Below are positions 1-64,000 of a stretch of DNA of 64,000 bases, piece by piece (position 1 is the first letter of the stretch; each line of letters opens with the position of its first letter). The notes beneath the pieces are model-generated. The model was not told the DNA's origin. It saw only the letters and a program-made list of their open reading frames with translations, and searched no databases. Source of the DNA: a filamentous cyanobacterium CCP3 (lineage in GTDB: Bacteria; Cyanobacteriota; Cyanobacteriia; Phormidesmidales; Phormidesmidaceae); assembly GCA_003022385.1 (NCBI GenBank), contig PYGV01000004.1, forward strand, positions 1 through 64,000, read 5' to 3'. Both the position numbers and the translations under genes were made by a program.

Positions 1-1
1 A

Positions 2-631
2 TCCAGCAACAATCCCAAAGAGCAGGTGGTGAACATTGGTAGCCTCAAGTCGTGGTTCACGCGCAGCGACTACCCCCGCGCCATGACGGTGTCGATTGGC
101 ACGGGGGCACCAGAACCCCAGCCCATGCCGCCGCCGCCACCGCCGCCACCGCCCACTGGCAATACCATCAATGCGGCTGGACTAGAGATTGTGAGAGGGT
201 TTGAAGGGCTGAGTCTGACCGCCTACCCTGACCCAGGCACTGGCGGTGAACCCTGGACCATCGGCTACGGCCATACCTCTGCGGCCGGGCCACCCCAGGT
301 ATATCGAGGCCTGAGCATTACCCGCGCCGAGGCCGAAGAGATTCTCAAGCGCGATCTGACTAAGTATGAGAAGGCCGTAGCCAATGCGGTCACCCGCACC
401 CCTACCAGCGACCAGTTTTCAGCTCTGGTGTCGTTTACGTTTAACGTTGGCCCCGGCAATTTTCAGACCTCTACGCTGCTGAAAAAGCACAACGCGGGCG
501 ACTTTGCAGGTGCCTCAGAGGAGTTTGGTCGCTGGGTCTACGCCGGAGGCAACGTAATGCCGGGTTTGCAGCGCCGCCGTCGGGCTGAGCGCGCCCTCTA
601 CCGCAGCGAAAACTGGCAGCAGTTTATGTAA
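2..631 (+). CDS. GH24 phage-type lysozyme (5' end outside window)
   Basis: The C-terminal ~155 residues are a T4-type lysozyme (glycoside hydrolase 24) that cleaves the glycan strand of peptidoglycan. The catalytic Glu lies in the segment RGFEGLSLTAYPDPG, followed by the typical PWTIGYGHT motif; the family's FNVGPGNF and GLQRRRRAE motifs are also present. A run of nine prolines links this domain to an upstream segment. The reading frame stays open to base 2 with no stop and no convincing start; the GTG codons at 26/29 lack a ribosome site. I therefore treat the gene as 5'-truncated by the window edge, with an unseen N-terminal domain. It may be a cell-wall remodelling enzyme rather than a phage remnant, because no phage genes surround it. 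Confidence 0.85.
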   Translation, partial: SSNNPKEQVVNIGSLKSWFTRSDYPRAMTVSIGTGAPEPQPMPPPPPPPPPTGNTINAAGLEIVRGFEGLSLTAYPDPGTGGEPWTIGYGHTSAAGPPQVYRGLSITRAEAEEILKRDLTKYEKAVANAVTRTPTSDQFSALVSFTFNVGPGNFQTSTLLKKHNAGDFAGASEEFGRWVYAGGNVMPGLQRRRRAERALYRSENWQQFM

Positions 632-980
632 ACTCTGGAACCTAACCTCATCGGTTGGACTTGAATTTTGGCGGTGGCGCGATCGCGTCACCGCCCGTTT
701 AGTTTATGGGGGGTTGCCTCACCCCTCAACTGAGGGCTCAGTAGGGTCAGCTACCATAGAAAGCATTAAGAGCTGTGAATCACTACAGCAGCGATCGGCA
801 TTGGGTGGGAAAAACTAGGTTGGGAAGACCTAGCCTGTATAGCCGTCAGAGGACTGTTCTCGTCGAGGCTGGCCTTGGCCCCTGGCAGGTCACAACACCG
901 AGTACTGTTTAGGTAAGATTACTTTTTTGACTTTTTGGGATGGAGAGCCGAGGCCACTTTTGCCCCTAAGAGCTTGATGT
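632..980. other. Intergenic region between lysozyme and PAS/GGDEF/EAL gene
   Basis: No credible coding sequence. It holds the hairpin at 670-695 and otherwise unremarkable sequence. The promoter of the following gene should lie here, but I cannot assign -35/-10 boxes with confidence. Confidence 0.6.
670..705 (+). terminator. Hairpin with HIP1-like palindrome in the loop
   Basis: A 7-bp stem (GGCGGTG at 670-676 with CACCGCC at 689-695) encloses a self-complementary CGCGATCGCG core, followed by a weak T-containing tail. It lies 40 bases past the lysozyme stop, so it is a likely terminator of that gene. Confidence 0.5.
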
Positions 981-3900
981 ATGACCGGTGATGGGATGTC
1001 GACTCAGCTCAACCACAGAACGCCTGACGACAGAACGCCTGACGACAGAACGCCTGACGACAGAACGCCTGACGACTGCGAACAGACTGTGGCAGCTGGC
1101 CAAACTGGTCAGCCAGAGGCCTCTGAGCAGCATTTTTGCGCCGTGCTGGAAACGATGGCTTTGGCGGGGCTGGTGGTCGATGCCCAGGGCTGCATTTTGT
1201 TCTGCAATGATTACTTGCTCACCCTGACCGGCTGGCAGCGCCAGGAGGTGCTGGGTCGCAGCTGGGTTGAGCTGTTTATTCCCGCTGAGCAGCGGCAGCC
1301 GCACAGAGTTTTGTTTGAAGCAGCGATCGCACGTGGGCAGTGCCCCATCCATCACACCAATGAAATTCTGACCCGCAGCGGCGATCGCCGCCTGATCGCC
1401 TGGAACAACACCTTCTTTGCTGACCCAGAGGGCCACATTCAGCACATCACCTGTATTGGTCAAGACATCACCGACCAGCACCAGAGCGAGCAGCGCCTCA
1501 AAGAAAGTGAACGTCGTTTTCAAACGGTAGCGGCCAACCTGCCGGGGGTGGTGCTGCGCTACCTGTTGGCCGCCTCAGGTAGCGAGACAATTCCCTACAT
1601 TAGCCAGGGCTGCACTCAAGTTTGGGAGCTAGAGCCGGCCCAGATCCAGCAGCAGCCAACCCTCCTGTGGCAGACCATTCATCCTGACGAGCGCGAGGCG
1701 GTGCGGCATCTGATTCAGCACTCGGGCAAAACCCTTACCCCGTGGTTTTGCGAGTGGCGCATAGTTACGCCCTCCGGGCAGGAGAAGTGGCTACAGGGCA
1801 TGGGCCGTCCAGAACGCCTGGCCAATGGCGACACGGCCTGGGATACGGTTGTACTCGACATCAGCGAAAGGATGCGGCTTGACGCCGAACGCAAGCAGAC
1901 CGAGCAGGCGCTAATTGATGCCCACCAGCAAATACAGGCCTTTATCGACAACACCCCTGCCCTGGTCAATCTGTTTGATGCCAACGGGTGCTATCTGCGG
2001 GTCAACCAGGCCACCGCAGATCAGTTTGGCCTCAGCCCCCAAGATATCCACGGCAAGTACTTTGGCGATTTGCTGCCAGCGCCAGTGGTCAATACCTTCA
2101 TGGCGCGAGTTCGGCAGCTGGTTACTACCCAGGCACCCCTCACCGTCGAAGACACCCTGGTGCTCAACGGTGAGCAAAAAGTTTATCGTTCCGTGCTCTT
2201 TCCGGTCAGCAGCAGCGGTAGCGATGGCCCCACCTTTGGCTCAGTAGCGACCGATATTACCCCCCTGGTACAGGCCCAGCACGCCCTGCATCGTCAGGCC
2301 GAAGAAGAGCGCCTGATTCGCACCATTACCCAGCACATTCATCAATCGCTGGAAGTCAACCAGATTCTACAGACCACCGTGACCGAGGTGAGGCAGTTTT
2401 TGCAGACCGATCGGGTGCTGATCTACCGCTTTAACCCCGATCTCAGCGGCACGATGGTGGTCGAGGCGGTACTGCCGCCCTGGCAGCCCACCCTGGGCCT
2501 CACCGTCGAAGATACCTGCTTTCGCACCACCCCTGCACTGGTCAACCACTACCGCCAGGGCCGCACCCACCATATTGATGACGTCGGTCAGGCCGATATC
2601 AACCCCTGCTACCGCGATCTGCTGGCTCGCTTTCAGGTGCAGGCCGCCCTGGTTGTACCGATCAACTGCGGCAGCGAGCTGTGGGGGCTGCTGTGTGTTC
2701 ACCACTGCCGAGCGCCGCACCTGTGGCAGCCCAAAGAGAGTGCCCTGCTGGCTCAGCTCGCCGACCAGGTTGCCATTGCCCTACAGCAGAGCCAGCTGCT
2801 GGCCCAAACCGCCGCCCTGGCCCGCCAGGAAAAGCTGCTCAACAACATTATTGGGGCCATTAGCGACAGCCTGGAGCTAAACACGCTGCTGCAGCGAGCG
2901 GCTACCGAAATGCTGTCTACCTTTAAGACCAGCCGGAGCCTGGTAGTTCTCTGCCAGGCCACCGACTCACACCTGATGCATACCACCACCGCCAGCATAC
3001 CCGGCTTTGATAGTTTACAGGGCCAGGTCATTCCGATTGAGGGCAATCCCCACGCGCAGTGGGTGCTCAATCAGGAGGCTCCCGTAGTCGTCAATGACGT
3101 CACCCAAGAGCCTACTCTCATCCCCAACTTAGAGCTGGCTTTAGAGCTTAAAATCGGGGCGATACTGGCCGTCTCTATTCGCTACCGGGGCGTGGTGAAA
3201 GGGATTCTCAGCGTTCAGCAGTGTCCCGGCCCTCGTCAGTGGAGCCCAGATGAAATCAAACTGATCAAGCGGCTGGCCGACCACCTGGCGATCGCCATCC
3301 ACCAGGCTGAGCTATACGCCCAGGCCCAGGGCGAACTGGTCGAGCGCAAGCGGCTAGAGGCCCAGCTACGCTACGACGCCTCCCACGATCGCCTCACCGG
3401 ACTGCCCAACCGCACGCTGTTCTTAGAGCAGATGGCCCACGCGATCGACCAACTTCATCACCATTGCCAGGCCCCTGCTGCCCTGGCCTGCCCAACACCA
3501 GACGCCCCCTCAGTCTCCTGCTGCGATTCCAAGACGGATACTCGTTCCGAGTTGGATTCCGAACACTGCGCGAATCGCCAGTTTGCCCTGCTGTTTCTCG
3601 ACCTAGATCGCTTTAAGGTCATCAACGACAGCCTGGGCCACGCTATGGGCGATCGCCTGCTCCAGATTGTGGCCCAGCGACTGCAGGATGGCCTGAGTCC
3701 GGCCGATCTAGCCGCACGCCTGGGAGGCGATGAGTTTGTGGTGCTGCTGAGCGACCTCAACGATGCCACCGTCGCCATCAGCATGGCCCAGCGCATTCAC
3801 ACCATGCTCGAAACTCCGGTGCTGCTTGAGGGGCACGAGGTCTTTATCCGCGCCAGCATTGGCATTGCGCTCAGCTCGAATGCTTATACCGACCCCAACC

Positions 3901-4838
3901 AGGTACTGCGCGACGCCGATATTGCCATGTACAAGGCCAAGAGCAGCAACCGCGAGTACGCTATTTTTGACGCCCCTATGCACACCCTGGTGGTTCAGCA
4001 GATGCAGCTCGAAAACGACCTGCGTCGCGCATTGGAGCATGGGGAACTGCGGCTGTTCTATCAACCTATTGTCACGCTAGCTACAGGCGTAATTCAGGGG
4101 TTTGAGGCGCTGGTGCGCTGGCTGCACCCCCACCGAGGGCTGGTACCTCCCCTAGACTTCATCCCCGTCGCCGAAAATACTGGCTTGATTACCAACCTTG
4201 ACCTCTGGACCCTAAACGAAGCCTGCCGCCAGATCAGCCAATGGCAACAGCAGTTTGCTGTCAGTAAGCAGTTCACCGTCAGCGTCAATCTATCGGGCAA
4301 ACAGTTTGTGCGCCCCGACTTGATTCAGCAGATCGACGACGCCCTCGATCGCAACGGCCTAGAGGGGCGGCAGCTTAAGATTGAAATCACCGAGAGCGTG
4401 CTGATTCAAAACGCTCAGCTGGCCATTGAGCTGCTCAAACAACTGCGCCAGCGCCACATTCAGGTCTGTATGGATGACTTTGGCACCGGCTATTCATCGT
4501 TGAGCTACCTGCATCGCTTTCCCATCGACGTGCTCAAAATTGACAAGTCGTTTGTGACGACCCTGCAAGACCCCCAGCCCTGCCAGGGCGACTACGAAAT
4601 CGTCAAAGCCATCATTAACCTGGCCACTAACCTCAACTTGACCGTGGTGGCAGAGGGCATTGAAACGGCAAATCAGGCCCACTACCTCAAGGCCCACCAA
4701 TGCCAGGGCGGGCAGGGGTACTATTTTTCTAAACCCCTCTCGGTGGAGGCAGCCACAGCCCTGATCGCGCAGCTCGACCGCTCACCCGCTGCTAAAACGG
4801 AAACGGCTTATAGGAAATCCACTGGGCCCACAGCTTAG
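981..4838 (+). CDS. PAS-PAS-PAS-GAF(cyanobacteriochrome-like)-GAF-GGDEF-EAL c-di-GMP protein
   Basis: This 1285-residue cytoplasmic sensor makes and/or degrades cyclic di-GMP. Order: four RTPDD repeats (12-32), PAS (about 50-170), PAS (180-300), PAS (320-430), GAF1 (445-605), GAF2 (620-785), GGDEF (800-960), EAL (975-1255). GAF1 carries a DTCF motif (Cys513) and a CYRDLL motif (Cys543), the two cysteine positions of DXCF cyanobacteriochromes. GGDEF is intact at about residue 915, but the inhibitory-site Arg is replaced (SPAD instead of RxxD), and about 45 extra residues interrupt the domain after LPNRTLFLEQ. The EAL domain has EALVRW, VNLSGKQF, EITES, DDFGTGYSSL, LKIDKSF and AEGIE, so phosphodiesterase activity is expected. 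The start could instead be the ATG at 996. The 3' end overlaps the convergent neighbour by 47 bp. Confidence 0.9.
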   Translation: MTGDGMSTQLNHRTPDDRTPDDRTPDDRTPDDCEQTVAAGQTGQPEASEQHFCAVLETMALAGLVVDAQGCILFCNDYLLTLTGWQRQEVLGRSWVELFIPAEQRQPHRVLFEAAIARGQCPIHHTNEILTRSGDRRLIAWNNTFFADPEGHIQHITCIGQDITDQHQSEQRLKESERRFQTVAANLPGVVLRYLLAASGSETIPYISQGCTQVWELEPAQIQQQPTLLWQTIHPDEREAVRHLIQHSGKTLTPWFCEWRIVTPSGQEKWLQGMGRPERLANGDTAWDTVVLDISERMRLDAERKQTEQALIDAHQQIQAFIDNTPALVNLFDANGCYLRVNQATADQFGLSPQDIHGKYFGDLLPAPVVNTFMARVRQLVTTQAPLTVEDTLVLNGEQKVYRSVLFPVSSSGSDGPTFGSVATDITPLVQAQHALHRQAEEERLIRTITQHIHQSLEVNQILQTTVTEVRQFLQTDRVLIYRFNPDLSGTMVVEAVLPPWQPTLGLTVEDTCFRTTPALVNHYRQGRTHHIDDVGQADINPCYRDLLARFQVQAALVVPINCGSELWGLLCVHHCRAPHLWQPKESALLAQLADQVAIALQQSQLLAQTAALARQEKLLNNIIGAISDSLELNTLLQRAATEMLSTFKTSRSLVVLCQATDSHLMHTTTASIPGFDSLQGQVIPIEGNPHAQWVLNQEAPVVVNDVTQEPTLIPNLELALELKIGAILAVSIRYRGVVKGILSVQQCPGPRQWSPDEIKLIKRLADHLAIAIHQAELYAQAQGELVERKRLEAQLRYDASHDRLTGLPNRTLFLEQMAHAIDQLHHHCQAPAALACPTPDAPSVSCCDSKTDTRSELDSEHCANRQFALLFLDLDRFKVINDSLGHAMGDRLLQIVAQRLQDGLSPADLAARLGGDEFVVLLSDLNDATVAISMAQRIHTMLETPVLLEGHEVFIRASIGIALSSNAYTDPNQVLRDADIAMYKAKSSNREYAIFDAPMHTLVVQQMQLENDLRRALEHGELRLFYQPIVTLATGVIQGFEALVRWLHPHRGLVPPLDFIPVAENTGLITNLDLWTLNEACRQISQWQQQFAVSKQFTVSVNLSGKQFVRPDLIQQIDDALDRNGLEGRQLKIEITESVLIQNAQLAIELLKQLRQRHIQVCMDDFGTGYSSLSYLHRFPIDVLKIDKSFVTTLQDPQPCQGDYEIVKAIINLATNLNLTVVAEGIETANQAHYLKAHQCQGGQGYYFSKPLSVEAATALIAQLDRSPAAKTETAYRKSTGPTA
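1016..1075 (+). repeat. Four perfect tandem 15-bp repeats inside a coding region
   Basis: The unit CAGAACGCCTGACGA occurs four times in a row without mismatch. It encodes RTPDD repeats near the N-terminus of the sensor protein. The unit length is a multiple of three, so copy-number changes keep the frame. Confidence 0.95.
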
Positions 4839-5499
4839 CCAGCGTGCCGCCGACAATGAGCTGATTGAGAGCGTGGTTGAGCGCCTCTAGCAGCTCGCGG
4901 TTACCCGGCAACACCCCAATGCCAAAGGGATGCTGGGTGGGCAGCTGAAAGGCAACCCGCAGGGTATGGGTATCGGCTTCGGCGGTGAGCAATGGCAGGG
5001 CGTCTCCGACCAGGGCATCAATTTCGTTTTGAGCCAGGGCGCGCAATAGGGCAGACCGGGTCTGATCGGACACTGTAAAGGGCACCCACTCCAGGTCAGG
5101 CAAAGCTTCAGCGAGCCCCAGTGAGGTGCCACCGGCCAGGGCCGCCAGACGCTTGCCCGCCAGGTCTGAAACAGTGTGAATAGGGCTGTCTTCGCGCACC
5201 AGCACAGCCTCATCAAAACGTCCGTAGGGACGGGTAAAGTCAGCCCAGGCGCGACGGTCTTGAGTGATGGCCTGGCTAAACCACACCACGTCGTAGTTGC
5301 CCGTGCTCAGAGCCGGGTAAAACTTGGCGGGCTCAACGTCAAACCACACTGGCTCTAGCCCTAGCACCTCACCTACCGCCCGCGCCACGGCGGGTTCATA
5401 CCCCAGGCGATCGCTCTCCTGGATGAAGCTCATTGGGCGAGCGTCAAAATCGCTGGCAATAATCGCAAGTTGACCAGGGCGAACGGTGGTGAAATCCAT
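4792..5499 (-). CDS. ABC-type solute-binding protein (family 3, amino-acid type)
   Basis: About 235 residues matching the periplasmic amino-acid-binding fold: an opening strand (LAIIASDFDARPMSF), then NYDVVWFSQAITQDRR, the FTRPYGRFDEAVLVRE hinge, DLAGKRLAALAGGTS, and a C-terminal HALNQLIVGGTLAKLWAQW segment. Ligand unknown. No convincing signal peptide or lipobox is visible, which is odd for the family. I start at the ATG at 5499 because the domain begins there; a GTG at 5595 preceded by AAGGGAG is an alternative that adds 32 residues without export features. No permease or ATPase gene is adjacent, so it may be an orphan receptor. Its end overlaps the sensor gene tail to tail by 47 bp. Confidence 0.75.
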   Translation of the reverse strand: MDFTTVRPGQLAIIASDFDARPMSFIQESDRLGYEPAVARAVGEVLGLEPVWFDVEPAKFYPALSTGNYDVVWFSQAITQDRRAWADFTRPYGRFDEAVLVREDSPIHTVSDLAGKRLAALAGGTSLGLAEALPDLEWVPFTVSDQTRSALLRALAQNEIDALVGDALPLLTAEADTHTLRVAFQLPTQHPFGIGVLPGNRELLEALNHALNQLIVGGTLAKLWAQWISYKPFPF

Positions 5500-5664
5500 A
5501 AACCAGGCAAAGACCTTATGTTGTAAGAGTATTGTGACACCAAACCCAGTCTCCCTAGGGGGGCTGTCTCCCCCCAGATCGTTGATGGCTCCCACCTCTC
5601 CCTTGAAATCGCCCTCCTTTCATGGAATGGTGAAGGCAGTATTGCAAGCATGCCCGAGAGCTGA

Positions 5665-6102
5665 ATGACTGTTGGTAATCCTGCTTCTGACCCGGCCTTC
5701 GCCCCCCTGCGCGACTTTCGACCACTGTTGCTTAAGGCCCACAAAATTTTGATGGATGCTGAAAAAGATCGTTACGAGGCCAGCCACGGCGCGATCGCGA
5801 CCAAGGGCGATTACCTGCGACTGGTGCTCAGCCACGAGCAGTTTAGCTGGCTGCGGCCTATTTCTCAGCTAATTGTACAGATCGACGAAGTGCTAATGTC
5901 AAAGCAGCCCCAGCCCGTAGAGCGCGCCCCCGAGTTGCTCAACCAGGCCCGCCACCTGCTGCACGACACCGAAATTGGCCAGGTGTTTCAAGATCGCACC
6001 CAGCTTGTTGCCCGCAGCAACCCAGAAATGGCCGCCATGGCCCAGCGCATGGACGAACTGATGCAGCCCTACGGCCCTCAGCCAGGAAACAGCCCCACCT
6101 GA
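5665..6102 (+). CDS. Conserved hypothetical protein, 145 aa
   Basis: Not recognised. It is mostly helical by composition (FRPLLLKAHKILMDAEKDRYE near the start, then RARHLLHD-like helices), with no signal peptide, membrane segment or cysteine motif. The frame is supported by typical codon use and an ATG at 5665. The ftrV gene follows after a gap of about 115 bases on the same strand. No function is proposed. Confidence 0.65.
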   Translation: MTVGNPASDPAFAPLRDFRPLLLKAHKILMDAEKDRYEASHGAIATKGDYLRLVLSHEQFSWLRPISQLIVQIDEVLMSKQPQPVERAPELLNQARHLLHDTEIGQVFQDRTQLVARSNPEMAAMAQRMDELMQPYGPQPGNSPT

Positions 6103-6218
6103 TCGACAACGCCCACGTGGAGGCGACCATCCTGTGCAAAGATAAGAGGATTGCAAACAGAACGTTCCCACCTGGGTACCAGGCGCTAGGGAGGACTGAG
6201 TAAGAGCGAGTGTGTGTT

Positions 6219-6455
6219 ATGAATGTTGGCGATCGCGTCCGAATCAAAGAATCCGTAATTTTTTATCACCACCCGCTGCACCGCAACGAAGCCTTCGATG
6301 CCAAGGGCCTGGAGGGTGTGATTATCAATATTCTCACCGACTACAAGGGCCGCCCCATCAGCCCCAACTTTCCCGTTCAAGTCGAGTTTGACGTCGAGGG
6401 AGCCAAGCGGCCCCTGCGCGCTCACCTCAAGCGCGACGAGCTAGAAAGCCTCTAA
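6219..6455 (+). CDS. ftrV: Ferredoxin-thioredoxin reductase, variable (alpha) chain
   Basis: A 78-residue SH3-like beta-barrel protein whose sequence matches FtrV: MNVGDRVRIKES, YHHPLHRNEAFD, KGLEGVIINI, YKGRPISPNFPVQV and LRAHLKRDELE. FtrV is the non-catalytic partner of the iron-sulfur subunit FtrC. Together they pass electrons from photosystem-I-reduced ferredoxin to thioredoxins, linking light to redox control of carbon metabolism. I chose the ATG at 6219 over an upstream GTG at 6210 because family members begin MNVGD. FtrC is not in this window. The length is typical. Confidence 0.9.
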   Translation: MNVGDRVRIKESVIFYHHPLHRNEAFDAKGLEGVIINILTDYKGRPISPNFPVQVEFDVEGAKRPLRAHLKRDELESL

Positions 6456-6475
6456 AAGCAAGGATTTCTGCAATT

Positions 6476-6500
6476 GAGGGTAGCCGTCTCGGCTATCCAC
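6476..6500. repeat. Short palindromic intergenic repeat
   Basis: GGGTAGCCGTCTCGGCTATCC forms a stem (TAGCC/GGCTA) and resembles the right half of the larger palindrome at 43591-43642. It follows the ftrV stop by about 20 bases and could also act as a terminator for convergent transcripts. Confidence 0.55.
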
Positions 6501-6531
6501 GACCAGTCAGGCTCTGCTGCAGCCAGCGTTC

Positions 6532-6765
6532 TCAGACCGGGCGACGGTTGAACAACCTCAGCAGGTTCAGCTCCGATCGCATGTGCTCAAGATCGCGCTG
6601 GTTTTCGGCGGCCACCTGGTAGTACCACTGGCAATACTCCTCCAGGCTGGCCCGGTGCTCCAGCTCCAGGCGAAATTCCTGGGCCGCCTGGTGCAGCTCC
6701 AGGTACTCGATCACCTCCTGAGATGTGGGCAGCGATCGCGGCCTTAGGTATTCAAACATAGCCAC
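6532..6765 (-). CDS. Small conserved hypothetical protein, 77 aa
   Basis: Not recognised. It is rich in Glu, Gln and Leu, probably a helical pair (QEVIEYLELHQAAQEFRLELE and NQRDLEHMRSELNLLRLF). It starts 19 bases after the DUF423 gene in the same direction, so it is probably co-transcribed as the last gene of the chlM cluster. No motif suggests a function. Confidence 0.6.
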   Translation of the reverse strand: MAMFEYLRPRSLPTSQEVIEYLELHQAAQEFRLELEHRASLEEYCQWYYQVAAENQRDLEHMRSELNLLRLFNRRPV

Positions 6766-6784
6766 CTGGAGCGCTATAGGGTCA

Positions 6785-7165
6785 TCATAGCTTGCAAGCC
6801 GCCACGGCCAAACAGCCCCAGCCCAGCATCAGCAGGGCACCGCCAACCGGGGCTACTGCGCCTAGCAGGTTTTGTCCGGTCAGGGCCAGGGCATAGAGAC
6901 TGCCCGAAAACACGACGGTACCGGCAACAAAGGCCCAGCCTGCTGCCGTTAGCAGCCCCGGCGCACCGAGCCCCTGGGCCAGCACCAGGGCGACCACCAG
7001 CAGGGCCAGGGCGTGGTACATCTGGTAGCGAGCGCCGGTTTCGAAGATGGTCAACAGGCGATCGCTGAGCTGAGCCCTGAGGGCGTGGGTAGCAAAGGCC
7101 CCTGCCGCCACCGATGTACCGCCCAGTAGCCCTGCGATCGCCACAAACAGCCGATCTATCGTCAT
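6785..7165 (-). CDS. DUF423 (YgdD/TMEM256-like) membrane protein
   Basis: A 126-residue inner-membrane protein with four hydrophobic segments. Family hallmarks are GAFATHAL near residue 22, FETGARYQMYHALALL in the middle, and VFSGSLYALALTG then PVGGALLMLGW near the end. The molecular role of the family is unknown. It lies 14 bases downstream of chlM, suggesting co-transcription, though this does not show a role in chlorophyll synthesis. Confidence 0.88.
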   Translation of the reverse strand: MTIDRLFVAIAGLLGGTSVAAGAFATHALRAQLSDRLLTIFETGARYQMYHALALLVVALVLAQGLGAPGLLTAAGWAFVAGTVVFSGSLYALALTGQNLLGAVAPVGGALLMLGWGCLAVAACKL

Positions 7166-7179
7166 GGTTGCCCTTTCAC

Positions 7180-7878
7180 CTAGCTGGCTGACGGTTCGCG
7201 CACCGCTTCTACCAGGCGCGAGAAGTAGAACTGAGTTTTGGTCATCGCCCGTCGCTCAATGTGCCAGCCGTCGGCCTCCAGCGCCTTGATGATATCGGCC
7301 TCCCGGTGTAGGTAGGCCCGTGTCGCCTTGCTCGGGCCGGGGAAGAACTCACCCACCTTCTTCAGCGCGCTGTAGAAAACTGTTTTGGGCGCAAAGCTCA
7401 TGATCAAACGCGATTCAGCGAGGGAGCTCAGGTGGCTAATCATGGCCTGCACCTTGTCCTGAGGGTAGTGAATCAGCACGTCCAAACAGATGACCGTGTG
7501 ATAGCGCCCGGCCAACTCCTCTAGGTCTTTGACCTCAAAGGTGGGCAGGTTTTTGCCCTCTAGCGCAACCTCAGCTCGCTGCCGCGCCTCTTCTACCATT
7601 TTGGCGGAGATGTCGCTGGCGTAGACCCGAGCCCCCGCCTGGGCCAGCGGAATGGCGAGGCTGCCCACACCACAGCCCGCATCGCAGCAGGTAAGCCCGG
7701 CCAGATTGCCATCGGCCTCGAGCCAGCCCATCAGGGTGTCAACGGTGCGCTGATGGCCCTTGCGAATGTCGAGCTGCACCTTGTTGACCTCACCATCGCC
7801 GTAGATGCGCTGCCAGCGGTCAAATCCAGTGGCGTTAAAATACTCACGAACTACGGTCTTATCGTCTATGGCAGTCAT
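7180..7878 (-). CDS. chlM: Magnesium-protoporphyrin IX methyltransferase
   Basis: A 232-residue SAM-dependent enzyme that methylates the 13-propionate of Mg-protoporphyrin IX, the step after Mg-chelatase in chlorophyll synthesis. Family signatures include the N-terminal VREYFNATGFDRWQRIYG, the SAM-binding DAGCGVGSLAIPLA loop, VICLDVLIHYP, and the C-terminal FYFSRLVEA. The length is typical. The start at 7878 fits family members that begin with a short acidic N-terminus. It is first in a leftward cluster with the DUF423 and 77-residue genes, and its promoter must lie in the 175 bases shared with divergent purE. Confidence 0.93.
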   Translation of the reverse strand: MTAIDDKTVVREYFNATGFDRWQRIYGDGEVNKVQLDIRKGHQRTVDTLMGWLEADGNLAGLTCCDAGCGVGSLAIPLAQAGARVYASDISAKMVEEARQRAEVALEGKNLPTFEVKDLEELAGRYHTVICLDVLIHYPQDKVQAMISHLSSLAESRLIMSFAPKTVFYSALKKVGEFFPGPSKATRAYLHREADIIKALEADGWHIERRAMTKTQFYFSRLVEAVREPSAS

Positions 7879-8054
7879 GGGTAGGCTTTAAGAGTTTGCT
7901 AATTTCTGTAAAATTCTATGATGTTTTGCTGCGTCACAACGCTCCGCAACGAAACTCAATCTTCCTGAACGAACCGGAGAAACGGCCCCGGAGAGCGCGG
8001 CTAGAACCAGCCAGTGGCATGATGGGAAGGCACTTTCTGACAGCATAGACGGCT

Positions 8055-8588
8055 ATGGCTACTCCCTCGGTTGCGCCTGAAGTTGGCATCATCATGGGCA
8101 GCGACTCAGACCTGCCCACCATGGCGGCGGCCATTGAGGTCTGCGCCGAGTTTGGGCTAGCCCATGAGGTTGCCATTGTGTCGGCCCATCGCACCCCCGA
8201 GCGCATGGTTACCTACGCAAAAACGGCTCGCGATCGCGGCCTTAAAGTCATCATCGCCGGGGCGGGCGGCGCGGCCCACTTGCCTGGCATGGTCGCGGCC
8301 CTCACCCCCCTGCCGGTGATTGGCGTGCCCGTGGTCAGCCGCACCATGCAGGGGCTCGACTCACTCTACTCCATTGTGCAAATGCCAGCGGGCATTCCGG
8401 TGGCTACGGTAGCGATCGGCAACGCCAAAAACGCCGGGCTGCTAGCGGTGCAGATCTTAGCTACAAGTCGCCCCACCCTACTCGACCAAGTCACCCAGTA
8501 TCGCCGCGACCTAGAAGCATCGGTACTCGCTAAACAGCAAAAACTTGATCACCTCGGTCCCCAGCGCTATCTGCAAGATCAGGGCTAG
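8055..8588 (+). CDS. purE: N5-carboxyaminoimidazole ribonucleotide mutase
   Basis: PurE class I (177 aa) moves the carboxyl group of N5-CAIR to form CAIR in purine synthesis. The active-site motifs [20 protein letters not shown] and [11 protein letters not shown] are all present, as is the [15 protein letters not shown] segment. The length is normal with a short C-terminal tail. It is divergent from chlM and stands alone; PurK, which makes its substrate, is not in the window. Confidence 0.95.
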
Positions 8589-9027
8589 GGGTCGCCAGCA
8601 CCTGCCAAAGTGCAATGTTCCTTTAAGAATTTTTTGGCAGAAATTTAATTTGCCGCTAATTAATACCGCGTTTTGAAGGCCAATCCGGGGAATGTAATGC
8701 CTTCACGGGGTGCTATGTATCGCCTGATACAGATTGACGGCCTCAGAATTGATGGAATCAATTTGTTCCGTTCTATAGGCGAATTCCTCTGCCTGACACG
8801 TGTTAAAAACATCCAGGCAGATTGGTGTAGGTTTCTAAAGGTGTTTTAGCTAGCTTTAGCACCTAACAGAGACTTATAGCTTTTGCGTATCGGTTCGCAG
8901 AAATCATCTTTTCTGTGGGCTTTAGCTCCCATACTGGTCTGTCTCGCCGCCCTGGGGCTGAGGGTTCAGGTCTAAAAACGGTAGGCCGTGTTCACTGTCT
9001 GATTGTGTTGAAGGAACGTCTGTTGAG
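8589..9027 (+). other. Long leader/promoter region of the ammonium transporter
   Basis: There is no coding sequence in these 439 bases. The region contains the NtcA-type palindrome at 8716-8731 and an AT-rich stretch around 8625-8665. A clear -10 box (TAN3T) at the expected distance of about 22 bases past the palindrome is not seen, so the exact start of transcription is unknown. Confidence 0.6.
8716..8731 (+). promoter_or_regulatory. NtcA-binding site upstream of amt
   Basis: TGTATCGCCTGATACA is a perfect TGTATC-N4-GATACA dyad and matches the NtcA consensus GTA-N8-TAC including the flanking T and A. NtcA is the cyanobacterial nitrogen-limitation activator that reads 2-oxoglutarate, and ammonium transporter genes are classic targets. 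The site is 297 bases before the amt start codon, implying a long leader. Confidence 0.8.
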
Positions 9028-10527
9028 ATGTCTAATTTAGTGTTGCGTAATCGTTCTAGGTTCCGAAAACGGTCTAAGACCGGCTTCTGGAGCACCAGCG
9101 TGCCGCCCTTCGATAAGGCGATTCAGCGTCTGTTTGGCCGCGTAGGCGGCTGGGCTTGGGTAGCCTGTATTCCTCTAGCGCTGGTTATTTTGGCCACCTG
9201 GGGAGTTGCTGCTCAGGCGCAAGAAGAGTTGACCGCAGCGGATGTGCAAGTCACCCTTGACAATATCTGGGTGACGATTGCAGCTTTCCTGGTCATTTTC
9301 ATGAACGCCGGTTTCGCGATGGTAGAAACTGGTTTCGCCCGCCAGAAGAATGCTGTCAACGTGCTGACCAAGAACCTAATCGTTTTTGCCCTGGCTACCT
9401 TAGGTTTCTGGTTCATCGGTTTTTCGCTGATGTTTGGGGCCAACGGCAACGCCTGGGTAGGCTGGGCAAGCTTCTTCCTCGGTGGGGCCCCTGAGCTCTA
9501 TGGTCTAGGCCCCGATGGGCTCAACCTGTCGAAGGATACCTTCTTCCTGTTCCAAGTTGCCTTCGCCGGTACCGCTGCCACCATTGTGTCGGGGGCCGTA
9601 GCCGAGCGCATTAAGTTCGTTGACTTTCTCATCTTTAGCGTTCTGCTGACAGCTATTGCCTACCCCATCACCGGCCACTGGCTGTGGGGCGGCGGCTGGT
9701 TAGCTGAGCTTGGATTCCACGACTTTGCAGGCTCTACCATTGTGCACTCGGTCGGCGGCTGGGCTGCTCTCATGGGTGCCGCGTTTCTTGGCCCCCGCAT
9801 GGGTAAGTACACGGCTGAGGGGCAGGTTAATGCGCTGCCCGGTCACAATTTGAGCATTGCTACCCTGGGCTGTCTAATTCTCTGGCTGGGCTGGTTTGGC
9901 TTCAACCCCGGTTCTCAGCTAGCGGCAGATTTAGCTGTACCCTACATTGCGGTGACTACTAACTTGGGTGCTGCGGCTGGCGGTGTGGCCGCTACGTTTG
10001 TCTCTTGGGCATTGAGCGGCAAGCCGGATCTATCTATGACAATCAACGGTATCTTGGCCGGTCTGGTGTCGGTTACCGCTGGTTGCTTTGTCTTTGGCTA
10101 TGCCGGCGCATTCTGGGCCGGTTTGATTGGTGGCATCTTGGTGGTATTTTCAGTCGGCTTCTTCGACAGCATCAAGATTGACGACCCTGTGGGCGCGACC
10201 TCTGTGCACCTGGTGTGCGGCGTGTGGGGTACCCTCGCTGTCGGCCTATTTGCCAACCCCAACAACTTTACCCAGGGTGGCGAGGGCATTGCCGGCCTAT
10301 TCTACGGTGGCGGTCTAGCCCAGCTGGGTGTTCAAATCTTGGGTATTTTGAGCATTGGCTTGTTCACGGTGGTGCTGTCGTCCATTTTCTGGCTCATTCT
10401 CAAGTCGGTACTGGGCCTGCGCGTCAGTGCCGAGGAAGAGATGAAGGGGTTGGATATTGGTGAGCACGGCATGGAAGCCTACAGCGGCTTTCTGAAGGAC
10501 ACCACCGATATGACTGGCGTGATGTAG
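9028..10527 (+). CDS. amt: Ammonium transporter (Amt family)
   Basis: A 499-residue membrane channel/transporter for ammonium. After a basic N-terminal stretch ([13 protein letters not shown]) and a hydrophobic segment that may be a signal peptide ending near AAQAQEEL, the 11-helix Amt core follows. The twin pore histidines are present as STIVHSVGG (His240) and TSVHLVCG (His394), along with the [17 protein letters not shown] and GFNPGSQL motifs. The C-terminal [12 protein letters not shown] segment matches the tail that PII (GlnB) proteins contact in this family. The N-terminal extension is longer than in many homologues. It is monocistronic, with two hairpins downstream. Confidence 0.93.
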
Positions 10528-10536
10528 TCACCCCAG

Positions 10537-10564
10537 CTGAGGTTGAAGGTTACTTCAACCTCAG
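10537..10564 (+). terminator. Perfect 12-bp hairpin after amt
   Basis: CTGAGGTTGAAG and CTTCAACCTCAG pair exactly around a 4-base loop, starting 10 bases past the amt stop. No T-tract follows, so it may protect the mRNA 3' end or slow polymerase ahead of the next hairpin. Confidence 0.6.
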
Positions 10565-10877
10565 AGCCAAGTTCCTATTCGTTCTGGCCTAACCGTCCTG
10601 GTTAGATAAGTTAGAACTTTGCTAAGCGTCTGAGTGTGGTACTCGGGCGCTTAGCTTTTGATGGTGCCAACCTGAAGCGAGAGCGATAGGGAGCAGGCCG
10701 GAGGCCGACTTTGGCAAATGGTTACAATCTGCTTGAGGGGCAGGAGGCACCTGGTAGGCTAGGTGGAAGTAACTGCTGCCGATAGCAACAGGTTCCCTTT
10801 AGGTTCATCTTTGAACGCCCGTTCACCCCGAACACCAATAGGGTATCTGCTCAATCGACGGTTCCCCATCCTGAACC
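10565..10877 (+). other. Intergenic region upstream of the DICT kinase gene
   Basis: Apart from the terminator at 10621-10659, nothing structured is seen. No coding frame and no confident promoter boxes. Confidence 0.5.
10621..10659 (+). terminator. Rho-independent terminator
   Basis: GCTAAGCG pairs with CGCTTAGC; an inner CTGAGT/ACTCGG helix (one wobble) extends the stem, and TTTT follows at once. This is the likely true end of the amt transcript. Confidence 0.7.
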
Positions 10878-12902
10878 ATGAGCAATTCCACGTCTGTAGT
10901 GGAAGAATTGTTAAACGCAATTCCTCAGCTTAGACCCAGTCTCTATTTCAAAACTTCGCTAACCGCGTTGTCCCACGCGATGGAGGATCACGTGTTAGCG
11001 GGGACGACGAAGTTTCTGGTGATCGCCAGCTTTCAGCAGGAGCGGTTTTATTTGCAAGAGGCCAACCGCTACCTGCGGATTGCCGAACTCACCGACCAGA
11101 TTTACGTGCTGTCGGCTCTGGGCACCAGCTTTGTCAGCCGCTCAGACAACTACGAGACAATTGCCTTTGAAGCTGACGATACCCTCACCCAGGAATGGCA
11201 CCTGGTGGTAATTGGAGCTGACTACAGCGCCTGCTTGATCTGTCGGGAGCGATCGCCCGTGCCGCCTACCGAGGGTCCACCCCTCGACCAGACCCGCCGG
11301 TTTGAAGGCATTTGGACCCAGGATCGCTATGTCACCCAAACAGCGGCGGGGCTACTGCTCGATCGCATTGGTGGGTATCGCCCCGATCTGGCCGAAAAAG
11401 TTGCGATCGCTCGCCAGCGCTACCTTGACCCTACCCTTTCTCCTCCCGAGCGCCTAAACGGCAGCGGTGGCCCCGACCCCTTTACCCAGCGGCTGGTGAC
11501 CTACCTGCAGGCAGGGCAGTACAAGCTGCTCAAGGCCTACAAGGCGATCGCAGCCCAGGAGCGACGCGAGCGCCTGGTCAACTCGATTACCTCGGTCGTG
11601 CGCCAGTCGCTCAACGCCGACGAGATCTTTGCCAAAGCTGCTCAAGAGCTGGGCCAGGCGCTACAGGTTTGCCGCTGCCTGATCTACCCCTGTAGCGCCA
11701 CCGACGCCACGGTCACCATTGCCCACCAGCACCTCAACAACACCGTCGACTCGCTGCTGGGCGAAACCTGGCCCCTGGCCAGTAACCCGCTGTTTGACTA
11801 CGTTCAAGACACCAAAGAAACCGTCGCCATTGCCGATACCGAGGCGCGTGACTCGCCCTTTCGCCAGGAGCTAGAGCCCATTCGCCCGCTGCTCGATCGG
11901 TGGCAGATTCGCGCCTGGCTGATTGTGCCGCTCACCTACCAGGGTCGCCTGGTCGGCATGATTGAGCTGCACCAGTGCCAGCCCGAGCCCTACGACTGGA
12001 GCGAAGACGATACAGCTCTAGTCGATGCGATCGCCACCCAGCTCAGCGTAGCGATCATTCAGGCCGAAGCCTATACCAACCTGCAAGATTTGAACCAGCA
12101 GCTCGCCGCGCTCGATCGCACCCGGGCCAACCTGATCGCCATTACTGGCCACGAGCTGCGCACGCCGCTGTCCACCATTCAGGTTTGCCTCGAAAGCTTG
12201 GCCACCGAACCCGATATGCCCAACGAGCTGCGGCAAATTATGCTGCAATCGGCCCTCGAAGACGCCGAGCGCATGCGCAAGCTGGTGCAGGACTTTCTCA
12301 CCCTGTCGCGGCTGGAGAGCGGGCGAGTCGAGTGGAATCTGGAATCGCTCTCGATTCAAGAATGCGTCGATTTAGCCCTCAGCAGCATCCACAGCAGCCA
12401 GGACAACGCCAAAACCCCCAGAATTAACGTCAAAATTCCGAAGCAGGTGCCGCTGGTGCGGGCCGACGGCGAGTGGCTGGTCGAAGTCCTGGCCAAACTG
12501 CTCGACAACGCGCAAAAGTTCACGCCCGCCAGCGGCAAAATCACTATTCAGGTCACCCGCTCTAGCCCAACCCACCTCCAGGTCACTGTGGCCGATACCG
12601 GACGCGGTATTGAGCCCAGCCGATTAAACGTTGTGTTTGACCGCTTTTATCAAGAAGAGGGGGCGCTGCGCCGCACCACGGGCGGCACCGGCCTGGGCCT
12701 CGCCATGTGTCGTCAAATTGTAGAGGGGCTGGGCGGCACCATTTGGGCCGAGTCGGACGGCAAAAACAAAGGCAGCCAGTTTCACTTCACAATTCCCATT
12801 GCCCAGGGCAAGCTAGACGGGCGCAGCAGTCGCGCTAGCCGGTCGACCACGCAACAGCCCGTCACTCTGCCCGGCAACCCCTCCGTGCTCCTAGACGACT
12901 AG
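10878..12902 (+). CDS. DICT-GAF sensor histidine kinase
   Basis: A soluble 674-residue two-component kinase. Order: DICT domain (about 15-120; LYFKTSLTALSHAMEDHV is typical), a linker, GAF (about 235-400), HisKA with GHELRTPLST and the phosphorylated His425, then HATPase with LLDNAQKFTP, DTGRGI and GGTGLGLAMC. It has no membrane segment, so the signal is internal. GAF lacks the bilin cysteines (DRWQIRAWLIVPL). There is no receiver domain and no response regulator next door, so the partner is unknown. DICT domains occur with diguanylate cyclases and kinases, mainly in cyanobacteria. The C-terminus after the ATPase is a disordered Ser/Thr-rich tail. Confidence 0.9.
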   Translation: MSNSTSVVEELLNAIPQLRPSLYFKTSLTALSHAMEDHVLAGTTKFLVIASFQQERFYLQEANRYLRIAELTDQIYVLSALGTSFVSRSDNYETIAFEADDTLTQEWHLVVIGADYSACLICRERSPVPPTEGPPLDQTRRFEGIWTQDRYVTQTAAGLLLDRIGGYRPDLAEKVAIARQRYLDPTLSPPERLNGSGGPDPFTQRLVTYLQAGQYKLLKAYKAIAAQERRERLVNSITSVVRQSLNADEIFAKAAQELGQALQVCRCLIYPCSATDATVTIAHQHLNNTVDSLLGETWPLASNPLFDYVQDTKETVAIADTEARDSPFRQELEPIRPLLDRWQIRAWLIVPLTYQGRLVGMIELHQCQPEPYDWSEDDTALVDAIATQLSVAIIQAEAYTNLQDLNQQLAALDRTRANLIAITGHELRTPLSTIQVCLESLATEPDMPNELRQIMLQSALEDAERMRKLVQDFLTLSRLESGRVEWNLESLSIQECVDLALSSIHSSQDNAKTPRINVKIPKQVPLVRADGEWLVEVLAKLLDNAQKFTPASGKITIQVTRSSPTHLQVTVADTGRGIEPSRLNVVFDRFYQEEGALRRTTGGTGLGLAMCRQIVEGLGGTIWAESDGKNKGSQFHFTIPIAQGKLDGRSSRASRSTTQQPVTLPGNPSVLLDD

Positions 12903-12997
12903 CCTCGCGAGTTAGCCCCGCTCAGCTGCGGCAACCCCTGGCGCTAGGATGAGGGCATGGCATGATATGAGGCATAGTCGGTAAGCCATAGCAAAGG

Positions 12998-14278
12998 ATG
13001 GGCATGGGCGATCGCCAACCACCGCATCAGTCATCGTCGTGGGCTGCTCCCTTGACAGAGGCCTGGCAACTCCTGCGCGATCGCGCCAGCCAGCTACGAC
13101 CTACCCAGCAACTCAGCCGCTGGTTTAACGTCGACGATGACCGAGTAGCCGAAATTTTGGCCGCGGTACGCGAACAGTTGCCCACCACCGAGGCCCTGCT
13201 GATTGGCAAACCCCAGGCGGGCAAAAGCTCGATTGTGCGGGGCCTGACCGGCGTATCGGCTGAAATTGTCGGTCAGGGGTTTAAGCCCCATACCCAGCAC
13301 ACCCAGCGCTACGCCTACCCCTCCGAAGACCTGCCCCTGCTGATTTTTACCGATACCGTGGGCTTAGGCGACATTGTCCAGGCTACCGATGCGATCGTAG
13401 CCGAGCTAGTTGAGGATCTTAGCCGCCGCCGCAAGGCCCGTATTCTGATTTTGACCGTCAAAATTAATGACTTCGCCACCGACACGCTGCGGCAGGTCGC
13501 CGCGCAGCTGCGACGCCAGTTTCCAACGGTGCCCTGCCTGCTGGCGGTCACCTCAGCCCACGAGGTCTACCCGTCCGGCCAGCCAGACCATCCCCCCTAC
13601 CCACCCGATCTGGAGGCGGTACAGCGACCCTTTAGCGCTATTCAGGCCAACTTTGAAGGATTGGTCGATCGCACCGTGCTAATCGACTTCACCCTCGACG
13701 AAGATGGGTTTGACCCGGTGTTTTACGGCCTTGAGGCCCTGCGCGACGCCCTGGCCGACCTGCTGCCCTCAGCCGAGGCCCAGGCGTTGTACCAGCTGCT
13801 CGACGAGCAAGCCGAAGCCGCCGATCAGCTGGGCAACCTGTATCGTGACGTGGGCCGGCACTATATTTCAGCCTTTGCGGTGATGGCCGCCACCCTGGCG
13901 GCGGTGCCCCTGCCCTTCGCCACCATGCCGGTGCTGACGGCCCTTCAGGTTTCAATGGTGGGGCTGCTGGGCAAGCTCTACGGCCAAACCCTCAGCCCCT
14001 CCCAGGCGGGCGGGCTGATCAGCGCGATCGCAGGCGGCTTTTTGGCCCAGGCCGTCGGGCGCGAGCTCATCAAGTTTATCCCCGGCTTTGGCAGCGTGAT
14101 CGCCGCCTCCTGGGCCGCCGCCTACACCTGGGCATTAGGTGAAGGGGCCTGCGTCTACTTTGGCGACCTGCTGGGCGGCAAAAAACCCGATCCCGAAAAA
14201 ATTCAGGCCGCGATGAGAGAAGCCTTTACCCTGGCAAAGGCTCGGTTTAAGCAAAGCGCTACGGACATGCAGCCTTAA
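12998..14278 (+). CDS. GTPase with C-terminal DUF697 domain
   Basis: 426 residues. An Era/TrmE-like G domain (about 60-260) has a P-loop GKPQAGKSSIV, switch motif DTVGLGD and a G4-region VTSAHEVY in place of NKxD, so nucleotide specificity is uncertain. The C-terminal half (about 285-400) is a DUF697-type hydrophobic region with AVMAATLAAVPLPFATMPVL and a GFLAQAVGRELIKFIPGFGS motif, suggesting membrane association. Such proteins are common in cyanobacteria, and their cellular role is not known. It is preceded by a histidine kinase gene on the same strand with a 95-base gap, and no functional link is evident. Confidence 0.82.
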   Translation: MGMGDRQPPHQSSSWAAPLTEAWQLLRDRASQLRPTQQLSRWFNVDDDRVAEILAAVREQLPTTEALLIGKPQAGKSSIVRGLTGVSAEIVGQGFKPHTQHTQRYAYPSEDLPLLIFTDTVGLGDIVQATDAIVAELVEDLSRRRKARILILTVKINDFATDTLRQVAAQLRRQFPTVPCLLAVTSAHEVYPSGQPDHPPYPPDLEAVQRPFSAIQANFEGLVDRTVLIDFTLDEDGFDPVFYGLEALRDALADLLPSAEAQALYQLLDEQAEAADQLGNLYRDVGRHYISAFAVMAATLAAVPLPFATMPVLTALQVSMVGLLGKLYGQTLSPSQAGGLISAIAGGFLAQAVGRELIKFIPGFGSVIAASWAAAYTWALGEGACVYFGDLLGGKKPDPEKIQAAMREAFTLAKARFKQSATDMQP

Positions 14279-14318
14279 AAAACGGTGTCTCCTGGACCTC
14301 AAGGTTTCAGAGGTTGGA

Positions 14319-14933
14319 TTAAGAATCGTTATCACCATTGCGGTGTTTGCGCAATGCCGCCAACCCTATACCAATCAGCCCTAGTAAAAGGGCGGGTGTG
14401 GGAACTGCATAAGGTTCAACTGACAGTTCAGTTTTAAAGTTTGGTATGCTCCCTTGCGGCGGTGGCAGCAGCCCATTCGGAGCAAAGCCTAGCGGGAAAA
14501 CAACTTCAAGCTCATTTGCACTTCTGAACCTTGCTAAGGGCTGATAAGAGAAATTCTCAAAGCTAAATATGCTTACGGTAGGCATCGGTCCCGTCTGATC
14601 GAAGTCAGAAGACAAAAAACGATATACGTCATCTCCGGAGACGACGTTTCGGAACTTAGAGTTCAAGGTTAACGAAATTGAATTACTGTCGAAGTCAATA
14701 TCCCAAATGCCGCCAAACTGTGTTAGCTCTTTCTGTACACCGACAGTTACAGGATCAGACGTCTTCTCAAAAATTTTGAACTGCTCGTTGCCCTCGTCGT
14801 CAACGGTCTTTAGAAGATTGGTCACCGTGACTTTGCTACCCAGCGAAAATGCATGAGCCGCATCCGTCCACACGATACCCAGAGTCAAAGCGGCACCGGC
14901 CCCAAGGCCGATGCCTATAAATTTCTCCTTCAT
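14319..14933 (-). CDS. Exported PTPA-CTERM sorting-domain protein
   Basis: A 204-residue secreted protein. It has a signal peptide (KEKFIGIGLGAGAALTLG, cleaved near AHAFS), a beta-rich body without known enzyme motifs, and a C-terminal tripartite tail VPTPALLLGLIGIGLAALRKHR, meaning PTPA motif, hydrophobic helix and basic end. That tail is the PTPA variant of the PEP-CTERM signals processed by exosortase-like enzymes. The ATG at 14933 is preferred because GGAG lies 6 bases ahead; the upstream codon at 14945 is TTG. Base composition is visibly lower in GC than its neighbours, which may indicate transfer. No exosortase gene is in the window. Confidence 0.8.
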   Translation of the reverse strand: MKEKFIGIGLGAGAALTLGIVWTDAAHAFSLGSKVTVTNLLKTVDDEGNEQFKIFEKTSDPVTVGVQKELTQFGGIWDIDFDSNSISLTLNSKFRNVVSGDDVYRFLSSDFDQTGPMPTVSIFSFENFSYQPLARFRSANELEVVFPLGFAPNGLLPPPQGSIPNFKTELSVEPYAVPTPALLLGLIGIGLAALRKHRNGDNDS

Positions 14934-15274
14934 CTGCTTCTCCAAACGGGGGCTTTAACTATCTACGAGAGGCAGATGCACAGTCCGGGTAACTCGCGGC
15001 AATATCTATAGCAGGGTTGCGCTTGATGCTCCGCTCATGTTCTAGCAAAAAACACGCAAACTTGCCTAAGCTCAAGTCAGAAAGTTTACCGTGCCTTGAC
15101 AAACCCATCGTGTTTTGGGGGCGATCGCTCCGGTTATTGAACTCAAGCGTCAACCGAACCGTCCACACCGCTGGGCAAGCATTTTAGTAAAAATCCATGC
15201 ATGGGTGATAACGGATACAGAGTATTGATCCAGTTCAATTCACCCTAAAGGTTGAGACGTACCAGGAAAACTCC
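14934..15274. other. Divergent intergenic region
   Basis: Holds the promoters of the PTPA-CTERM gene (leftward) and the GAF-LuxR gene (rightward). A 69-codon leftward frame at 14959-15168 has no family features and is discounted. No palindromes or promoter boxes stand out. Confidence 0.5.
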
Positions 15275-16741
15275 GTGAGAGCTGCTTCCGCAGGCGTGAA
15301 TAGCCCTAGCGTTGATTTACCCAGTCAGGCCCGGCTGCTGCTTGACTTGCAGCGGGTCAACAAAATTGCCCAACGGCTATCGGGGTGTCTTGAGATCGAG
15401 ACCATTGCCCGCATCGTCACCGATGGTCTAGTGCATCAGTTTGGCTGCGCCTTTGCCCGCATTTGGGTGGTAGAGCCCGAGGCCACTATGCTGCGCCTGG
15501 TCGCGTCGTCCGGGCTGTACACCCACACCAACGGCTCCTTTGCACGGGTACCCATGGGAGCCTACAAAGTAGGCAAAATTGCTCAGAATCGGGTGCCGTT
15601 TCTCAGCAATCGTCTGGCTGAAGAGACCTGGGTCAAAGACCGGGACTGGGCGATCGCCAATAATATTCAAGGGTTTGCGGGCTATCCGCTGATGACGGGC
15701 GATCGCGTGATTGGCGTGCTGGCCACCTTCAGCCACAGCCCTATGGCGGCAGAGTTTTTAGAGGTGCTGCAGGTGCTCTGCATGACCGCGACCATTGCCC
15801 TCGATGCCGCCCTTCAGGTCAACACTCAACTAACCGGGCACAAGACCAGCTTGACCGCCCGCCCTACCCTGTCCGACCAGCTCGCTACTCTGCTGACAAC
15901 CACTACCATGGCCCTGGTCGGCACCGAAATGCCTCTGCCCGATTCGATGAGCTACCTTTTTCTGCGCCTGAGTGAACTGCTGGACGAGTTTCACTGTGAC
16001 TATGCCCGACTGGTGTATGGGGCTACTGACGTTACCCTGGAGGCGATCGTGGCCCTACCGACTCAGGCCAGTGCCCAAACTGGTCCGGTGGCGAGTCAGC
16101 CTCAAGAGATGCTGGCGCGCTGGCGATCGCGCTGCCAACAGCTTCGGTTTGTGGCTATCTGCCTGGGAGGCAGTCTGCAAACTCAGCCCGGTCCTCAGCA
16201 GCAAATGGTGCAAGTCATTTTGAAAGCACCTTACAGCAGCGGTAGTGGTGACAGCGTAAGCATTCAGTGCCGCGCCGCCCTGGTGCAAACGGCGCTTACC
16301 TGCCTGGCCTACCGCGCCGGGCTAACGGTGTGCGATGCCTCAGAACCCGAGGCCGTGGTGATTACCGATAGCGAAACTGTGGCCAGGGCCGCCGATCGCG
16401 TGCTCTGGGTGCGGGTCAATGCCTCTAGCCCGCTGCCCGCCCAGGCCACCACCACCATCGACTGGACCATAGATGCCGACCAGCTGCGTCAGGTTGTGCA
16501 TCAACTGCACACCGGCCAGCCGGTCGAGACTGCCGCCACCCCCGACGCCCCTCGCCCCTCAGAGCGGGAGCGCGAAATCATGGCGCTGCTAGCCCAGGGG
16601 CTACGCGATCGCGACATCGCCAGCCAGCTCTACATCAGCGAAAGTACAGTAAAATTTCACATCAACAATAGCCTTGCCAAGCTGCAAGCCAAAAATCGCT
16701 ACCAGGCCGTCTACCAGGCTGCTGTGCACGGGTGGATTTAA
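15275..16741 (+). CDS. GAF-domain LuxR-family transcription regulator
   Basis: 488 residues with a GTG start preceded by CCAGGAAAA. An N-terminal GAF domain (about 25-185) has HQFGCAFARIWVVEPE, GKIAQNRVPFLSN and GFAGYPLMTGDRVIGVLATFS. A less conserved middle (200-410) follows, then a C-terminal LuxR helix-turn-helix (about 428-485): SEREREIMALLAQGLRDRDIA, YISESTVKFHINNSLAKL. It probably binds DNA in response to a small-molecule or redox signal. The GAF lacks a bilin cysteine motif. No receiver phosphorylation site is seen. It stands alone, so the target genes are unknown. Confidence 0.87.
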   Translation: MRAASAGVNSPSVDLPSQARLLLDLQRVNKIAQRLSGCLEIETIARIVTDGLVHQFGCAFARIWVVEPEATMLRLVASSGLYTHTNGSFARVPMGAYKVGKIAQNRVPFLSNRLAEETWVKDRDWAIANNIQGFAGYPLMTGDRVIGVLATFSHSPMAAEFLEVLQVLCMTATIALDAALQVNTQLTGHKTSLTARPTLSDQLATLLTTTTMALVGTEMPLPDSMSYLFLRLSELLDEFHCDYARLVYGATDVTLEAIVALPTQASAQTGPVASQPQEMLARWRSRCQQLRFVAICLGGSLQTQPGPQQQMVQVILKAPYSSGSGDSVSIQCRAALVQTALTCLAYRAGLTVCDASEPEAVVITDSETVARAADRVLWVRVNASSPLPAQATTTIDWTIDADQLRQVVHQLHTGQPVETAATPDAPRPSEREREIMALLAQGLRDRDIASQLYISESTVKFHINNSLAKLQAKNRYQAVYQAAVHGWI

Positions 16742-16838
16742 TGTCCTCAAACCACTGGGCTGTCTCAGCCCTCCCCTAGGGAGGGTAAAGTAAGCCTACG
16801 ACAACCGCTCCATCCGTCCGGTCAGGAGTCTAAACCCA

Positions 16839-17141
16839 ATGGATGATCTGATTAGCCTGCTCATTCAAGTCCTAATTGCGATGACCTGCGCCTTTGCAGC
16901 CAACCTGCTCATTCCTCGACGGGTGCCCGGCAAGCTTTTGGGTCTGGTGCTGATTGGCCTAGTAGGCGTACTGCTGGGTCAATGGGTCGCCGACTACCTG
17001 CGCCAGCAGTACAATTTCACCCTGCCCTGGCTCACCTGGAGTGTTCAGGGCGTGCCCCTGGTGCCGTCGATTATTGGCTCTGCCATTGTGCTTTACCTGG
17101 TCACGGCGTTTCTCAGCTGGGGCCGCTACGGCAATCGTTAG
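16839..17141 (+). CDS. GlsB/YeaQ/YmgE family small membrane protein
   Basis: 100 residues with three hydrophobic segments (DLISLLIQVLIAMTCAFAAN, LLGLVLIGLVGVLLGQW and a C-terminal IIGSAIVLYLVTAFLS). The pattern matches the transglycosylase-associated protein family of stress-induced inner-membrane proteins, whose biochemical role is unproven. The copy is slightly longer than usual because of a polar loop (RQQYNFTLPWLTW). It lies about 100 bases after the LuxR regulator on the same strand. A CCCTCCC/GGGAGGG hairpin at 16771-16787 separates them. Confidence 0.8.
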   Translation: MDDLISLLIQVLIAMTCAFAANLLIPRRVPGKLLGLVLIGLVGVLLGQWVADYLRQQYNFTLPWLTWSVQGVPLVPSIIGSAIVLYLVTAFLSWGRYGNR

Positions 17142-17252
17142 CCCGGCACCTTGGGTCTACCTTAACTGGCAGAACGATGACAACCCTGGCGGAGGACTTC
17201 CAATGCTAGGGGCACGTTTTAGGTGCCGTTGACCAACCTCGGCCAGAGCAGA

Positions 17253-17846
17253 CTAGCTACTGTAACGCTCCTCAGACCAGGGCTCCCCTCGACGATGGTA
17301 GCCGTTGCGCTCCCAGAAACCGAGCGCGGGCTTGGCTAGAAACTCAACGCCGTTGATCCACTTAGCACTCTTCCAGGCGTAGAGGTGGGGCACGACCAGC
17401 CGCATGGGGCCACCGTGGTCTGGGGGCAGCGGCTCCCCATCGAGGGTGTGGGCAAAGAAGTTTTCCGCCCGCACGAAGTCATCCAGGGCGAGGTTGGTGG
17501 TGTAGCCGCCGTAACAGTGCAGCATTACGTGGGATGCAGCAGTCTCTACTTCGATCTGCGCCATGAAATCAGTGACGCGAATGCCCCGCCAGGTCACATC
17601 GAGCTTTGACCAGGTGGTGACGCAGTGAAAGTCAGCGGTAAAGTCTGCTTGGGGCAGCGCCATCATATCGGCCCAGGTGAAGGTTTTAGGCGTAGCCAGT
17701 CCCGTTACGGTCAACGACCAATCGACTTGATCAACCTGGGGCGTATCGCCATAGGTAAGGACAGGAAAGCCCTTGGCCAGGTGCTGCCCTGGGGGTACGC
17801 GATCGGCCAGTTCTGGCCCTGGTTTTTGAAAAAATTTACCGGCCAT
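17253..17846 (-). CDS. Sulfite-oxidase-like molybdopterin oxidoreductase
   Basis: A compact 197-residue molybdenum-cofactor protein of the sulfite oxidase/YedY-like fold. The molybdenum ligand is Cys75 in DFHCVTTWSKLDVTWRG. Other family segments are DWSLTVTGL, VMLHCYGGYTTNL, GGPMRLVVPHLYAWKSAKWINGVEF and GFWERNGYH. It lacks the heme and dimerisation domains of true sulfite oxidases and has no twin-arginine signal, so it is probably cytosolic. The substrate is unknown. No cofactor-synthesis gene is adjacent. Confidence 0.87.
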   Translation of the reverse strand: MAGKFFQKPGPELADRVPPGQHLAKGFPVLTYGDTPQVDQVDWSLTVTGLATPKTFTWADMMALPQADFTADFHCVTTWSKLDVTWRGIRVTDFMAQIEVETAASHVMLHCYGGYTTNLALDDFVRAENFFAHTLDGEPLPPDHGGPMRLVVPHLYAWKSAKWINGVEFLAKPALGFWERNGYHRRGEPWSEERYSS

Positions 17847-17990
17847 GGAGTACCTCGCGAGTCAGGGCAATTTCATTGTCGCCTAACTCCGGCTGGCCGA
17901 GAATGTCCGATGGGTAGGATTTGCTTTGGATACGAGTAGAAAATACTGCCCAGCCTCAATCGCTGTGTCACGGGTTGTCCCATGAAAACC

Positions 17991-18143
17991 CTAGGCGGCC
18001 AAATCGCGAATCAGGCACTTGAGCCAGTGGCGCGATCGCACATCCACATAGGCCTTGCAGTGCGAGCACTGACGAATGCCCCGCACCCCAATGCGAAGCA
18101 GGTGCTGATTGCGGCAGTGAGGACAGTGGTGGCGTTGAGTCAT
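17991..18143 (-). CDS. Small zinc-ribbon protein, 50 aa
   Basis: A tiny protein with two CxxC knuckles (CPHCRNQH and CSHCKAYV) 17 residues apart, so it probably binds one zinc; the tail is basic. I chose the internal ATG at 18143 (MTQRHHCPHC) because the zinc ribbon begins there; an in-frame start at 18200 would add 19 residues. The pattern resembles single zinc-ribbon proteins related to IS1-type transposase N-termini, but no transposase remains nearby. Function unknown. Confidence 0.5.
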   Translation of the reverse strand: MTQRHHCPHCRNQHLLRIGVRGIRQCSHCKAYVDVRSRHWLKCLIRDLAA

Positions 18144-18307
18144 AACTATTTTCAGGAAAACCTGCACCGAAGGATCAAACTTGGCCTTAAGAGAGATCAA
18201 CTTGGGGGTTGAGCCGTCTCGTCACATTTATTTTGGCGCGCTGCGCCTGCCAGTAAGAGTGCCCAAAGACAGTGTTTTAATTGTCTCCAAAGTTAGAACT
18301 ATGCCCT

Positions 18308-18343
18308 AAAAAAACTGCCCCCCGACCGTAGGCCAGAGGGCAG
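18308..18343 (-). terminator. Rho-independent terminator of ndhD
   Basis: Read leftward, CTGCCC...GGGCAG forms a GC-rich hairpin followed by seven T. It lies 30 bases beyond the ndhD stop codon. Confidence 0.75.
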
Positions 18344-18372
18344 CGAGTACCAGATGCACCAGCTTGTTTTGC

Positions 18373-19983
18373 TCAGTCGATTTCTGACACCGTAGGAGTA
18401 GCCAGCTCAGCCACCGTCACTCGAGGGGCCACCATGATGTGGGCGTAGAGCTGCGATGATTGCCCTGCTGCCAGTACGGTTGTCTGCACCTGGCTAGCAA
18501 CCGCCACCGTTTTCGCATCGTAGACCTGCGTAGCCAGCTTGGGATATAGACCAATGCCAATAATAGGCACCAGCAGACAGGCCGCCACAAAAGCTTCGCG
18601 GGGGCGAATGTCAAGCATGTTAGGCACCTTAGCGACTACCTTACCCGCATCACCATAGAAGATGCGACGCAGCATAGAGAGCAAATAGATGGGCGACAGC
18701 ACTACGCCAACCGCAGAACCAATGATAATGACAGTCTTGAAAGCGGTGCTGTAAACGTCGCTAGTGGCCATACCTAAGAACACCGCAATCTCGCTCACAA
18801 AGCCGCTCATGCCAGGCAGAGCCAGAGATCCCATGGAGGCAGCCGTGAAGAAAGCGAAGGTGGTGGGCATTTTGCGCGCTATTCCACCCATATCATCCAT
18901 ATCGAGGGTGTGCGTGCGCTCATAGGTCACCCCAGACAGGAAGAACATAACCGCCGCAATCAGTCCATGGGAGATCATTTGCAGCATCGCACCGCTCATA
19001 CCCAGGGTGGTGAATGCCGAGCAGCCAATCAGAACAAAACCCATGTGAGCCACCGACGAGTAGGCCATGCGACGCTTCAGATTGTCTTGGCCAAAGGCGG
19101 TCATAGAAGCGTAGATGACATTGACCACGCCCAGAATCGCCAGGAACGGCGCAAAGTAGAGATGGGCATCGGGCAGCATCTCAATATTCATTCGAATCAG
19201 GCCATAGCCCGCCATTTTAAGCAGCACCCCGGCCAAAATCATCGATACAGCCGCAGGGGCCTCGCTGTGGGCATCAGGGAGCCAGGTGTGCAGCGGAAAG
19301 ATGGGCAGCTTGACGGCAAAGGCCACTAGAAAAGCCGCATAAATCAGCAGCTGGAAGGTGAGGGAGTAGTCTTTTTGAGCCAGTTCGCTCAGGTTGAAGG
19401 TCACGGTATCGCCATAGAAGGCCATACCCAGGGCAGCGACCAGAATGAAAATAGAGCCGATCGCGGTGTAGAGAATAAATTTAGTGGCCGCATAGTGGCG
19501 CTTTTGCCCACCCCAAATTGAGATCAGCAGGTACACAGGCACCAGCTCAAGCTCCCACATGAGGAAAAACATGACCAAATCCTGAGCCAAAAACACCCCA
19601 ACCTGAGCGCTGTACATAATCAGCAGCAGGCTGAAGTAAAGGCGAGGGCGGCGAGTCACATTCCACGATGCCAGAATGGCTAACGTTGTCACCAGACCAC
19701 TCAGGATGACCAGGGGCATGGCCAAGCCATCGGCCCCAAGCGACCAGGTAAGGCCCACCTGGGGCACCCAGTTGTATTGCTCAACCAGCTGCAAACCAGT
19801 CTGATTGAGGTCATAAAAGTTTGCGAAAGTGTAGAGAATGAGAGAAAACTCGATGAAGCCAATCCCTAGGGCATACCAGCGCAGGGTTTGTCCGTTGCCG
19901 TTGGGTAGCACGGGTATGGGCAAAATTGCCAGCAGGGGCAGAATCACTAGGGTCGTCAGCCACGGAAATTGCTCGATCAGCAT
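18373..19983 (-). CDS. ndhD: NAD(P)H-quinone oxidoreductase subunit 4 (NDH-1)
   Basis: A 536-residue, roughly 14-helix proton-pumping subunit of thylakoid NDH-1, which carries respiratory and cyclic electron flow from ferredoxin to plastoquinone. Antiporter-like motifs are present: [46 protein letters not shown] (pump helix), and [15 protein letters not shown] start at the ATG at 19983 ([12 protein letters not shown]) because the family begins there; upstream in-frame codons add 26 polar residues. No ndhF is adjacent. Paralogues ndhD1 (respiration/cyclic flow) and ndhD2-4 cannot be told apart safely from this sequence alone. Confidence 0.92.
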
Positions 19984-20635
19984 GAGAATTCGCGTGAGTA
20001 TTAGTACAAAACAGCCAGCGCACTGGGGTTCCGGTTTTAGTGTCTGACATGAGGCGGACACACATCCCTGGAGGAGCCGTCTGTTAAAAACGGTCTGCCT
20101 CTGCTATTCGCGGCGGCTTGCCCGGGTTGGAGGACTTCAGCGAGCGAATCGTTGCCTAAAAGGCACGACGAAGGAACCGGAGTGCAAGATTGATAGAGAG
20201 ATATACCTATCTTTGCGCCCGTCCTTAGTATAGGAAACTTAATAAACATTTGATACATGATTTCTAGCAGAAATCGCAAAAGATTGACATTCAAACGCCT
20301 GACATGAAGGCTGTGCAAGCATTTGAGGCCAGTTTCATATTTGAATTAATTAAAGCGAGCACTCACATTTATGTATGTCAATGCATCAAAATCTTAATTA
20401 TTGCAACAGTCTGGCCACGAACCCACTGTTCATGGGCAAGGGCTACCGGATCCTCCTGGGCTCAGCTCTACCCCTGCGATCGCGCCCACCGGAAAATGGC
20501 GCAGCCGTGCGCTTCAGCCCCATTGGACAACTCGGTAGGGGCAAGCGGTGGTTTGCCCTCACGAGATACCTGTTCTGATCCAGGGTGGGAAGGAATCCAA
20601 ATTTAGAATCAAGCCATTCGCAGGCCATCGATAGC
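19984..20635. other. 652-base region upstream of ndhD
   Basis: No credible coding sequence on either strand. It contains the leftward ndhD promoter and probably a long leader. An AT-rich stretch (20220-20410) with TTGAATTAATTAAAGC and similar words is the likeliest promoter area. The part next to thrB (20430-20630) is GC-rich and unassigned. I searched for tRNA and riboswitch motifs by eye and found none. Confidence 0.5.
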
Positions 20636-21559
20636 CTAAGCCGCTAACGAGACGCTCGCGCCCTCTGTCTCTAGGGCCAGCACCTGGGCCGTTACCGCCT
20701 GCCCGCTCTGCTGCCAGGCGGCGACCATGGCCTCACGCACCCCAGCGGCGGCTTGAGCCGGGGCCAGGGCCAGCAGGGTAGGACCAGCGCCACTGATGAC
20801 TAAGCCATAGGCCCCGGCCTCGATCGCGGCTGTGGTCACGGTTTCGTAGCCAGAAATCAGGGTTTGGCGGTAGGGCTGGTGGATGCGATCGCCCATTGCT
20901 ACCCGCAGCCAGTCGCCCCGGCCCGTCTCTAGCCCCCGCAGCAGCAGCCCCAGGTGGGCGGTATTAAAAATAGCGTCGGCGCGGCTGTAGGTAGCGGGCA
21001 GCACCTGGCGGGCCGCAGCGGTAGACAGTTCAAAATTTGGGATGGCCACGACAGGGGTAATATCGCCATGCCAGGGAATAGGACAGAGGGTGGAGGAACC
21101 GTCGTCGTTGGCAACGGCCAGCTGACAGCCGCCCACCAGAGCCGGCACGACGTTGTCGGGGTGCCCTTCCAAAGCGATGGCCATCGCCACCAGGGCCGCT
21201 TGATCGAGGGGAGAATCGCACAGGGCGTTGGCCCCGAGCACCCCCCCGACAATGGCGGTTGACGAGCTACCTAAGCCCCGCGCCAGAGGCACATTGAGGT
21301 CGATCGCGATCGCTACCGGCGGCACCGCCCATCCTCTCTGATGGAAGTAGCTGGCAAAGGCTTTGTAGACCAGGTTAGACCCATCGGTCACGACGCGATC
21401 AGCCTCTAACCCCCGTACCTCAATGGCCACCTCCCCCGCTGCCGGGTCAAGCGTGAAGCGAAAGCGGTTGTAGAGGGTGAGCGCTGCGCCTAGACAATCA
21501 AAGCCAGGGCCAATGTTGGCAGTTGTGGCAGGCACAGTCACAGACACAGATGTAGGCAC
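20636..21559 (-). CDS. thrB: Homoserine kinase
   Basis: A GHMP-family kinase (307 aa) that phosphorylates homoserine with ATP, the penultimate step to threonine. Motifs: VPATTANIGPGFDCLGAAL at the N-terminus, the phosphate-binding PLARGLGSSSTAIVGG, GHPDNVVPALVGG, and the C-terminal GLVISGAGPTLLAL. Length is normal. thrS lies about 600 bases upstream in the same direction, with a small exported-protein gene on the other strand between them, so threonine synthesis and its tRNA charging enzyme are near neighbours but not one operon. Confidence 0.94.
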   Translation of the reverse strand: MPTSVSVTVPATTANIGPGFDCLGAALTLYNRFRFTLDPAAGEVAIEVRGLEADRVVTDGSNLVYKAFASYFHQRGWAVPPVAIAIDLNVPLARGLGSSSTAIVGGVLGANALCDSPLDQAALVAMAIALEGHPDNVVPALVGGCQLAVANDDGSSTLCPIPWHGDITPVVAIPNFELSTAAARQVLPATYSRADAIFNTAHLGLLLRGLETGRGDWLRVAMGDRIHQPYRQTLISGYETVTTAAIEAGAYGLVISGAGPTLLALAPAQAAAGVREAMVAAWQQSGQAVTAQVLALETEGASVSLAA

Positions 21560-21714
21560 CGCAAAAGCCTCCGGCGGCTATAAGACCATCAGGCCAAGGA
21601 TAGTATCACTTTTTGAGGTTGACCTGGAGACACAATACAAGGCGACACAACTCAAGCAACATCTTTCTGCCCGTCTCTACAATGGGAGACAGGGAATAGT
21701 TTGAGAGACGTAGC

Positions 21715-22158
21715 ATGACCCTTAAGCCATTGATTCGCGCTGCTTTGGGACTAGGTTTTGGAGCCGGGATGGGCGCGCTGGCGGCGATTGCCCCAGCCAG
21801 CGCCGAGCCGAATCTCGCTAACTCCGTACCTGAACCCGTCGCCCAGGAGAACGAGGGCATGCTAGTGCTGCCCTTTACCGACGTACCGCCCGACCACTGG
21901 GCCTACGAGGCCTTGCTCAACCTGGCTGGCACCTACGGCTGCGTTAGCGGCTACCCCGACGGTACCTTTCGGGGCGAAGCCGCCGTTACACGCTACGAGT
22001 TTGCCGCTGGTATGGACGCCTGTTTGAGCGTAATTTCGAGTCTGGCGCAGCAGCAACAGGCTGAGCAAGATCAGGCTGTCCAGGAGCTGATTGAGGCCAT
22101 GGAGCAGTCCTTACAGGAGCTGCGCCAGCTTGAAACCGAGCTACCAGAGACACCCTAG
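21715..22158 (+). CDS. Small exported SLH-domain protein
   Basis: 147 residues: signal peptide (LIRAALGLGFGAGMGALAAIA, cleavage near ASAEP), one S-layer homology domain (FTDVPPDHWAYEALLNLAGTYGC, GYPDGTFRGEAAVTRYEFAAGMDAC), then a Gln/Glu-rich coiled coil. It matches the N-terminus of cyanobacterial OprB-like porins, where the SLH domain grips peptidoglycan and a coiled coil leads to the beta-barrel, but the barrel is absent and the gene ends normally with TAG. It could be a porin-derived wall-anchoring protein. The 3' end is 2 bases from the convergent thrS stop. Confidence 0.83.
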   Translation: MTLKPLIRAALGLGFGAGMGALAAIAPASAEPNLANSVPEPVAQENEGMLVLPFTDVPPDHWAYEALLNLAGTYGCVSGYPDGTFRGEAAVTRYEFAAGMDACLSVISSLAQQQQAEQDQAVQELIEAMEQSLQELRQLETELPETP

Positions 22159-22160
22159 GG

Positions 22161-23984
22161 CTAGAAATCCTCGCGGGCGGCGATCGCCCCAGCCACCCGT
22201 TCGACCACCTCAGCCACGGGCAGTGCCCCTAGTTCACCCTGGGCACGGGTGCGAATATTGAGGGCGTTGGCCTCCAGTTCCTTTGCGCCGACGACGGCCA
22301 TGATGGGCACCTTGGCCTTTTCGGCATTGCGCACCATCTTGCCGAGGCGATCGCCGCTGGCATCGACCTCCACCCGCACGCCTTTGGCCAGCAGCTGATC
22401 GGCCACCGACTGGGCATACCCCAGCTGCTCTTCAGTTACCGGCAGCAGGCGCATCTGCACGGGCGCCAGCCAGAGCGGAAAGTCCCCGGCATACTCCTCG
22501 ATCAAAATCCCAATCAGCCGCTCCAGCGAGCCGAACGGAGCGCGGTGAATCATCACCGGGCGCTGGCGCGAGCCGTCTTCAGCCACGTACTCCAGGTCAA
22601 AGCGCTCTGGCAGGTTGTAGTCAACCTGGACGGTACCCAGCTGCCACTCGCGATCGAGGGCATCCCTAAAAATAAAGTCCAGCTTTGGACCATAGAAAGC
22701 CGCCTCTCCCGGCGCTTCAAAATAATCCATGCCCAGGGTCTGCACAGCCCGCCGAATGGCCGTTTGAGACGCTTCCCATACCTCGTCACCGCCAATATAC
22801 TTGGTGGATTCGGGGTCTCGGAAGCTCAGGCGAGCTTTGAAGTTCTTGAGCTTCAAACTGCGGAACACCGAGAGAATTAAATCCACCACCTTGAGAAACT
22901 CGTCATCGAGCTGTTCAGGGCGCACAAACAGGTGAGAATCATCCACCGTAAAGCCTCGCACTCGGGTCAGTCCGCCCAGCTCTCCCGACTGCTCGTAGCG
23001 ATACACCGTGCCAAACTCCGCCAGCCGCAGCGGCAGTTCTCGGTACGACCTGAGCTCGCTCTTATAAATCTGAATATGAAAAGGGCAGTTCATGGGTTTC
23101 ATGACAAAGCCCTCCTCCGCCGAGCGAGCCTTATCATCGTCGGCCATTAAAGGGAACATATCTTCCCGGTAGTTCTGCCAGTGGCCAGAGATCTTAAAAA
23201 GATCTACGCGAGCAATGTGAGGGGTCACGACTCCCAGATAGCCCCGCTTGGTCTGCTCTTCTTTAAGGAATGTTTCTAGGGTAGAGCGCAGCACCGTGCC
23301 CTTGGGCGTCCAGAGCGGCAGACCCGGCCCCACATCGTCGGCAAAAATAAACAGGCCCAGTTCTTTACCCAGCTTGCGGTGGTCGCGGCGCTTGGCCTCT
23401 TCGCGGCGGCGCTTGTACTCCTGCAGCTGCTCCGGCGTCTCCCAGGCTGTACCGTAGATGCGCTGGAGCTGGGCACGGTTCTCATCGCCGCGCCAGTAGG
23501 CCCCGGCCACACTCTCTAGTTCAAACGCCTTGGGGTTGAGATCGGCAGTACTGGCAACGTGGGGGCCAGCGCACAGGTCCCACCACTGGTCACCCAGGTG
23601 ATAAAGGGTGATGGGGTCTTGCAGGTCCTGTAAAATTTCGAGCTTGTAGGGCTCTCCCAGAGCCTCAATGCGGCGCTGAGCTTCGTCTCGGGTGACGGTT
23701 TCTTCAACCACCGGCAGCCCCTTGTTGATGATTTTGATCATCTCTTTTTTAATCGCCTTCAGATCCTGCTCGGTAAAAGGCTCAGGGCTGTCGAAATCGT
23801 AGTAGAAGCCATAGTCAATCGAGGGGCCAATGGTGACTTGGGCCTTAGGGAATAGAATCTGCACCGCCATCGCCATCACATGGGAGAAGGTGTGGCGAAT
23901 ACGCTTGAGGTTCTCTGACTCACTGGTGCGAGGCAGGGCAATGGAAGCGCTCGATTGAGGAGCAGACAAGTCAGTTTGAGCCAT
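22161..23984 (-). CDS. thrS: Threonyl-tRNA synthetase lacking the TGS domain
   Basis: Class II synthetase (607 aa) that joins threonine to tRNA-Thr. After about 27 residues it begins directly with the editing domain, with HTFSH (HxxxH) and CAGPH (CxxxH) as zinc-like editing motifs. Next come motif 1-3 of the catalytic core (RVRGFTVDDSHLFVR, PFGSLERLIGILIEEYAGDFPLWLAPVQ) with zinc ligands MNCPFH, and the anticodon-binding domain (last 110 residues). The E. coli enzyme carries an extra N-terminal TGS domain that is missing here; I believe this is usual for cyanobacterial ThrRS. No T-box-like leader was recognised. Confidence 0.94.
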   Translation of the reverse strand: MAQTDLSAPQSSASIALPRTSESENLKRIRHTFSHVMAMAVQILFPKAQVTIGPSIDYGFYYDFDSPEPFTEQDLKAIKKEMIKIINKGLPVVEETVTRDEAQRRIEALGEPYKLEILQDLQDPITLYHLGDQWWDLCAGPHVASTADLNPKAFELESVAGAYWRGDENRAQLQRIYGTAWETPEQLQEYKRRREEAKRRDHRKLGKELGLFIFADDVGPGLPLWTPKGTVLRSTLETFLKEEQTKRGYLGVVTPHIARVDLFKISGHWQNYREDMFPLMADDDKARSAEEGFVMKPMNCPFHIQIYKSELRSYRELPLRLAEFGTVYRYEQSGELGGLTRVRGFTVDDSHLFVRPEQLDDEFLKVVDLILSVFRSLKLKNFKARLSFRDPESTKYIGGDEVWEASQTAIRRAVQTLGMDYFEAPGEAAFYGPKLDFIFRDALDREWQLGTVQVDYNLPERFDLEYVAEDGSRQRPVMIHRAPFGSLERLIGILIEEYAGDFPLWLAPVQMRLLPVTEEQLGYAQSVADQLLAKGVRVEVDASGDRLGKMVRNAEKAKVPIMAVVGAKELEANALNIRTRAQGELGALPVAEVVERVAGAIAAREDF

Positions 23985-24320
23985 TGGTCAACGCTGAAGG
24001 CAAAATAAGGATTTGACCTCTAGTTTAGCGACTATTGGGTAAAGCCAAGGTCAAGCTAGCGTCTGGAAGTACGGTTATCTACCCTTTGGCTGGGGAAATA
24101 TCTGACTCAATTGACCGCTCGCTTAGGTACACTGAGGGGAGTGATGACCCAGTGAAGCGATCCACAGTCATCACTTACAGGATAAGTACAGACCAGAATT
24201 GCGCCTTTGCATTCTTGTGCTATGCTGTGTTCCTGAATCTAGGGTCAATGCCTGCGCAAGTTTCAAGGGTGTGCAGATTCTCCCGGTTCAACGTTCTGAA
24301 GAGCTTTTTAAATCGAAAAT
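23985..24320. other. Divergent intergenic region
   Basis: Contains the thrS promoter (leftward) and that of the 78-residue gene (rightward). TTGCGC at 24199 and TATGCT at 24221, 16 bases apart, could be a promoter for the latter. A 97-codon rightward frame at 24035-24328 is discounted: it has no family features and overlaps the better-supported start at 24321. Confidence 0.45.
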
Positions 24321-24557
24321 ATGACTGAAGCAATTGCCGACTTAGTTGTCGCTCACCCAATGGTGAAATTTCAGCGCCAAGTTGAGTCTTTAGTTAAGAA
24401 GTCCAAAGTTGTAAGCCCCAGCGACCCCATCTGGAAAATCGCTTTTCTGTTTGGCGATGACTGGGCCCATTGGAAGCAAGAACTAGAAGAATTCGACTTT
24501 TCAACTCAAGATCCAATCCAGGAGCTGCTGGCGGTGCAGTCTTGGGAAGAGGAATGA
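24321..24557 (+). CDS. Small conserved hypothetical protein, 78 aa
   Basis: Not recognised. The protein is acidic and aromatic in its C-terminal half (WKIAFLFGDDWAHWKQELEEF, QSWEEE), with no signal peptide. Codon use is ordinary and the start (ATG at 24321) follows an AT-rich leader, so it looks like a real small gene. It is convergent with the PP2C phosphatase gene about 90 bases away. No function is proposed. Confidence 0.6.
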   Translation: MTEAIADLVVAHPMVKFQRQVESLVKKSKVVSPSDPIWKIAFLFGDDWAHWKQELEEFDFSTQDPIQELLAVQSWEEE

Positions 24558-24648
24558 TGAAGCGGGCTGCGATCGCTGGCTAAATCGGGCATTGCCCTCA
24601 ACTTAGTCAGCCAGCCCTGGCCAACCGCCATTATTCATCAACCTGTGA

Positions 24649-26532
24649 CTATTCAACCATCGACATCATGTCTGGTTGGAGCTTGATACGCACAAGAATG
24701 GCCGTGATATTATCATGGCCATTCTTTTCGTTGGCCAAGTCGATCAGATGGGCAGCACCGCTGATGAGGTTAGCCCTGGAACTCAATAGCTCAGAAATAT
24801 GGGAATCCACATGGCGCTCGAGCAGATCGTTGTCGCTCAGCCCGTCTGAACATAGAACCAGCAGGGTATCTTCAGTAATTTCGTGGTAAGCAATGCTGGG
24901 TGTTAGATCTTCTTTGCTCCTCGGCCCCAGAGCTTGAGTCAGTTGATAGGCATCGGGGCGGGCGTAGGCCAGGGCTGGCTCCACTCCCCGGTTGATTTCT
25001 CGCTGCCCCACCTCATGGTCGAGGGTTAGCTGCCGCAGCCCCACGCGTTTGCTGTAGCTATACAGACGGCTATCGCCCACATGCACCACAGCCATCTCCA
25101 GGTTATGCACCAGTACCATCACCAGCGTGGTGCCCATACGGCCTATCCCAGAGGTTGCATTCGACTGGTTGATATCAAAGAGAGCCTGGTTGGCGGTGAA
25201 CACAGCCTGGTAGAGAACATCTTGCTCAGGCAGGCGATCGCCGCTCCAGTGCTGGCTCAAATACTCTCGCAATGTGCGTACCGCTAGCTGACTAGCCACT
25301 TCTCCCGAAGCGTGGCCGCCCATACCGTCGCAAAGAATGTAGAGCCCTTTGGCTCGCATTACGCTGCCCTGAGGACCGCTGACCCGGTGGAGTTGAGTCT
25401 GGGAGAAAAACCAGTCTTCGTTGTGGTGGCGCTGCTGACCCACATGGCTTTGGCCGGCATCATCGAGGCCAGCCAGCTTCATGGGCAACACCATCGTGGG
25501 TGCTTCAATCAGGCCAGTGCCATCGTCGTCGGTTAATTCTTGCGTATCAAAAGCGGCGTCTGTGTCCAGGTCACAGTCGTCGGCAACAGCGGCCCTGGCG
25601 ATCGCCGGGATCGGCCCATTCTCTTCGTCAGCAAAGCCATTCACTTCAGCACCGCTAAGCTCGTGATCAACGTCGTCGTGCCACTGGGGAGCCGCCCCTT
25701 CTAAGCCAGGCAGCGGGTAGTCCTGGGCAGCTTCGGCCAGGGTTTCTTGCACATGCTTGATGTCGGTGACGGTGCCCTCGCTCAGGTCACTGACCAAGGT
25801 TTGCACCTTGAGCGGCAGATCTTGACCACGGCTCAGCAGGGTTTGCCACATTTGCCCTAAAACCTGTAGCGGCAAGGGCGACTGGCGACCGACAGCGTCG
25901 ATCTGCGTGAGACACAGCAGGCTGTTTTCATTCAGAGTTAGCCGCTGAGGGTTGAGCAGGGTAGCCTGCCCCTGCCACGGCGCCAGAGCCTGCCAGAGCA
26001 GCGTCATTTCAAACAGCCACTGAATGCGCTGTAGCGGCTCATCAATAGCTAGCCAACCCGTTGACAGGGGTAGCCAGATAGTTCGATCTTCAATCAGTAG
26101 GAGGGTGCGCTGGGGTGTCCGCCATACGTGGTGTAGCTCAGGAATAGCCGGAAAGTAGTCAGCCTGGAGGGCCAGGTAGGGATAGGCCTCCGGTGGTACC
26201 CCAGCGGCTAAAGGATGGGTGTTCGGATCGAGGGCAGGCGTATCTAGCCAGGCCGCCTGTAGAGCCTGTAGCGGCGAGTCAGCCTCGGGCTGACAATCAA
26301 TCACTACCAGGGGTGCCGGACTGGCCGCTCCTGGTAGGGCGGGTGAGGCAATCAGCCGATAGCGGCGATCGCAGTCGAGGTAGCCATCGCTACTCAGCTC
26401 ATCGGGGGCGATTGCCGTCGCCGCCGGGCCAGGAATATCAATCACCCGCCAACGCTGAAGTGGCTGCCCACACTGCTCGCAGGACCGCTGTGAATCAGGG
26501 TTTTCAAACTCACAAAAAGGGCAGGTTAGCAT
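24649..26532 (-). CDS. PP2C-type Ser/Thr phosphatase with zinc ribbon and kinase-like N-terminal region
   Basis: 627 residues. The N-terminus is a zinc ribbon (CPFCEFENPDSQRSCEQCG). Residues about 50-270 look like a degenerate protein-kinase-like region with no recognisable catalytic residues. An acidic linker precedes a full PP2C domain (about 355-620) with all metal-binding motifs: RHHNEDWF, CDGMGGHASGE, MGTTLVMVL, HVGDSRLY, CSDGLSD and GHDNITA. It should remove phosphate from Ser/Thr on proteins in the cytoplasm. The ribbon and pseudo-kinase part may select the target. No kinase gene is adjacent. Confidence 0.9.
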   Translation of the reverse strand: MLTCPFCEFENPDSQRSCEQCGQPLQRWRVIDIPGPAATAIAPDELSSDGYLDCDRRYRLIASPALPGAASPAPLVVIDCQPEADSPLQALQAAWLDTPALDPNTHPLAAGVPPEAYPYLALQADYFPAIPELHHVWRTPQRTLLLIEDRTIWLPLSTGWLAIDEPLQRIQWLFEMTLLWQALAPWQGQATLLNPQRLTLNENSLLCLTQIDAVGRQSPLPLQVLGQMWQTLLSRGQDLPLKVQTLVSDLSEGTVTDIKHVQETLAEAAQDYPLPGLEGAAPQWHDDVDHELSGAEVNGFADEENGPIPAIARAAVADDCDLDTDAAFDTQELTDDDGTGLIEAPTMVLPMKLAGLDDAGQSHVGQQRHHNEDWFFSQTQLHRVSGPQGSVMRAKGLYILCDGMGGHASGEVASQLAVRTLREYLSQHWSGDRLPEQDVLYQAVFTANQALFDINQSNATSGIGRMGTTLVMVLVHNLEMAVVHVGDSRLYSYSKRVGLRQLTLDHEVGQREINRGVEPALAYARPDAYQLTQALGPRSKEDLTPSIAYHEITEDTLLVLCSDGLSDNDLLERHVDSHISELLSSRANLISGAAHLIDLANEKNGHDNITAILVRIKLQPDMMSMVE

Positions 26533-26815
26533 CCTAGCGGTGATCCAAAATTAGGCCGGTCAGCCAGCGTATCGGGGCCATCACCCTGAGTAAGGTTTCG
26601 AAATTAAGCATTTCGCTGGAGATTAAGACAGGCTTTCACACAACAGGTGAACACACCCTATTGTTAAAAAGGCCAGGGTATAGCACGTTTAAAGTATGGC
26701 ATGGGTAAATCCCAAAGCTGCCCTACCGCAAGCTCATGGTAACTTACTGCCCCTGCCGTAACATGCTCAAACCAGCGATTCTTGACTTAACAGGCCCTAT
26801 GGCTGAGGTCAGCCT

Positions 26816-27412
26816 CTAGAGCTGCAGGAGCCGGTGGCGCTCGTCAGCGGTGGCAGACCGCCATTGACCTGGCTTTAAAGTACCCAATTGCAGGTGGGCG
26901 ATCGCCACGCGCACCAGCCGCAAGGTGGGGTGCCCCACCGCCGCCGTCATGCGGCGCACCTGGCGGTTTTTGCCCTCCTGGAGGGTCATCTCCAGCCAGG
27001 CCGTTGGAATGCTCTGACGAAAGCGAATGGGCGGCTCGCGCGGCGGCAGGGTCGGTGCCACCATGAGACTTTCAACCTGGCAGGGCCGAGTGCGATAGCC
27101 CTTGATCGTTACCCCCTGGCGGAGCTGAGCCAGGGCAGCGGCAGACGGCACCTGCTCGACCTGCACCCAGTAGGTGCGGGGGTGGGCAAAGCGCGGATCG
27201 CTGAGTCGGTGCTGCACTCGACCGTGGTTGGTCAACAGCATTAACCCTTCGCTGTCGCGATCGAGGCGACCCACCGGATAGACATCCGCCACCGGAATAA
27301 AGTCTTTGAGGGTAAGGCGAGGCTCAGCGGCAGAAACGGGCGGCGTGGTACCCTCGCCAAACTGGCTGAGCACGTTGTAGGGCTTGTAAAACAAGATGTA
27401 CTGATAGGCCAT
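26816..27412 (-). CDS. rRNA pseudouridine synthase, RsuA/RluE family
   Basis: 198 residues. Converts a uridine in ribosomal RNA to pseudouridine. The catalytic Asp51 is in GRLDRDSEGLMLLTN; other family motifs are ILFYKPYNVLSQF at the N-terminus and MTLQEGKNRQVRRM near the C-terminus. It lacks an S4 domain, as RluE does, which makes RluE (23S rRNA) the best guess. I start at the ATG at 27412 (MAYQYILFYKP) rather than 27490, because the earlier codons encode a polar stretch outside the family. Confidence 0.88.
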   Translation of the reverse strand: MAYQYILFYKPYNVLSQFGEGTTPPVSAAEPRLTLKDFIPVADVYPVGRLDRDSEGLMLLTNHGRVQHRLSDPRFAHPRTYWVQVEQVPSAAALAQLRQGVTIKGYRTRPCQVESLMVAPTLPPREPPIRFRQSIPTAWLEMTLQEGKNRQVRRMTAAVGHPTLRLVRVAIAHLQLGTLKPGQWRSATADERHRLLQL

Positions 27413-27631
27413 CGTGGCTACAGGCCACAGAGGGGCAAAGCGGGGCCGGATTTTGCGTAGATCAGCCAATCGCAGCTCCAGGAAGACCAATTACCGCGAT
27501 CGCGGTATGAATCTCTGGCTAAGAGCTGCAACATTTCATTGCAACTCTTGTGGAAATGTTGAGAAACCACAGCGGTCAGAGTCAGACCGATATGCTGAAC
27601 TCTATAAGATCGATTGTGGCAGGACAACACC

Positions 27632-27940
27632 ATGGAATTTGGGAATAAGTATCGTTTCTCTTGCACCCTCACCTTTGGCGACATCTATGGTCAAATTATT
27701 GCCTGGCTGGTGATTTTGTTTATCAGCTTGGCGGCATCGCTGGCTCTGATGGGTGCGCGGCAACCTGTGGTCGCCCTGGCTACTGTTGGGCTAATTCTGG
27801 TACTGTCGCTGCCTTTTTTGCTGTTTGCCTTTGTAACAACACTGTTTAACCACATTGAGTTTGAGCCGGTAGAGGCCAGTCAGTCAGCTCCTAACCGTCC
27901 AGAGCGAACGGTTAGCTCTACCTCTCCGGCTCGCGCTTAA
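27632..27940 (+). CDS. Small two-helix membrane protein
   Basis: 102 residues with two transmembrane segments (IIAWLVILFISLAASLAL and ATVGLILVLSLPFLLFAFVTTLF) and a Ser/Pro-rich soluble tail. AGGA precedes the ATG at 27632, which decides the start over a GTG at 27614. Function unknown. It is convergent with the TPR gene 16 bases away. Confidence 0.65.
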   Translation: MEFGNKYRFSCTLTFGDIYGQIIAWLVILFISLAASLALMGARQPVVALATVGLILVLSLPFLLFAFVTTLFNHIEFEPVEASQSAPNRPERTVSSTSPARA

Positions 27941-27955
27941 GCAGATCTATAGCGG

Positions 27956-28834
27956 CTATTCTGCCGATTCTTCGGCGGCGGGAGCCGGTTCTGGAATGAC
28001 CGTATTCTCGCCGCCTGCCCCTGGTGCAGCCTGCCCCTGGGTAGACATCAGCTCAATTTGATCTTTGAACTGAGCCGGGGCCAGCGTGGTGGCCTGGGTA
28101 AAGAGAGCCTGGGCGGTTTCGGTATCGCCCTGATCTTGCAGCACCAAAGCTTTAGCCAACACCGGGCGAAAGTCGTCGGGAGCGGCTTCAATCGTCTCGT
28201 CGTAGAGCGCGATCGCCTGGCTAGGGCTATTGGCTTCCACATGCACCTGGGCCAGCAGCAGTTTTACGGAGGTCGTGTCGATACTCGCCACGGTTCCGTC
28301 TGACTGCAGCTGGTCGGCAGTTTTGAGGGTGTCTTGCAGCAGGCCAATTGCCGCCTGGGGACGCTCTTGCTGCACCAGCAGCACCGTTAACCCCTGTAGC
28401 GCGTTCATATTGCCAGGCTGCTGATCGAGCACCTGACGGTAGGTTTGGGCCGCGCCTTCCAAATCGCCTAGCTGCTGTTTGGTTTGGGCCAGCAGCACAG
28501 CGTAGTCGGGCACGCCTGGGTTGAGTTCTACCAGTTTTTCGAGGGGGCCAACCACCCCGTTGATATCGCCTAGCTGAATGCGGGCATCCACCAGACCCTG
28601 CAGGGCCGTTTGGTTGTCGGGCTCACGCTCTAGCACCAGCTCATAGCCTCGAGCCTGAGCCTCTAGATCGGCCCGCATGGCGGTAGGGTCAGCTGCAGGG
28701 CTGGCATCGGGGGTGCTACTGGCCCGGCGGTTGTCATTACTGCCCAAAATTGGCAGCAGCGACAGCGATAAAAAGGCCGCCAGGGCCAGGGTCAAAACAG
28801 TGCCAACGAGCCAGCGATTACGGTTTGCGGTCAC
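27956..28834 (-). CDS. Membrane-anchored TPR protein
   Basis: 292 residues. An N-terminal uncleaved helix (LVGTVLTLALAAFLSLSLLPIL) anchors it in a membrane, then about five tetratricopeptide repeats follow (residues 60-270; for example YELVLEREPDNQTALQGLVDARIQLGD, written here in part). The C-terminus is Pro/Glu-rich. TPR domains assemble protein complexes; the family is common in cyanobacteria, possibly in photosystem or envelope assembly, but nothing here shows which. Confidence 0.78.
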   Translation of the reverse strand: MTANRNRWLVGTVLTLALAAFLSLSLLPILGSNDNRRASSTPDASPAADPTAMRADLEAQARGYELVLEREPDNQTALQGLVDARIQLGDINGVVGPLEKLVELNPGVPDYAVLLAQTKQQLGDLEGAAQTYRQVLDQQPGNMNALQGLTVLLVQQERPQAAIGLLQDTLKTADQLQSDGTVASIDTTSVKLLLAQVHVEANSPSQAIALYDETIEAAPDDFRPVLAKALVLQDQGDTETAQALFTQATTLAPAQFKDQIELMSTQGQAAPGAGGENTVIPEPAPAAEESAE

Positions 28835-29270
28835 GGGTTTACCTCATCAGGGAGCAGCGAGAATGCGATCCTCAGCTTAGGGGGCGATCGCGAACGTTAT
28901 ACAGTTTCAGACGAGTCGCAGGTAAATGATTCTAGCGCTTTGGCCTGGGGCTGGAGCTGAGTCCTGAGTCAGCCTAAGGATCCAGGGCTACAGTAGCAAA
29001 GAAGTTGTCAAAAAGCTCAGAAACAATACGGATTGCTAACCGTCGGCGATGGAAACTTAAGATAGCCGCTTTGGCCGCTCAGGTAACCGTTCAAGGGCTG
29101 TACTGAACTAGATGTAAAGCTCTTGACAAGTTGCGTAAACGGCTTAAATATTTGCCCCGACCATGCATATGAGAAGGCGAATGTTACGCTAGGCTTACAG
29201 GCTAAGTCATGCGCGAAGTTACCGCTGCGCCAGGTGGCTAGTTCATGTTGAGAGGGAGATCGGTGGTGTC
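28835..29270. other. Divergent intergenic region with a rightward promoter
   Basis: Besides the promoter candidate at 29123-29150, nothing recognisable. It separates the TPR gene from the RG-tail protein gene. Confidence 0.5.
29123..29150 (+). promoter_or_regulatory. Sigma-70-type promoter candidate
   Basis: TTGACA at 29123-29128 and TAAATA at 29145-29150, 16 bases apart, with an AT-rich stretch. It would give a leader of about 115 bases for the gene at 29271. Confidence 0.5.
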
Positions 29271-30371
29271 ATGGGTTCTACAGAGCGAGACGCTTCTCAG
29301 AGCGACTTTAAAGCTAAAGATGGCCTCGACCAGGGGACGGCATCTGCCGCCGATCGGCCATCGCTAATGTCTCCTCCCCGGCGTCCGGTGCGTCCGGTGC
29401 GCCCCGCTGATGCCCCCGAGACGAAGGCCAGCGAAACCAAGACCAGTGCGATCGGTGTTAAGGCAGCCCCCAAAGCCCCAGCGGCCGAGCTGGCTAGCCA
29501 GACGTCAGAGGTCGAAACTCCGCCCCCTGACCCCGCCGCCTATCGGTATCAGCCCATCGCGCCGCCCAGTGAACCCATGCAGTATCGGGCGATTGGTCTG
29601 GTGCGAGGCACCTACGAACCCAGCGAACCCGATCAGCTCAACCGGGGCAATCTCACTACCGAGGATGGCCACGTCATCGATTCGGTATTGCTGGGGCGCA
29701 TTACCAGCCTGGTGAAAAAGCATATTGACCTGACGGCGCCTCACCTGTGGGTGGTGTATCCTCGCACTCGCCGCGAACTGGACAACGACGACCAGGATTT
29801 GCACCTGCAAATTGTCGGCGTTTGGGAACCCGAAACCCTAGGTCTACCTGGGGAAGCACCCTCCAGCGACGATGACGACACCGACAAAACCAGCAGCGCC
29901 AATGACGAAAAACTAGATCTTCAGGATCTGCCTCCTGTGGACGACAATTTCTTCTCCATTCGCGGCGAGGTGGTGAAGTATACACCAGAGGATAAGTGTA
30001 TTGCAGTTAAAATTTTGCAGGGGGTAAAACGGACCCCAGGCTCTTCAAAACCGTTTAAGTTGCTGCTGCACGGCACGATCGAGGGGCGCACGGTCGGCTA
30101 TTTTTGGGACTTCAAGGTCAGGCGCGAGGCCAAAGTTCTGGTGCTGAGTGAGGCGACGATGGTGGGCATCGTACCTCCCAAAAAACGCGCCAAGGGCAGC
30201 AGTGGCGGCCCTCGACGGGGCGGCAGACCGAACATGCGGGGTGGCCCAGGCGGCAGCAGACCGCCTATGCCCAGCCGTCGTCCTATGGGGGTCAAAGGCA
30301 GCGATTCTGGAACAGAACGCCTTACGATTCGCCCCAAAAAACGTGACGAAAACCGCGAGGGCAGCCCCTAG
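29271..30371 (+). CDS. Hypothetical protein with basic Gly/Arg-rich tail
   Basis: 366 residues, not recognised. Residues 1-100 are disordered (Pro/Ala/Lys). The core (105-290) has beta-rich segments such as YRAIGLVRGTYEPSEPDQLNRG, FSIRGEVVKYTPEDKCIAVKI and FKLLLHGTIEGRTVGYFWDFK, split by an acidic Asp-rich loop (DDDDTDKTSS). The last 75 residues are very basic with GGPRRGGRP, MRGGPGGSRPP and KRDENREGSP, like RGG boxes that bind RNA. This suggests a nucleic-acid partner, but that is an inference. It stands alone with its own promoter. Confidence 0.7.
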   Translation: MGSTERDASQSDFKAKDGLDQGTASAADRPSLMSPPRRPVRPVRPADAPETKASETKTSAIGVKAAPKAPAAELASQTSEVETPPPDPAAYRYQPIAPPSEPMQYRAIGLVRGTYEPSEPDQLNRGNLTTEDGHVIDSVLLGRITSLVKKHIDLTAPHLWVVYPRTRRELDNDDQDLHLQIVGVWEPETLGLPGEAPSSDDDDTDKTSSANDEKLDLQDLPPVDDNFFSIRGEVVKYTPEDKCIAVKILQGVKRTPGSSKPFKLLLHGTIEGRTVGYFWDFKVRREAKVLVLSEATMVGIVPPKKRAKGSSGGPRRGGRPNMRGGPGGSRPPMPSRRPMGVKGSDSGTERLTIRPKKRDENREGSP

Positions 30372-30405
30372 TAGGGGCCTTAAATAGCCACCAAGAATAG
30401 TCAGT

Positions 30406-31590
30406 TTAACCGCCCAGGGCATCTTGGGGTAAAAACGCTCGATCGCCCGACAGGGGCGCAACCGGTGCCGCCAGCTCAAATTGGCCCGCCTCAATCCAGG
30501 CTTTTAGCTCGTTTGCTACCTGACGGGCCAAAAAGACGCTGGCCAGCGGTGCCGTGCGGACAGGCTGCCCCTCGATGGTGATGCTGCCGGACTTGAGTTG
30601 AGCGTAGCTGACCAGACCAAAGGTCGGTCGCACCCGGCGGGGAATCGAAAAATCCATCACCGGAGCCACAATGTCGGCGTCCTGCACAGCACAGTGAACT
30701 GCTACCTGCTCGTTCAAGAGGGGAATTGGCACCCCCACGCCCAGCATGAGCGAGGGGCCATAGCCTTTGAAATAGCAGCCCCGTACCCACTCAGGCCGCA
30801 TCTGTTTGGCGTCACCGATCAGGGCCAGCGTCGCCGCCGGACCGATGGGAGTGCGGTTGGGCAGCCGCCGCTGCAGCGGAAAGTGCTGGGTGCCCTCCCA
30901 GGCCACATAGCCAACGCCGCCGCCAAAGAAAATGCGGCTGCCGATGCCGATGGCCTCTAAATCGGGGTCATTCAGCAGGGGCGACAGAGCGCCAGGATTG
31001 GCGTAGACGGCATTGCCCAGGCGCGGTTGCAAGGGGCCAAGGTAGGTGGAGAGAGTGCGATCGCCGCCATTTACCCCCACAATGAAGTTTTGATACAGCC
31101 CGCGCGGGCTGAACAGGTAAAACTGGTTGATGGTGTCGCGGGTAATGGTGGTTTCGAGCGAGGTGCGGGGGTAGCAGTCGGTACCGTGCCCCGTCGCCTG
31201 CAGCGGCACGCTGCGCCCCGCAATTAGATCGGCAATGACATGACCGCCCCCGTGCTCGCGCACGGCTTCGGGGTCACCCAGGTCAGAGCCGCGCCCAGCT
31301 ACGGCGGGCTGGCTAGCTCCCAAGCACACATCCACTGCGCCGAAGCCCGCATAGGCGGGTACCCCGTCGAGGTAGCACTCCAGCAGCTTGATGGGCGGGT
31401 CGGTATGACCCAGGTTGAGCATCGCCCCTGACGACTCCATCGGCTCAAAGGTGCCCGTGACCACGACATCCACGGCAGCGGCGGCGGAAGCAATGCCCTG
31501 CTCTTTGGCGTGGGCTTTAAAGGCTTCGGCGGTCTGTACCACCGCTTTGCCCTGACGAATTTTGTCGTTAATGCCGTCAATGGTGCGCAT
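30406..31590 (-). CDS. DUF39 homocysteine-biosynthesis protein
   Basis: 394 residues of the DUF39/COG1900 family, which in methanogens and some bacteria takes part in making homocysteine from aspartate semialdehyde by sulfur transfer. Segments typical of it are MRTIDGINDKIRQGKAVV, SSGAMLNLGHTDPPIKL, GATGHGTDCYPRTS with a conserved Cys, and GSRIFFGGGVGYVAWEGTQH. The ferredoxin-NIL partner known from other genomes is not adjacent. The family annotation rests on recall of motifs. In a cyanobacterium it would offer an alternative route to methionine precursors. Confidence 0.8.
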   Translation of the reverse strand: MRTIDGINDKIRQGKAVVQTAEAFKAHAKEQGIASAAAAVDVVVTGTFEPMESSGAMLNLGHTDPPIKLLECYLDGVPAYAGFGAVDVCLGASQPAVAGRGSDLGDPEAVREHGGGHVIADLIAGRSVPLQATGHGTDCYPRTSLETTITRDTINQFYLFSPRGLYQNFIVGVNGGDRTLSTYLGPLQPRLGNAVYANPGALSPLLNDPDLEAIGIGSRIFFGGGVGYVAWEGTQHFPLQRRLPNRTPIGPAATLALIGDAKQMRPEWVRGCYFKGYGPSLMLGVGVPIPLLNEQVAVHCAVQDADIVAPVMDFSIPRRVRPTFGLVSYAQLKSGSITIEGQPVRTAPLASVFLARQVANELKAWIEAGQFELAAPVAPLSGDRAFLPQDALGG

Positions 31591-31638
31591 GGGCAGAGCC
31601 TAGGAGTTATACCAAATCCTGAATGCACAGGCTGCAAA

Positions 31639-31660
31639 GGCGTGGCATGCTACGCCCCTA
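31639..31660. repeat. Short palindromic intergenic repeat
   Basis: GGCGTGGCATGCTACGCC is a near-perfect inverted repeat (one mismatch in each arm), followed by CCTATGG. This kind of word recurs in intergenic DNA of many cyanobacteria. It overlaps the stop codon of the small membrane protein gene. Confidence 0.6.
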
Positions 31661-31909
31661 TGGGGGTCCTGATTGGGAATCGGGGCCTACTAAATCGGAT
31701 TTCGTATTAGAACTGCGCCGCAGCCAGAATAGGCTGCCCATCAGCGCTGAGGGGGCCAGCAGCAGGGCTATGACGACTGCCAGCGCTGAGCCATTCTGCC
31801 CTGGAGGAAAGTAGACCAGCAGCAGCGGCAGCGCATATTTAATGAAGGCCGCAATGCCCCCTGAGAGCGCAATAACTTTAGCCACAAAGCTGACATTTGA
31901 GGAATTCAT
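31658..31909 (-). CDS. Small membrane protein downstream of prmA
   Basis: 83 residues with two hydrophobic helices (IAAFIKYALPLLLVYF and ALAVVIALLLAPSALMGSLFW) and a polar tail. It starts at the ATG at 31909 (MNSSNVSFVAK), only 4 bases past the prmA stop, which suggests translational coupling. The last gene of the serA-prmA run. No family recognised. Confidence 0.65.
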   Translation of the reverse strand: MNSSNVSFVAKVIALSGGIAAFIKYALPLLLVYFPPGQNGSALAVVIALLLAPSALMGSLFWLRRSSNTKSDLVGPDSQSGPP

Positions 31910-31913
31910 AGGC

Positions 31914-32828
31914 CTAGAGCTGGAATCCCTCCGGCGATCGCCGCACATTGAGACAGCACCACTCCTGCCGTCGCCAGAGGGTAGCCACCAACCAGCCGTG
32001 CTGCTCTAGGGTATCGGCCACCAGCTTCGACTGGTCGAGCAGAATGCCGCTGAGAATGCCCCAACCATCGGCGGTGACAATGGTGTGCATCTGAGGGATG
32101 AGGTCCATTATCACCTCAGCCAGAATATTACAGACAATGCCATCGACCGGGGCCTCGATCGCCTGGGCGATCGCCTCAAGGCTGCCATGAATGAGCGGTA
32201 GCTGCTCCTCCGTCAGCCCGTTGAGGGCTCGGTTACCCACGGCTGAGTGCACGGCTAGATCGTCGGTATCGGCGGCGTAGGCTTTTTTCGCCCCCAGCAG
32301 CAGCGCCCCAATCGAAAGAATGCCGGATCCACAGCCAATGTCAGCGATCGTGACGTCTGGGTTTTCGTAGGTCAGCCGCATTTCGAGCGACTCCAGGCAG
32401 AGCTGAGTAGTGGGGTGGTTGCCGGTGCCAAAGGCCACACCGGGGTCGAGGCGCAGCACCAGCCGATCATTGTCGGCGGGCGGCTCTAGCCAGGCGGGAG
32501 TGATGAGGATGCGATCGCCAATCGGCTCAGGCTGCCAGTGATCTTTCCAGCTTTTTGACCAATCTTCTTCATCGATCAGGTGCCAGCTGATGCGGGGCAG
32601 CATCAGGTCGCTACACAGAGCATCTTGCTTAATCAGCAGCGCCAGAGCCGATAAATCCAGCAGTTCTAAACGATGCTGCGGGAAATAAGCCTGCACGACG
32701 CAGGATGCCCCCCGCTGCTGGGTCGAGGTACCCTGGCTACCAAAGCTGTCGAACCGCCAGAAGACGGTATCTTCTAAGGCCGGATCGCACAGCACTTTTA
32801 CTTCCCACCAGGTGTTGACCACAGCCAT
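31914..32828 (-). CDS. prmA: Ribosomal protein L11 methyltransferase
   Basis: A SAM-dependent enzyme (304 aa) that trimethylates ribosomal protein L11. Motifs: [36 protein letters not shown] for SAM, and [13 protein letters not shown] near the active site. N-terminal residues 1-80 form the L11-binding domain. It is 11 bases after the serA stop in the same direction, a pairing seen in other cyanobacteria, probably one transcript. Confidence 0.92.
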
Positions 32829-32839
32829 TGGTTCAGGAG

Positions 32840-34420
32840 TTACAGGTTAACGGTATAAGCGTCGCGAATGCCGGGCACCTTGAGAATTTCATCCAGAATG
32901 CCCTCGGGTAGAGGGTCATCAAGGCTGAGGGCCATCACCGCGTCACCGCGCACAATTTTGCGGCCCACCTGCATGCTAGCGATGTTGACGTTAAAGCTGC
33001 CCAGCAGCGAGCCAATCTTGCCGATGATGCCGGGCATGTCGCGGTGCAGGGTGAACAGCATGTGCTGCGTCGGCGGCACGTTGATGGGGAACTCATCGAT
33101 GTCGGTAACGCGAATTTCGCTGCCCCCCAGCAGCACCCCCGTCACGGAGTGCTCGCCCAAGTTGCCCTTGGCCGAGAGATTGAGCGAGCCGGTGTAGTCA
33201 CGAATGTCGGCATCGCGGGTCTCAATCACGTGAATGCCACGCTCTTTGGCTTCAATGGAGGCGTTGACGTAGTTGACCCGCTCCTGCAGCGCGTGGGAGA
33301 GCAAGCCCTTGAGCGCCGCCACCATGATCGGCTGGGTGTCGCCCCCGGCAATATCGCCCTGGAGACGCACGGTGAGTTCTTCTACCCGGCCGCCAGCTAA
33401 TTGACCGACCAGGTTGCCCAGGGTTTCGGCCAGCTGCAGGTAGGGGCGCAGCTTTTGCATCACCTCGGGGCGCAGGCCGGGAATATTCACCGCCGAGCGC
33501 GCCGGTAGCCCCAGCAGCACGTCACGAATTTGCTCTGCCACGTCAATGGCTACATTCACCTGAGCTTCTTCGGTGGAGGCACCCAGGTGGGGGGTGAGAA
33601 TGATCTCCTTGCCCAGCTCTCGCAGTTCCGATTCGCCGAGGGGTTCAGACTCGTACACATCCAGGGCCGCGCCGCCGATGGTGCCCTCCCGCAGGGCCTT
33701 GGCCAGGGCAACCTCGTCGATGATGCCGCCGCGAGCGCAGTTGATGATGCGGGCCGTGGGCTTCATCATCGCCAGGGTTGCCTCGTCCACCAGGTGCGTG
33801 GTTTCGGGGGTTTTGGGCAGGTGCAGAGTGATGTAGTCGGCTTCGCGAAAGAGCAGGTCTAGATCGACCAGGCGGCAGCCCAGCTGCTCGGCGCGATCGG
33901 CGGAGATAAAGGGGTCGTAGGCCAGCAGCTTCATGCCCATAGCCCGGGCCACCGTGGCCACGTGGGAGCCAATTTTACCCAGCCCTACCACGCCTAGGGT
34001 TTTCTTGTAGATTTCGACCCCGGTGAAGTCTTTGCGCTTCCACTCACCGGCTTTGACCGAGCGATCGGCGCTGGGAATGTAGCGCGACATCGCCATCATC
34101 ATCGCCAGGGCGTGCTCGGCGGCGGCGATGGTGTTGCCCTCTGGGGAGTTGACCACCACAATGCCCCGCCGAGTGGCTTCGGGCACATCGACGTTATCAA
34201 CGCCGACCCCGGCTCGACCAATGATTTTGAGGCTGTTGCCCGCCTCGATCACCGCTTTGGTCACTTTGGTGCCAGAGCGAATCATCAGCGCATCGTAGTC
34301 GCCAATGGCGGCCACGAGTTCTTCAGGCGACAGGCTGGTGTTGACGTCAACCTGAGCAACCTGGGAGAGAATATCGAGGCCCGCCTGATCGATAGGGTCG
34401 GAAACGAGAACCTTGGGCAT
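32840..34420 (-). CDS. serA: D-3-phosphoglycerate dehydrogenase
   Basis: 526 residues. Oxidises 3-phosphoglycerate to start serine synthesis. NAD-binding core: [21 protein letters not shown], with catalytic residues in [10 protein letters not shown] and HLGASTEEA. The long type: a substrate-binding intervening domain (ASB, about 320-450) and a C-terminal ACT domain ([21 protein letters not shown]) that senses serine. First gene of serA-prmA-small membrane protein. Start at ATG 34420 ([14 protein letters not shown]). Confidence 0.95.
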
Positions 34421-34550
34421 GGGTCAGCCATAAAAATGTCACAGGGATCTACTTTACTGCAAAGACGGAGCAGGGCATTAGTGTGGGGAGTACTTTTGGC
34501 GCGGGTGAGGGGTAGATGGGTGGACGGGATGGTGAGGTGATGAGTGAGAT

Positions 34551-34577
34551 GTAGGGTGCATCGCTGCGCGGATGCAC
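34551..34577. repeat. Palindromic repeat, copy 1 (GTAGGGTGCATC type)
   Basis: GTAGGGTGCATCGCTGCGC followed by GGATGCAC; the arms GTGCATC and GATGCAC pair around a short GC loop. It lies between the hemW stop and serA start. A related copy is at 42162-42195. Confidence 0.65.
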
Positions 34578-34590
34578 TATTGCGCGAAAC

Positions 34591-35820
34591 TCAGCAATCG
34601 CGCAAATCCTCTAACGCCCGAAAACAATCAGACAGCACCACATTAGAAAACAGAAAACCTTCGGGATCGCTGAGGCGCAAACAGTGGAGATCATCCCAGG
34701 TGTTGCCTTCGGCGATGACAAATCCCTGCTCAATGTGGGGTTTTAGGGTTTGATGGAGCGTTGCCCAGGTGGCGGGAGAGCAGAGCGATCGCACCTCATC
34801 CCCGCTAATCCCTTCCTGCAACCGCAGCCCCACCATCAGCCGATCGAGCAGCTGCTCCATGGGGGGTGTTGGCGGCTCGCGGTGGATTCCTCCGGTAGAT
34901 TGAAAGTCTTTGACCCACTCGCCATAGGTCGCCAACGTGCGGGGACGGCTGACGCGCTGGTGCTGGGTATAGCTGGTCGCCCCCAGGCCAAAGCCGTAGT
35001 AGGGCTGGTTGCGCCAGTAGGTCAAGTTGTGCTGACATGGGTGCCCTGGCTGGGCGTAGTTTGAGACTTCGTAGTGGTCGTAGCCCTGGGCGGTGAGGTA
35101 GGCCTGGGCCAGCCGATACATGGTGGCGGTTTGCTCGTCGGTGGGCAAGGGGGCATCGCCGGGCTGATAGCGCTTGGCGAAGACGGTTTGGGGTTCTACC
35201 GTCAGGTCGTAGATCGATAGGTGGTGAGGATGCAGCGCCACGGCTTTGGATAGCCCGGTCTCCCAGTCGGTCAGGGTTTGGTGAGGGAGTCCAGAAATCA
35301 AATCAAGGCTCCAGTTGGGCATGGCGACCTGGTGCAGCCAATCCACCGAGCGATAGACATCGGCAACGCGATGGTAGCGGCCACAGCTTTCCAGGGTGGC
35401 GTCGTCGAGGGCTTGGACGCCCAGGCTAATGCGGTTGACCCCTGCGGCCAGGTATCCCTGGAGATGCTCCAGGTCAAAGGTGCCTGGATCCATTTCCATG
35501 GAGATCTCGGCGGTAGGGGCGATGCCAAAGCGGCAATCGAGCTGGGTCAGAATCGTTTCTACCTGGGGGACGGAGAGTAAAGACGGGGTGCCACCGCCGA
35601 AGAACACTGTGCTGAGGGGGTGTTGATTTAGCTTTGGGGTGGCTGCGATTTCTCCGCAGAGCACGTCCACATAGCTCTCGACGGTGCCTGAGGTCTCGCC
35701 CCGCCGCTGGTTGCCCAGTACAGAGATGGGGAAGTCGCAGTAGAAGCAGCGGCGACGGCAGAAGGGAATGTGAACGTAGGCAGACGCTGGGTTGAGGATA
35801 TTGCTAGGGTTGCTGGTCAT
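34591..35820 (-). CDS. hemW: Radical SAM heme chaperone HemW
   Basis: 409 residues. The radical SAM cluster motif CRRRCFYC (CX3CX2C) begins near residue 21 in YVHIPFCRRRCFYCDFPI. Also FFGGGTPSLLS, GVQALDDATLESCGRYH, and the C-terminal HemN-type domain (QLLDRLMVGLRLQEGIS). Homologues were long called coproporphyrinogen III oxidases, but lack the fourth Cys of the HemN motif, as here (CX2C followed by Asp), and are now seen as heme chaperones. MOSC gene follows in the same direction upstream. Confidence 0.9.
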   Translation of the reverse strand: MTSNPSNILNPASAYVHIPFCRRRCFYCDFPISVLGNQRRGETSGTVESYVDVLCGEIAATPKLNQHPLSTVFFGGGTPSLLSVPQVETILTQLDCRFGIAPTAEISMEMDPGTFDLEHLQGYLAAGVNRISLGVQALDDATLESCGRYHRVADVYRSVDWLHQVAMPNWSLDLISGLPHQTLTDWETGLSKAVALHPHHLSIYDLTVEPQTVFAKRYQPGDAPLPTDEQTATMYRLAQAYLTAQGYDHYEVSNYAQPGHPCQHNLTYWRNQPYYGFGLGATSYTQHQRVSRPRTLATYGEWVKDFQSTGGIHREPPTPPMEQLLDRLMVGLRLQEGISGDEVRSLCSPATWATLHQTLKPHIEQGFVIAEGNTWDDLHCLRLSDPEGFLFSNVVLSDCFRALEDLRDC

Positions 35821-36136
35821 AGCCTGTACCCTGAAGCGAAAAGCTGAGATTTATACCCCATCCAATCCACAAAATCTCGGCCCCAAAACGACCAAACCGT
35901 AGGGGCGAATGGCATTTGCCCTGCTGCATTTGGGCTGGCTAGGTAGGCTTGGGGGTTTGCAGCCAGACCTACCGCTGGGGACAATCGAAATGTCCCCAGA
36001 CCCCCTCGACCAGGGCGTTCCGCCGCCCTGGACCTCGCGGAAGGTTTGATCGGTGGGCGGCATGTCGCGCTTCGCATCGGTCTCAGCTTGTAGGTGATCG
36101 GTAGAGACATACCCTCTGTAGTGGGCTGGGCGTATA
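35821..36136. other. Intergenic block made of palindromic repeats
   Basis: A 97-codon leftward frame here is discounted. Four hairpin-forming words sit in a row between 35899 and 36031 and explain most of the sequence (see the repeat entry). No other feature. Confidence 0.6.
35899..36031. repeat. Cluster of four intergenic palindromes
   Basis: In order: GGGCGAAT...ATTTGCCC (from 35902), GGTAGG...CCTACC (35942-35973), CTGGGGACA...TGTCCCCAG (35975-35999), and CCAGGGCG...CGCCCTGG (36010-36031). Together they would fold as a chain of hairpins between two leftward genes. They may be dispersed repeat units of different families. Confidence 0.7.
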
Positions 36137-36913
36137 TCAGATCACGCTAACATCATCTCCAACGTTGAGGCGTTTGCCCCCCTGACCAACGATGTTGGTA
36201 TTGACCGCCAACTTGTAGAAGTGGTTGAACCGTTGTGGGGGTGCCCAGATTGGCAGGGTGGTGGCACGCTGCTGGGCAAAGGTTTTTTGAAAGCGGTCGG
36301 TGGCGGCTCCGGTGAGGGTGTCGCGGGTGGGCACAATGCAGCGCTGGCAGGGGTTAATGCCCATCAACTCCACATCGCCAATGGCGAATTGCACCGGGCT
36401 ACCGTCCGCGCTAAACAGCTGGTCTTCCCAGAAAGGGGGAACGCCATCGATCTCAAGGTTGGTGCGAAAGCGACGGCGGGTTTCGGCAAGGGCAAGGCCG
36501 TGCCAATCGGCAACGGCCTGTAGGGTGGCGGTGCTGATTAGCGTTGGCCCAGCGGCATTGGTGTCATCTGGGAACCCCAGGTCGTGGTTTTCTTGCAGGG
36601 TGACGGGCTGCTGAAAGTAGTCGCTGAGCCAGACTTCTAGGGCTGGGCGCTGCTGTTGGAGGTCAAAACTGGCGACGGGTTCTTGACCATCGACGGCAAG
36701 GGTGATGGACTGGCTATCTGCCGAGAAAGTGGTGCGCAGGCGCTGGATCGCAGCAGTGCGTTTGGCGTTGATGAACCGGCCCTGGCTGTCGAACAGGGCG
36801 TAGGTGCGATCGCCCGCCAGCGCCCCACTGTCCAGCACCGTAGCCTCAGCCACCGAAACCCCATCCAGCGATTTGACCGGGAAAATATCAATGCGAGTCA
36901 AATAAGGTGTCAT
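36137..36913 (-). CDS. MOSC-domain protein (YcbX/mARC-like)
   Basis: 258 residues: N-terminal beta-barrel domain (MTPYLTRIDIFPVKSLDGV, GALAGDRTYALFDSQGRFIN) and C-terminal MOSC domain with the conserved Cys pair in GINPCQRCIVPTRD, which binds molybdenum cofactor in mARC enzymes. Substrate unknown; relatives reduce N-hydroxylated compounds using ferredoxin-type donors, but no iron-sulfur domain is fused here. Start at ATG 36913. A terminator hairpin sits in its upstream leader. Confidence 0.85.
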   Translation of the reverse strand: MTPYLTRIDIFPVKSLDGVSVAEATVLDSGALAGDRTYALFDSQGRFINAKRTAAIQRLRTTFSADSQSITLAVDGQEPVASFDLQQQRPALEVWLSDYFQQPVTLQENHDLGFPDDTNAAGPTLISTATLQAVADWHGLALAETRRRFRTNLEIDGVPPFWEDQLFSADGSPVQFAIGDVELMGINPCQRCIVPTRDTLTGAATDRFQKTFAQQRATTLPIWAPPQRFNHFYKLAVNTNIVGQGGKRLNVGDDVSVI

Positions 36914-37024
36914 GCAACCCTGCAACCTGGCTAGACCCATGCCTCAGCCATCATAACCGCCCAAAATCCAAAATCTAAACGCCAAAACTCGCCCGGCCCA
37001 AGCGCAGATCCAGCATTTACGCCT

Positions 37025-37061
37025 AAAAAAAGGCCTCTGAGTTAGCTATCCTCAGAGGCCT
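37025..37061 (-). terminator. Leftward rho-independent terminator upstream of the MOSC gene
   Basis: AGGCCTCTGAG pairs exactly with CTCAGAGGCCT around 9 bases, with seven T following on the minus strand (seven A at 37025-37031). It lies between the divergent MOSC and cobM genes, where no leftward gene ends. Confidence 0.8.
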
Positions 37062-37193
37062 GAATCAGGGTGCATCTACCACTCCCATCTCCTGAGAGCG
37101 CGGCTAAATTCCGGGGAAATGCCTAGAGTTTACGGATACTTGAAACAAACTGGCTATGATCTGGGGGCTGTGTGAATTGTTGATATTTGCCCT

Positions 37194-38072
37194 ATGGCTA
37201 GCCCTGTGACCTCCTCTAGAATTCAAGATTTTTCTGCAGCGGCGACTCCGCAGGGCTCATCCCTGGCACCGGGAGTCTATATCGTCGGCGCCGGGCCGGG
37301 CGACCCAGAACTGCTGACAGTGAAGGCCCAGCGGCTGCTGAGCCAGGCCGATGTCATTCTCTACGCCAACTCCCTGGTGCCCCAGCAAATTTTAGGCTGG
37401 ACTCGTCCCGACGCCGAGCGCATTGGCACCGCGACGATGACCTTGGAAAACATTCTGCCGCTGATGGTGGAGCGGGTACGGGCTGGCAAGTCAGTAATTC
37501 GCCTGCAATCGGGCGATCCAAGCCTGTACAGCGCTATTCATGAGCAAATTCAGGCGCTAGCGGAGGCTGAGGTGCCCTTTGAGGTGGTGCCGGGCATCAG
37601 CGCCTACCAGGCGGCGGCGGCCAAGCTCAACGCCGAACTGACCATTCCGGGGCTGGTTCAGTCGATCATTCTCACCCGCATCAGCGGGCGCACCCAGGTG
37701 CCGGAGGCAGAGGATTTGGCCAGTCTGGCGGCCCACAAGACCAGCCTGTGTCTTTACCTCAGCGCCCGCCACGTCGAAGAATCCCAGGCGCAACTTTTGA
37801 AGCACTACGAACCCGATACCCCGGTGGCAATTTGCTTTCGCGTCGGCTGGCCCGATGAGCAGATCGTGGTTGTACCCCTAGCAGAAATGGCTAAAACCAC
37901 CCGCGATCGCGATTTAATTCGCACCACGCTATATATCATTAGCCCGGCGCTGCGGGGGCAAAAGGTCAGATCGCGGCTCTACAACCCCGAGCACACCCAC
38001 CTGTTTCGCCCCCGCGGCGGTTCGGCGGTGCCCTCGGACTCGACCCAGGCGGCGGTTGCTCCCCAGCCTTGA
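37194..38072 (+). CDS. cobM: Precorrin-4 C11-methyltransferase
   Basis: 292 residues; SAM-dependent corrin-ring methylase of cobalamin (B12) synthesis (CobM/CbiF). Motifs: VYIVGAGPGDPELLTVKA, LYANSLVPQQIL, LQSGDPSLYSAIHEQI, VVPGISAYQAAAAKL, LTRISGRTQVP and the C-terminal TLYIISPAL. The N-terminal 27 residues are outside the fold. No other cob genes are near. It ends 45 bases before the guanidine riboswitch, and read-through from cobM is possible. Confidence 0.92.
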   Translation: MASPVTSSRIQDFSAAATPQGSSLAPGVYIVGAGPGDPELLTVKAQRLLSQADVILYANSLVPQQILGWTRPDAERIGTATMTLENILPLMVERVRAGKSVIRLQSGDPSLYSAIHEQIQALAEAEVPFEVVPGISAYQAAAAKLNAELTIPGLVQSIILTRISGRTQVPEAEDLASLAAHKTSLCLYLSARHVEESQAQLLKHYEPDTPVAICFRVGWPDEQIVVVPLAEMAKTTRDRDLIRTTLYIISPALRGQKVRSRLYNPEHTHLFRPRGGSAVPSDSTQAAVAPQP

Positions 38073-38116
38073 CCACAGCCAGCGATCGGCTTAGAGTATC
38101 TGCATAAAAACTTATG

Positions 38117-38277
38117 CTTCTAGGGTTCCGGTTTGCCGCCAATGGGCGGCTAAGTGTCTGGTCCGAGAGAGGCAGGTTGGTAATCCACAGGCGGTTGCCA
38201 GCTACACGGAGGGATAAAAGCCCGGGAGATTCACGAGGAGCTAGGAGATTTAGCTTCTTAAATCTCCTGGGCTTTTT
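38117..38277 (+). promoter_or_regulatory. Guanidine-I (ykkC) riboswitch with terminator platform
   Basis: The aptamer's conserved blocks are present in order: CTAGGGTTCCGG (38120-38131), CTGGTCCGAGAG (38158-38169), and ACACGG, GGGATAAAAGCCCGGGAG (38204-38228). Directly after, 38219-38231 (AGCCCGGGAGATT) can pair with 38261-38273 (AATCTCCTGGGCT) over 13 bp with one G-U, followed by TTTTT: a terminator whose 5' arm is part of the aptamer, as expected for an ON switch. A rival 9-bp hairpin (38243-38251 with 38260-38268) uses the same 3' arm. The controlled gene is gdmH, 61 bases downstream. Confidence 0.92.
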
Positions 38278-38338
38278 GGCTCATTTTGAAAAAACCTACG
38301 ATTTACCTTGGCCCAATTCACCTCTGTGAGGCTCTCCC

Positions 38339-39532
38339 ATGACCGACCCGTCGAATGATCCCGTATTTCAAAGCCCCAACGGGGCTTCCAGTGAAGCCCA
38401 GCGCGCCCTGGAGATGGAAGCTCGCCTGCCGATGACCGGCTGGCAGCAGGAGGTCTCCCAGGGCCTGGAGTATGGCCTGGAGGCGGCAGAGAGCATTCGC
38501 GATCGCACCATTCCGACCTTTTCCCGCGGCGAACTGCCCCACTACGCGGGCATCAACACCTTCCTCAAAGCCCCCTACGTTGAAGACGTGCGCCGGGTAG
38601 GCGAGTTTGACGTGGCGATCGTCGGCATTCCCCACGACAGCGGCACCACCTATCGCCCCGGCACCCGCTTTGGCCCCCAGGGCATTCGCCGCATTTCGGC
38701 CCTCTACACCCCCTACAACTTCGAGATGGGGATCGACCTGCGCGAGAGCATCACCCTCTGCGACGTGGGCGATGTCTTCACCATTCCGGCCAACAACGAG
38801 AAGTCGTTTGACCAGATTTCTAAGGGCGTGGCCCACGTGTTTGCTTCGGGGGCGTTCCCGATTTTGCTGGGCGGCGACCACTCCATCGGCTTCCCCACGG
38901 TGCGGGGCATCTGCCGTCATCTGGGCGACAAAAAAGTCGGCATCATCCACTTCGATCGCCACGTCGATACCCAGGAGACCGACCTGGATGAGCGCATGCA
39001 CACCTGCCCCTGGTTCCACGCCACCAACATGGCCAACGCCCCGGCCAAGAACCTGGTGCAGCTGGGTATTGGCGGCTGGCAGGTACCGCGCCAAGGAGTG
39101 AAGGTGTGCCGCGAGCGGGCCACCAACATTCTCACCGTCACCGACATCACCGAGATGGGTTTGGACGCGGCGGCGGATTTTGCGATCGCCCGCGCCACCG
39201 ACGGCACCGACTGCGTCTGGATCAGCTTCGACATCGACTGCATCGACGCGGGCTTTGTGCCCGGCACCGGCTGGCCAGAACCCGGCGGCCTGCTGCCCCG
39301 CGAAGCCCTCTACCTGCTCAAGCGCATCGTGCAGGAAACCACCGTCTGCGGCATCGAAGTGGTGGAGGTTTCGCCCCCCTACGACGTCAGCGATATGACC
39401 GCCCTGATGGCCACCCGCGTGATCTGCGACACCATGGCCCACCTGGTGAAATCGGGTCAGCTGCCCCGCCACGAGAAGCCCAGCTATATCCACGAAGAGG
39501 CGAATATGAACGTGGATGAGCCCTGGGAGTAG
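38339..39532 (+). CDS. gdmH: Nickel-dependent guanidine hydrolase
   Basis: 397 residues of the ureohydrolase (arginase/agmatinase) fold, splitting guanidine into urea and ammonia. Six metal ligands are visible: GGDH (His181), DRHVD (Asp206, His208, Asp210) and DIDC (Asp298, Asp300). Close relatives in Synechocystis (Sll1077) share DRHVDTQETDLDERMHTC, in place of the usual DAHTD of agmatinases, and have the ~90-residue N-terminal extension seen here (residues 1-80 before the core). The guanidine riboswitch upstream and the HypA/HypB-like nickel chaperones downstream support this over agmatinase. Guanidine nitrogen would feed the cell as ammonium, and as urea if a urease exists. An internal reverse frame of similar length is only a shadow. 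Confidence 0.9.
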   Translation: MTDPSNDPVFQSPNGASSEAQRALEMEARLPMTGWQQEVSQGLEYGLEAAESIRDRTIPTFSRGELPHYAGINTFLKAPYVEDVRRVGEFDVAIVGIPHDSGTTYRPGTRFGPQGIRRISALYTPYNFEMGIDLRESITLCDVGDVFTIPANNEKSFDQISKGVAHVFASGAFPILLGGDHSIGFPTVRGICRHLGDKKVGIIHFDRHVDTQETDLDERMHTCPWFHATNMANAPAKNLVQLGIGGWQVPRQGVKVCRERATNILTVTDITEMGLDAAADFAIARATDGTDCVWISFDIDCIDAGFVPGTGWPEPGGLLPREALYLLKRIVQETTVCGIEVVEVSPPYDVSDMTALMATRVICDTMAHLVKSGQLPRHEKPSYIHEEANMNVDEPWE

Positions 39533-39584
39533 AACCGTCTTGAAGAAGACGAGAATCCAGTTTATCTAGGTACTGTCTGGTCTA

Positions 39585-39944
39585 ATGGCTGGAATTTCCA
39601 GGGAAATCACGCCGGATTCTCGTCTCAGCCTGGTTTATCGTCACGTGCCTGGAACCGCTCAAGTTGAACGGTTACTGAGAACGGAAGGTAGAGCGCACGT
39701 CTTCAACAGCCTTGAAACGTTGCAGCAAGTCACCAAGGCTATCATCGAGAGGGGTGAGCGGACAGGTGCAAACGACGAAGACGACGCCTATGAGCGATAC
39801 GGCCTCTACTTCTCTGAAGCGATTGGCTACATGCTGAGAGCAGACGGAAGTCGAAGCCCCCTTTACTACGGGGAAATAAAAATTGTGAAAGCCACAGGTC
39901 AATACCATGCTATCCCACGAACTGGCCCTCGCAGAACAATCTAA
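39585..39944 (+). CDS. DUF6972-like protein (possible toxin-antitoxin member)
   Basis: 119 residues. Segments YRHVPGTAQVERLLRTEGRAH, ERYGLYFSEAIGYML, SPLYYGEIKIVKATGQYHAIPRTGP match what I recall as the DUF6972 family, small cyanobacterial proteins of unknown function. Its 3' end overlaps the next gene by 38 bases, typical of coupled two-gene cassettes. It lies inside the guanidine operon between gdmH and the hypA-like gene. Function unproven. Confidence 0.65.
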   Translation: MAGISREITPDSRLSLVYRHVPGTAQVERLLRTEGRAHVFNSLETLQQVTKAIIERGERTGANDEDDAYERYGLYFSEAIGYMLRADGSRSPLYYGEIKIVKATGQYHAIPRTGPRRTI

Positions 39945-40164
39945 AACCTGGAAGTTTCTCGAACTTTGGGTGGATCCAGTATTGTTTCCGCCCAAAGTTT
40001 TAATGTTGATTGGCGACCAAGACGGAACCTGCAAAATTTTTAGTCCGGGCGCAGATTATAAGCTGGTGGTTGCTCACTCCAGCTACGAAACCGCAAGGGC
40101 ATGGCTACTGGAGGACGAATATGAACGAGTTCAGGGTCAACTCTTGGCCGAAGAGGTTCTTTGA
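39907..40164 (+). CDS. Small hypothetical protein, partner of the preceding gene
   Basis: 85 residues: MLSHELALAEQSKTWKF, VDPVLFPPKVLMLIGDQDG, SPGADYKLVVAHSSYETARAWLLEDEYE. It overlaps the upstream gene by 38 bases in another frame, so translation is probably coupled. No known family. The pairing and size suggest a toxin-antitoxin or similar cassette, but no toxin fold is recognised. Confidence 0.6.
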   Translation: MLSHELALAEQSKTWKFLELWVDPVLFPPKVLMLIGDQDGTCKIFSPGADYKLVVAHSSYETARAWLLEDEYERVQGQLLAEEVL

Positions 40165-40241
40165 CTCGTCAACACACAAAAATGGCACGCCATAACATTG
40201 CTGTATGGCACCCCTGCTACTCTACTTCTGCGTTCCCTGCC

Positions 40242-40616
40242 ATGCACGAAACCGACATGACCAAGGCCCTGATTCTCACTGTGCGCGACTGGTGGGAAGC
40301 GCAGCCGGGGCAGCCTGCGATCGAGAAGGTACACCTGACGGTGGGAAAGTTTACCTGCGTAGAGCCCGTGGGTTTGCAGTTTGCCTTTGACGTACAAACC
40401 AGGGGCACCTTTTTAGACGGAGCCGAACTGGTGATTCGCGAAACGCCGCTGATTGCCTTCTGCCACGACTGCCAGAGCGAGTATCGCCCTGAAATTGGCC
40501 TGCAATACGCCTGCCCCACCTGCCAGTCGCCTATGGGCGACATTCGCTCGGGGCGCGAGCTGAAGATCGATCGGGTGGAATATGCCGAGGCGGCTAGCCC
40601 GACGACTCTTTCTTAG
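40242..40616 (+). CDS. ghaA: HypA-like nickel chaperone (GhaA type)
   Basis: 124 residues. Begins MHETDMTKALILTVRDW, where Met1-His2-Glu3 form the nickel site of HypA proteins, which decides the start at 40242. Two CxxC pairs (CHDCQSEY, CPTCQSP) bind zinc. HypA normally helps load nickel into hydrogenase, but no hydrogenase genes are seen. Its place beside gdmH matches the GhaA activator of Synechocystis guanidine hydrolase, thought to help insert nickel. The symbol is by context. Confidence 0.85.
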   Translation: MHETDMTKALILTVRDWWEAQPGQPAIEKVHLTVGKFTCVEPVGLQFAFDVQTRGTFLDGAELVIRETPLIAFCHDCQSEYRPEIGLQYACPTCQSPMGDIRSGRELKIDRVEYAEAASPTTLS

Positions 40617-40661
40617 CCTGGGATAAACTGAGAGTTATAAAATAGCCAAAGTCCACCAGCC

Positions 40662-40985
40662 ATGCCCGCTCAAAGCCGCTTTTTAGATCAGCTTCAGGTG
40701 CTCAATACCCTACATCAAAGGGGTTACCACAGCGACCTGATGGAACGCTCCCTGGCCAAAATGATCGATGTAGAGCGTAGCCAGGCTCTTCAACAGGCTG
40801 CCGACCTGCAAGCCAAGCTCCAGGTCTACGAAAACCAGTACCATCAGCCCTCGGATGCCTTCTACAAACAGTTCAACGCTGGGGAATTGGGCGACAGCAT
40901 AGACTTTGTCGAGTGGAGCATCGTCTACGATATGTGGCAGGCCGTTCAGATGCGCCTCAGCGTTTTACAGCCCATTGGCTCATGA
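40662..40985 (+). CDS. Putative antitoxin-side gene of a TumE-like cassette
   Basis: 107 residues, mostly helical (FLDQLQVLNTLHQRGYHSDLM, QALQQAADLQAKLQVYENQYH, DFVEWSIVYDMWQAVQMRL). The stop codon TGA is directly followed by the ATG of the TumE-like gene, which indicates tight translational coupling. No helix-turn-helix DNA-binding signature is evident, so the antitoxin label rests on position alone. Confidence 0.6.
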   Translation: MPAQSRFLDQLQVLNTLHQRGYHSDLMERSLAKMIDVERSQALQQAADLQAKLQVYENQYHQPSDAFYKQFNAGELGDSIDFVEWSIVYDMWQAVQMRLSVLQPIGS

Positions 40986-41390
40986 ATGGATGCGCAACAG
41001 TATCTCACTGAAATCAAATCCAGATTAATTGCCAGTCCTGTAGTCGAGACCTTCTCAATTGTTGACGAACGAGATCTATCCGACCGGGGTTATTTTCGGG
41101 CTCGAGTCAGGCTGACAAACACTGATTTTTTAGAAATTGCAGAGTACTTTCTCATCATTGAGAACCAACCCAGGGTAGAACGCTATCGCTATCAGTGGAT
41201 GGATAGAGCCCAAGAGACACTCCGCAAGCGCTGGGACAACGTTCCCCACTTTCCAGACCTGCCTAACTTTCCTCACCATGTCCACATTAGTGCCGAAGAC
41301 AATGTGAAAACCGCTGTACCAAGAGGCATCACAGAGTTTCTGACTTTCCTAGAGGCAGAGATCTTGCCAGAACCCGAGTCCGTTGATTAG
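40986..41390 (+). CDS. TumE-family (DUF6516-like) toxin-type protein
   Basis: 134 residues. Segments [70 protein letters not shown] match the TumE/DUF6516 family annotated as a toxin of type-II-like systems. The [13 protein letters not shown] stretch is its hallmark. It starts immediately after the preceding stop (TGAATG). Biochemical activity is not known to me. The cassette sits between the two nickel-chaperone genes. Confidence 0.75.
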
Positions 41391-41439
41391 TGCTAATCGC
41401 CAATCCAAAATCCAAAACCTCAAATCTAAAATTCCAATC

Positions 41440-42165
41440 ATGCACCAAACCTTTGACGCTGCTTTAGGCATCGACCTGCTTCACGTTAATCAGAGCGGGG
41501 CCGACCACAACCGCGCCCACTTCGATCGCTGGGGCATCACCTGCATGAATATCATGAGCAGCCCGGGGGCAGGCAAAACGGCGCTGCTGGAGCGCACCCT
41601 GGAGGGGCTGCATGGGGACCTGGCGATCGCCATCATCGAAGGCGACATGACCACCGAACTCGACGCCGATCGCCTGCGCCAGTACGGGGTGCCAGTGATT
41701 GCCATTAACACGGGGCGATCGTGCCACCTCGACGCCAAGATGGTAGCGGGCGGCATTCACACCCTGGAGCACAGCTACGACCCCAACATCCTCGATCTGG
41801 TGCTGGTCGAGAACGTGGGCAATCTGGTGTGCCCTGCCGAGTTTGAAGTGGGCGAACATGCCAAGGTGGCGCTGCTGAGCGTCACCGAGGGAGAAGACAA
41901 GCCCCTCAAGTATCCAATCATGTTTCAGGAGGCCGACTGTCTGCTGATTACTAAGGTCGATCTGGCCCCCTATCTAGACGTGAGCATTGAGCAGATCGCG
42001 GCCAACGTGCGGCAAATGAACCCCCACTGCACCATCATTCCGGTTTCCGCAAAAACCGGAGAAGGGCTGGAGGCGTGGTTTAACTGGATGAAAGTAAACG
42101 TCGTTACCGTTGGTGAAGCGCGCATTCAACCCACTGCCGCACAGACCTCTCACACCCACGCGTAG
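41440..42165 (+). CDS. ghaB: HypB-like nickel GTPase (GhaB type)
   Basis: 241 residues. A SIMIBI GTPase: P-loop [30 protein letters not shown], metal-site [10 protein letters not shown] and GNLVCPAEF, base recognition TKVDLAPY. HypB supplies nickel with HypA; with gdmH upstream it matches GhaB of the guanidine-hydrolase system. N-terminal His-rich nickel-storage region is missing, but the end is SHTHA. Start at ATG 41440 ([17 protein letters not shown]), since the earlier frame translates a repetitive CCAAAAT leader. Confidence 0.88.
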
Positions 42166-42195
42166 GGTGCATCCGCGCCAGCGATACATCGCCCC
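42162..42195. repeat. Palindromic repeat, copy 2 (GTAGGGTGCATC type)
   Basis: GTAGGGTGCATCCGCGCCAG then CGATACATCGCCCC, a degenerate copy of the repeat at 34551. Its first bases supply the TAG stop of the HypB-like gene. Confidence 0.55.
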
Positions 42196-42213
42196 ACAGC
42201 CTAGGCAACAAAA

Positions 42214-42741
42214 CTATGACGGCCCCAACAGTCGCCGCACAGCCCCACCCACAGCCCGTTTGACCTGCTGCTTGCGCCGCCAGCCCTCAAACTCCTTGCG
42301 ATAGCCATACTCGTTGGGTCGGTAGATGCGCCAGGCATCCCAGCTGAGCTTTAGACCCCAGGGTGCCACTATCAGGTAAAGCAAAGCCTTCACTAGCCCG
42401 CCCCAAAACCCAACGCCTCCCGTTAACACCAAAAACAGCAGCAAGAAGCCACCATAGATGGCAAATTGAGACAGCCCATGGCGAAACCGCTGCTGACGCT
42501 GACTGTCAAACAGCTTCTGATCGGCAAGCTCGTATTTTTTAATATCCCACTCGCGCTCGGCAGCGGCTATGGTGTCGGCGGAGATGCCCAACTCGTCGGC
42601 AATTTCGAGCAGCTGGGCGCGGGAGAGTTCGCCGGACTCGGTTTGGCGGGCGATCGCCAGACTCAAAATCTGCTGGGCGTCTTCAGCTAGGTACAAGTAT
42701 TCGCCACAATTGGTGAAAGAATCCGTCCTTAGCTCAGCCAT
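42214..42741 (-). CDS. 2TM-domain membrane protein
   Basis: 175 residues. A soluble N-terminal segment with a SHOCT/HTH-like helix pair (LAEDAQQILSLAIARQ, SRAQLLEIADELGISADTIAAAE) precedes a 2TM domain (FAIYGGFLLLFLVLTGG and LVKALLYLIVAPWGLKL) and a basic tail. Such 2TM proteins are widespread and of unknown role. I take the ATG at 42741 with AGGG 6 bases ahead; the longer start at 42780 is a TTG. It converges on the guanidine operon. Confidence 0.75.
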   Translation of the reverse strand: MAELRTDSFTNCGEYLYLAEDAQQILSLAIARQTESGELSRAQLLEIADELGISADTIAAAEREWDIKKYELADQKLFDSQRQQRFRHGLSQFAIYGGFLLLFLVLTGGVGFWGGLVKALLYLIVAPWGLKLSWDAWRIYRPNEYGYRKEFEGWRRKQQVKRAVGGAVRRLLGPS

Positions 42742-42933
42742 CACCATCCCTGCCAAAACTCTCTTTTCCCTTATAGACAAAATCTAAACGATCTCGGGGG
42801 TCGGTTGGGGTACGGAAAACCTATTGTCACAAGCCCCAAAGCCGCAGTGATCCAATTCGTAGTGGTAAAACTTGCCCTGATGGGGGCATGCTAACCCCGA
42901 AGGCTATGCATCTAACCCTTGGAGGGTACACTT

Positions 42934-43314
42934 ATGACCCAACTGGTCCCCATCCGCCTAGAGGATGGCACCGAGATCTACATGGAGGCCACCGACGATG
43001 TGGTCACTCCCATCTCGCCTCCGGCCCCCAGCCCTGACCTCTACGGTGAAACTACCCGCACCGCCAAGGGCTGGAGCAGCGCCAACCAGACCGTCCAAAT
43101 CCAAGCTGCCCAGAGCTTTAAAGCCATTGAAGGCACCATTCGCACCTACACCAGTCACACCATGAATGCCTTCAAAGATATGGCCACCGCCAATGTCGAA
43201 AAAGTCACCCTGGAGTTCGGCCTTAAGGTCGGCGGAGAGGCAGGCGTTCCTTACGTTACGAAAGGCACCGCAGAGAGCAACCTGAAAATTACGGTGGAGT
43301 GCTCCTTCAAATAG
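42934..43314 (+). CDS. Trypsin-co-occurring domain protein (Trypco1/CU044_2847 family)
   Basis: 126 residues. VPIRLEDGTEIYMEATDD at the N-terminus, AAQSFKAIEGTIRTYTSHTMNAF, and VTLEFGLKVGGEAGVPYVTKGTAESNLKITV at the C-terminus (split here). This family, also named CU044_2847, often lies next to trypsin-like peptidases in bacterial conflict or stress systems. GGAGG precedes the ATG at 42934. No peptidase gene is adjacent here, so it is an orphan copy. A strong terminator follows. Confidence 0.82.
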   Translation: MTQLVPIRLEDGTEIYMEATDDVVTPISPPAPSPDLYGETTRTAKGWSSANQTVQIQAAQSFKAIEGTIRTYTSHTMNAFKDMATANVEKVTLEFGLKVGGEAGVPYVTKGTAESNLKITVECSFK

Positions 43315-43349
43315 CGCCCTCTAGGGAGCAAAGCATCATCGTCACAGCG

Positions 43350-43410
43350 CCGGGTTGCTCAAGGGAAGTGTAGTTTTAGCCAAGCTCCCCGCACAGCAGC
43401 CCGGTTTTTT
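43350..43410 (+). terminator. Rho-independent terminator of the Trypco1 gene
   Basis: CCGGGTTGCT (43350-43359) pairs with AGCAGCCCGG (43395-43404) over 10 bp with one G-U, and six T follow. The large loop contains a smaller GGGA/TCCC helix. Confidence 0.75.
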
Positions 43411-43590
43411 GCTGCACTCAATTTCGGCAGCCGATGGCGTTGCCCCGGTAGGTTGGCCCAGCAGACAGGGACACAAGTCGATAAGAAACACAGCTAGACA
43501 CACAAGCGTCTGGCTCAAGTCGTCGCCTGCTGAGCCATGATTGACGCCAGTGAACGTTTAGGAACGTAGGTTTTTTAAAGGTGCAATTCT

Positions 43591-43642
43591 TGTGGGTCAG
43601 GCATCTTGCCTGACTGTGGACAGCCGGGACGGCTATCCCACA
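43591..43642. repeat. 52-base intergenic palindrome
   Basis: TGTGGG...CCCACA close the element; inside are two stems, TCAGGCA/TGCCTGA and AGCC/GGCT. This bipartite fold with GCCTG/CAGGC cores is of the interspersed-repeat type seen in other cyanobacteria. The right half is similar to 6476-6500. Confidence 0.65.
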
Positions 43643-44054
43643 GTATTTGATTCGCTATCCTTAGGTCGAGAAGTAGCTCTACAGAATATAGGGCGCCTCA
43701 GTGTCGCTTTGCAGCCCTTCCGGTGAGCTGCTCTCGGCCCCAATCAGTAGCCTCTACGTATATTTGTTGTGCCAATTCTTGGCCAATGTATAATAATTTG
43801 ATGATAAAGATTGAAAAACAAGGGGTTCTAGCAAATCTTTCTTACTATTTTGTAGATTCCAGGCCTCATTTTTAAGTTCTGGTTCTCCAGACCACTGGTT
43901 AGACTCTACCCCCGTTCACACTGGGGCTGCCTCTGCGGCATTTTTGGCTTTATAGCCGTGTTACGTTCATTAGTCCGCTCTCGACAGTTCCTGAAAATCC
44001 AGACAATTACACCCAATATCACTACAAGGGCCACCGCGAAAAGGGAATGAGATT

Positions 44055-44723
44055 TTGCAGGGATTGACGAAGGAAAAGCCCATCTTAATCACCTGTTTGG
44101 CTGCCGGGGGAGCACTGGCTGTTTTGACGTTGCTGGTCCGATCGGGTCCCGGCAGCACCCCCTCGCTGCCGCCGCCGCCACCCAGTGCCGAAAGTTTGAA
44201 CATTGAAACGGTGCCCGTGCCCCCAAGTATTAACCAGGTTACCCCTCAAGAGCGACTGGAGCGCGACATGACCCGGCAGGAAGACCTGGTTAACGCCCTG
44301 CAAGACGAACTGGAGGCTCAAAAAGACCTGGCCGACGACCTCAAAGCCCAGCTCGAACGTCAGCAAGCCGAAACTGAGCAGGTGATGGCCCAGCTTGACA
44401 ACTATCAAACGGCAGTCGAAGAAATGACCTCTCAGCAGGTGCGGCTGATCGAGTCTATCCCGCGCAACAACGAAACCCAGACCATGATTCTCTGGGGCAT
44501 TTTGGGTCTGTTTCTCATGCTAATGCTGGGCGGCGGTACTGCCTTTGCCATTATTGCCCTGTGGCTGATGCACATTCAGAGGCGCACCCAACAGCCGCCG
44601 CCGATGGTGTACCCCATGCGGATGCCTCCCAGCCCCTACTACTACTATGAACGGCAGCCTCTGCCGCCCCCTGTACAGCAGCAGCCCTATGTGCAGTACG
44701 ACATTAGGCCCTATCAGGACTGA
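44055..44723 (+). CDS. Membrane coiled-coil protein with proline-rich ends
   Basis: 222 residues, not recognised. First helix [19 protein letters not shown], a Pro-rich stretch, a coiled coil (about 65-140: RLERDMTRQEDLVNALQDEL, KAQLERQQAETEQVMAQL), a second helix (MILWGILGLFLMLMLGGGT), then a Pro/Tyr-rich tail. Both ends of the coil are membrane-linked, so it may hang as a loop across a compartment. Start uncertain: TTG at 44055 or 44064. It precedes the PlsY/PEP-synthase-like gene by about 200 bases. Confidence 0.65.
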   Translation: MQGLTKEKPILITCLAAGGALAVLTLLVRSGPGSTPSLPPPPPSAESLNIETVPVPPSINQVTPQERLERDMTRQEDLVNALQDELEAQKDLADDLKAQLERQQAETEQVMAQLDNYQTAVEEMTSQQVRLIESIPRNNETQTMILWGILGLFLMLMLGGGTAFAIIALWLMHIQRRTQQPPPMVYPMRMPPSPYYYYERQPLPPPVQQQPYVQYDIRPYQD

Positions 44724-44925
44724 TGTGGATGAGTGAGTGGATGGGTAGATGGGTGGATGGGTTCTATCGACCAAAGAGCCGGTACCCTTGAGCTCGCTCT
44801 CTCGCCGAGGTCTGTATGGGGGAAAAATAACAGAGTGCAGTAAGGGGGTAATGTGCAAGGTGTAGGGTTTAAAGCGACGCGTTGACCCTGGTTGCTTCAC
44901 TTTCTTTCTCTGGCGTTTGCAGTCG

Positions 44926-47904
44926 ATGGCCATGACCCTCACCCAGGTTTGGGGTGCTTTTCTCATTTTTGTGCTGTCGCCCATCGTGGGCGGGCTGCCC
45001 CTGACGGGATGGTCGACATGGCTGTTGTCGGGGCAGCGGTTGCGGCGTGTGGGTACGGGCAACGTGGGCGTGTCGGCCGCATTTTATCACGGCGGCAAGC
45101 TGGCGGGCGTTGTGGCGGTGCTGCTGGAGGCGGCCAAGGGCATTGGGGTGGTGCTGCTGGCTCGCTACTACTTCCCGACGGAGCCAGTGTGGGAGATTAT
45201 TGCCCTGATTGGCCTGGTGATGGGGCGATACTGGTTTGCCAAGGGGGCGGGCACCACAAATGTGGTGTGGGGTGTTGCGGTCTATGACTGGGTGACGGCA
45301 CTGCTGACGTTTATGCTCAGCGGGCTGGGGTTTACCATTTTTCGCGAGCGGCGTCAGGGTCGGCTACTGTCCCTGGTGCTGCTGCCACTAATTACGGCCC
45401 TGCGACATCAGGATGGAGCGCTGGTGTTGGCGATGACCTGCCTGAGCGTGCTGATAGGCTGGATCTATCAGAAACTGCCTGACGACCTAGATTTGCCTGA
45501 GGAAGAAGGACGATTGGAGTCTCGCACCATGTTTCGTTTTTTTCGCGGCGATCGCAGCCTGGTAGCCCTTGACCAACCTCTCGATGCCGCTAAGTTTGGC
45601 CAAAAAGCCGCTACCCTGGGCCAGCTGCGGGCCTGGGGCTACCCAGTACCGCGCGGCTACGTGCTGCCCGCTGGAGATGACCCGACCGCGCTGCTGGCGA
45701 TCGCAGAGCCCTCCCCCACCCAGCCTCTGGCGGTGCGCTCCTCAGCCCTGGATGAAGATATGGGCACCGCTTCGGCGGCGGGGGTATACCAGTCGTTTTT
45801 GAATATCACCGACCAGGAGGGGCTGGCCGCGGCGATCGTGCGGGTGTTTTCGTCCTACAACGCTCCCCGAGCCAAAGAATATCGGCAGAGCCAGGAGCTG
45901 CCCGAGCAGGGCCTGGCGGTAATTGTGCAGCAGCAGGTGCGGGGGCAGTTTTCGGGGGTGGCTTTTAGTCGCGACCCGATCGCCCGCTGTGGCGATGCGG
46001 TGATCATTGAAGCGCTGCCGGGTGGGGCCGATCAGGTGGTGGGCGGTCAGGTGACCCCCGAGCAGTACCGGGTGCTGGTACAGCCCGACGATGTGCCACC
46101 GCTGGCCGAAATTGCCGAGGCCGACTGGCATCTCTCCGACGCCCTAACGCTAACGGTGGAGGGCGAGGGCCAAACCCCGTCGCGGCTGTTGCAGCAGGTG
46201 GCCTACCTGGCTCGCCACCTGGAGAGCCGCTACCAGGGCGTACCCCAAGATATTGAATGGACCTACGACGGCGAGACGCTGTGGCTGTTGCAGAGCCGCC
46301 CGGTTACCACCCTGCATCCGCTGTGGACGCGCAAGATTGCCGCCGAGGTGATCCCCGGTGCGATTCGGCCTCTGACCTGGTCGATCAATCGGCCTCTGAC
46401 CTGCGGGGTGTGGGGCGAAATTTTTACGGTGGTGCTGGGCGATCGCGCCCAGGGTCTCGACTTTGAGGCAACGGCTACCCTACACCATGCCCACGCCTAC
46501 TTCAACGCTACACTGCTGGGCAATATTTTTAGACGCATGGGCCTGCCGCCTGAGAGCCTGGAGTTTCTGACTCGGGGGGCAAAATTTAGCCGCCCGCCGC
46601 TGAAGTCTACCCTGCGCAACCTGCCCGGTCTGCTGCGGCTGGTGGGCCGCGAACTCAAGCTCGAGCAGGAGTTTGCTCAGGAGAATCGCGATCGCTTTGC
46701 CCCTACCCTACAGTCGCTGGCGGATACTCCCACCAATACCTTGAACCCGGCGGAACTGCTCGACCGCATCGAAACCATCCTCGATCTTCTCAAGCGCGTC
46801 ACCTACTACAACATTCTCGGCCCGCTCAGCTTTGCCCTGCGCCGCGCCCTCTTCAAAGTGCCGGAAGAGAGCCTGAACCCGATGCAAAACGCCGAGATTG
46901 CGGCCCTAGATTCCCTGCGGGCGATCGCCCACGACATTCGCCAAACCCTCTCTACCCCCGAGCTAAACCGCATTACCGACAGCTCCTCGCTGATGACCGC
47001 CCTGGCCGAAAGCACCGACGGCGAGTCGCTGCTGAAGGAAATGGACCAGTTTGTTGACCAGTACGGCTATCTCAGCCCCGTCGGCACCGATATTGCCGTC
47101 GCCACCTGGCAAGAAAACCCCGGCCCCGTGCGCGAGCTACTGGCCCAGTTTGTCAAGCAGCCGCCCGCCCCTAAAACGACGACCTCATCCCCCACCGGCA
47201 AGGCCGCCCTGGTGCAGCAGCGGCTTGATCTCAAGGGACAGGTCAACACGATCTACAACCGGCTCCTGGCCGAGCTGCGCTGGAGCATTCTGGCCCTGGC
47301 AACCCAGTGGCAAGAGCAGCGCCATTTGCAGGAGCGCGACGACATTTTCTTTCTCACGCTGGAGGAGATTCAGGCTCGGGTGAGGGGGAATGTCGCACCT
47401 AATTGGACAAGGATGCGCGGAAAAATTGGCGATCGCAAAGCCCAGTACGACCAGGACAGGCAGCTGCCCGCCGTGCCCTACCTGGTGTTTGGCAACGAGC
47501 CCCCCAGCCGCGATCTATCGCCCATGCCGAGCGCGACCGTGCAGCAAAAGCTCTCGGGCATCGGAGCCAGCGCGGGCATTGTGGCGGGTCCGGTGTTGGT
47601 AATGACTCAGCTGGAAACGGTCGCCACCGAGGGACCGTTCATTCTCGTAGTGCCCTACACCGATGCAGGCTGGGCACCTCTGCTCGCTCGCGCCCAGGGG
47701 CTGATTGCCGAAGTCGGCGGTCGTCTCTCCCACGGGGCAATCATTGCCAGGGAATACGGCATTCCAGCGGTCATGGATGTCACCAACGCCACCCAGCGCC
47801 TGCACAGCGGTCAGTGGGTTCGTCTCAACGGCGAAACCGGCACCGTAGAGGTGCTAGACCCTGCCGCCCATCAGCCCCCCGCCCTTGAAGCCAGCCAGGA
47901 CTAA
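44926..47904 (+). CDS. Fusion of degenerate PlsY-like membrane domain and PEP-synthase-like phosphotransferase
   Basis: 992 residues. Residues 1-185 resemble the acyl-phosphate glycerol-3-phosphate acyltransferase PlsY (multi-pass; RRVGTGNVGVSAAFYHGGKLAG and LEAAKGIG match its GSGNxGATN and KG motifs), but the GHxF and KGGKGVAT motif is GRYWFAKGAGTTN, so the acyl site is doubtful. Residues ~205-460 are an ATP/PEP-binding grasp domain (FGQKAATLGQLRAWGYPVPRG, AVRSSALDEDMGTASAAGVYQ, QGVPQDIEWTYDG, LLQSRPVTT). After a long helical stretch the C-terminus is a phosphohistidine swivel (GGRLSHGAIIAREYGIPAV, His936). The latter two match PEP synthase and rifampicin phosphotransferase. Substrate unknown; perhaps a membrane-linked phosphate transfer. 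Start at ATG 44926 (TTG at 44917 possible). Confidence 0.85.
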   Translation: MAMTLTQVWGAFLIFVLSPIVGGLPLTGWSTWLLSGQRLRRVGTGNVGVSAAFYHGGKLAGVVAVLLEAAKGIGVVLLARYYFPTEPVWEIIALIGLVMGRYWFAKGAGTTNVVWGVAVYDWVTALLTFMLSGLGFTIFRERRQGRLLSLVLLPLITALRHQDGALVLAMTCLSVLIGWIYQKLPDDLDLPEEEGRLESRTMFRFFRGDRSLVALDQPLDAAKFGQKAATLGQLRAWGYPVPRGYVLPAGDDPTALLAIAEPSPTQPLAVRSSALDEDMGTASAAGVYQSFLNITDQEGLAAAIVRVFSSYNAPRAKEYRQSQELPEQGLAVIVQQQVRGQFSGVAFSRDPIARCGDAVIIEALPGGADQVVGGQVTPEQYRVLVQPDDVPPLAEIAEADWHLSDALTLTVEGEGQTPSRLLQQVAYLARHLESRYQGVPQDIEWTYDGETLWLLQSRPVTTLHPLWTRKIAAEVIPGAIRPLTWSINRPLTCGVWGEIFTVVLGDRAQGLDFEATATLHHAHAYFNATLLGNIFRRMGLPPESLEFLTRGAKFSRPPLKSTLRNLPGLLRLVGRELKLEQEFAQENRDRFAPTLQSLADTPTNTLNPAELLDRIETILDLLKRVTYYNILGPLSFALRRALFKVPEESLNPMQNAEIAALDSLRAIAHDIRQTLSTPELNRITDSSSLMTALAESTDGESLLKEMDQFVDQYGYLSPVGTDIAVATWQENPGPVRELLAQFVKQPPAPKTTTSSPTGKAALVQQRLDLKGQVNTIYNRLLAELRWSILALATQWQEQRHLQERDDIFFLTLEEIQARVRGNVAPNWTRMRGKIGDRKAQYDQDRQLPAVPYLVFGNEPPSRDLSPMPSATVQQKLSGIGASAGIVAGPVLVMTQLETVATEGPFILVVPYTDAGWAPLLARAQGLIAEVGGRLSHGAIIAREYGIPAVMDVTNATQRLHSGQWVRLNGETGTVEVLDPAAHQPPALEASQD

Positions 47905-47977
47905 CACTGCCATCCCTACAGCGCTTCTACCAACCGAGCGATGTCAGCTTGAGGAGAAAGACTTGGCAAAATAGTAC

Positions 47978-48014
47978 AATTGCACTATTGTAAGTAAAGC
48001 AATTGCACTGTTGC
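47978..48014 (+). promoter_or_regulatory. Tandem operator-like repeats before the M23 peptidase gene
   Basis: CAATTGCACTATTG (47978) and CAATTGCACTGTTG (48000) are near-identical, 22 bases apart (two helical turns), and each is a dyad CAAT-N6-ATTG (second with one mismatch). They lie about 30-65 bases before the start codon. Likely sites for a regulator bound on one DNA face. Confidence 0.55.
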
Positions 48015-48042
48015 AGGTTTTAGCTCCCTAATTTTTGCGGCT

Positions 48043-48678
48043 ATGAATAGTCACCAAGGCGGGGCGCAAGCCCTCGGCTGGATTGTTGCGTTGAGCGTGG
48101 GCGTCGGCATTATGGCAGAGTTAAGTCAATCTACCCCCCAGGTCATTGCTGAAGAACAGGTAGCGGCCGTAGAAGCCGCCCCTGCGAACCCCTGGGCCGG
48201 GGCTTCCTTTCCGCTCGAAAAATTTACGGCCTATACCTCACCCTTTGGCTATCGGCAGCACCCAATGGGCGGCCACCGCTTTCACTACGGGCTAGATCTG
48301 GCCGCCCCTATGGGTAGCTACGTCCGCAGCTGGTGGGAAGGTAAAGTTATTCAGGTATCAGACAACACCGCCTGCGGCACTTCAGCGATTATTCAATCGG
48401 GCAACTGGACTCACATTTACTGCCACATGGTGGGCCACATGGTAATCGAAAAAGAAGGCGGGCGCGTGCTGGTCGATCGCGATGGCGGCATTGAGCTGCG
48501 CCAGGGGCAAATGGTGACCTCGGGCCAGCGCATTGGCCGCGTCGGCATGACCGGCAGCACCACTGGGCCGCACCTGCACTGGGGCCTCAAGTACGACGGG
48601 GCTTGGGTAGACCCAGCCCTGGTGATCAAGGCCGGGTTCGACTATCAGCAGCTACAGACGGCGCAGGCCGTCAATTAA
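48043..48678 (+). CDS. M23 (LytM) family metallopeptidase
   Basis: 211 residues: N-terminal hydrophobic signal/anchor (LGWIVALSVGVGIMAEL), then a LytM domain. Zinc ligands: HYGLD (HxxxD) and GPHLHWG (HxH), plus SPFGYRQHP. It should cut peptidoglycan cross-bridges in the periplasm or activate an amidase. Ends QAVN with a 27-base overlap into the convergent M28 gene. Confidence 0.88.
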   Translation: MNSHQGGAQALGWIVALSVGVGIMAELSQSTPQVIAEEQVAAVEAAPANPWAGASFPLEKFTAYTSPFGYRQHPMGGHRFHYGLDLAAPMGSYVRSWWEGKVIQVSDNTACGTSAIIQSGNWTHIYCHMVGHMVIEKEGGRVLVDRDGGIELRQGQMVTSGQRIGRVGMTGSTTGPHLHWGLKYDGAWVDPALVIKAGFDYQQLQTAQAVN

Positions 48679-49497
48679 CCCCTGGCAGACCTGAGTTAGA
48701 AACGCTAGATCCAGCGTTTCTAGGGTATCAGTGGGCTGATGGTAGTGGGGGTTGCGCAGGTTCGCCGTGTCGGTAATCAGAATGGCAGGGTAGCCCAAAT
48801 CCCAAAAAGGCACGTGGTCACTGCGCCGCGTATCGGGTACAATGCGGCCCTGGTTGACCACCGGCAGCCACTGGCTGGGCACCCCGGCGGCGCGAAAGCC
48901 GCGCCAAAGCCGCACCATGGTGGGAATGCTCTGCCACGGCCCAATTTGGGCAATGTAGTCGCCGCGATCGCGATAGATGCGCTCTAGCCCCGCTGGGTAG
49001 GTCTGGGAGTGGGGCTGGTGACAGCAGTAGCCCAGCATTTCCAGCGACAGCATCAGCCCCAAAGGCTTGCCCTGATCGTGCAGGGCTTGGGCATAGTGGC
49101 GGCTGCCCACAAACCCCCACTCTTCGAGGTCAAAGGCGATTAGGCGCAGGGGCGACTTCCCAGGTTGTTGAGCAAAGGCACGAGCTAGCTCCAGCAGCAC
49201 CGCTACTCCGGTCGCATTGTCGTCGGCCCCTGGGGAACCGGGCACCGAGTCGTAGTGGGCACCAACCAGCAGGGGCGGTCGGCGAGGATTCTTTCCCGGT
49301 AGGTTCAAGATCCAGTTGGTGTTAGGCTGCCCCTGAAAGTCAAAGCGGTGGCTAGTTACCTCGCCCCAGCGGGAAAATTCCTGCTGGATGTACTGCTGCC
49401 CAAAGAAGTGATGGGCTGAGGCCAGGAAGGGATCGCGATCGCGTGCCACCTGTTCTAGATGAGCCGTCAAACGCGATCGCAGGGCGGTATCGCTCAA
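48652..49497 (-). CDS. M28 family zinc aminopeptidase
   Basis: 281 residues. Metal-binding motifs: VGAHYDSVPGSPGADDNATG, FDLEEWGFVGSRHYAQ (catalytic Glu pair) and a late SDHVPFWDLGYPAILITDTA with His. No signal peptide is clear, so cytosolic or exported by an unusual route. Starts 9 bases after the SDR stop, so the two are probably co-transcribed. The final 27 bases overlap the M23 gene. Confidence 0.88.
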   Translation of the reverse strand: MSDTALRSRLTAHLEQVARDRDPFLASAHHFFGQQYIQQEFSRWGEVTSHRFDFQGQPNTNWILNLPGKNPRRPPLLVGAHYDSVPGSPGADDNATGVAVLLELARAFAQQPGKSPLRLIAFDLEEWGFVGSRHYAQALHDQGKPLGLMLSLEMLGYCCHQPHSQTYPAGLERIYRDRGDYIAQIGPWQSIPTMVRLWRGFRAAGVPSQWLPVVNQGRIVPDTRRSDHVPFWDLGYPAILITDTANLRNPHYHQPTDTLETLDLAFLTQVCQGLIDGLRRL

Positions 49498-49506
49498 AGA
49501 AACCCC

Positions 49507-50286
49507 CTAGGCGGGCTTTTGCAGCCCCTTGGCGACTTCGGCCAGGTTCTTGCGGGGCAGCAGCCGGGTGGCCAGCGACAGCACTTTGTTGGTGGTGCCG
49601 TGTACAGCGGTGCGCTGCCCTTTTTCCATCGCCTCGTAGGCATAGGCCGCGACATCGGCAGAGGTAGGCAGATTTTTGCTGTTGAGCACCTTCACATCGG
49701 TGGCCTCGGCTCGCTCTTGAAATTCAGATTTGGTGGGGCCAGGGCAGAGGGTGGTAGCCGTCACTCCAGTGCCCTCCAGTTCGGTCGCGATCGCGTGGGT
49801 CAGCGACAGCACGTAGGCCTTGCTGGCGTAGTATACCGCCATGTACGGTCCCGGCAAAAACGCCGCCGTCGAGGCCACATTGAGAATGCGGCCCTGGCCC
49901 CGGGCAACCATGCCCGGCAGGTACAGCCGACTCAGGTGGGTGAGGGCCACGATGTTGAGCTGAAGCATGGCGTTCTGCTTTTCCCAGTCGGATTCAGCAA
50001 AGGTGGTTAGGTCCCCAAATCCTGCGTTGTTGACCAGAGCGTAAGGAGCAACACCTTTGAACTGGGTCCAGTCAAAAAACTGCTGCCGGGTATTAGGGTC
50101 GGTGAGGTCGCCCCGGTAAGTCCACACCAGAATGCCGTGGGCCGCCTCTAGCTCAGCCTTTAGCTCCAGCAGGGGCTCTTCGCGACGGGCGATCAGCACC
50201 AGATCGTGGTGGTGGGACGCACAGACCTTGGCCAACTCGTAGCCAATGCCGCTAGACGCGCCGGTAATTACGATTGGCTTTGCCAT
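49507..50286 (-). CDS. Short-chain dehydrogenase/reductase
   Basis: 259 residues. Rossmann motif TGASSGIGYEL, NNAGFGDL, and active site YYASKAYVLSLTHAIA (YxxxK). The DltE-like type with a C-terminal region (ADVAAYAYEAMEKGQRTAVHGTTNKV) typical of NADP-dependent acyl or sterol reductases. Substrate unknown. It is first in a two-gene run with the M28 peptidase. Confidence 0.88.
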   Translation of the reverse strand: MAKPIVITGASSGIGYELAKVCASHHHDLVLIARREEPLLELKAELEAAHGILVWTYRGDLTDPNTRQQFFDWTQFKGVAPYALVNNAGFGDLTTFAESDWEKQNAMLQLNIVALTHLSRLYLPGMVARGQGRILNVASTAAFLPGPYMAVYYASKAYVLSLTHAIATELEGTGVTATTLCPGPTKSEFQERAEATDVKVLNSKNLPTSADVAAYAYEAMEKGQRTAVHGTTNKVLSLATRLLPRKNLAEVAKGLQKPA

Positions 50287-50427
50287 AGTTTGCCCCAGGA
50301 GTGAATTCGGCTTGATCCTAACGAATTAGTTTGGCGGTGGGGGTCAACCCTAGGCTGAGATTCCCTCAGTCTGGGTATAGCTCAGGAACCGCGATCGCTG
50401 TCTTTTGTAGAACCGTAGCGCCACAGG

Positions 50428-52341
50428 TCAAAGGGGAAGCGCCGCCGCCCGCCGCGATCGCAGCTCTAAATACACCAGCAGGGCGTTGACATCAGCAGGG
50501 TTAACACCGCCAATGCGTGAGGCTTGGCCAATGGTCAGCGGTTTGACCTGAGACAGCTTTTCTCGCGCTTCTTTAGACAGCGTTTCGATCGCCATGTAGT
50601 CGAGGGTTTCCGGCAGCTTGCGGCCGGTATTTTTGGCCACCTGATCGATCTGGTTTTGCTGCCGCTGAATGTAGCCCGAGTATTTGATATCGATCTCGGC
50701 CCCTTCTTTTTCTTCGCGAATCAGATCCGGATTGGACAAGCCGTAACGCTCCAGATCGCCGTAGTGAAAGCCCGGACGGCGCAGCAGGTCAGCCAGGGTG
50801 ATCGAGCCTTTGATCCGCTGGTCGGTGTCGGCGGCGATCCGCTGCCCCAGCTCGTCGTGCTCCTTGACGCGGGTTTCGCTCAGGCGTTCTTTTTCAGCAG
50901 CGATATTGGCGTACTTGCGGGTGAAGAGATCCCAGCGGCGATCGCCAATCAGCCCAATCTCGCGGCCCAGCGGCGTCAGGCGCTGGTCGGCATTGTCCGA
51001 CCGCAGCAGCAGCCGGTACTCCGATCGCGAGGTCAGCATCCGGTAGGGCTCCCGCAGGTCTTTCGTGCACAGGTCATCTAGCAGCGTGCCAATGTAGCTC
51101 TGCTCGCGGGGCAGCACCAGCATCTCTTGCCCCCGCACCAGCCGGGCCGCGTTTACCCCGGCGACAAAGCCTTGAGCGGCGGCTTCTTCATAGCCTGTGG
51201 TGCCGTTGATTTGCCCCGCGCAAAACAGCCCTTCCACCCGCTTGGTCATCATCGTGGGGTAGCACTGAGTAGCGGGCAGGTAGTCGTACTCCACTGCATA
51301 GGCGGGCCGCAGCAGGTTGCAGTGCTCTAGCCCCGGTAAGGTGCGCAACATAGCCAGCTGCAGTTTCTCAGGCAGCCCGGTCGAAAAGCCCTGCACGTAG
51401 ATCTCAGGGATGTCGCGTCCCTCCGGCTCCAGAAAAATCTGGTGGCTGTCTTTGTCGGCAAAGCGAACGATTTTGTCTTCAATGCTGGGGCAGTAGCGGG
51501 GGCCTTTGGAGTCAACCCAGCCGCCGTAGATCGGCGACAGGTGCAGGTTGTCGCGGATTAGCTGGTGGGTGGCGGCGGTGGTGCGGGTGAGGTGGCAGGG
51601 CATTTGCTCGCGCTCGACCCAGACCTCGGGGTCAAAGCTAAACCAGCGCAGGTCTTCGTCGCCGGGCTGGGGTTCCAGCACATCAAAGTTGATCGAGCGG
51701 CGATCGACCCGGGCCGGGGTGCCGGTTTTGAGCCGTCCGGTTTCAAAACCTAACTGATTCAAGGTGTCGGTCAGGCCGACAGCGGCAAACTCTCCAGCCC
51801 GACCCGCCGCCATCGATTTATCGCCAATCCAGATGGTGCCACCCAAAAAGGTGCCCGTGGTCAGAATTACCGCTCTGCACTTAAAAGCCGTGCCAAAGTA
51901 GGTGGTCACCCCCACCACTTCGTCGTTGGCCCCCAGCACCAGGTCAGTCACCATACCCTCGCGAATGGTCAAGTTTTCCTGGTTTTCGACGATGGTTTTC
52001 ATGACGGCGGCATACTCGCGCTTGTCGGTCTGAGCCCGCAGCGCCCACACGGCGGGGCCGCGCGAGTTGTTGAGCACGCGCTTTTGCAGGTAGGTGCGAT
52101 CGGCCATTTTGCCAATCTCGCCGCCCAAGGCATCGACCTCGTGGGTGAGCTGAGATTTAGCCGGGCCGCCTACGGCAGGGTTGCAGGGCTGCCAGGCAAT
52201 TTTGTCGAGGTTGAGGGTAATCATCAGCGTGCGGCAGCCCAGGCGTGCCGAGGCCAGGGCCGCCTCGCAACCCGAGTGGCCGCCGCCAACGATTACAACG
52301 TCGTATTCGTCGAGAAAATCAACAGAGCCTGAGCCAATCAT
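50428..52341 (-). CDS. mnmG: tRNA uridine-5-carboxymethylaminomethyl synthesis enzyme MnmG
   Basis: 637 residues; FAD enzyme that, with MnmE, modifies wobble U34 of several tRNAs. [22 protein letters not shown] binds [39 protein letters not shown], and the C-terminal helical domain ([18 protein letters not shown]) are all standard. Start at 52341. The cystine lyase gene is upstream in the same direction, 118 bases away. Confidence 0.94.
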
Positions 52342-52459
52342 GCCGTTGGAAAAATGAGTGCAAGCAGACCTTCATTTTAGCGGGTCGCAGAGAGCCTCTG
52401 ATCAAGCCCCTACTCATCACTGATGAGCAACGTTGGAACGCTAACAAACGACGTTAGCT

Positions 52460-53707
52460 TTAGGCCAGGTTGTACCTCAGGGTGGCGGCGATCGCCGCCA
52501 CCAGCTCATCCACCTCAGACTCCAGGGTCAGGTAGTGGGTGCAGGCGCGCACGCAGTTGGGCGCTTGCAGGGTGCGCAGGTAAACATGCTGGGTCTCTAG
52601 CTCGTCGACCAGGCGCTTGTGCCAGGCTGGCGAAGGTTCACCCTGCTCTAGCACCCAAAACGATACCAGGCCAGAATCGGGTGGGCTCTGCCGCACGGGC
52701 CGAATCTGGGGCAGGTCTTGCAGCTGCGACCACAGCCGCTGAGCGAGTTCGACCAGGCGGTGATAGCGCTGGGGAGCACGGCCCCACTCAGATTGGTAGG
52801 CGATCGCCGCCCGCAATCCCGCCAGCAGCGGATAGTTTGACGTCGCCACCTCGTAGCGCTGGCCATTGGGCTTCCAGCCCGTGGGGTTGGCGGCGGCATC
52901 GGTAGTAATGCCGCGCCAGCCAGTGAAGGTAGGAGACATCTGCTCTCGGGCCTCAGGACGCACGTACAAGCCGCCCAACCCAGCGGGGCCGCACCACCAC
53001 TTATGGCCGGTAAAGGCGTAGAAATCGACCCCCAGCGCGGGCAAATCCAGCGGCAGTGACCCCACCGACTGGGCCGCATCCACCAGCGTCAGCACGGGGT
53101 TGGGGCGATCGCGACAGATCTCCACAATGCGCTCCAGGGGCAGCACCTGGCCCGTATTCCAAAAAATATGGCTGATCACCAGCAGCCGGGTGTTGGGTTG
53201 CAGGTGCTGGGCCACCACCGCTGCCGGATCCTCGCTACCGTCACCGCCATTAACGGTTTCAAGCAGCGGGCAGAGACTGTAGCTAACCCCAAAGCGACGG
53301 CAAATTTCCTGCACCGCAGCAATAATGCCAGGATGCTCGCAGTCTGACAGCAGCATGTGATCCCCAGCCTTCCAGGGGATGCCCCAGAGAGGAATATTGC
53401 AGCCTACGGTAACGTCTTCGGTGAGAGTAATAGTGTCAGCGGTGGTGTCCAATTCGGCTGCGATCGCTTCGCGCGTTTGGGCCGCCTCAGCCGTTACCCA
53501 CTGGTTAGCTGCCCCCGAAAAGGGGCCTAGTTCCTGCACCCGTCGATGGGCCGCAAAGATGGCATCTAGAGTAGCCTGGGCCATCGGCCCCTGACCGCCA
53601 TAGTTAAAGTACTGCTTGCTGACCAGAGCCGGAAACGAGTGTCGATGGCTGAGTAGGCGATCGCGCGTCGCAGTAGGCAAAGAAGCAGAAGACGGAGAAT
53701 AGATCAC
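52460..53707 (-). CDS. L-cystine/cysteine C-S lyase (C-DES type)
   Basis: 415 residues; class V PLP enzyme close in pattern to Synechocystis C-DES (Slr2143): YFNYGGQGPMAQATL, FSGAANQWV, HPGIIAAVQEICRRFGVSY, SHIFWNTGQVLPL, VDAAQSVGSLPLDL, PLP Lys in TGHKWWCGPAG. It frees sulfur from cystine as a persulfide, for iron-sulfur assembly or sulfur supply. It lacks the mobile-loop active Cys typical of NifS/IscS. Near mnmG, but that pathway itself takes no sulfur. Confidence 0.85.
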   Translation of the reverse strand: MIYSPSSASLPTATRDRLLSHRHSFPALVSKQYFNYGGQGPMAQATLDAIFAAHRRVQELGPFSGAANQWVTAEAAQTREAIAAELDTTADTITLTEDVTVGCNIPLWGIPWKAGDHMLLSDCEHPGIIAAVQEICRRFGVSYSLCPLLETVNGGDGSEDPAAVVAQHLQPNTRLLVISHIFWNTGQVLPLERIVEICRDRPNPVLTLVDAAQSVGSLPLDLPALGVDFYAFTGHKWWCGPAGLGGLYVRPEAREQMSPTFTGWRGITTDAAANPTGWKPNGQRYEVATSNYPLLAGLRAAIAYQSEWGRAPQRYHRLVELAQRLWSQLQDLPQIRPVRQSPPDSGLVSFWVLEQGEPSPAWHKRLVDELETQHVYLRTLQAPNCVRACTHYLTLESEVDELVAAIAATLRYNLA

Positions 53708-54113
53708 GCTGAAGAGAGGATAAGGGGGAACGTTTCAACCCTATACCACCCGCGCCCGGTTGGCTGACGGTTTACCGTCTAGAACTAAACCCGCTGCCTG
53801 AGGAACTCGGGAAGCGGCAGCGCCAGAGCTATCGTCACCCGCCACTGCCACCTTTCCCGGAATACCCCGATAGGGTATAACATGCTAAGGGTGAGCATAG
53901 GTACTGTCAGATCGTCCAGATCGTCCTATAGGCTTAACTCAGCCATGAACAGCAGCTCGACACAGCCTTGGATAGCTAACGGTCAGCGACAGGGGTCGCT
54001 GGAGCTAGCTGCGAAAAGTTTTACGCCTGACCAGGACAGCGATACCCTGTCGCCTCGGCTGCAGCACCAGCCATACGTCTCTCTGTTCCCTAGCACTTGC
54101 TCTATAACTCGCC
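53708..54113. other. Divergent intergenic region
   Basis: No coding sequence trusted; an 80-codon frame at 53882-54124 has no family features. Notable are the ATACCC-N4-TAGGGTAT dyad at 53862-53878 and a doubled CAGATCGTC word near 53910. Confidence 0.45.
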
Positions 54114-55712
54114 TTGTCTGCTAGCTACCCCCTGCCATCGCGTTCGAGTTCAGGGGGTGGCCCGCAGAGCCCCCTGAGGTTGGCTGCTGACTCAGCAACG
54201 CCCCATTCACAAGAATTCATTCGCTGGCTCACCGATGACGTGCTGTTTCACTACCAGCGCTGTGGTCGGCGAGCCTTTTTAGATCTGTATGGCGATCGCG
54301 GCCAGCAAGACCGCCCCTCTGACTACCTGCTCAAGCTGCGCCAGGACAGTCTGGCTCATCGCGAGCGAGTGCTCGAAGACTACTACCCCCTCTACCGGCC
54401 CGACTTTCCCTCCGGCGACTGGACCGCTGGGGCCAGAGCCACGCTCGATTTGATGGCCGAGGGCGTCGAGGCCATTCGCCAGGGGGTACTGGCTACTGCC
54501 TCGGCGGTCGACGGGGTACAGCTGGTCAGTCAGCCCGATCTGCTGATTAGGCAGCCCGGCTGGTCCTGCTGGGGCGACTGGGTCTACGTGCCCATCGATA
54601 TCAAACTGGGCAAAAAGCCCAAGCTCGACTATCAAGTGGTGGCGGCCTACCACGCCTACCTGCTCTCGCGGGTGCAGGGGGTCTGGCCCCAGGCCAGCTA
54701 TCTGGCCCTGCGCGGCGGCCAGATGTACACCATTGACCTGGCGCGGCTGGTGCCCAAGCTGCAAACCGTACTCAACGACTGCCTAATCGACCTGCGATCG
54801 CCCACTGCGCCAGAACTGTTTATTTCCCACAGTCGCTGCGATCTTTGCCACTGGTTTAACCACTGCTACGCCGAGGCACAGGCGACCCGTCACCTGTCAC
54901 TGCTGCCCGGCGTTACCCCCGCCCGCTACGCGCTACTCAAACAGCAGCACCTGACCACCGTTGCCGCTCTAGCCCAGGCTAGCCCTGCCCACTTGGCTCC
55001 CCTACCGGGCTTTGGCGAACAGGTTGCCGAAAAGCTAGTGCACCAGGCCCAGGCGCTGATTGACAACCGAGCGATTCCCCGCAGTGCACCTCACGCTCCC
55101 CACGGCTTTCCGCTGTGGCCCGACGATTTACCCGAGGGCGAGGTCGAGCTGTACTTTGACATTGAAGCCGCCCCCGACCAAAACCTGATCTACCTGCACG
55201 GAGTACTGGTGGTCAACCACCGCACGGGCGAAACCAGCTTCCACGCCCTGCTGGCCGAAAACCACCGCGAAGAACGCCGCGCCTGGAATGATTTTCTCGA
55301 TCTGGTCCACGCCTACCCCTACGCGCCGATCTATCATTTTTGCCCCTACGAGGCTCAGACCGTGCGCAAACTGGGACAGCTCTACGGCACCCCCCACCGC
55401 CAAACCGAGGCCCTGCTCGATCGCTTCTTTGACGTGCACAAGTGCATCACCGACGGCGTCACCCTGCCAATCGAGAGCTACGCCCTCAAGCACATCGCCC
55501 GCTGGATGGGCTTTGACTGGCGCGACGAGGGGGCCAACGGGGCACAGTCGATCTGCTGGTACAACGCCTGGGCGGAAACCGGCGATCGCAGCTATTTAGA
55601 CGCCATTCTGCGCTACAACGAAGACGACTGCCGCGCCACCTACCACATCAAGGACTGGCTGGTAAAATTCGCCGAGCCCTACTGGACCAGACTCTACCAA
55701 AACATCGGCTAG
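54114..55712 (+). CDS. TM0106-type RecB-like nuclease
   Basis: 532 residues. The N-terminal half (about 30-280) is a PD-(D/E)xK/Cas4-like nuclease: FIRWLTDDVLFHYQRCGRRAFLD, SQPDLLIR, PIDIKLGKKPKLDYQ, and four Cys in SHSRCDLCHWFNHCYAEA and upstream. A helix-hairpin-helix (LPGFGEQVAEKLVHQ) follows, then an RNase-H-like exonuclease half (VELYFDIEAAPDQNLIYLHG, YHFCPYEAQTVRKLG, YNEDDCRATYHIKDWL). DNA repair is a plausible role. No CRISPR is near. Start is a TTG at 54114; no ATG exists upstream of the domain, so the start is uncertain. Confidence 0.82.
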   Translation: MSASYPLPSRSSSGGGPQSPLRLAADSATPHSQEFIRWLTDDVLFHYQRCGRRAFLDLYGDRGQQDRPSDYLLKLRQDSLAHRERVLEDYYPLYRPDFPSGDWTAGARATLDLMAEGVEAIRQGVLATASAVDGVQLVSQPDLLIRQPGWSCWGDWVYVPIDIKLGKKPKLDYQVVAAYHAYLLSRVQGVWPQASYLALRGGQMYTIDLARLVPKLQTVLNDCLIDLRSPTAPELFISHSRCDLCHWFNHCYAEAQATRHLSLLPGVTPARYALLKQQHLTTVAALAQASPAHLAPLPGFGEQVAEKLVHQAQALIDNRAIPRSAPHAPHGFPLWPDDLPEGEVELYFDIEAAPDQNLIYLHGVLVVNHRTGETSFHALLAENHREERRAWNDFLDLVHAYPYAPIYHFCPYEAQTVRKLGQLYGTPHRQTEALLDRFFDVHKCITDGVTLPIESYALKHIARWMGFDWRDEGANGAQSICWYNAWAETGDRSYLDAILRYNEDDCRATYHIKDWLVKFAEPYWTRLYQNIG

Positions 55713-55791
55713 AGTCTATCCCAGAAGTCCCATCCCAGCCCAATTCTCAGAGCTGTTCTGAGTTGTGGCTATTGCAGTGACACTGGTGACA

Positions 55792-56235
55792 CTACTGATG
55801 CACTGGGCTGTAGGCCCCGAAGATTTCGGCCAGGCCGGGTACTGCACTCTCCACATCACCCTTTACCGACTGGCGCAGCTTGTTATAGGACGATCGCACC
55901 AGACCATTATCGGTCTTGGCAATCCGTCTGTCGGTTACCCCCAAAATGACTTCGGCAGCCCGGGCCTGGTTTTGGCTCAGGTAGGCCACCGGATCGCCCG
56001 CCTGCAGGCCCTCGGCCCACATGGGTTCGAGCGCCTCCACGACCTCGGGCAAAATGCGCCCAATTGCCCCAGGAATGTAGCCTGAACCAGCGCTCTTGAC
56101 GACGCCATAGGTGGCTTTGAGAGCCATACCGCCCAGGCCGCCCTTGGCGGACACCTGGCGATCGATCAGCAGGGCACAGTCATTGACAACAGCAGTTTTA
56201 ACAGCCCTGTCATTCAAAATATCACTTAAGCCCAT
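55792..56235 (-). CDS. DUF6918-like protein
   Basis: 147 residues: MGLSDILNDRAVKTAVVNDC at the N-terminus, KGGLGGMALKATYGVVKSAGSGYI, RILPEVVEALEPMWAE, and AVPGLAEIFG near the end, as I recall for DUF6918, a family of unknown function. Soluble, helical. Alone; convergent with the nuclease gene. Confidence 0.7.
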   Translation of the reverse strand: MGLSDILNDRAVKTAVVNDCALLIDRQVSAKGGLGGMALKATYGVVKSAGSGYIPGAIGRILPEVVEALEPMWAEGLQAGDPVAYLSQNQARAAEVILGVTDRRIAKTDNGLVRSSYNKLRQSVKGDVESAVPGLAEIFGAYSPVHQ

Positions 56236-56428
56236 AACTATGCCTGTCTAAATAACACGTTTCGTACTGCCCTAGATTTTCTACAGCCCGGCAGCCAGAT
56301 CAGCATTCCCCGCTGCAGCTTCGATGTTGCTTAACAAGTCTATAAACTTTGCTAGAACAACCCGGATTCGCCGCACTCGAGCTCAACGTCTCTTAACCAG
56401 GGGGTGGCACCGTCAGTCTCAGGATTGG

Positions 56429-56638
56429 TTAACCCAGCTGGCTCAGATCCACTACCCAGGTTTGGCCATCGACCTCGACGCGATCGCCCGTTACCAGCTT
56501 GCGCCCGCGCCGGGTTTCTACCTCGCCATTGACCTTCACCTCACCGTCTTGAATCATCAGCTTGGCCTGACCTCCTGTGCCCACCATCTGCATCTGCTTC
56601 AAAAATTGGTCAAGCTTAATGTAGTCGATACTGGGCAT
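56429..56638 (-). CDS. S4-domain RNA-binding protein (YbcJ-like)
   Basis: 69 residues made entirely of an S4 fold: YIKLDQFLKQMQMVGTGGQAK, GEVKVNGEVETRRGRKLVTGD. Such proteins bind structured RNA, probably rRNA. Length is typical. Confidence 0.87.
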   Translation of the reverse strand: MPSIDYIKLDQFLKQMQMVGTGGQAKLMIQDGEVKVNGEVETRRGRKLVTGDRVEVDGQTWVVDLSQLG

Positions 56639-56852
56639 AGCGTTATCCGAGGAATCGTGAGATCAGAAACAGAGCAATAGAAAGTCTTCAACTCTAGAGG
56701 CAGGCCCGCCCTTTAAACTCAAGAGAAGGGCACTCAGAGTCAGACGGGTGTCTATAAACCAAATTCAAGTCCAGAAGGGGAGTTCTACCTGTAGGAAAAC
56801 TACAGATCCCGAGCTGGACTTGGTCTATCACTGCTACCAGCGGAGGAGCACG

Positions 56853-57194
56853 ATGTTGAGCAATCACCAACTCCTGCAAGAGCTTAGGCGAAAGCAAGAG
56901 CAGCTAGAGCATTTTCGCCGTGCTGCCGGTCAGCCGCTACAGGCCCTGTTAGACCAGTACGATTGGGGCATCGTCACAGGCGCAGGACACGGCGGGCTGT
57001 CGCTGGTGACCCTGCGTTTTGACCACCGCATCGCCCTTGACAACCCCTTTCTACTTGCCCTGGCCGAAGAAGCCGAGCGCACCTGGGGGCCTGTAGATTT
57101 TGCCCTTTTCTCCGGAGAATCGCAAGATCCGGTGCGGGTGATGAGCCGCACGCTGCTCGATCAGCGGTGGCGGTGGCGGCAGTCAAGCCGCTGA
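56853..57194 (+). CDS. Conserved hypothetical protein, 113 aa
   Basis: Not recognised. Begins MLSNHQLLQELRRKQEQLEHFRR, then GQPLQALLDQYDWGIVTGAG and LVTLRFDHRIALDNP. GGAGGAG lies 5 bases ahead of the ATG at 56853, deciding it over an earlier start at 56748. Soluble. Confidence 0.65.
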   Translation: MLSNHQLLQELRRKQEQLEHFRRAAGQPLQALLDQYDWGIVTGAGHGGLSLVTLRFDHRIALDNPFLLALAEEAERTWGPVDFALFSGESQDPVRVMSRTLLDQRWRWRQSSR

Positions 57195-57263
57195 ATCCAG
57201 TTTGATTCCAGAGTCAGCCCCAAATCCAAGTAGGCGCGATCGCTGAGTTGTGAGTCTTTAGGA

Positions 57264-57470
57264 CTAGTAGCTCAGCTTTAGAGCGTTAACGGGTACCTCT
57301 TCCCAGGTTTCCACCGTGCGAATTTGGGCTACCCATCCCGCTGCCCTTTGCTCATCACTCAGGTTTTCCTCAAACGAGCGGTGGCAGGCCTGGGCCTGAG
57401 CCTCATCGCTGCAGGCAATGCAGGAGTAGATAATTCCTGACGGATCAATTTGTTCGTTGACCCAAATCAT
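57264..57470 (-). CDS. Small conserved hypothetical protein, 68 aa
   Basis: Not recognised. MIWVNEQIDPSGIIYSCIAC, then CHRSFEENLSDEQRAAGWVAQ. Two cysteines. Downstream of hmpF in the same direction. Confidence 0.6.
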   Translation of the reverse strand: MIWVNEQIDPSGIIYSCIACSDEAQAQACHRSFEENLSDEQRAAGWVAQIRTVETWEEVPVNALKLSY

Positions 57471-57526
57471 GGGCGATCGCCTCTAGGTAGTCTCAGCCGA
57501 CTCTAGCATTCTTAGCGAGTTTAGGT

Positions 57527-59278
57527 TCAGGAGGCCGCCATTTGAGGGGCACCTACGCTAGCGATCGTTTGCCGCAGCTCCGCGATCGCCTGGAGCTGAT
57601 AGTCGTTCACTTCCTGGAGTTTGGTCACGCCGCCAGCTAAGCCATCCAACGACTGTCGCAGCCCATTCACACTCTCCTGAGCCGGGTTGAGCAACTCCTC
57701 GCAAACCGCTAGCTTGCCCATCAGACCCGCCAGATCCCGCTGCTGCTGACGCAGGTCACTCTCAAAAGCCTCCACCTCGGTGCGCTGGGTGGTCAAAGCC
57801 GCCTCACGGCCTTCGATGTCTTGCTTGAGCTGACCAATGCCGTCTTGAAGCTGCTTCACCTCGGTCTCTAGCGACTGAATCATATCTGTAGTTTGCTGTC
57901 GCTGGGCATCAATGGTGTTGAGCAGGGGCTCCAGATCTACGGCACTGACCGGCGCTTCTTCTACCGCCAGGCCTTGGCGGCGCCGCAGCACAGCCTGATG
58001 CTGGCTCAGCACCTCCTCGCGCTCCAGCAGGTTGCGCCGCTGGCCCACCAGGGTTTCGTTGAGCATCTGAGACCGGTCTTGCTCTTCCTCCAGCTCGGTT
58101 TCTAGCTGTAGCCGCTCAAACTCACTGGCCTGCTCAATTTTGAGCTTCAGCTCATCGATCGCCTGCTGTTCTAGGGTGAGCTCCTCCTCCTGGTCAGAGA
58201 CAAAGCGCGACATTTTCTCCAGGTCTTTTTCCAAATCGCCCACCATGGTCTGGAGCTGATCAAGATCCATCGCCTCCAGAGCCGCCACATCGACTTTTTT
58301 GCTTAGCCGTACTTTGTCGGTGGTGTTGAGCAGGTCATAAATCTTCTGGTGCAGGTTGGCCTGGGCTTGCAGCGTATCCGATAGAGACTGAATTTGGTCT
58401 TGATTAGCCTTCACCGCCTGCTGTTGCAGTTTTAGATCTTCGCGTTTAGCCCCCAAGCTGGCTTCGGCCTGCCGCCAGTCGGCCCAGCGCTGCTCTAGCT
58501 GACTGGCCTGCTGGTCTAGCTCCTGCTGGCGCCGCTCCAGCCCCTGACGCTGGTTTTCGAGAGCCTGCCGGTAGTCACCCAGCAGTCCCTGGTGATAGTT
58601 CAGCCCGTCGGTGGCGTGGGTGAGCGGTTCACGCAGGGCTTCTATAGGCATCACCGCTTCGGTCAGGCGATTGAGGGCGCCCTGTAGGGTAGCCACCTGG
58701 TCCGCGTCTAAGCCCGCAGCAGAGCCACCCTCAGCGCGCTGCTCTTCAAGCCGGCGCATTTCGCCATTCAGGTGAGCCCAGGCTCCTTCTAGGTCTGTAT
58801 TTTTGCGGTTAAGCTCCTGCTGCTGCTGCTCCAGGCTCTGACGCAGCTGTTCCAGTTCCTGGCGCTGGGCATCGAGCTGCTCAAGATCAGCTTCGGCCTG
58901 TTCAACCTGCTCCTGACGGGTCTCTAGCTCCAGCTCGCGTCGGTTCAGCTCCTGGCTTTGAAACGTGAGCGATTGTTTCCACTGCTCAATTTCTTCTTCC
59001 TGGGTCTTAGATTTTTTGCTCAGGTTGGAGAAATTTTGCAAAATGCTGGTCAGGGTGCGGCCAGCTTCGTAGTGGCGCTGAATTTGCCGACTGTTGCTGA
59101 CTTCAACCATCACCAGAGCGCCAGCGTTGTACGAGGCGTCGTCAGGAGCGGTTAGCGATTCTTCTCCAGTTACAGCACTCCAGCTGTGCTCGCCGCGCTG
59201 GCAGGCCAGCAGCTTAAACTCGGGCTTGCCGCTGCCAATAAACCCGGTCTTTTTTTGGACTTCTGCTAGGTACAGCAC
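57527..59278 (-). CDS. hmpF: Pilus motility taxis protein HmpF
   Basis: 583 residues. The N-terminus MLYLAEVQKKTGFIGSGK, KLLACQRGEHSWSAV, ALVMVEVSNSRQIQRHYEAGR, LTSILQNFSNLSKKSKTQEEEIEQW is the family signature; residues 95-560 are a long coiled coil. HmpF is needed for type IV pilus placement and gliding of filamentous cyanobacteria, and moves between cell poles. It is divergent from the hmpA-D genes. Confidence 0.87.
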   Translation of the reverse strand: MLYLAEVQKKTGFIGSGKPEFKLLACQRGEHSWSAVTGEESLTAPDDASYNAGALVMVEVSNSRQIQRHYEAGRTLTSILQNFSNLSKKSKTQEEEIEQWKQSLTFQSQELNRRELELETRQEQVEQAEADLEQLDAQRQELEQLRQSLEQQQQELNRKNTDLEGAWAHLNGEMRRLEEQRAEGGSAAGLDADQVATLQGALNRLTEAVMPIEALREPLTHATDGLNYHQGLLGDYRQALENQRQGLERRQQELDQQASQLEQRWADWRQAEASLGAKREDLKLQQQAVKANQDQIQSLSDTLQAQANLHQKIYDLLNTTDKVRLSKKVDVAALEAMDLDQLQTMVGDLEKDLEKMSRFVSDQEEELTLEQQAIDELKLKIEQASEFERLQLETELEEEQDRSQMLNETLVGQRRNLLEREEVLSQHQAVLRRRQGLAVEEAPVSAVDLEPLLNTIDAQRQQTTDMIQSLETEVKQLQDGIGQLKQDIEGREAALTTQRTEVEAFESDLRQQQRDLAGLMGKLAVCEELLNPAQESVNGLRQSLDGLAGGVTKLQEVNDYQLQAIAELRQTIASVGAPQMAAS

Positions 59279-60210
59279 GCTGGTGGTCCTCGTGGCTTAG
59301 AACGTCAATTTTAGGAAAGTAAATCTGATGCTGTAATTTTAAAGACTCAGTAGAGAGATGGGGACACTATAAGAGCTAAGTTTGAGACCTTAGGGTGGGC
59401 TGCCATCGCACACATAGCTCAAGGCTGAACCTAGTGTGCTGCAATACACCATTAGTCCGGTCTTGATCTATCTGAAACTCTACCCGGAGACATAGCCGGA
59501 GATAGGGTCTTCTAACCTGCTACTTATCCTAGCCTTACTTCGAGGTTTCAATAGACCTATGCTAAGCACCCGGCCCAGTACCCCGACCTAGGCCGGGGAG
59601 AATAGCGTTGTCCCTCATACTGGTCAACCAAACGAGTCGATCTCTAAAACCAGCATGAACTGCGATCGCCTACCTCTGGCCCCTGCTCTTTGCCCGATGA
59701 GAGATGCCCCATAAGAGATACCAGTGAGGGTGGTGGCGCCGCTGCCAAAGCTAACTGGAATCTTAGCTAATTTTGAGCCGGTAGAACCGCCAGATCTGGC
59801 AGCTAACTCTACCAAACACAACCCTTACCATAGACCTGTAATAAGGATGCCCAAAAATTCTGATGATGAGCGGGTAGCCCAGAAACCTAAGCAGTAGACT
59901 ATTCTCAGCCCAGCAAAGCGCCTTATACTAAGGAGCGAGGATATAGCTCTGCCCGTAATCACTCATGTGCTGTAGCCGAATGCGCTTCGATACCTATTAG
60001 TTAGCCCTTTTGGTTTACCGCTCCTTGCTCTATGGGTCACAGGGCTCTACGAGTCACAGGGTGCTGTCTGAACTGACAAGACTCAACGGGTACGACAGGG
60101 CAGGTATGACTGGGTCACTGATTGGGGCATCCTGAGTCAAACTCACACGCGCCAGACTCACACGCTATGGCCTGGTCCACCAGGTGCCGTTCCCATCTTT
60201 GGGTTGCCTC
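59279..60210. other. 932-base divergent intergenic region of the hmp locus
   Basis: No trusted coding frame (a 65-codon leftward frame at 59624 is discounted). Contains the direct repeats GTCACAGGG (60036 and 60053) and ACTCACACGC (60141 and 60156) near the hmpA start. Both promoters of the locus must lie here. Confidence 0.55.
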
Positions 60211-61485
60211 ATGCAGGGTTATCTTTCAGAAATTGATATTCGCAGCATTTTGCAGCTCATCGAGCTAGGGCAGCGCACGGGCGAGCTTTATCTCGAAAGC
60301 TATGCCAGCGGCAGCAATCAACCTATGGGCCAGCCCCTCGACGGAGCGCTTACAGTTCCCAACCCACCTTCATGGTTAGTCTTTCTGTCCAATGGGCAGC
60401 TGGTTTACGCAGGGACCACCGACAACAGGCTCGACCGCCTGCGCGACCATCTACACCGCTACGGCATTGACCACTCTCTGCCCGACCCCAGCACCACCGC
60501 CGCGATCGCCGCCTTTAACTCCCTGGAGTACGGCACTCTGTGGGCGCTGTTGGAACAGCATTTGATTACGCCTGACCAGGGTCGCACGATTCTCAGCCAC
60601 ATGGTACACGAAACGCTGTTTGATCTACTCAGCCTGCACCACGGGGCCTTTGTCTTTCAGCTCAGCTCGGCTCTCAGCCCCCAGCTCATGACCCACACCA
60701 TTGGCGATCTGGTAGCGGGCATAACCCAGCAAATCCAAACCTGGCATCAGCTGCACCCCCATCTGCAATCGCCAGACCAGTGCCCGGTGCTGCTGGCCCC
60801 AGAGGCCTTTCGCGCCAGCGTCTCCAGCCAGGTCTACCAGCGCATGGTCACCTGGATGGACGGTAAAACCTCCATTCGGCGCATTGGCCGCTACCTCAAC
60901 CGAGACCTCTTGAGTGTGGCCCGTAGCCTGGTTCCCGCCATCCAGCAGGGACAGCTCAGCTTGATCTACAACGCCTCTACCGAAACAGACCCGGCCCTGA
61001 GCACCCAGCGCCCCGGACGCGATCGCCTGCCCCGCATTGTCTGCGTAGACGATAGCGCTACGGTTCGTCAGGCCGTAGAGCGCATTCTCGATGGTCAGGG
61101 CTATGAGGCGACCTCCATTGGCAACCCCCTCAAAGCCCTGGGGCTGTTGTTTCAGCTGCAGCCCAACCTGATCCTTTGCGACATCACTATGCCCGAGCTC
61201 GATGGCTACGAGCTGTGCGCCATGCTCAGGCACTCCAGTGCCTTCCGCCAAACCCCCATCGTCATGCTTACGGGCAAAGATGGCTTTTTAGATCGGGTGA
61301 AGGCCAGAATGGTAGGGGCCACCGACTATCTCACTAAACCCTTTGGCCCTGGGGAACTGCTGGCACTCGTCGAAAAGTACGTTGGTCCTGGCGATCTCAA
61401 CCGCCCTCGCCCCGACTTACTGCTGGCCGAAGCGATCGAAGACGAATTTGACATCGACTTTAGCCAGGCCTCCCTGCCTCGCTAA
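60211..61485 (+). CDS. hmpA: PatA-type response regulator (HmpA)
   Basis: 424 residues. N-terminal PatA/DUF4388 domain (MQGYLSEIDIRSILQLIELGQRTGELYL), middle helical region, C-terminal receiver (RIVCVDDSATVRQAVERIL, phosphosite Asp in LILCDITMPELDGYE, MLTGKDG, DYLTKPF). A pilus chemotaxis regulator like PilG/PixG. ATG at 60211 chosen, since the domain starts there; GTG at 60184 also in frame. First of four rightward genes. Confidence 0.88.
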   Translation: MQGYLSEIDIRSILQLIELGQRTGELYLESYASGSNQPMGQPLDGALTVPNPPSWLVFLSNGQLVYAGTTDNRLDRLRDHLHRYGIDHSLPDPSTTAAIAAFNSLEYGTLWALLEQHLITPDQGRTILSHMVHETLFDLLSLHHGAFVFQLSSALSPQLMTHTIGDLVAGITQQIQTWHQLHPHLQSPDQCPVLLAPEAFRASVSSQVYQRMVTWMDGKTSIRRIGRYLNRDLLSVARSLVPAIQQGQLSLIYNASTETDPALSTQRPGRDRLPRIVCVDDSATVRQAVERILDGQGYEATSIGNPLKALGLLFQLQPNLILCDITMPELDGYELCAMLRHSSAFRQTPIVMLTGKDGFLDRVKARMVGATDYLTKPFGPGELLALVEKYVGPGDLNRPRPDLLLAEAIEDEFDIDFSQASLPR

Positions 61486-61845
61486 CCTTTATCCAGTAAC
61501 ATTCCTTAGTTTGAACAGGGTTTTTGCATCAATTCCGATCAGATTCGCCATAATCTAAACAACTAGATGGATTAATTTATCTAAACCGACAGCATCTTTT
61601 GTGTTTGAGGGTACTTTAGAGTCACGGGTTTAGAGGCTTTAGAACCTGCATACAGTGTTTTTGAAGCCAGTGAGGTATGCGTTTCGCCGCAGCACCTTTG
61701 ATCGTTAAGCGTCAGGCCGTACCTCACGCAGCAAAAAAATGCTGTAAAACATGACTCGCCGCGCTCTAAACCTTTGACGCCGGAGTGGCCAAAATTGGCT
61801 GTCCGGTTTATCTATGGCCATTCAGCAGGCCTTTTGAATCAACCT
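61486..61845 (+). other. Intergenic region between hmpA and hmpB
   Basis: Holds an 8-bp inverted repeat GTGAGGTA (61670) / TACCTCAC (61720) and AT-rich DNA around 61550-61590. Perhaps a promoter for hmpB, since the gap is large. Confidence 0.5.
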
Positions 61846-62211
61846 ATGAGCACAGTTCTGGTGGTAGAAGACAGCGTTCCTCAGCGGGAAATGATTACCG
61901 AACTCCTACGCGGCATTGGCCTCAATGTCACCGTTGCCAACGACGGTATGGAAGCTCTAGAGCAGATCCAGAGCCAGCGTCCTGATGTGGTTGTGCTCGA
62001 TATTGTCATGCCCCGCATGAATGGCTACGAGCTGTGCCGTCGGATTAAAGCCGATCCGTCTACGCAGAACGTGCCGGTGGTCATGTGCTCGTCTAAAGGC
62101 GAAGAGTTTGACCGCTACTGGGGTATGAAACAGGGGGCAGACGCTTATATTGCCAAGCCGTTTCAGCCGACAGAGCTGGTAGGCACGGTTAAGCAGCTTC
62201 TTAGAGCATAG
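61846..62211 (+). CDS. hmpB: CheY-like receiver protein (HmpB)
   Basis: 121 residues, a receiver only: VLVVEDSVPQREMITELL, VVVLDIVMPRMNGYELC with the phosphorylated Asp, VMCSSKGEEFDRYWG, AYIAKPFQPTELV. PilH/PixH type. ATG at 61846 is the family start; the longer frame back to 61774 is not supported. Confidence 0.9.
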   Translation: MSTVLVVEDSVPQREMITELLRGIGLNVTVANDGMEALEQIQSQRPDVVVLDIVMPRMNGYELCRRIKADPSTQNVPVVMCSSKGEEFDRYWGMKQGADAYIAKPFQPTELVGTVKQLLRA

Positions 62212-62322
62212 GGCAGCGGCTTACTCATCCTTAAATTTGGAGTACCTAGACGGCAGAGCACAGACTACAGGGCGTTATGCAACGAGACAGGCCATATAGA
62301 GAGACCACGTATTAACGGTGCT

Positions 62323-62853
62323 ATGGTAGGCAATCCTGATTTTCTCACCCAGACCGGACAAGACCAAGATCCAGAGCTGCAAGAGCTGGAAACACCTGAT
62401 GGCGAGCTATTTTTGCGCTTTTTTGTCACTGCTGAAGACGAGTTTGCGCTGCCCGCCACCGGCATCCGCCGCATTATTGAGCAACCTCCCGATCGCATTA
62501 CGCCCATTCCCAACGTATCGCATCTGCTGCTGGGCACCCTGAATGAGCAGGGACGGGTAGTGTGGGTGGCCGACCTCGGCCAGTTTTTAGGTTATTCATC
62601 GGTGCTCAACACCGATCGCCCCGAGATCTCGGTCATTGCCATTGAGGATCAGGGAACTATGTTAGGCTTGGCCGTTAATCGAATTGTCGGCACCCGCTGG
62701 CTCAACCCGGACAAAACCCAGGTCTCTGACAGCAGCCCAGATACGATGGCGCCATTCTTGCGCGGTGAATGGGTCATCGATACTGAGGAAAACAAAATCC
62801 TCAGGCTGCTCGACCACGTCGCTGTTATTCGTTCCGCTCGCTGGGCTACCTAG
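62323..62853 (+). CDS. hmpC: CheW-like adaptor (HmpC)
   Basis: 176 residues. CheW fold: FALPATGIRRIIEQP, PIPNVSHLLLGTLNEQGRVVWVADL, VIAIEDQGTMLGLAVNRIVGT, KILRLLDH. Couples the receptor to a CheA kinase. Follows hmpB in the same direction. Confidence 0.88.
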   Translation: MVGNPDFLTQTGQDQDPELQELETPDGELFLRFFVTAEDEFALPATGIRRIIEQPPDRITPIPNVSHLLLGTLNEQGRVVWVADLGQFLGYSSVLNTDRPEISVIAIEDQGTMLGLAVNRIVGTRWLNPDKTQVSDSSPDTMAPFLRGEWVIDTEENKILRLLDHVAVIRSARWAT

Positions 62854-62906
62854 GCCTAGCTCCATCCTTAACCCCCTTAGGACACTTGCACCGGCAGGAG
62901 AAGACC

Positions 62907-64000
62907 ATGGCTTCAGGCATTGATTACTCTCAAGCCTATCAAAAGGCAGAAAGAGCCTACGTACAGGGCAACTACCCAGAGGCTGCAGCCGTAATCGACC
63001 AGCTGGCGGCCGACTATCCCGAAGACCCCAGCGTGCTGCTGCTGCGAGGCCACATCTATTGCTATGGCCTACAGCGGTACGACGTAGCCGCCGCCCAATA
63101 CAGCGCGGTGCTCGATCTGACCTCTGAGCCAGAGTATGTCGACTATGCCAGCAACGGCCTTGACTACGCCAATCAGTTTGCCTCCGAAGCCTCTGAAGCA
63201 TCCGTGGGCTACGGTACCGACACCGGAGACACCTTCTTTGATGCCGGGGCCTCCCTATCCATGGATTTAGAGAGCGGTCTTGGGGCTACCGGTGCAGCGG
63301 GCATACCAGACAGCCATCTCGATTTGGGCGACATGAGTCTGGAAGACGATCTGCCCGCCTCGATCGCAGCCAGTGCCCCAGGTACCAGTGCCCTAGCTGA
63401 CCCCTTTGCCACCGATCCCTTCAGCGACGACGACCCCTTTGCGATCGCCCCCGGCGACACTGGCCCCAGATTTGGGGTTGACTCTAAGGGGAGCCGTTGG
63501 CCTCAAGAGCACGAGAGCACAGACGATATTACCTTTGATGATGACGCCTCGTTTGACTCTTTGGAGGTAGGCGAAACCGACGACCCCTTCGGGGCAGCAT
63601 CCGCCAGCTATAGCGACGACCCCTATAGCAGTGGTGTGGGCCTAGTCGCCGATGACTTTGATGCGGGCTGGCCACCAGCTGACGACGGCGGCGACGATAT
63701 GACAGTGTTTGCCCCCGAACCCGATCTGCTCAACGACGACCTCGACACCGCTGGCGACAGCCTCAGCGATGACTATGACGGCTACGTTAACAACGGCTAT
63801 AGCCCGGACTTAGAAGACAGTGCTCAACCCAGTAGTAACGTCGACTTTTTGGACGAATTTAGTGATTTTGACGACCTGGGCAACCTGCCCGATTTTGAGC
63901 TATCTGACAGTTCAGCGGGGTTTACCACGCCGTCGGTCGGCACCTCAGGTCTGACCTCGACCGATGACAACAGCGGCTACAGGAGCGGCACCTCAGCCTT
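62907..64000 (+). CDS. hmpD: Methyl-accepting chemotaxis protein N-terminus (HmpD), cut by window end
   Basis: Open from ATG at 62907 (GGAG 6 bases ahead) to the window end. Start is MASGIDYSQAYQKAERAYVQ, a TPR-like helical domain (YPEAAAVIDQLAADYPEDPSVLLL, about residues 1-90), then a long acidic disordered stretch rich in Asp, Ser and Gly (DPFATDPFSDDDPFAI, DDPFGAASASYSDDPY). This layout is seen in the N-terminus of cyanobacterial PilJ/HmpD-type receptors; the signalling domain must lie beyond 64000. Position after CheW fits. Confidence 0.75.
   Translation, partial: MASGIDYSQAYQKAERAYVQGNYPEAAAVIDQLAADYPEDPSVLLLRGHIYCYGLQRYDVAAAQYSAVLDLTSEPEYVDYASNGLDYANQFASEASEASVGYGTDTGDTFFDAGASLSMDLESGLGATGAAGIPDSHLDLGDMSLEDDLPASIAASAPGTSALADPFATDPFSDDDPFAIAPGDTGPRFGVDSKGSRWPQEHESTDDITFDDDASFDSLEVGETDDPFGAASASYSDDPYSSGVGLVADDFDAGWPPADDGGDDMTVFAPEPDLLNDDLDTAGDSLSDDYDGYVNNGYSPDLEDSAQPSSNVDFLDEFSDFDDLGNLPDFELSDSSAGFTTPSVGTSGLTSTDDNSGYRSGTSA

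Follow-up and report, generated by a model that had tools for sequence, protein, structure and literature searches.

The window, a 64,000-nucleotide stretch of DNA from the filamentous cyanobacterium CCP3, encodes a polypeptide in which a PlsY-like seven-transmembrane (7-TM) domain precedes a phosphotransferase that resembles rifampicin phosphotransferase (RPH). We consider it about an even bet (probability roughly 0.5) that this protein is a membrane-bound, RPH-like small-molecule dikinase that draws a lipid-like acceptor out of the membrane by means of its PlsY-derived module. The proposal draws on computed observations, namely the architecture and folds, the intact residues for the first half-reaction, the loss of the PlsY clamp, the co-inheritance of the two parts and their joint loss in pseudoenzyme lineages.

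The initial annotation had been aware of no described function for such a protein, and the open-licence subset of papers that we searched likewise held no description of a PlsY-dikinase fusion. Public domain databases probably display this fusion order, and our claim is "not found described" rather than "never seen". The folds and half of the chemistry are already known; what is new for the RPH-like superfamily is the architecture that results from combining them. If our reading is correct, a widely conserved cyanobacterial enzyme makes a yet-unassigned phosphorylated membrane compound, and a phosphohistidine swivel kinase works on a bilayer substrate. PlsY or PEP-synthase domains are matched in many members, and metabolic models would be led astray if automatic pipelines assigned either name.

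Domain order and the kinase part

The fusion gene lies at positions 44926–47904 on the forward strand and specifies 992 amino acids plus the stop codon. The open reading frame starts at ATG 44926 or TTG 44917, ends at 47904 and has no internal stops. An ATG at 44926 or 44932 is favored by the conserved N terminus (MxMTLTQVWG), and residues are numbered here with the Met at 44926 as 1. The protein matches the Pfam families G3P_acyltransf (57.9 bits; cut-off, 24.1), PPDK_N (147.9 bits; cut-off, 27), and PEP-utilizers (79 bits; cut-off, 23.1), and all three were matched in each of the 27 members of a diverse alignment. The 7-TM PlsY-like domain comes first and is followed by a shortened ATP-grasp domain, then by a large middle domain, and last by the phosphohistidine swivel domain. 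Foldseek searches with a full-length AlphaFold model recovered RPH (PDB: 5hv1; E 1.3e-26, with approximately 900 columns covered) and PlsY (PDB: 5xj5; E 2e-4). The model has a pLDDT of 79.9 and a pTM of 0.59, and its interdomain placement is of low confidence and does not fix the domain arrangement.

The ATP-grasp domain (PPDK_N; residues 215–463, positions 45568–46314, forward strand) lacks part of its N-terminal lobe, with the PPDK_N match beginning at profile position 100, and retains the motifs GQKAATL (Lys227), VRSSALDED (Arg271 and Glu277), PQDIEW (Glu444), and QSRP (Gln456 and Arg458), the named residues being conserved in the family. The middle, acceptor-side domain (residues 464–870, positions 46315–47535, forward strand) contains the block that is best conserved in the family, WTRKIAAEVIPGxIxPLTWSIN. 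The swivel domain (residues 871–980, positions 47536–47865, forward strand; PF00391, 79 bits) includes the putative catalytic His936 (positions 47731–47733, forward strand) within the sequence EVGGRLSHGAIIAREYGIPAV; this residue aligns with the RPH histidine and sits in a GGxxxH motif (EVGGRLSHGAI), which agrees with the SHGA swivel proposed in the initial annotation. Residues expected to serve His phosphorylation are nearly fixed among 115 aligned homologues: Arg271, Glu444, and Arg458 occur in all 115, Lys227 in 112, and His936 in 111.

RPH structures are the best solved relatives of the kinase part (phmmer, E about 1e-49), and Lys227, Arg271, Glu277, Glu444, and Arg458 align with the RPH Lys/Arg/Glu set. 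RPH (PDB: 5fbs and 5hv1; PMC4844700) has in common with the fusion an ATP-grasp domain, a large middle domain, and a C-terminal His swivel, and the equivalents of RPH Lys22, Arg117, and His825 are retained. Unlike RPH, the fusion carries an additional 7-TM domain, has a shortened ATP-grasp N terminus, and lacks the acceptor-site R-E-x-x-K block, which reads REYPK in the Bacillus and Streptomyces RPHs of our alignment; identity is approximately 25%. Invariant Arg766 and Lys770 lie near the position of this block where the alignment is ambiguous, and an equivalence of Arg766/Leu767/Lys770 with RPH Arg666/Glu667/Lys670 was dropped because it became ambiguous when real RPHs were aligned. With the ATP-grasp set, the His swivel, and an RPH-type middle domain without a barrel all present, the sequence features place the protein in the RPH-like superfamily. 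Members of this superfamily can act on non-antibiotic small molecules, as illustrated by the two-component phenolic dikinases HpeHI, CreHI, and PpsAB (PMC12167813), whose RPH-type domains are, unlike the fusion, split, soluble, and devoid of a membrane domain.

The kinase part had initially been described as PEP-synthase/rifampicin-phosphotransferase-like, and only the RPH-like chemistry stands. The ATP-grasp domain is of the ATP-binding type, which makes its earlier "PEP-binding" label wrong, and the PEP/pyruvate TIM barrel (PF02896) gave no match in the fusion protein or in the 27-member alignment. PEP synthase and pyruvate phosphate dikinase share the PPDK_N ATP-grasp domain and the PEP-utilizers swivel with the fusion but not this barrel, and the score against TIGR01418 is 165.5 bits versus a cut-off of 739.75. 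The same genome encodes a separate PEP synthase (L083), and PEP synthase was rejected as an identity on these grounds. RPH chemistry is established (PMC4844700), and the first half-reaction of the fusion can probably be read from RPH/PPDK chemistry, whereas the second cannot.

The PlsY-like membrane domain

Residues 1–183 (positions 44926–45474, forward strand) form a predicted PlsY-like 7-TM domain. The initial annotation had proposed a PlsY-like membrane domain (residues 1–185), which Pfam (PF02660, 57.9 bits), AlphaFold, and Foldseek now bear out. Modeled alone with 32 homologues, this domain gave a pLDDT of 93 and a pTM of 0.89, and the model matched PlsY structures (PDB: 5xj5–5xj8) with a TM score of about 0.74 and an rmsd of 2.7–2.8 Å (2.8 Å over 178 columns) at about 20% identity. 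Only PlsY structures were found by Foldseek at E below 0.01, and the next match was meaningless. A sequence search against the PDB barely reaches PlsY (E 0.22); therefore, the assignment is carried by fold and Pfam. A BFVD fold search with the membrane domain found no match, and a viral origin of the domain was rejected.

In PlsY, the G3P clamp is formed by Ser35, Arg45, Lys104, and Asn180 (plus His177), and the phosphate hole by His92 and the KGVA loop; Arg45, His92, Lys104, His177, and Asn180 are each needed or important (PMC5700162). To map these positions, we aligned the domain with aaPlsY and cyanobacterial PlsYs and took residue roles from the same study. The motif 1 equivalent (residues 43–57, GTGNVGVSAAFYHGG; positions 45052–45096, forward strand) shows two conservative changes, Ser35 to Thr44 and Thr41 to Ser50, and replaces Arg45 with Tyr54. 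In the motif 2 equivalent (residues 100–116, GRYWFAKGAGTTNVVWG; positions 45223–45273, forward strand), His92 is replaced by Arg101 and Lys104 by Ala108, and loop 3 is five residues shorter, the deletion falling just before the loop in which PlsY FKGGKGVAT has become FAKGAGTTN. With His177 and Asn180 replaced by Tyr181 and Leu184, nearly all of the clamp is lost, and the phosphate hole now reads Arg101 and KGAGTTN. The initial annotation's observation that GTGN and KG are kept while the His and the GGKGVAT loop are gone is thus confirmed. The fusion shares with PlsY (PDB: 5xj5–5xj9; PMC5700162) the 7-TM fold, a GTGN-like motif 1, and a D/E..KG helix motif, but it differs in its clamp and phosphate-hole residues and in the attached kinase, and it is paralogous to the PlsY of its own genome.

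The motifs that replace those of PlsY, GTGNxxVSAAFYHGG and GRYWxxKGAGTTNxxWG, are themselves near invariant. Among the 115 aligned homologues, Arg101 is found in all, Phe53, Asn112, and Trp115 in 112 each, and Tyr54 and His55 in 107 each; altogether, 15 motif sites of this domain are almost fixed. Judged by this conservation, the PlsY-like domain is re-tooled, neither decaying nor degenerate filler.

Distribution, joint loss, and gene neighborhood

The same fused order recurs in other genomes, as would be wanted of a genuine architecture. A scan for related loci gave 80 with the same domain order, all but a few of them readable as a single ORF, and 14 weaker matches were left out. All lie on cyanobacterial contigs except one labeled Candidatus Gracilibacteria (a 53% identical copy), and that contig looks cyanobacterial; the nearest loci are from the filamentous cyanobacterium CCT1 (96% identity) and Nodosilinea. 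In a phylum-wide sample of 386 genomes, a full-length profile detected the family in 106, a count that includes three degenerate and two split copies. In this search, the family was absent from a small-genome group (f20), and groups outside the class gave ordinary dikinase matches only.

Pairwise distances of the N- and C-terminal parts correlate (r = 0.83), which indicates that the halves evolved together. His936 is lost (changed to Gln) in 4 of 172 distinct sequences, three from different genomes of one group (f14; L115–L117) and one elsewhere (L132), and all four also lack at least 4 of the 15 PlsY-motif sites. In the f14 copies, motif 1 is gone altogether, as are Lys227, the E277-D278 loop, Glu474, and Trp485. 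His936 is kept without such motif loss in 166 of the 172, and two sequences (L121 and L130) lost at least 4 motif sites and kept His936. Divergence alone does not explain the joint loss because the kinase set is intact, and the PlsY-domain set largely so, in very diverged members of another group (f11; about 40% identity). The joint loss, which amounts to two independent events and is no proof, suggests from sequence comparison that the two modules may cooperate. The f14 proteins (from G205, G052, and G077) are full length, uninterrupted, and predicted to be catalytically dead, as in a retained pseudoenzyme, and their genes lie directly upstream (3–57 bp) of a PMT-type glycosyltransferase gene. 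Such natural dead versions offer a ready comparison for genetics.

Across 179 clustered loci (119 plus 60 added), we found no phylum-wide conserved partner or operon. In the window, the fusion gene is flanked by a conserved coiled-coil-like ORF (44055–44723, forward strand) and an M23 peptidase gene (48043–48678). The ORF, which has no convincing family, encodes a protein with a hydrophobic stretch at its N terminus, a region resembling a coiled coil, and a tail rich in proline; 12 related loci have a counterpart whose distance upstream of the fusion ranges from −4 to 304 bp. Further upstream are a gene for a Trypsin-co-occurring domain 1 protein (PF19493; 42919–43314, forward strand), kept beside the fusion in 10 Nodosilinea-like loci, and ORFs that by eye resemble the hydrogenase maturation genes hypA and hypB (40161–42165, forward strand). 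Same-strand neighbors limited to particular clades include a YegS/DAGK-type lipid kinase close downstream in 7 loci (at distances of 63 and 83 bp in two of them), an alpha/beta hydrolase of the Hydrolase_4 family 65–134 bp downstream in 3 loci, a PMT/ArnT-type glycosyltransferase −1 to 57 bp downstream in 6 loci, and a cupin in 10 loci. These clade-limited neighbors, selected post hoc, lean towards lipids and the envelope. PADLOC returned no match, and a role in anti-phage defense was rejected on that basis.

Proposed mechanism and alternative readings

In the mechanism that we favor, the ATP-grasp domain would pass the beta-phosphate of ATP to His936 with release of AMP and Pi, and the swivel domain would ferry the phosphate to the middle domain, where the acceptor would receive it. 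The PlsY-derived domain, its G3P acylation lost, may have been retained to bind lipid and, at the cytoplasmic surface, to present an acceptor that resides in the membrane (a lipid alcohol or acyl compound). Phosphorylation of a membrane lipid or alcohol, already suggested in the initial annotation, is the most likely outcome; we infer a lipid-like acceptor bound by the PlsY-like pocket from the fold, the conservation, the coupled loss, and a few neighbors. In PlsY, the active site occupies the cytoplasmic half of the membrane, with a clamp that opens toward the cytoplasm (PMC5700162), and in the fusion the kinase comes after TM7; therefore, the geometry is plausible. In the full-length model, with its low-confidence interdomain placement, the 7-TM pocket was not seen facing the swivel domain. 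On a broader and more tentative view, to which we give somewhat less than even odds, the fusion may represent a hitherto undescribed class of dikinase, integral to the membrane, in which a phosphohistidine swivel takes the place of a DgkA- or YegS-type kinase and a repurposed PlsY pocket delivers the membrane lipid or acyl group to be phosphorylated, in a lipid pathway widespread in cyanobacteria and missing from Prochlorococcus-like small genomes.

The PlsY-like domain could instead be a mere anchor or docking surface, with the kinase acting near the membrane on a soluble small molecule held in the middle domain. We think this unlikely, although it deserves weight: the family's most conserved block (WTRKIAAEVIPG..PLTWSIN) belongs to the middle domain, which fits an acceptor bound there, as it is in RPH, but a plain anchor needs no near-invariant pocket-loop residues (GTGNxxVSAAFYHGG, GRYW, and GAGTTN), and these are lost together with the catalytic His.

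Less probable still is that the protein makes acyl-phosphate at the expense of ATP, the phosphohistidine phosphorylating a free fatty acid in the old acyl-phosphate site and so feeding PlsX/PlsY as a cyanobacterial analogue of FakAB. With the G3P clamp gone, what the PlsY site retains is its acyl-phosphate carbonyl side (Thr41 to Ser50 and the glycine-rich loop 3); a check of five genomes found PlsX in every one, and canonical PlsY occurs in 28 of the 29 cyanobacterial genomes examined. Against this, the phosphate-hole His92 is an Arg and loop 3 is shortened, no neighbor specifically indicates fatty-acid activation, and cyanobacteria already recycle fatty acids via the acyl-ACP synthetase Aas.

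We give very little credence to the idea that the N-terminal domain still acylates glycerol-3-phosphate and that the kinase is an appendage to it. The PlsY fold and GTGN are there, and one single-contig, closed genome (G046) has the fusion and PlsX with canonical PlsY undetectable, through either an assembly gap or real loss; but Arg45, His92, Lys104, His177, and Asn180 are all replaced, the other 28 of the 29 genomes have canonical PlsY, and a congener of the exception (G227) keeps it. The question of whether PlsY occurs elsewhere in the genome, raised at the outset, is answered by a normal copy in the same genome (G000:C447:3285-3857; 168.7 bits), and this together with the residue mapping led us to reject a functional PlsY.

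A membrane-bound rifamycin or other antibiotic phosphotransferase appears just as improbable: RPH is the closest solved homologue, but the score against RIF_Ptrans_rph is 220.4 bits versus a cut-off of 999, identity to true RPHs is about 25%, and conservation across cyanobacteria is housekeeping-like. Rifampin resistance was rejected on the score and the missing REYPK acceptor motif.

An origin of the fusion by frameshift or assembly artefact merits next to no belief, being refuted by about 170 distinct homologues from cyanobacteria in which the fused order recurs, almost always as one uninterrupted ORF, although one homologue (L125 in G209) is split at the membrane/kinase boundary by a one-base deletion between QKLP and DDLDL, a shift that the window copy does not have. 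That split is either a sequencing error or a recent fission. Another genome has, besides an intact copy (L126), a second, broken one (L127; G164:C2:1155000-1166000) that consists of the N-terminal half and a distant swivel fragment.
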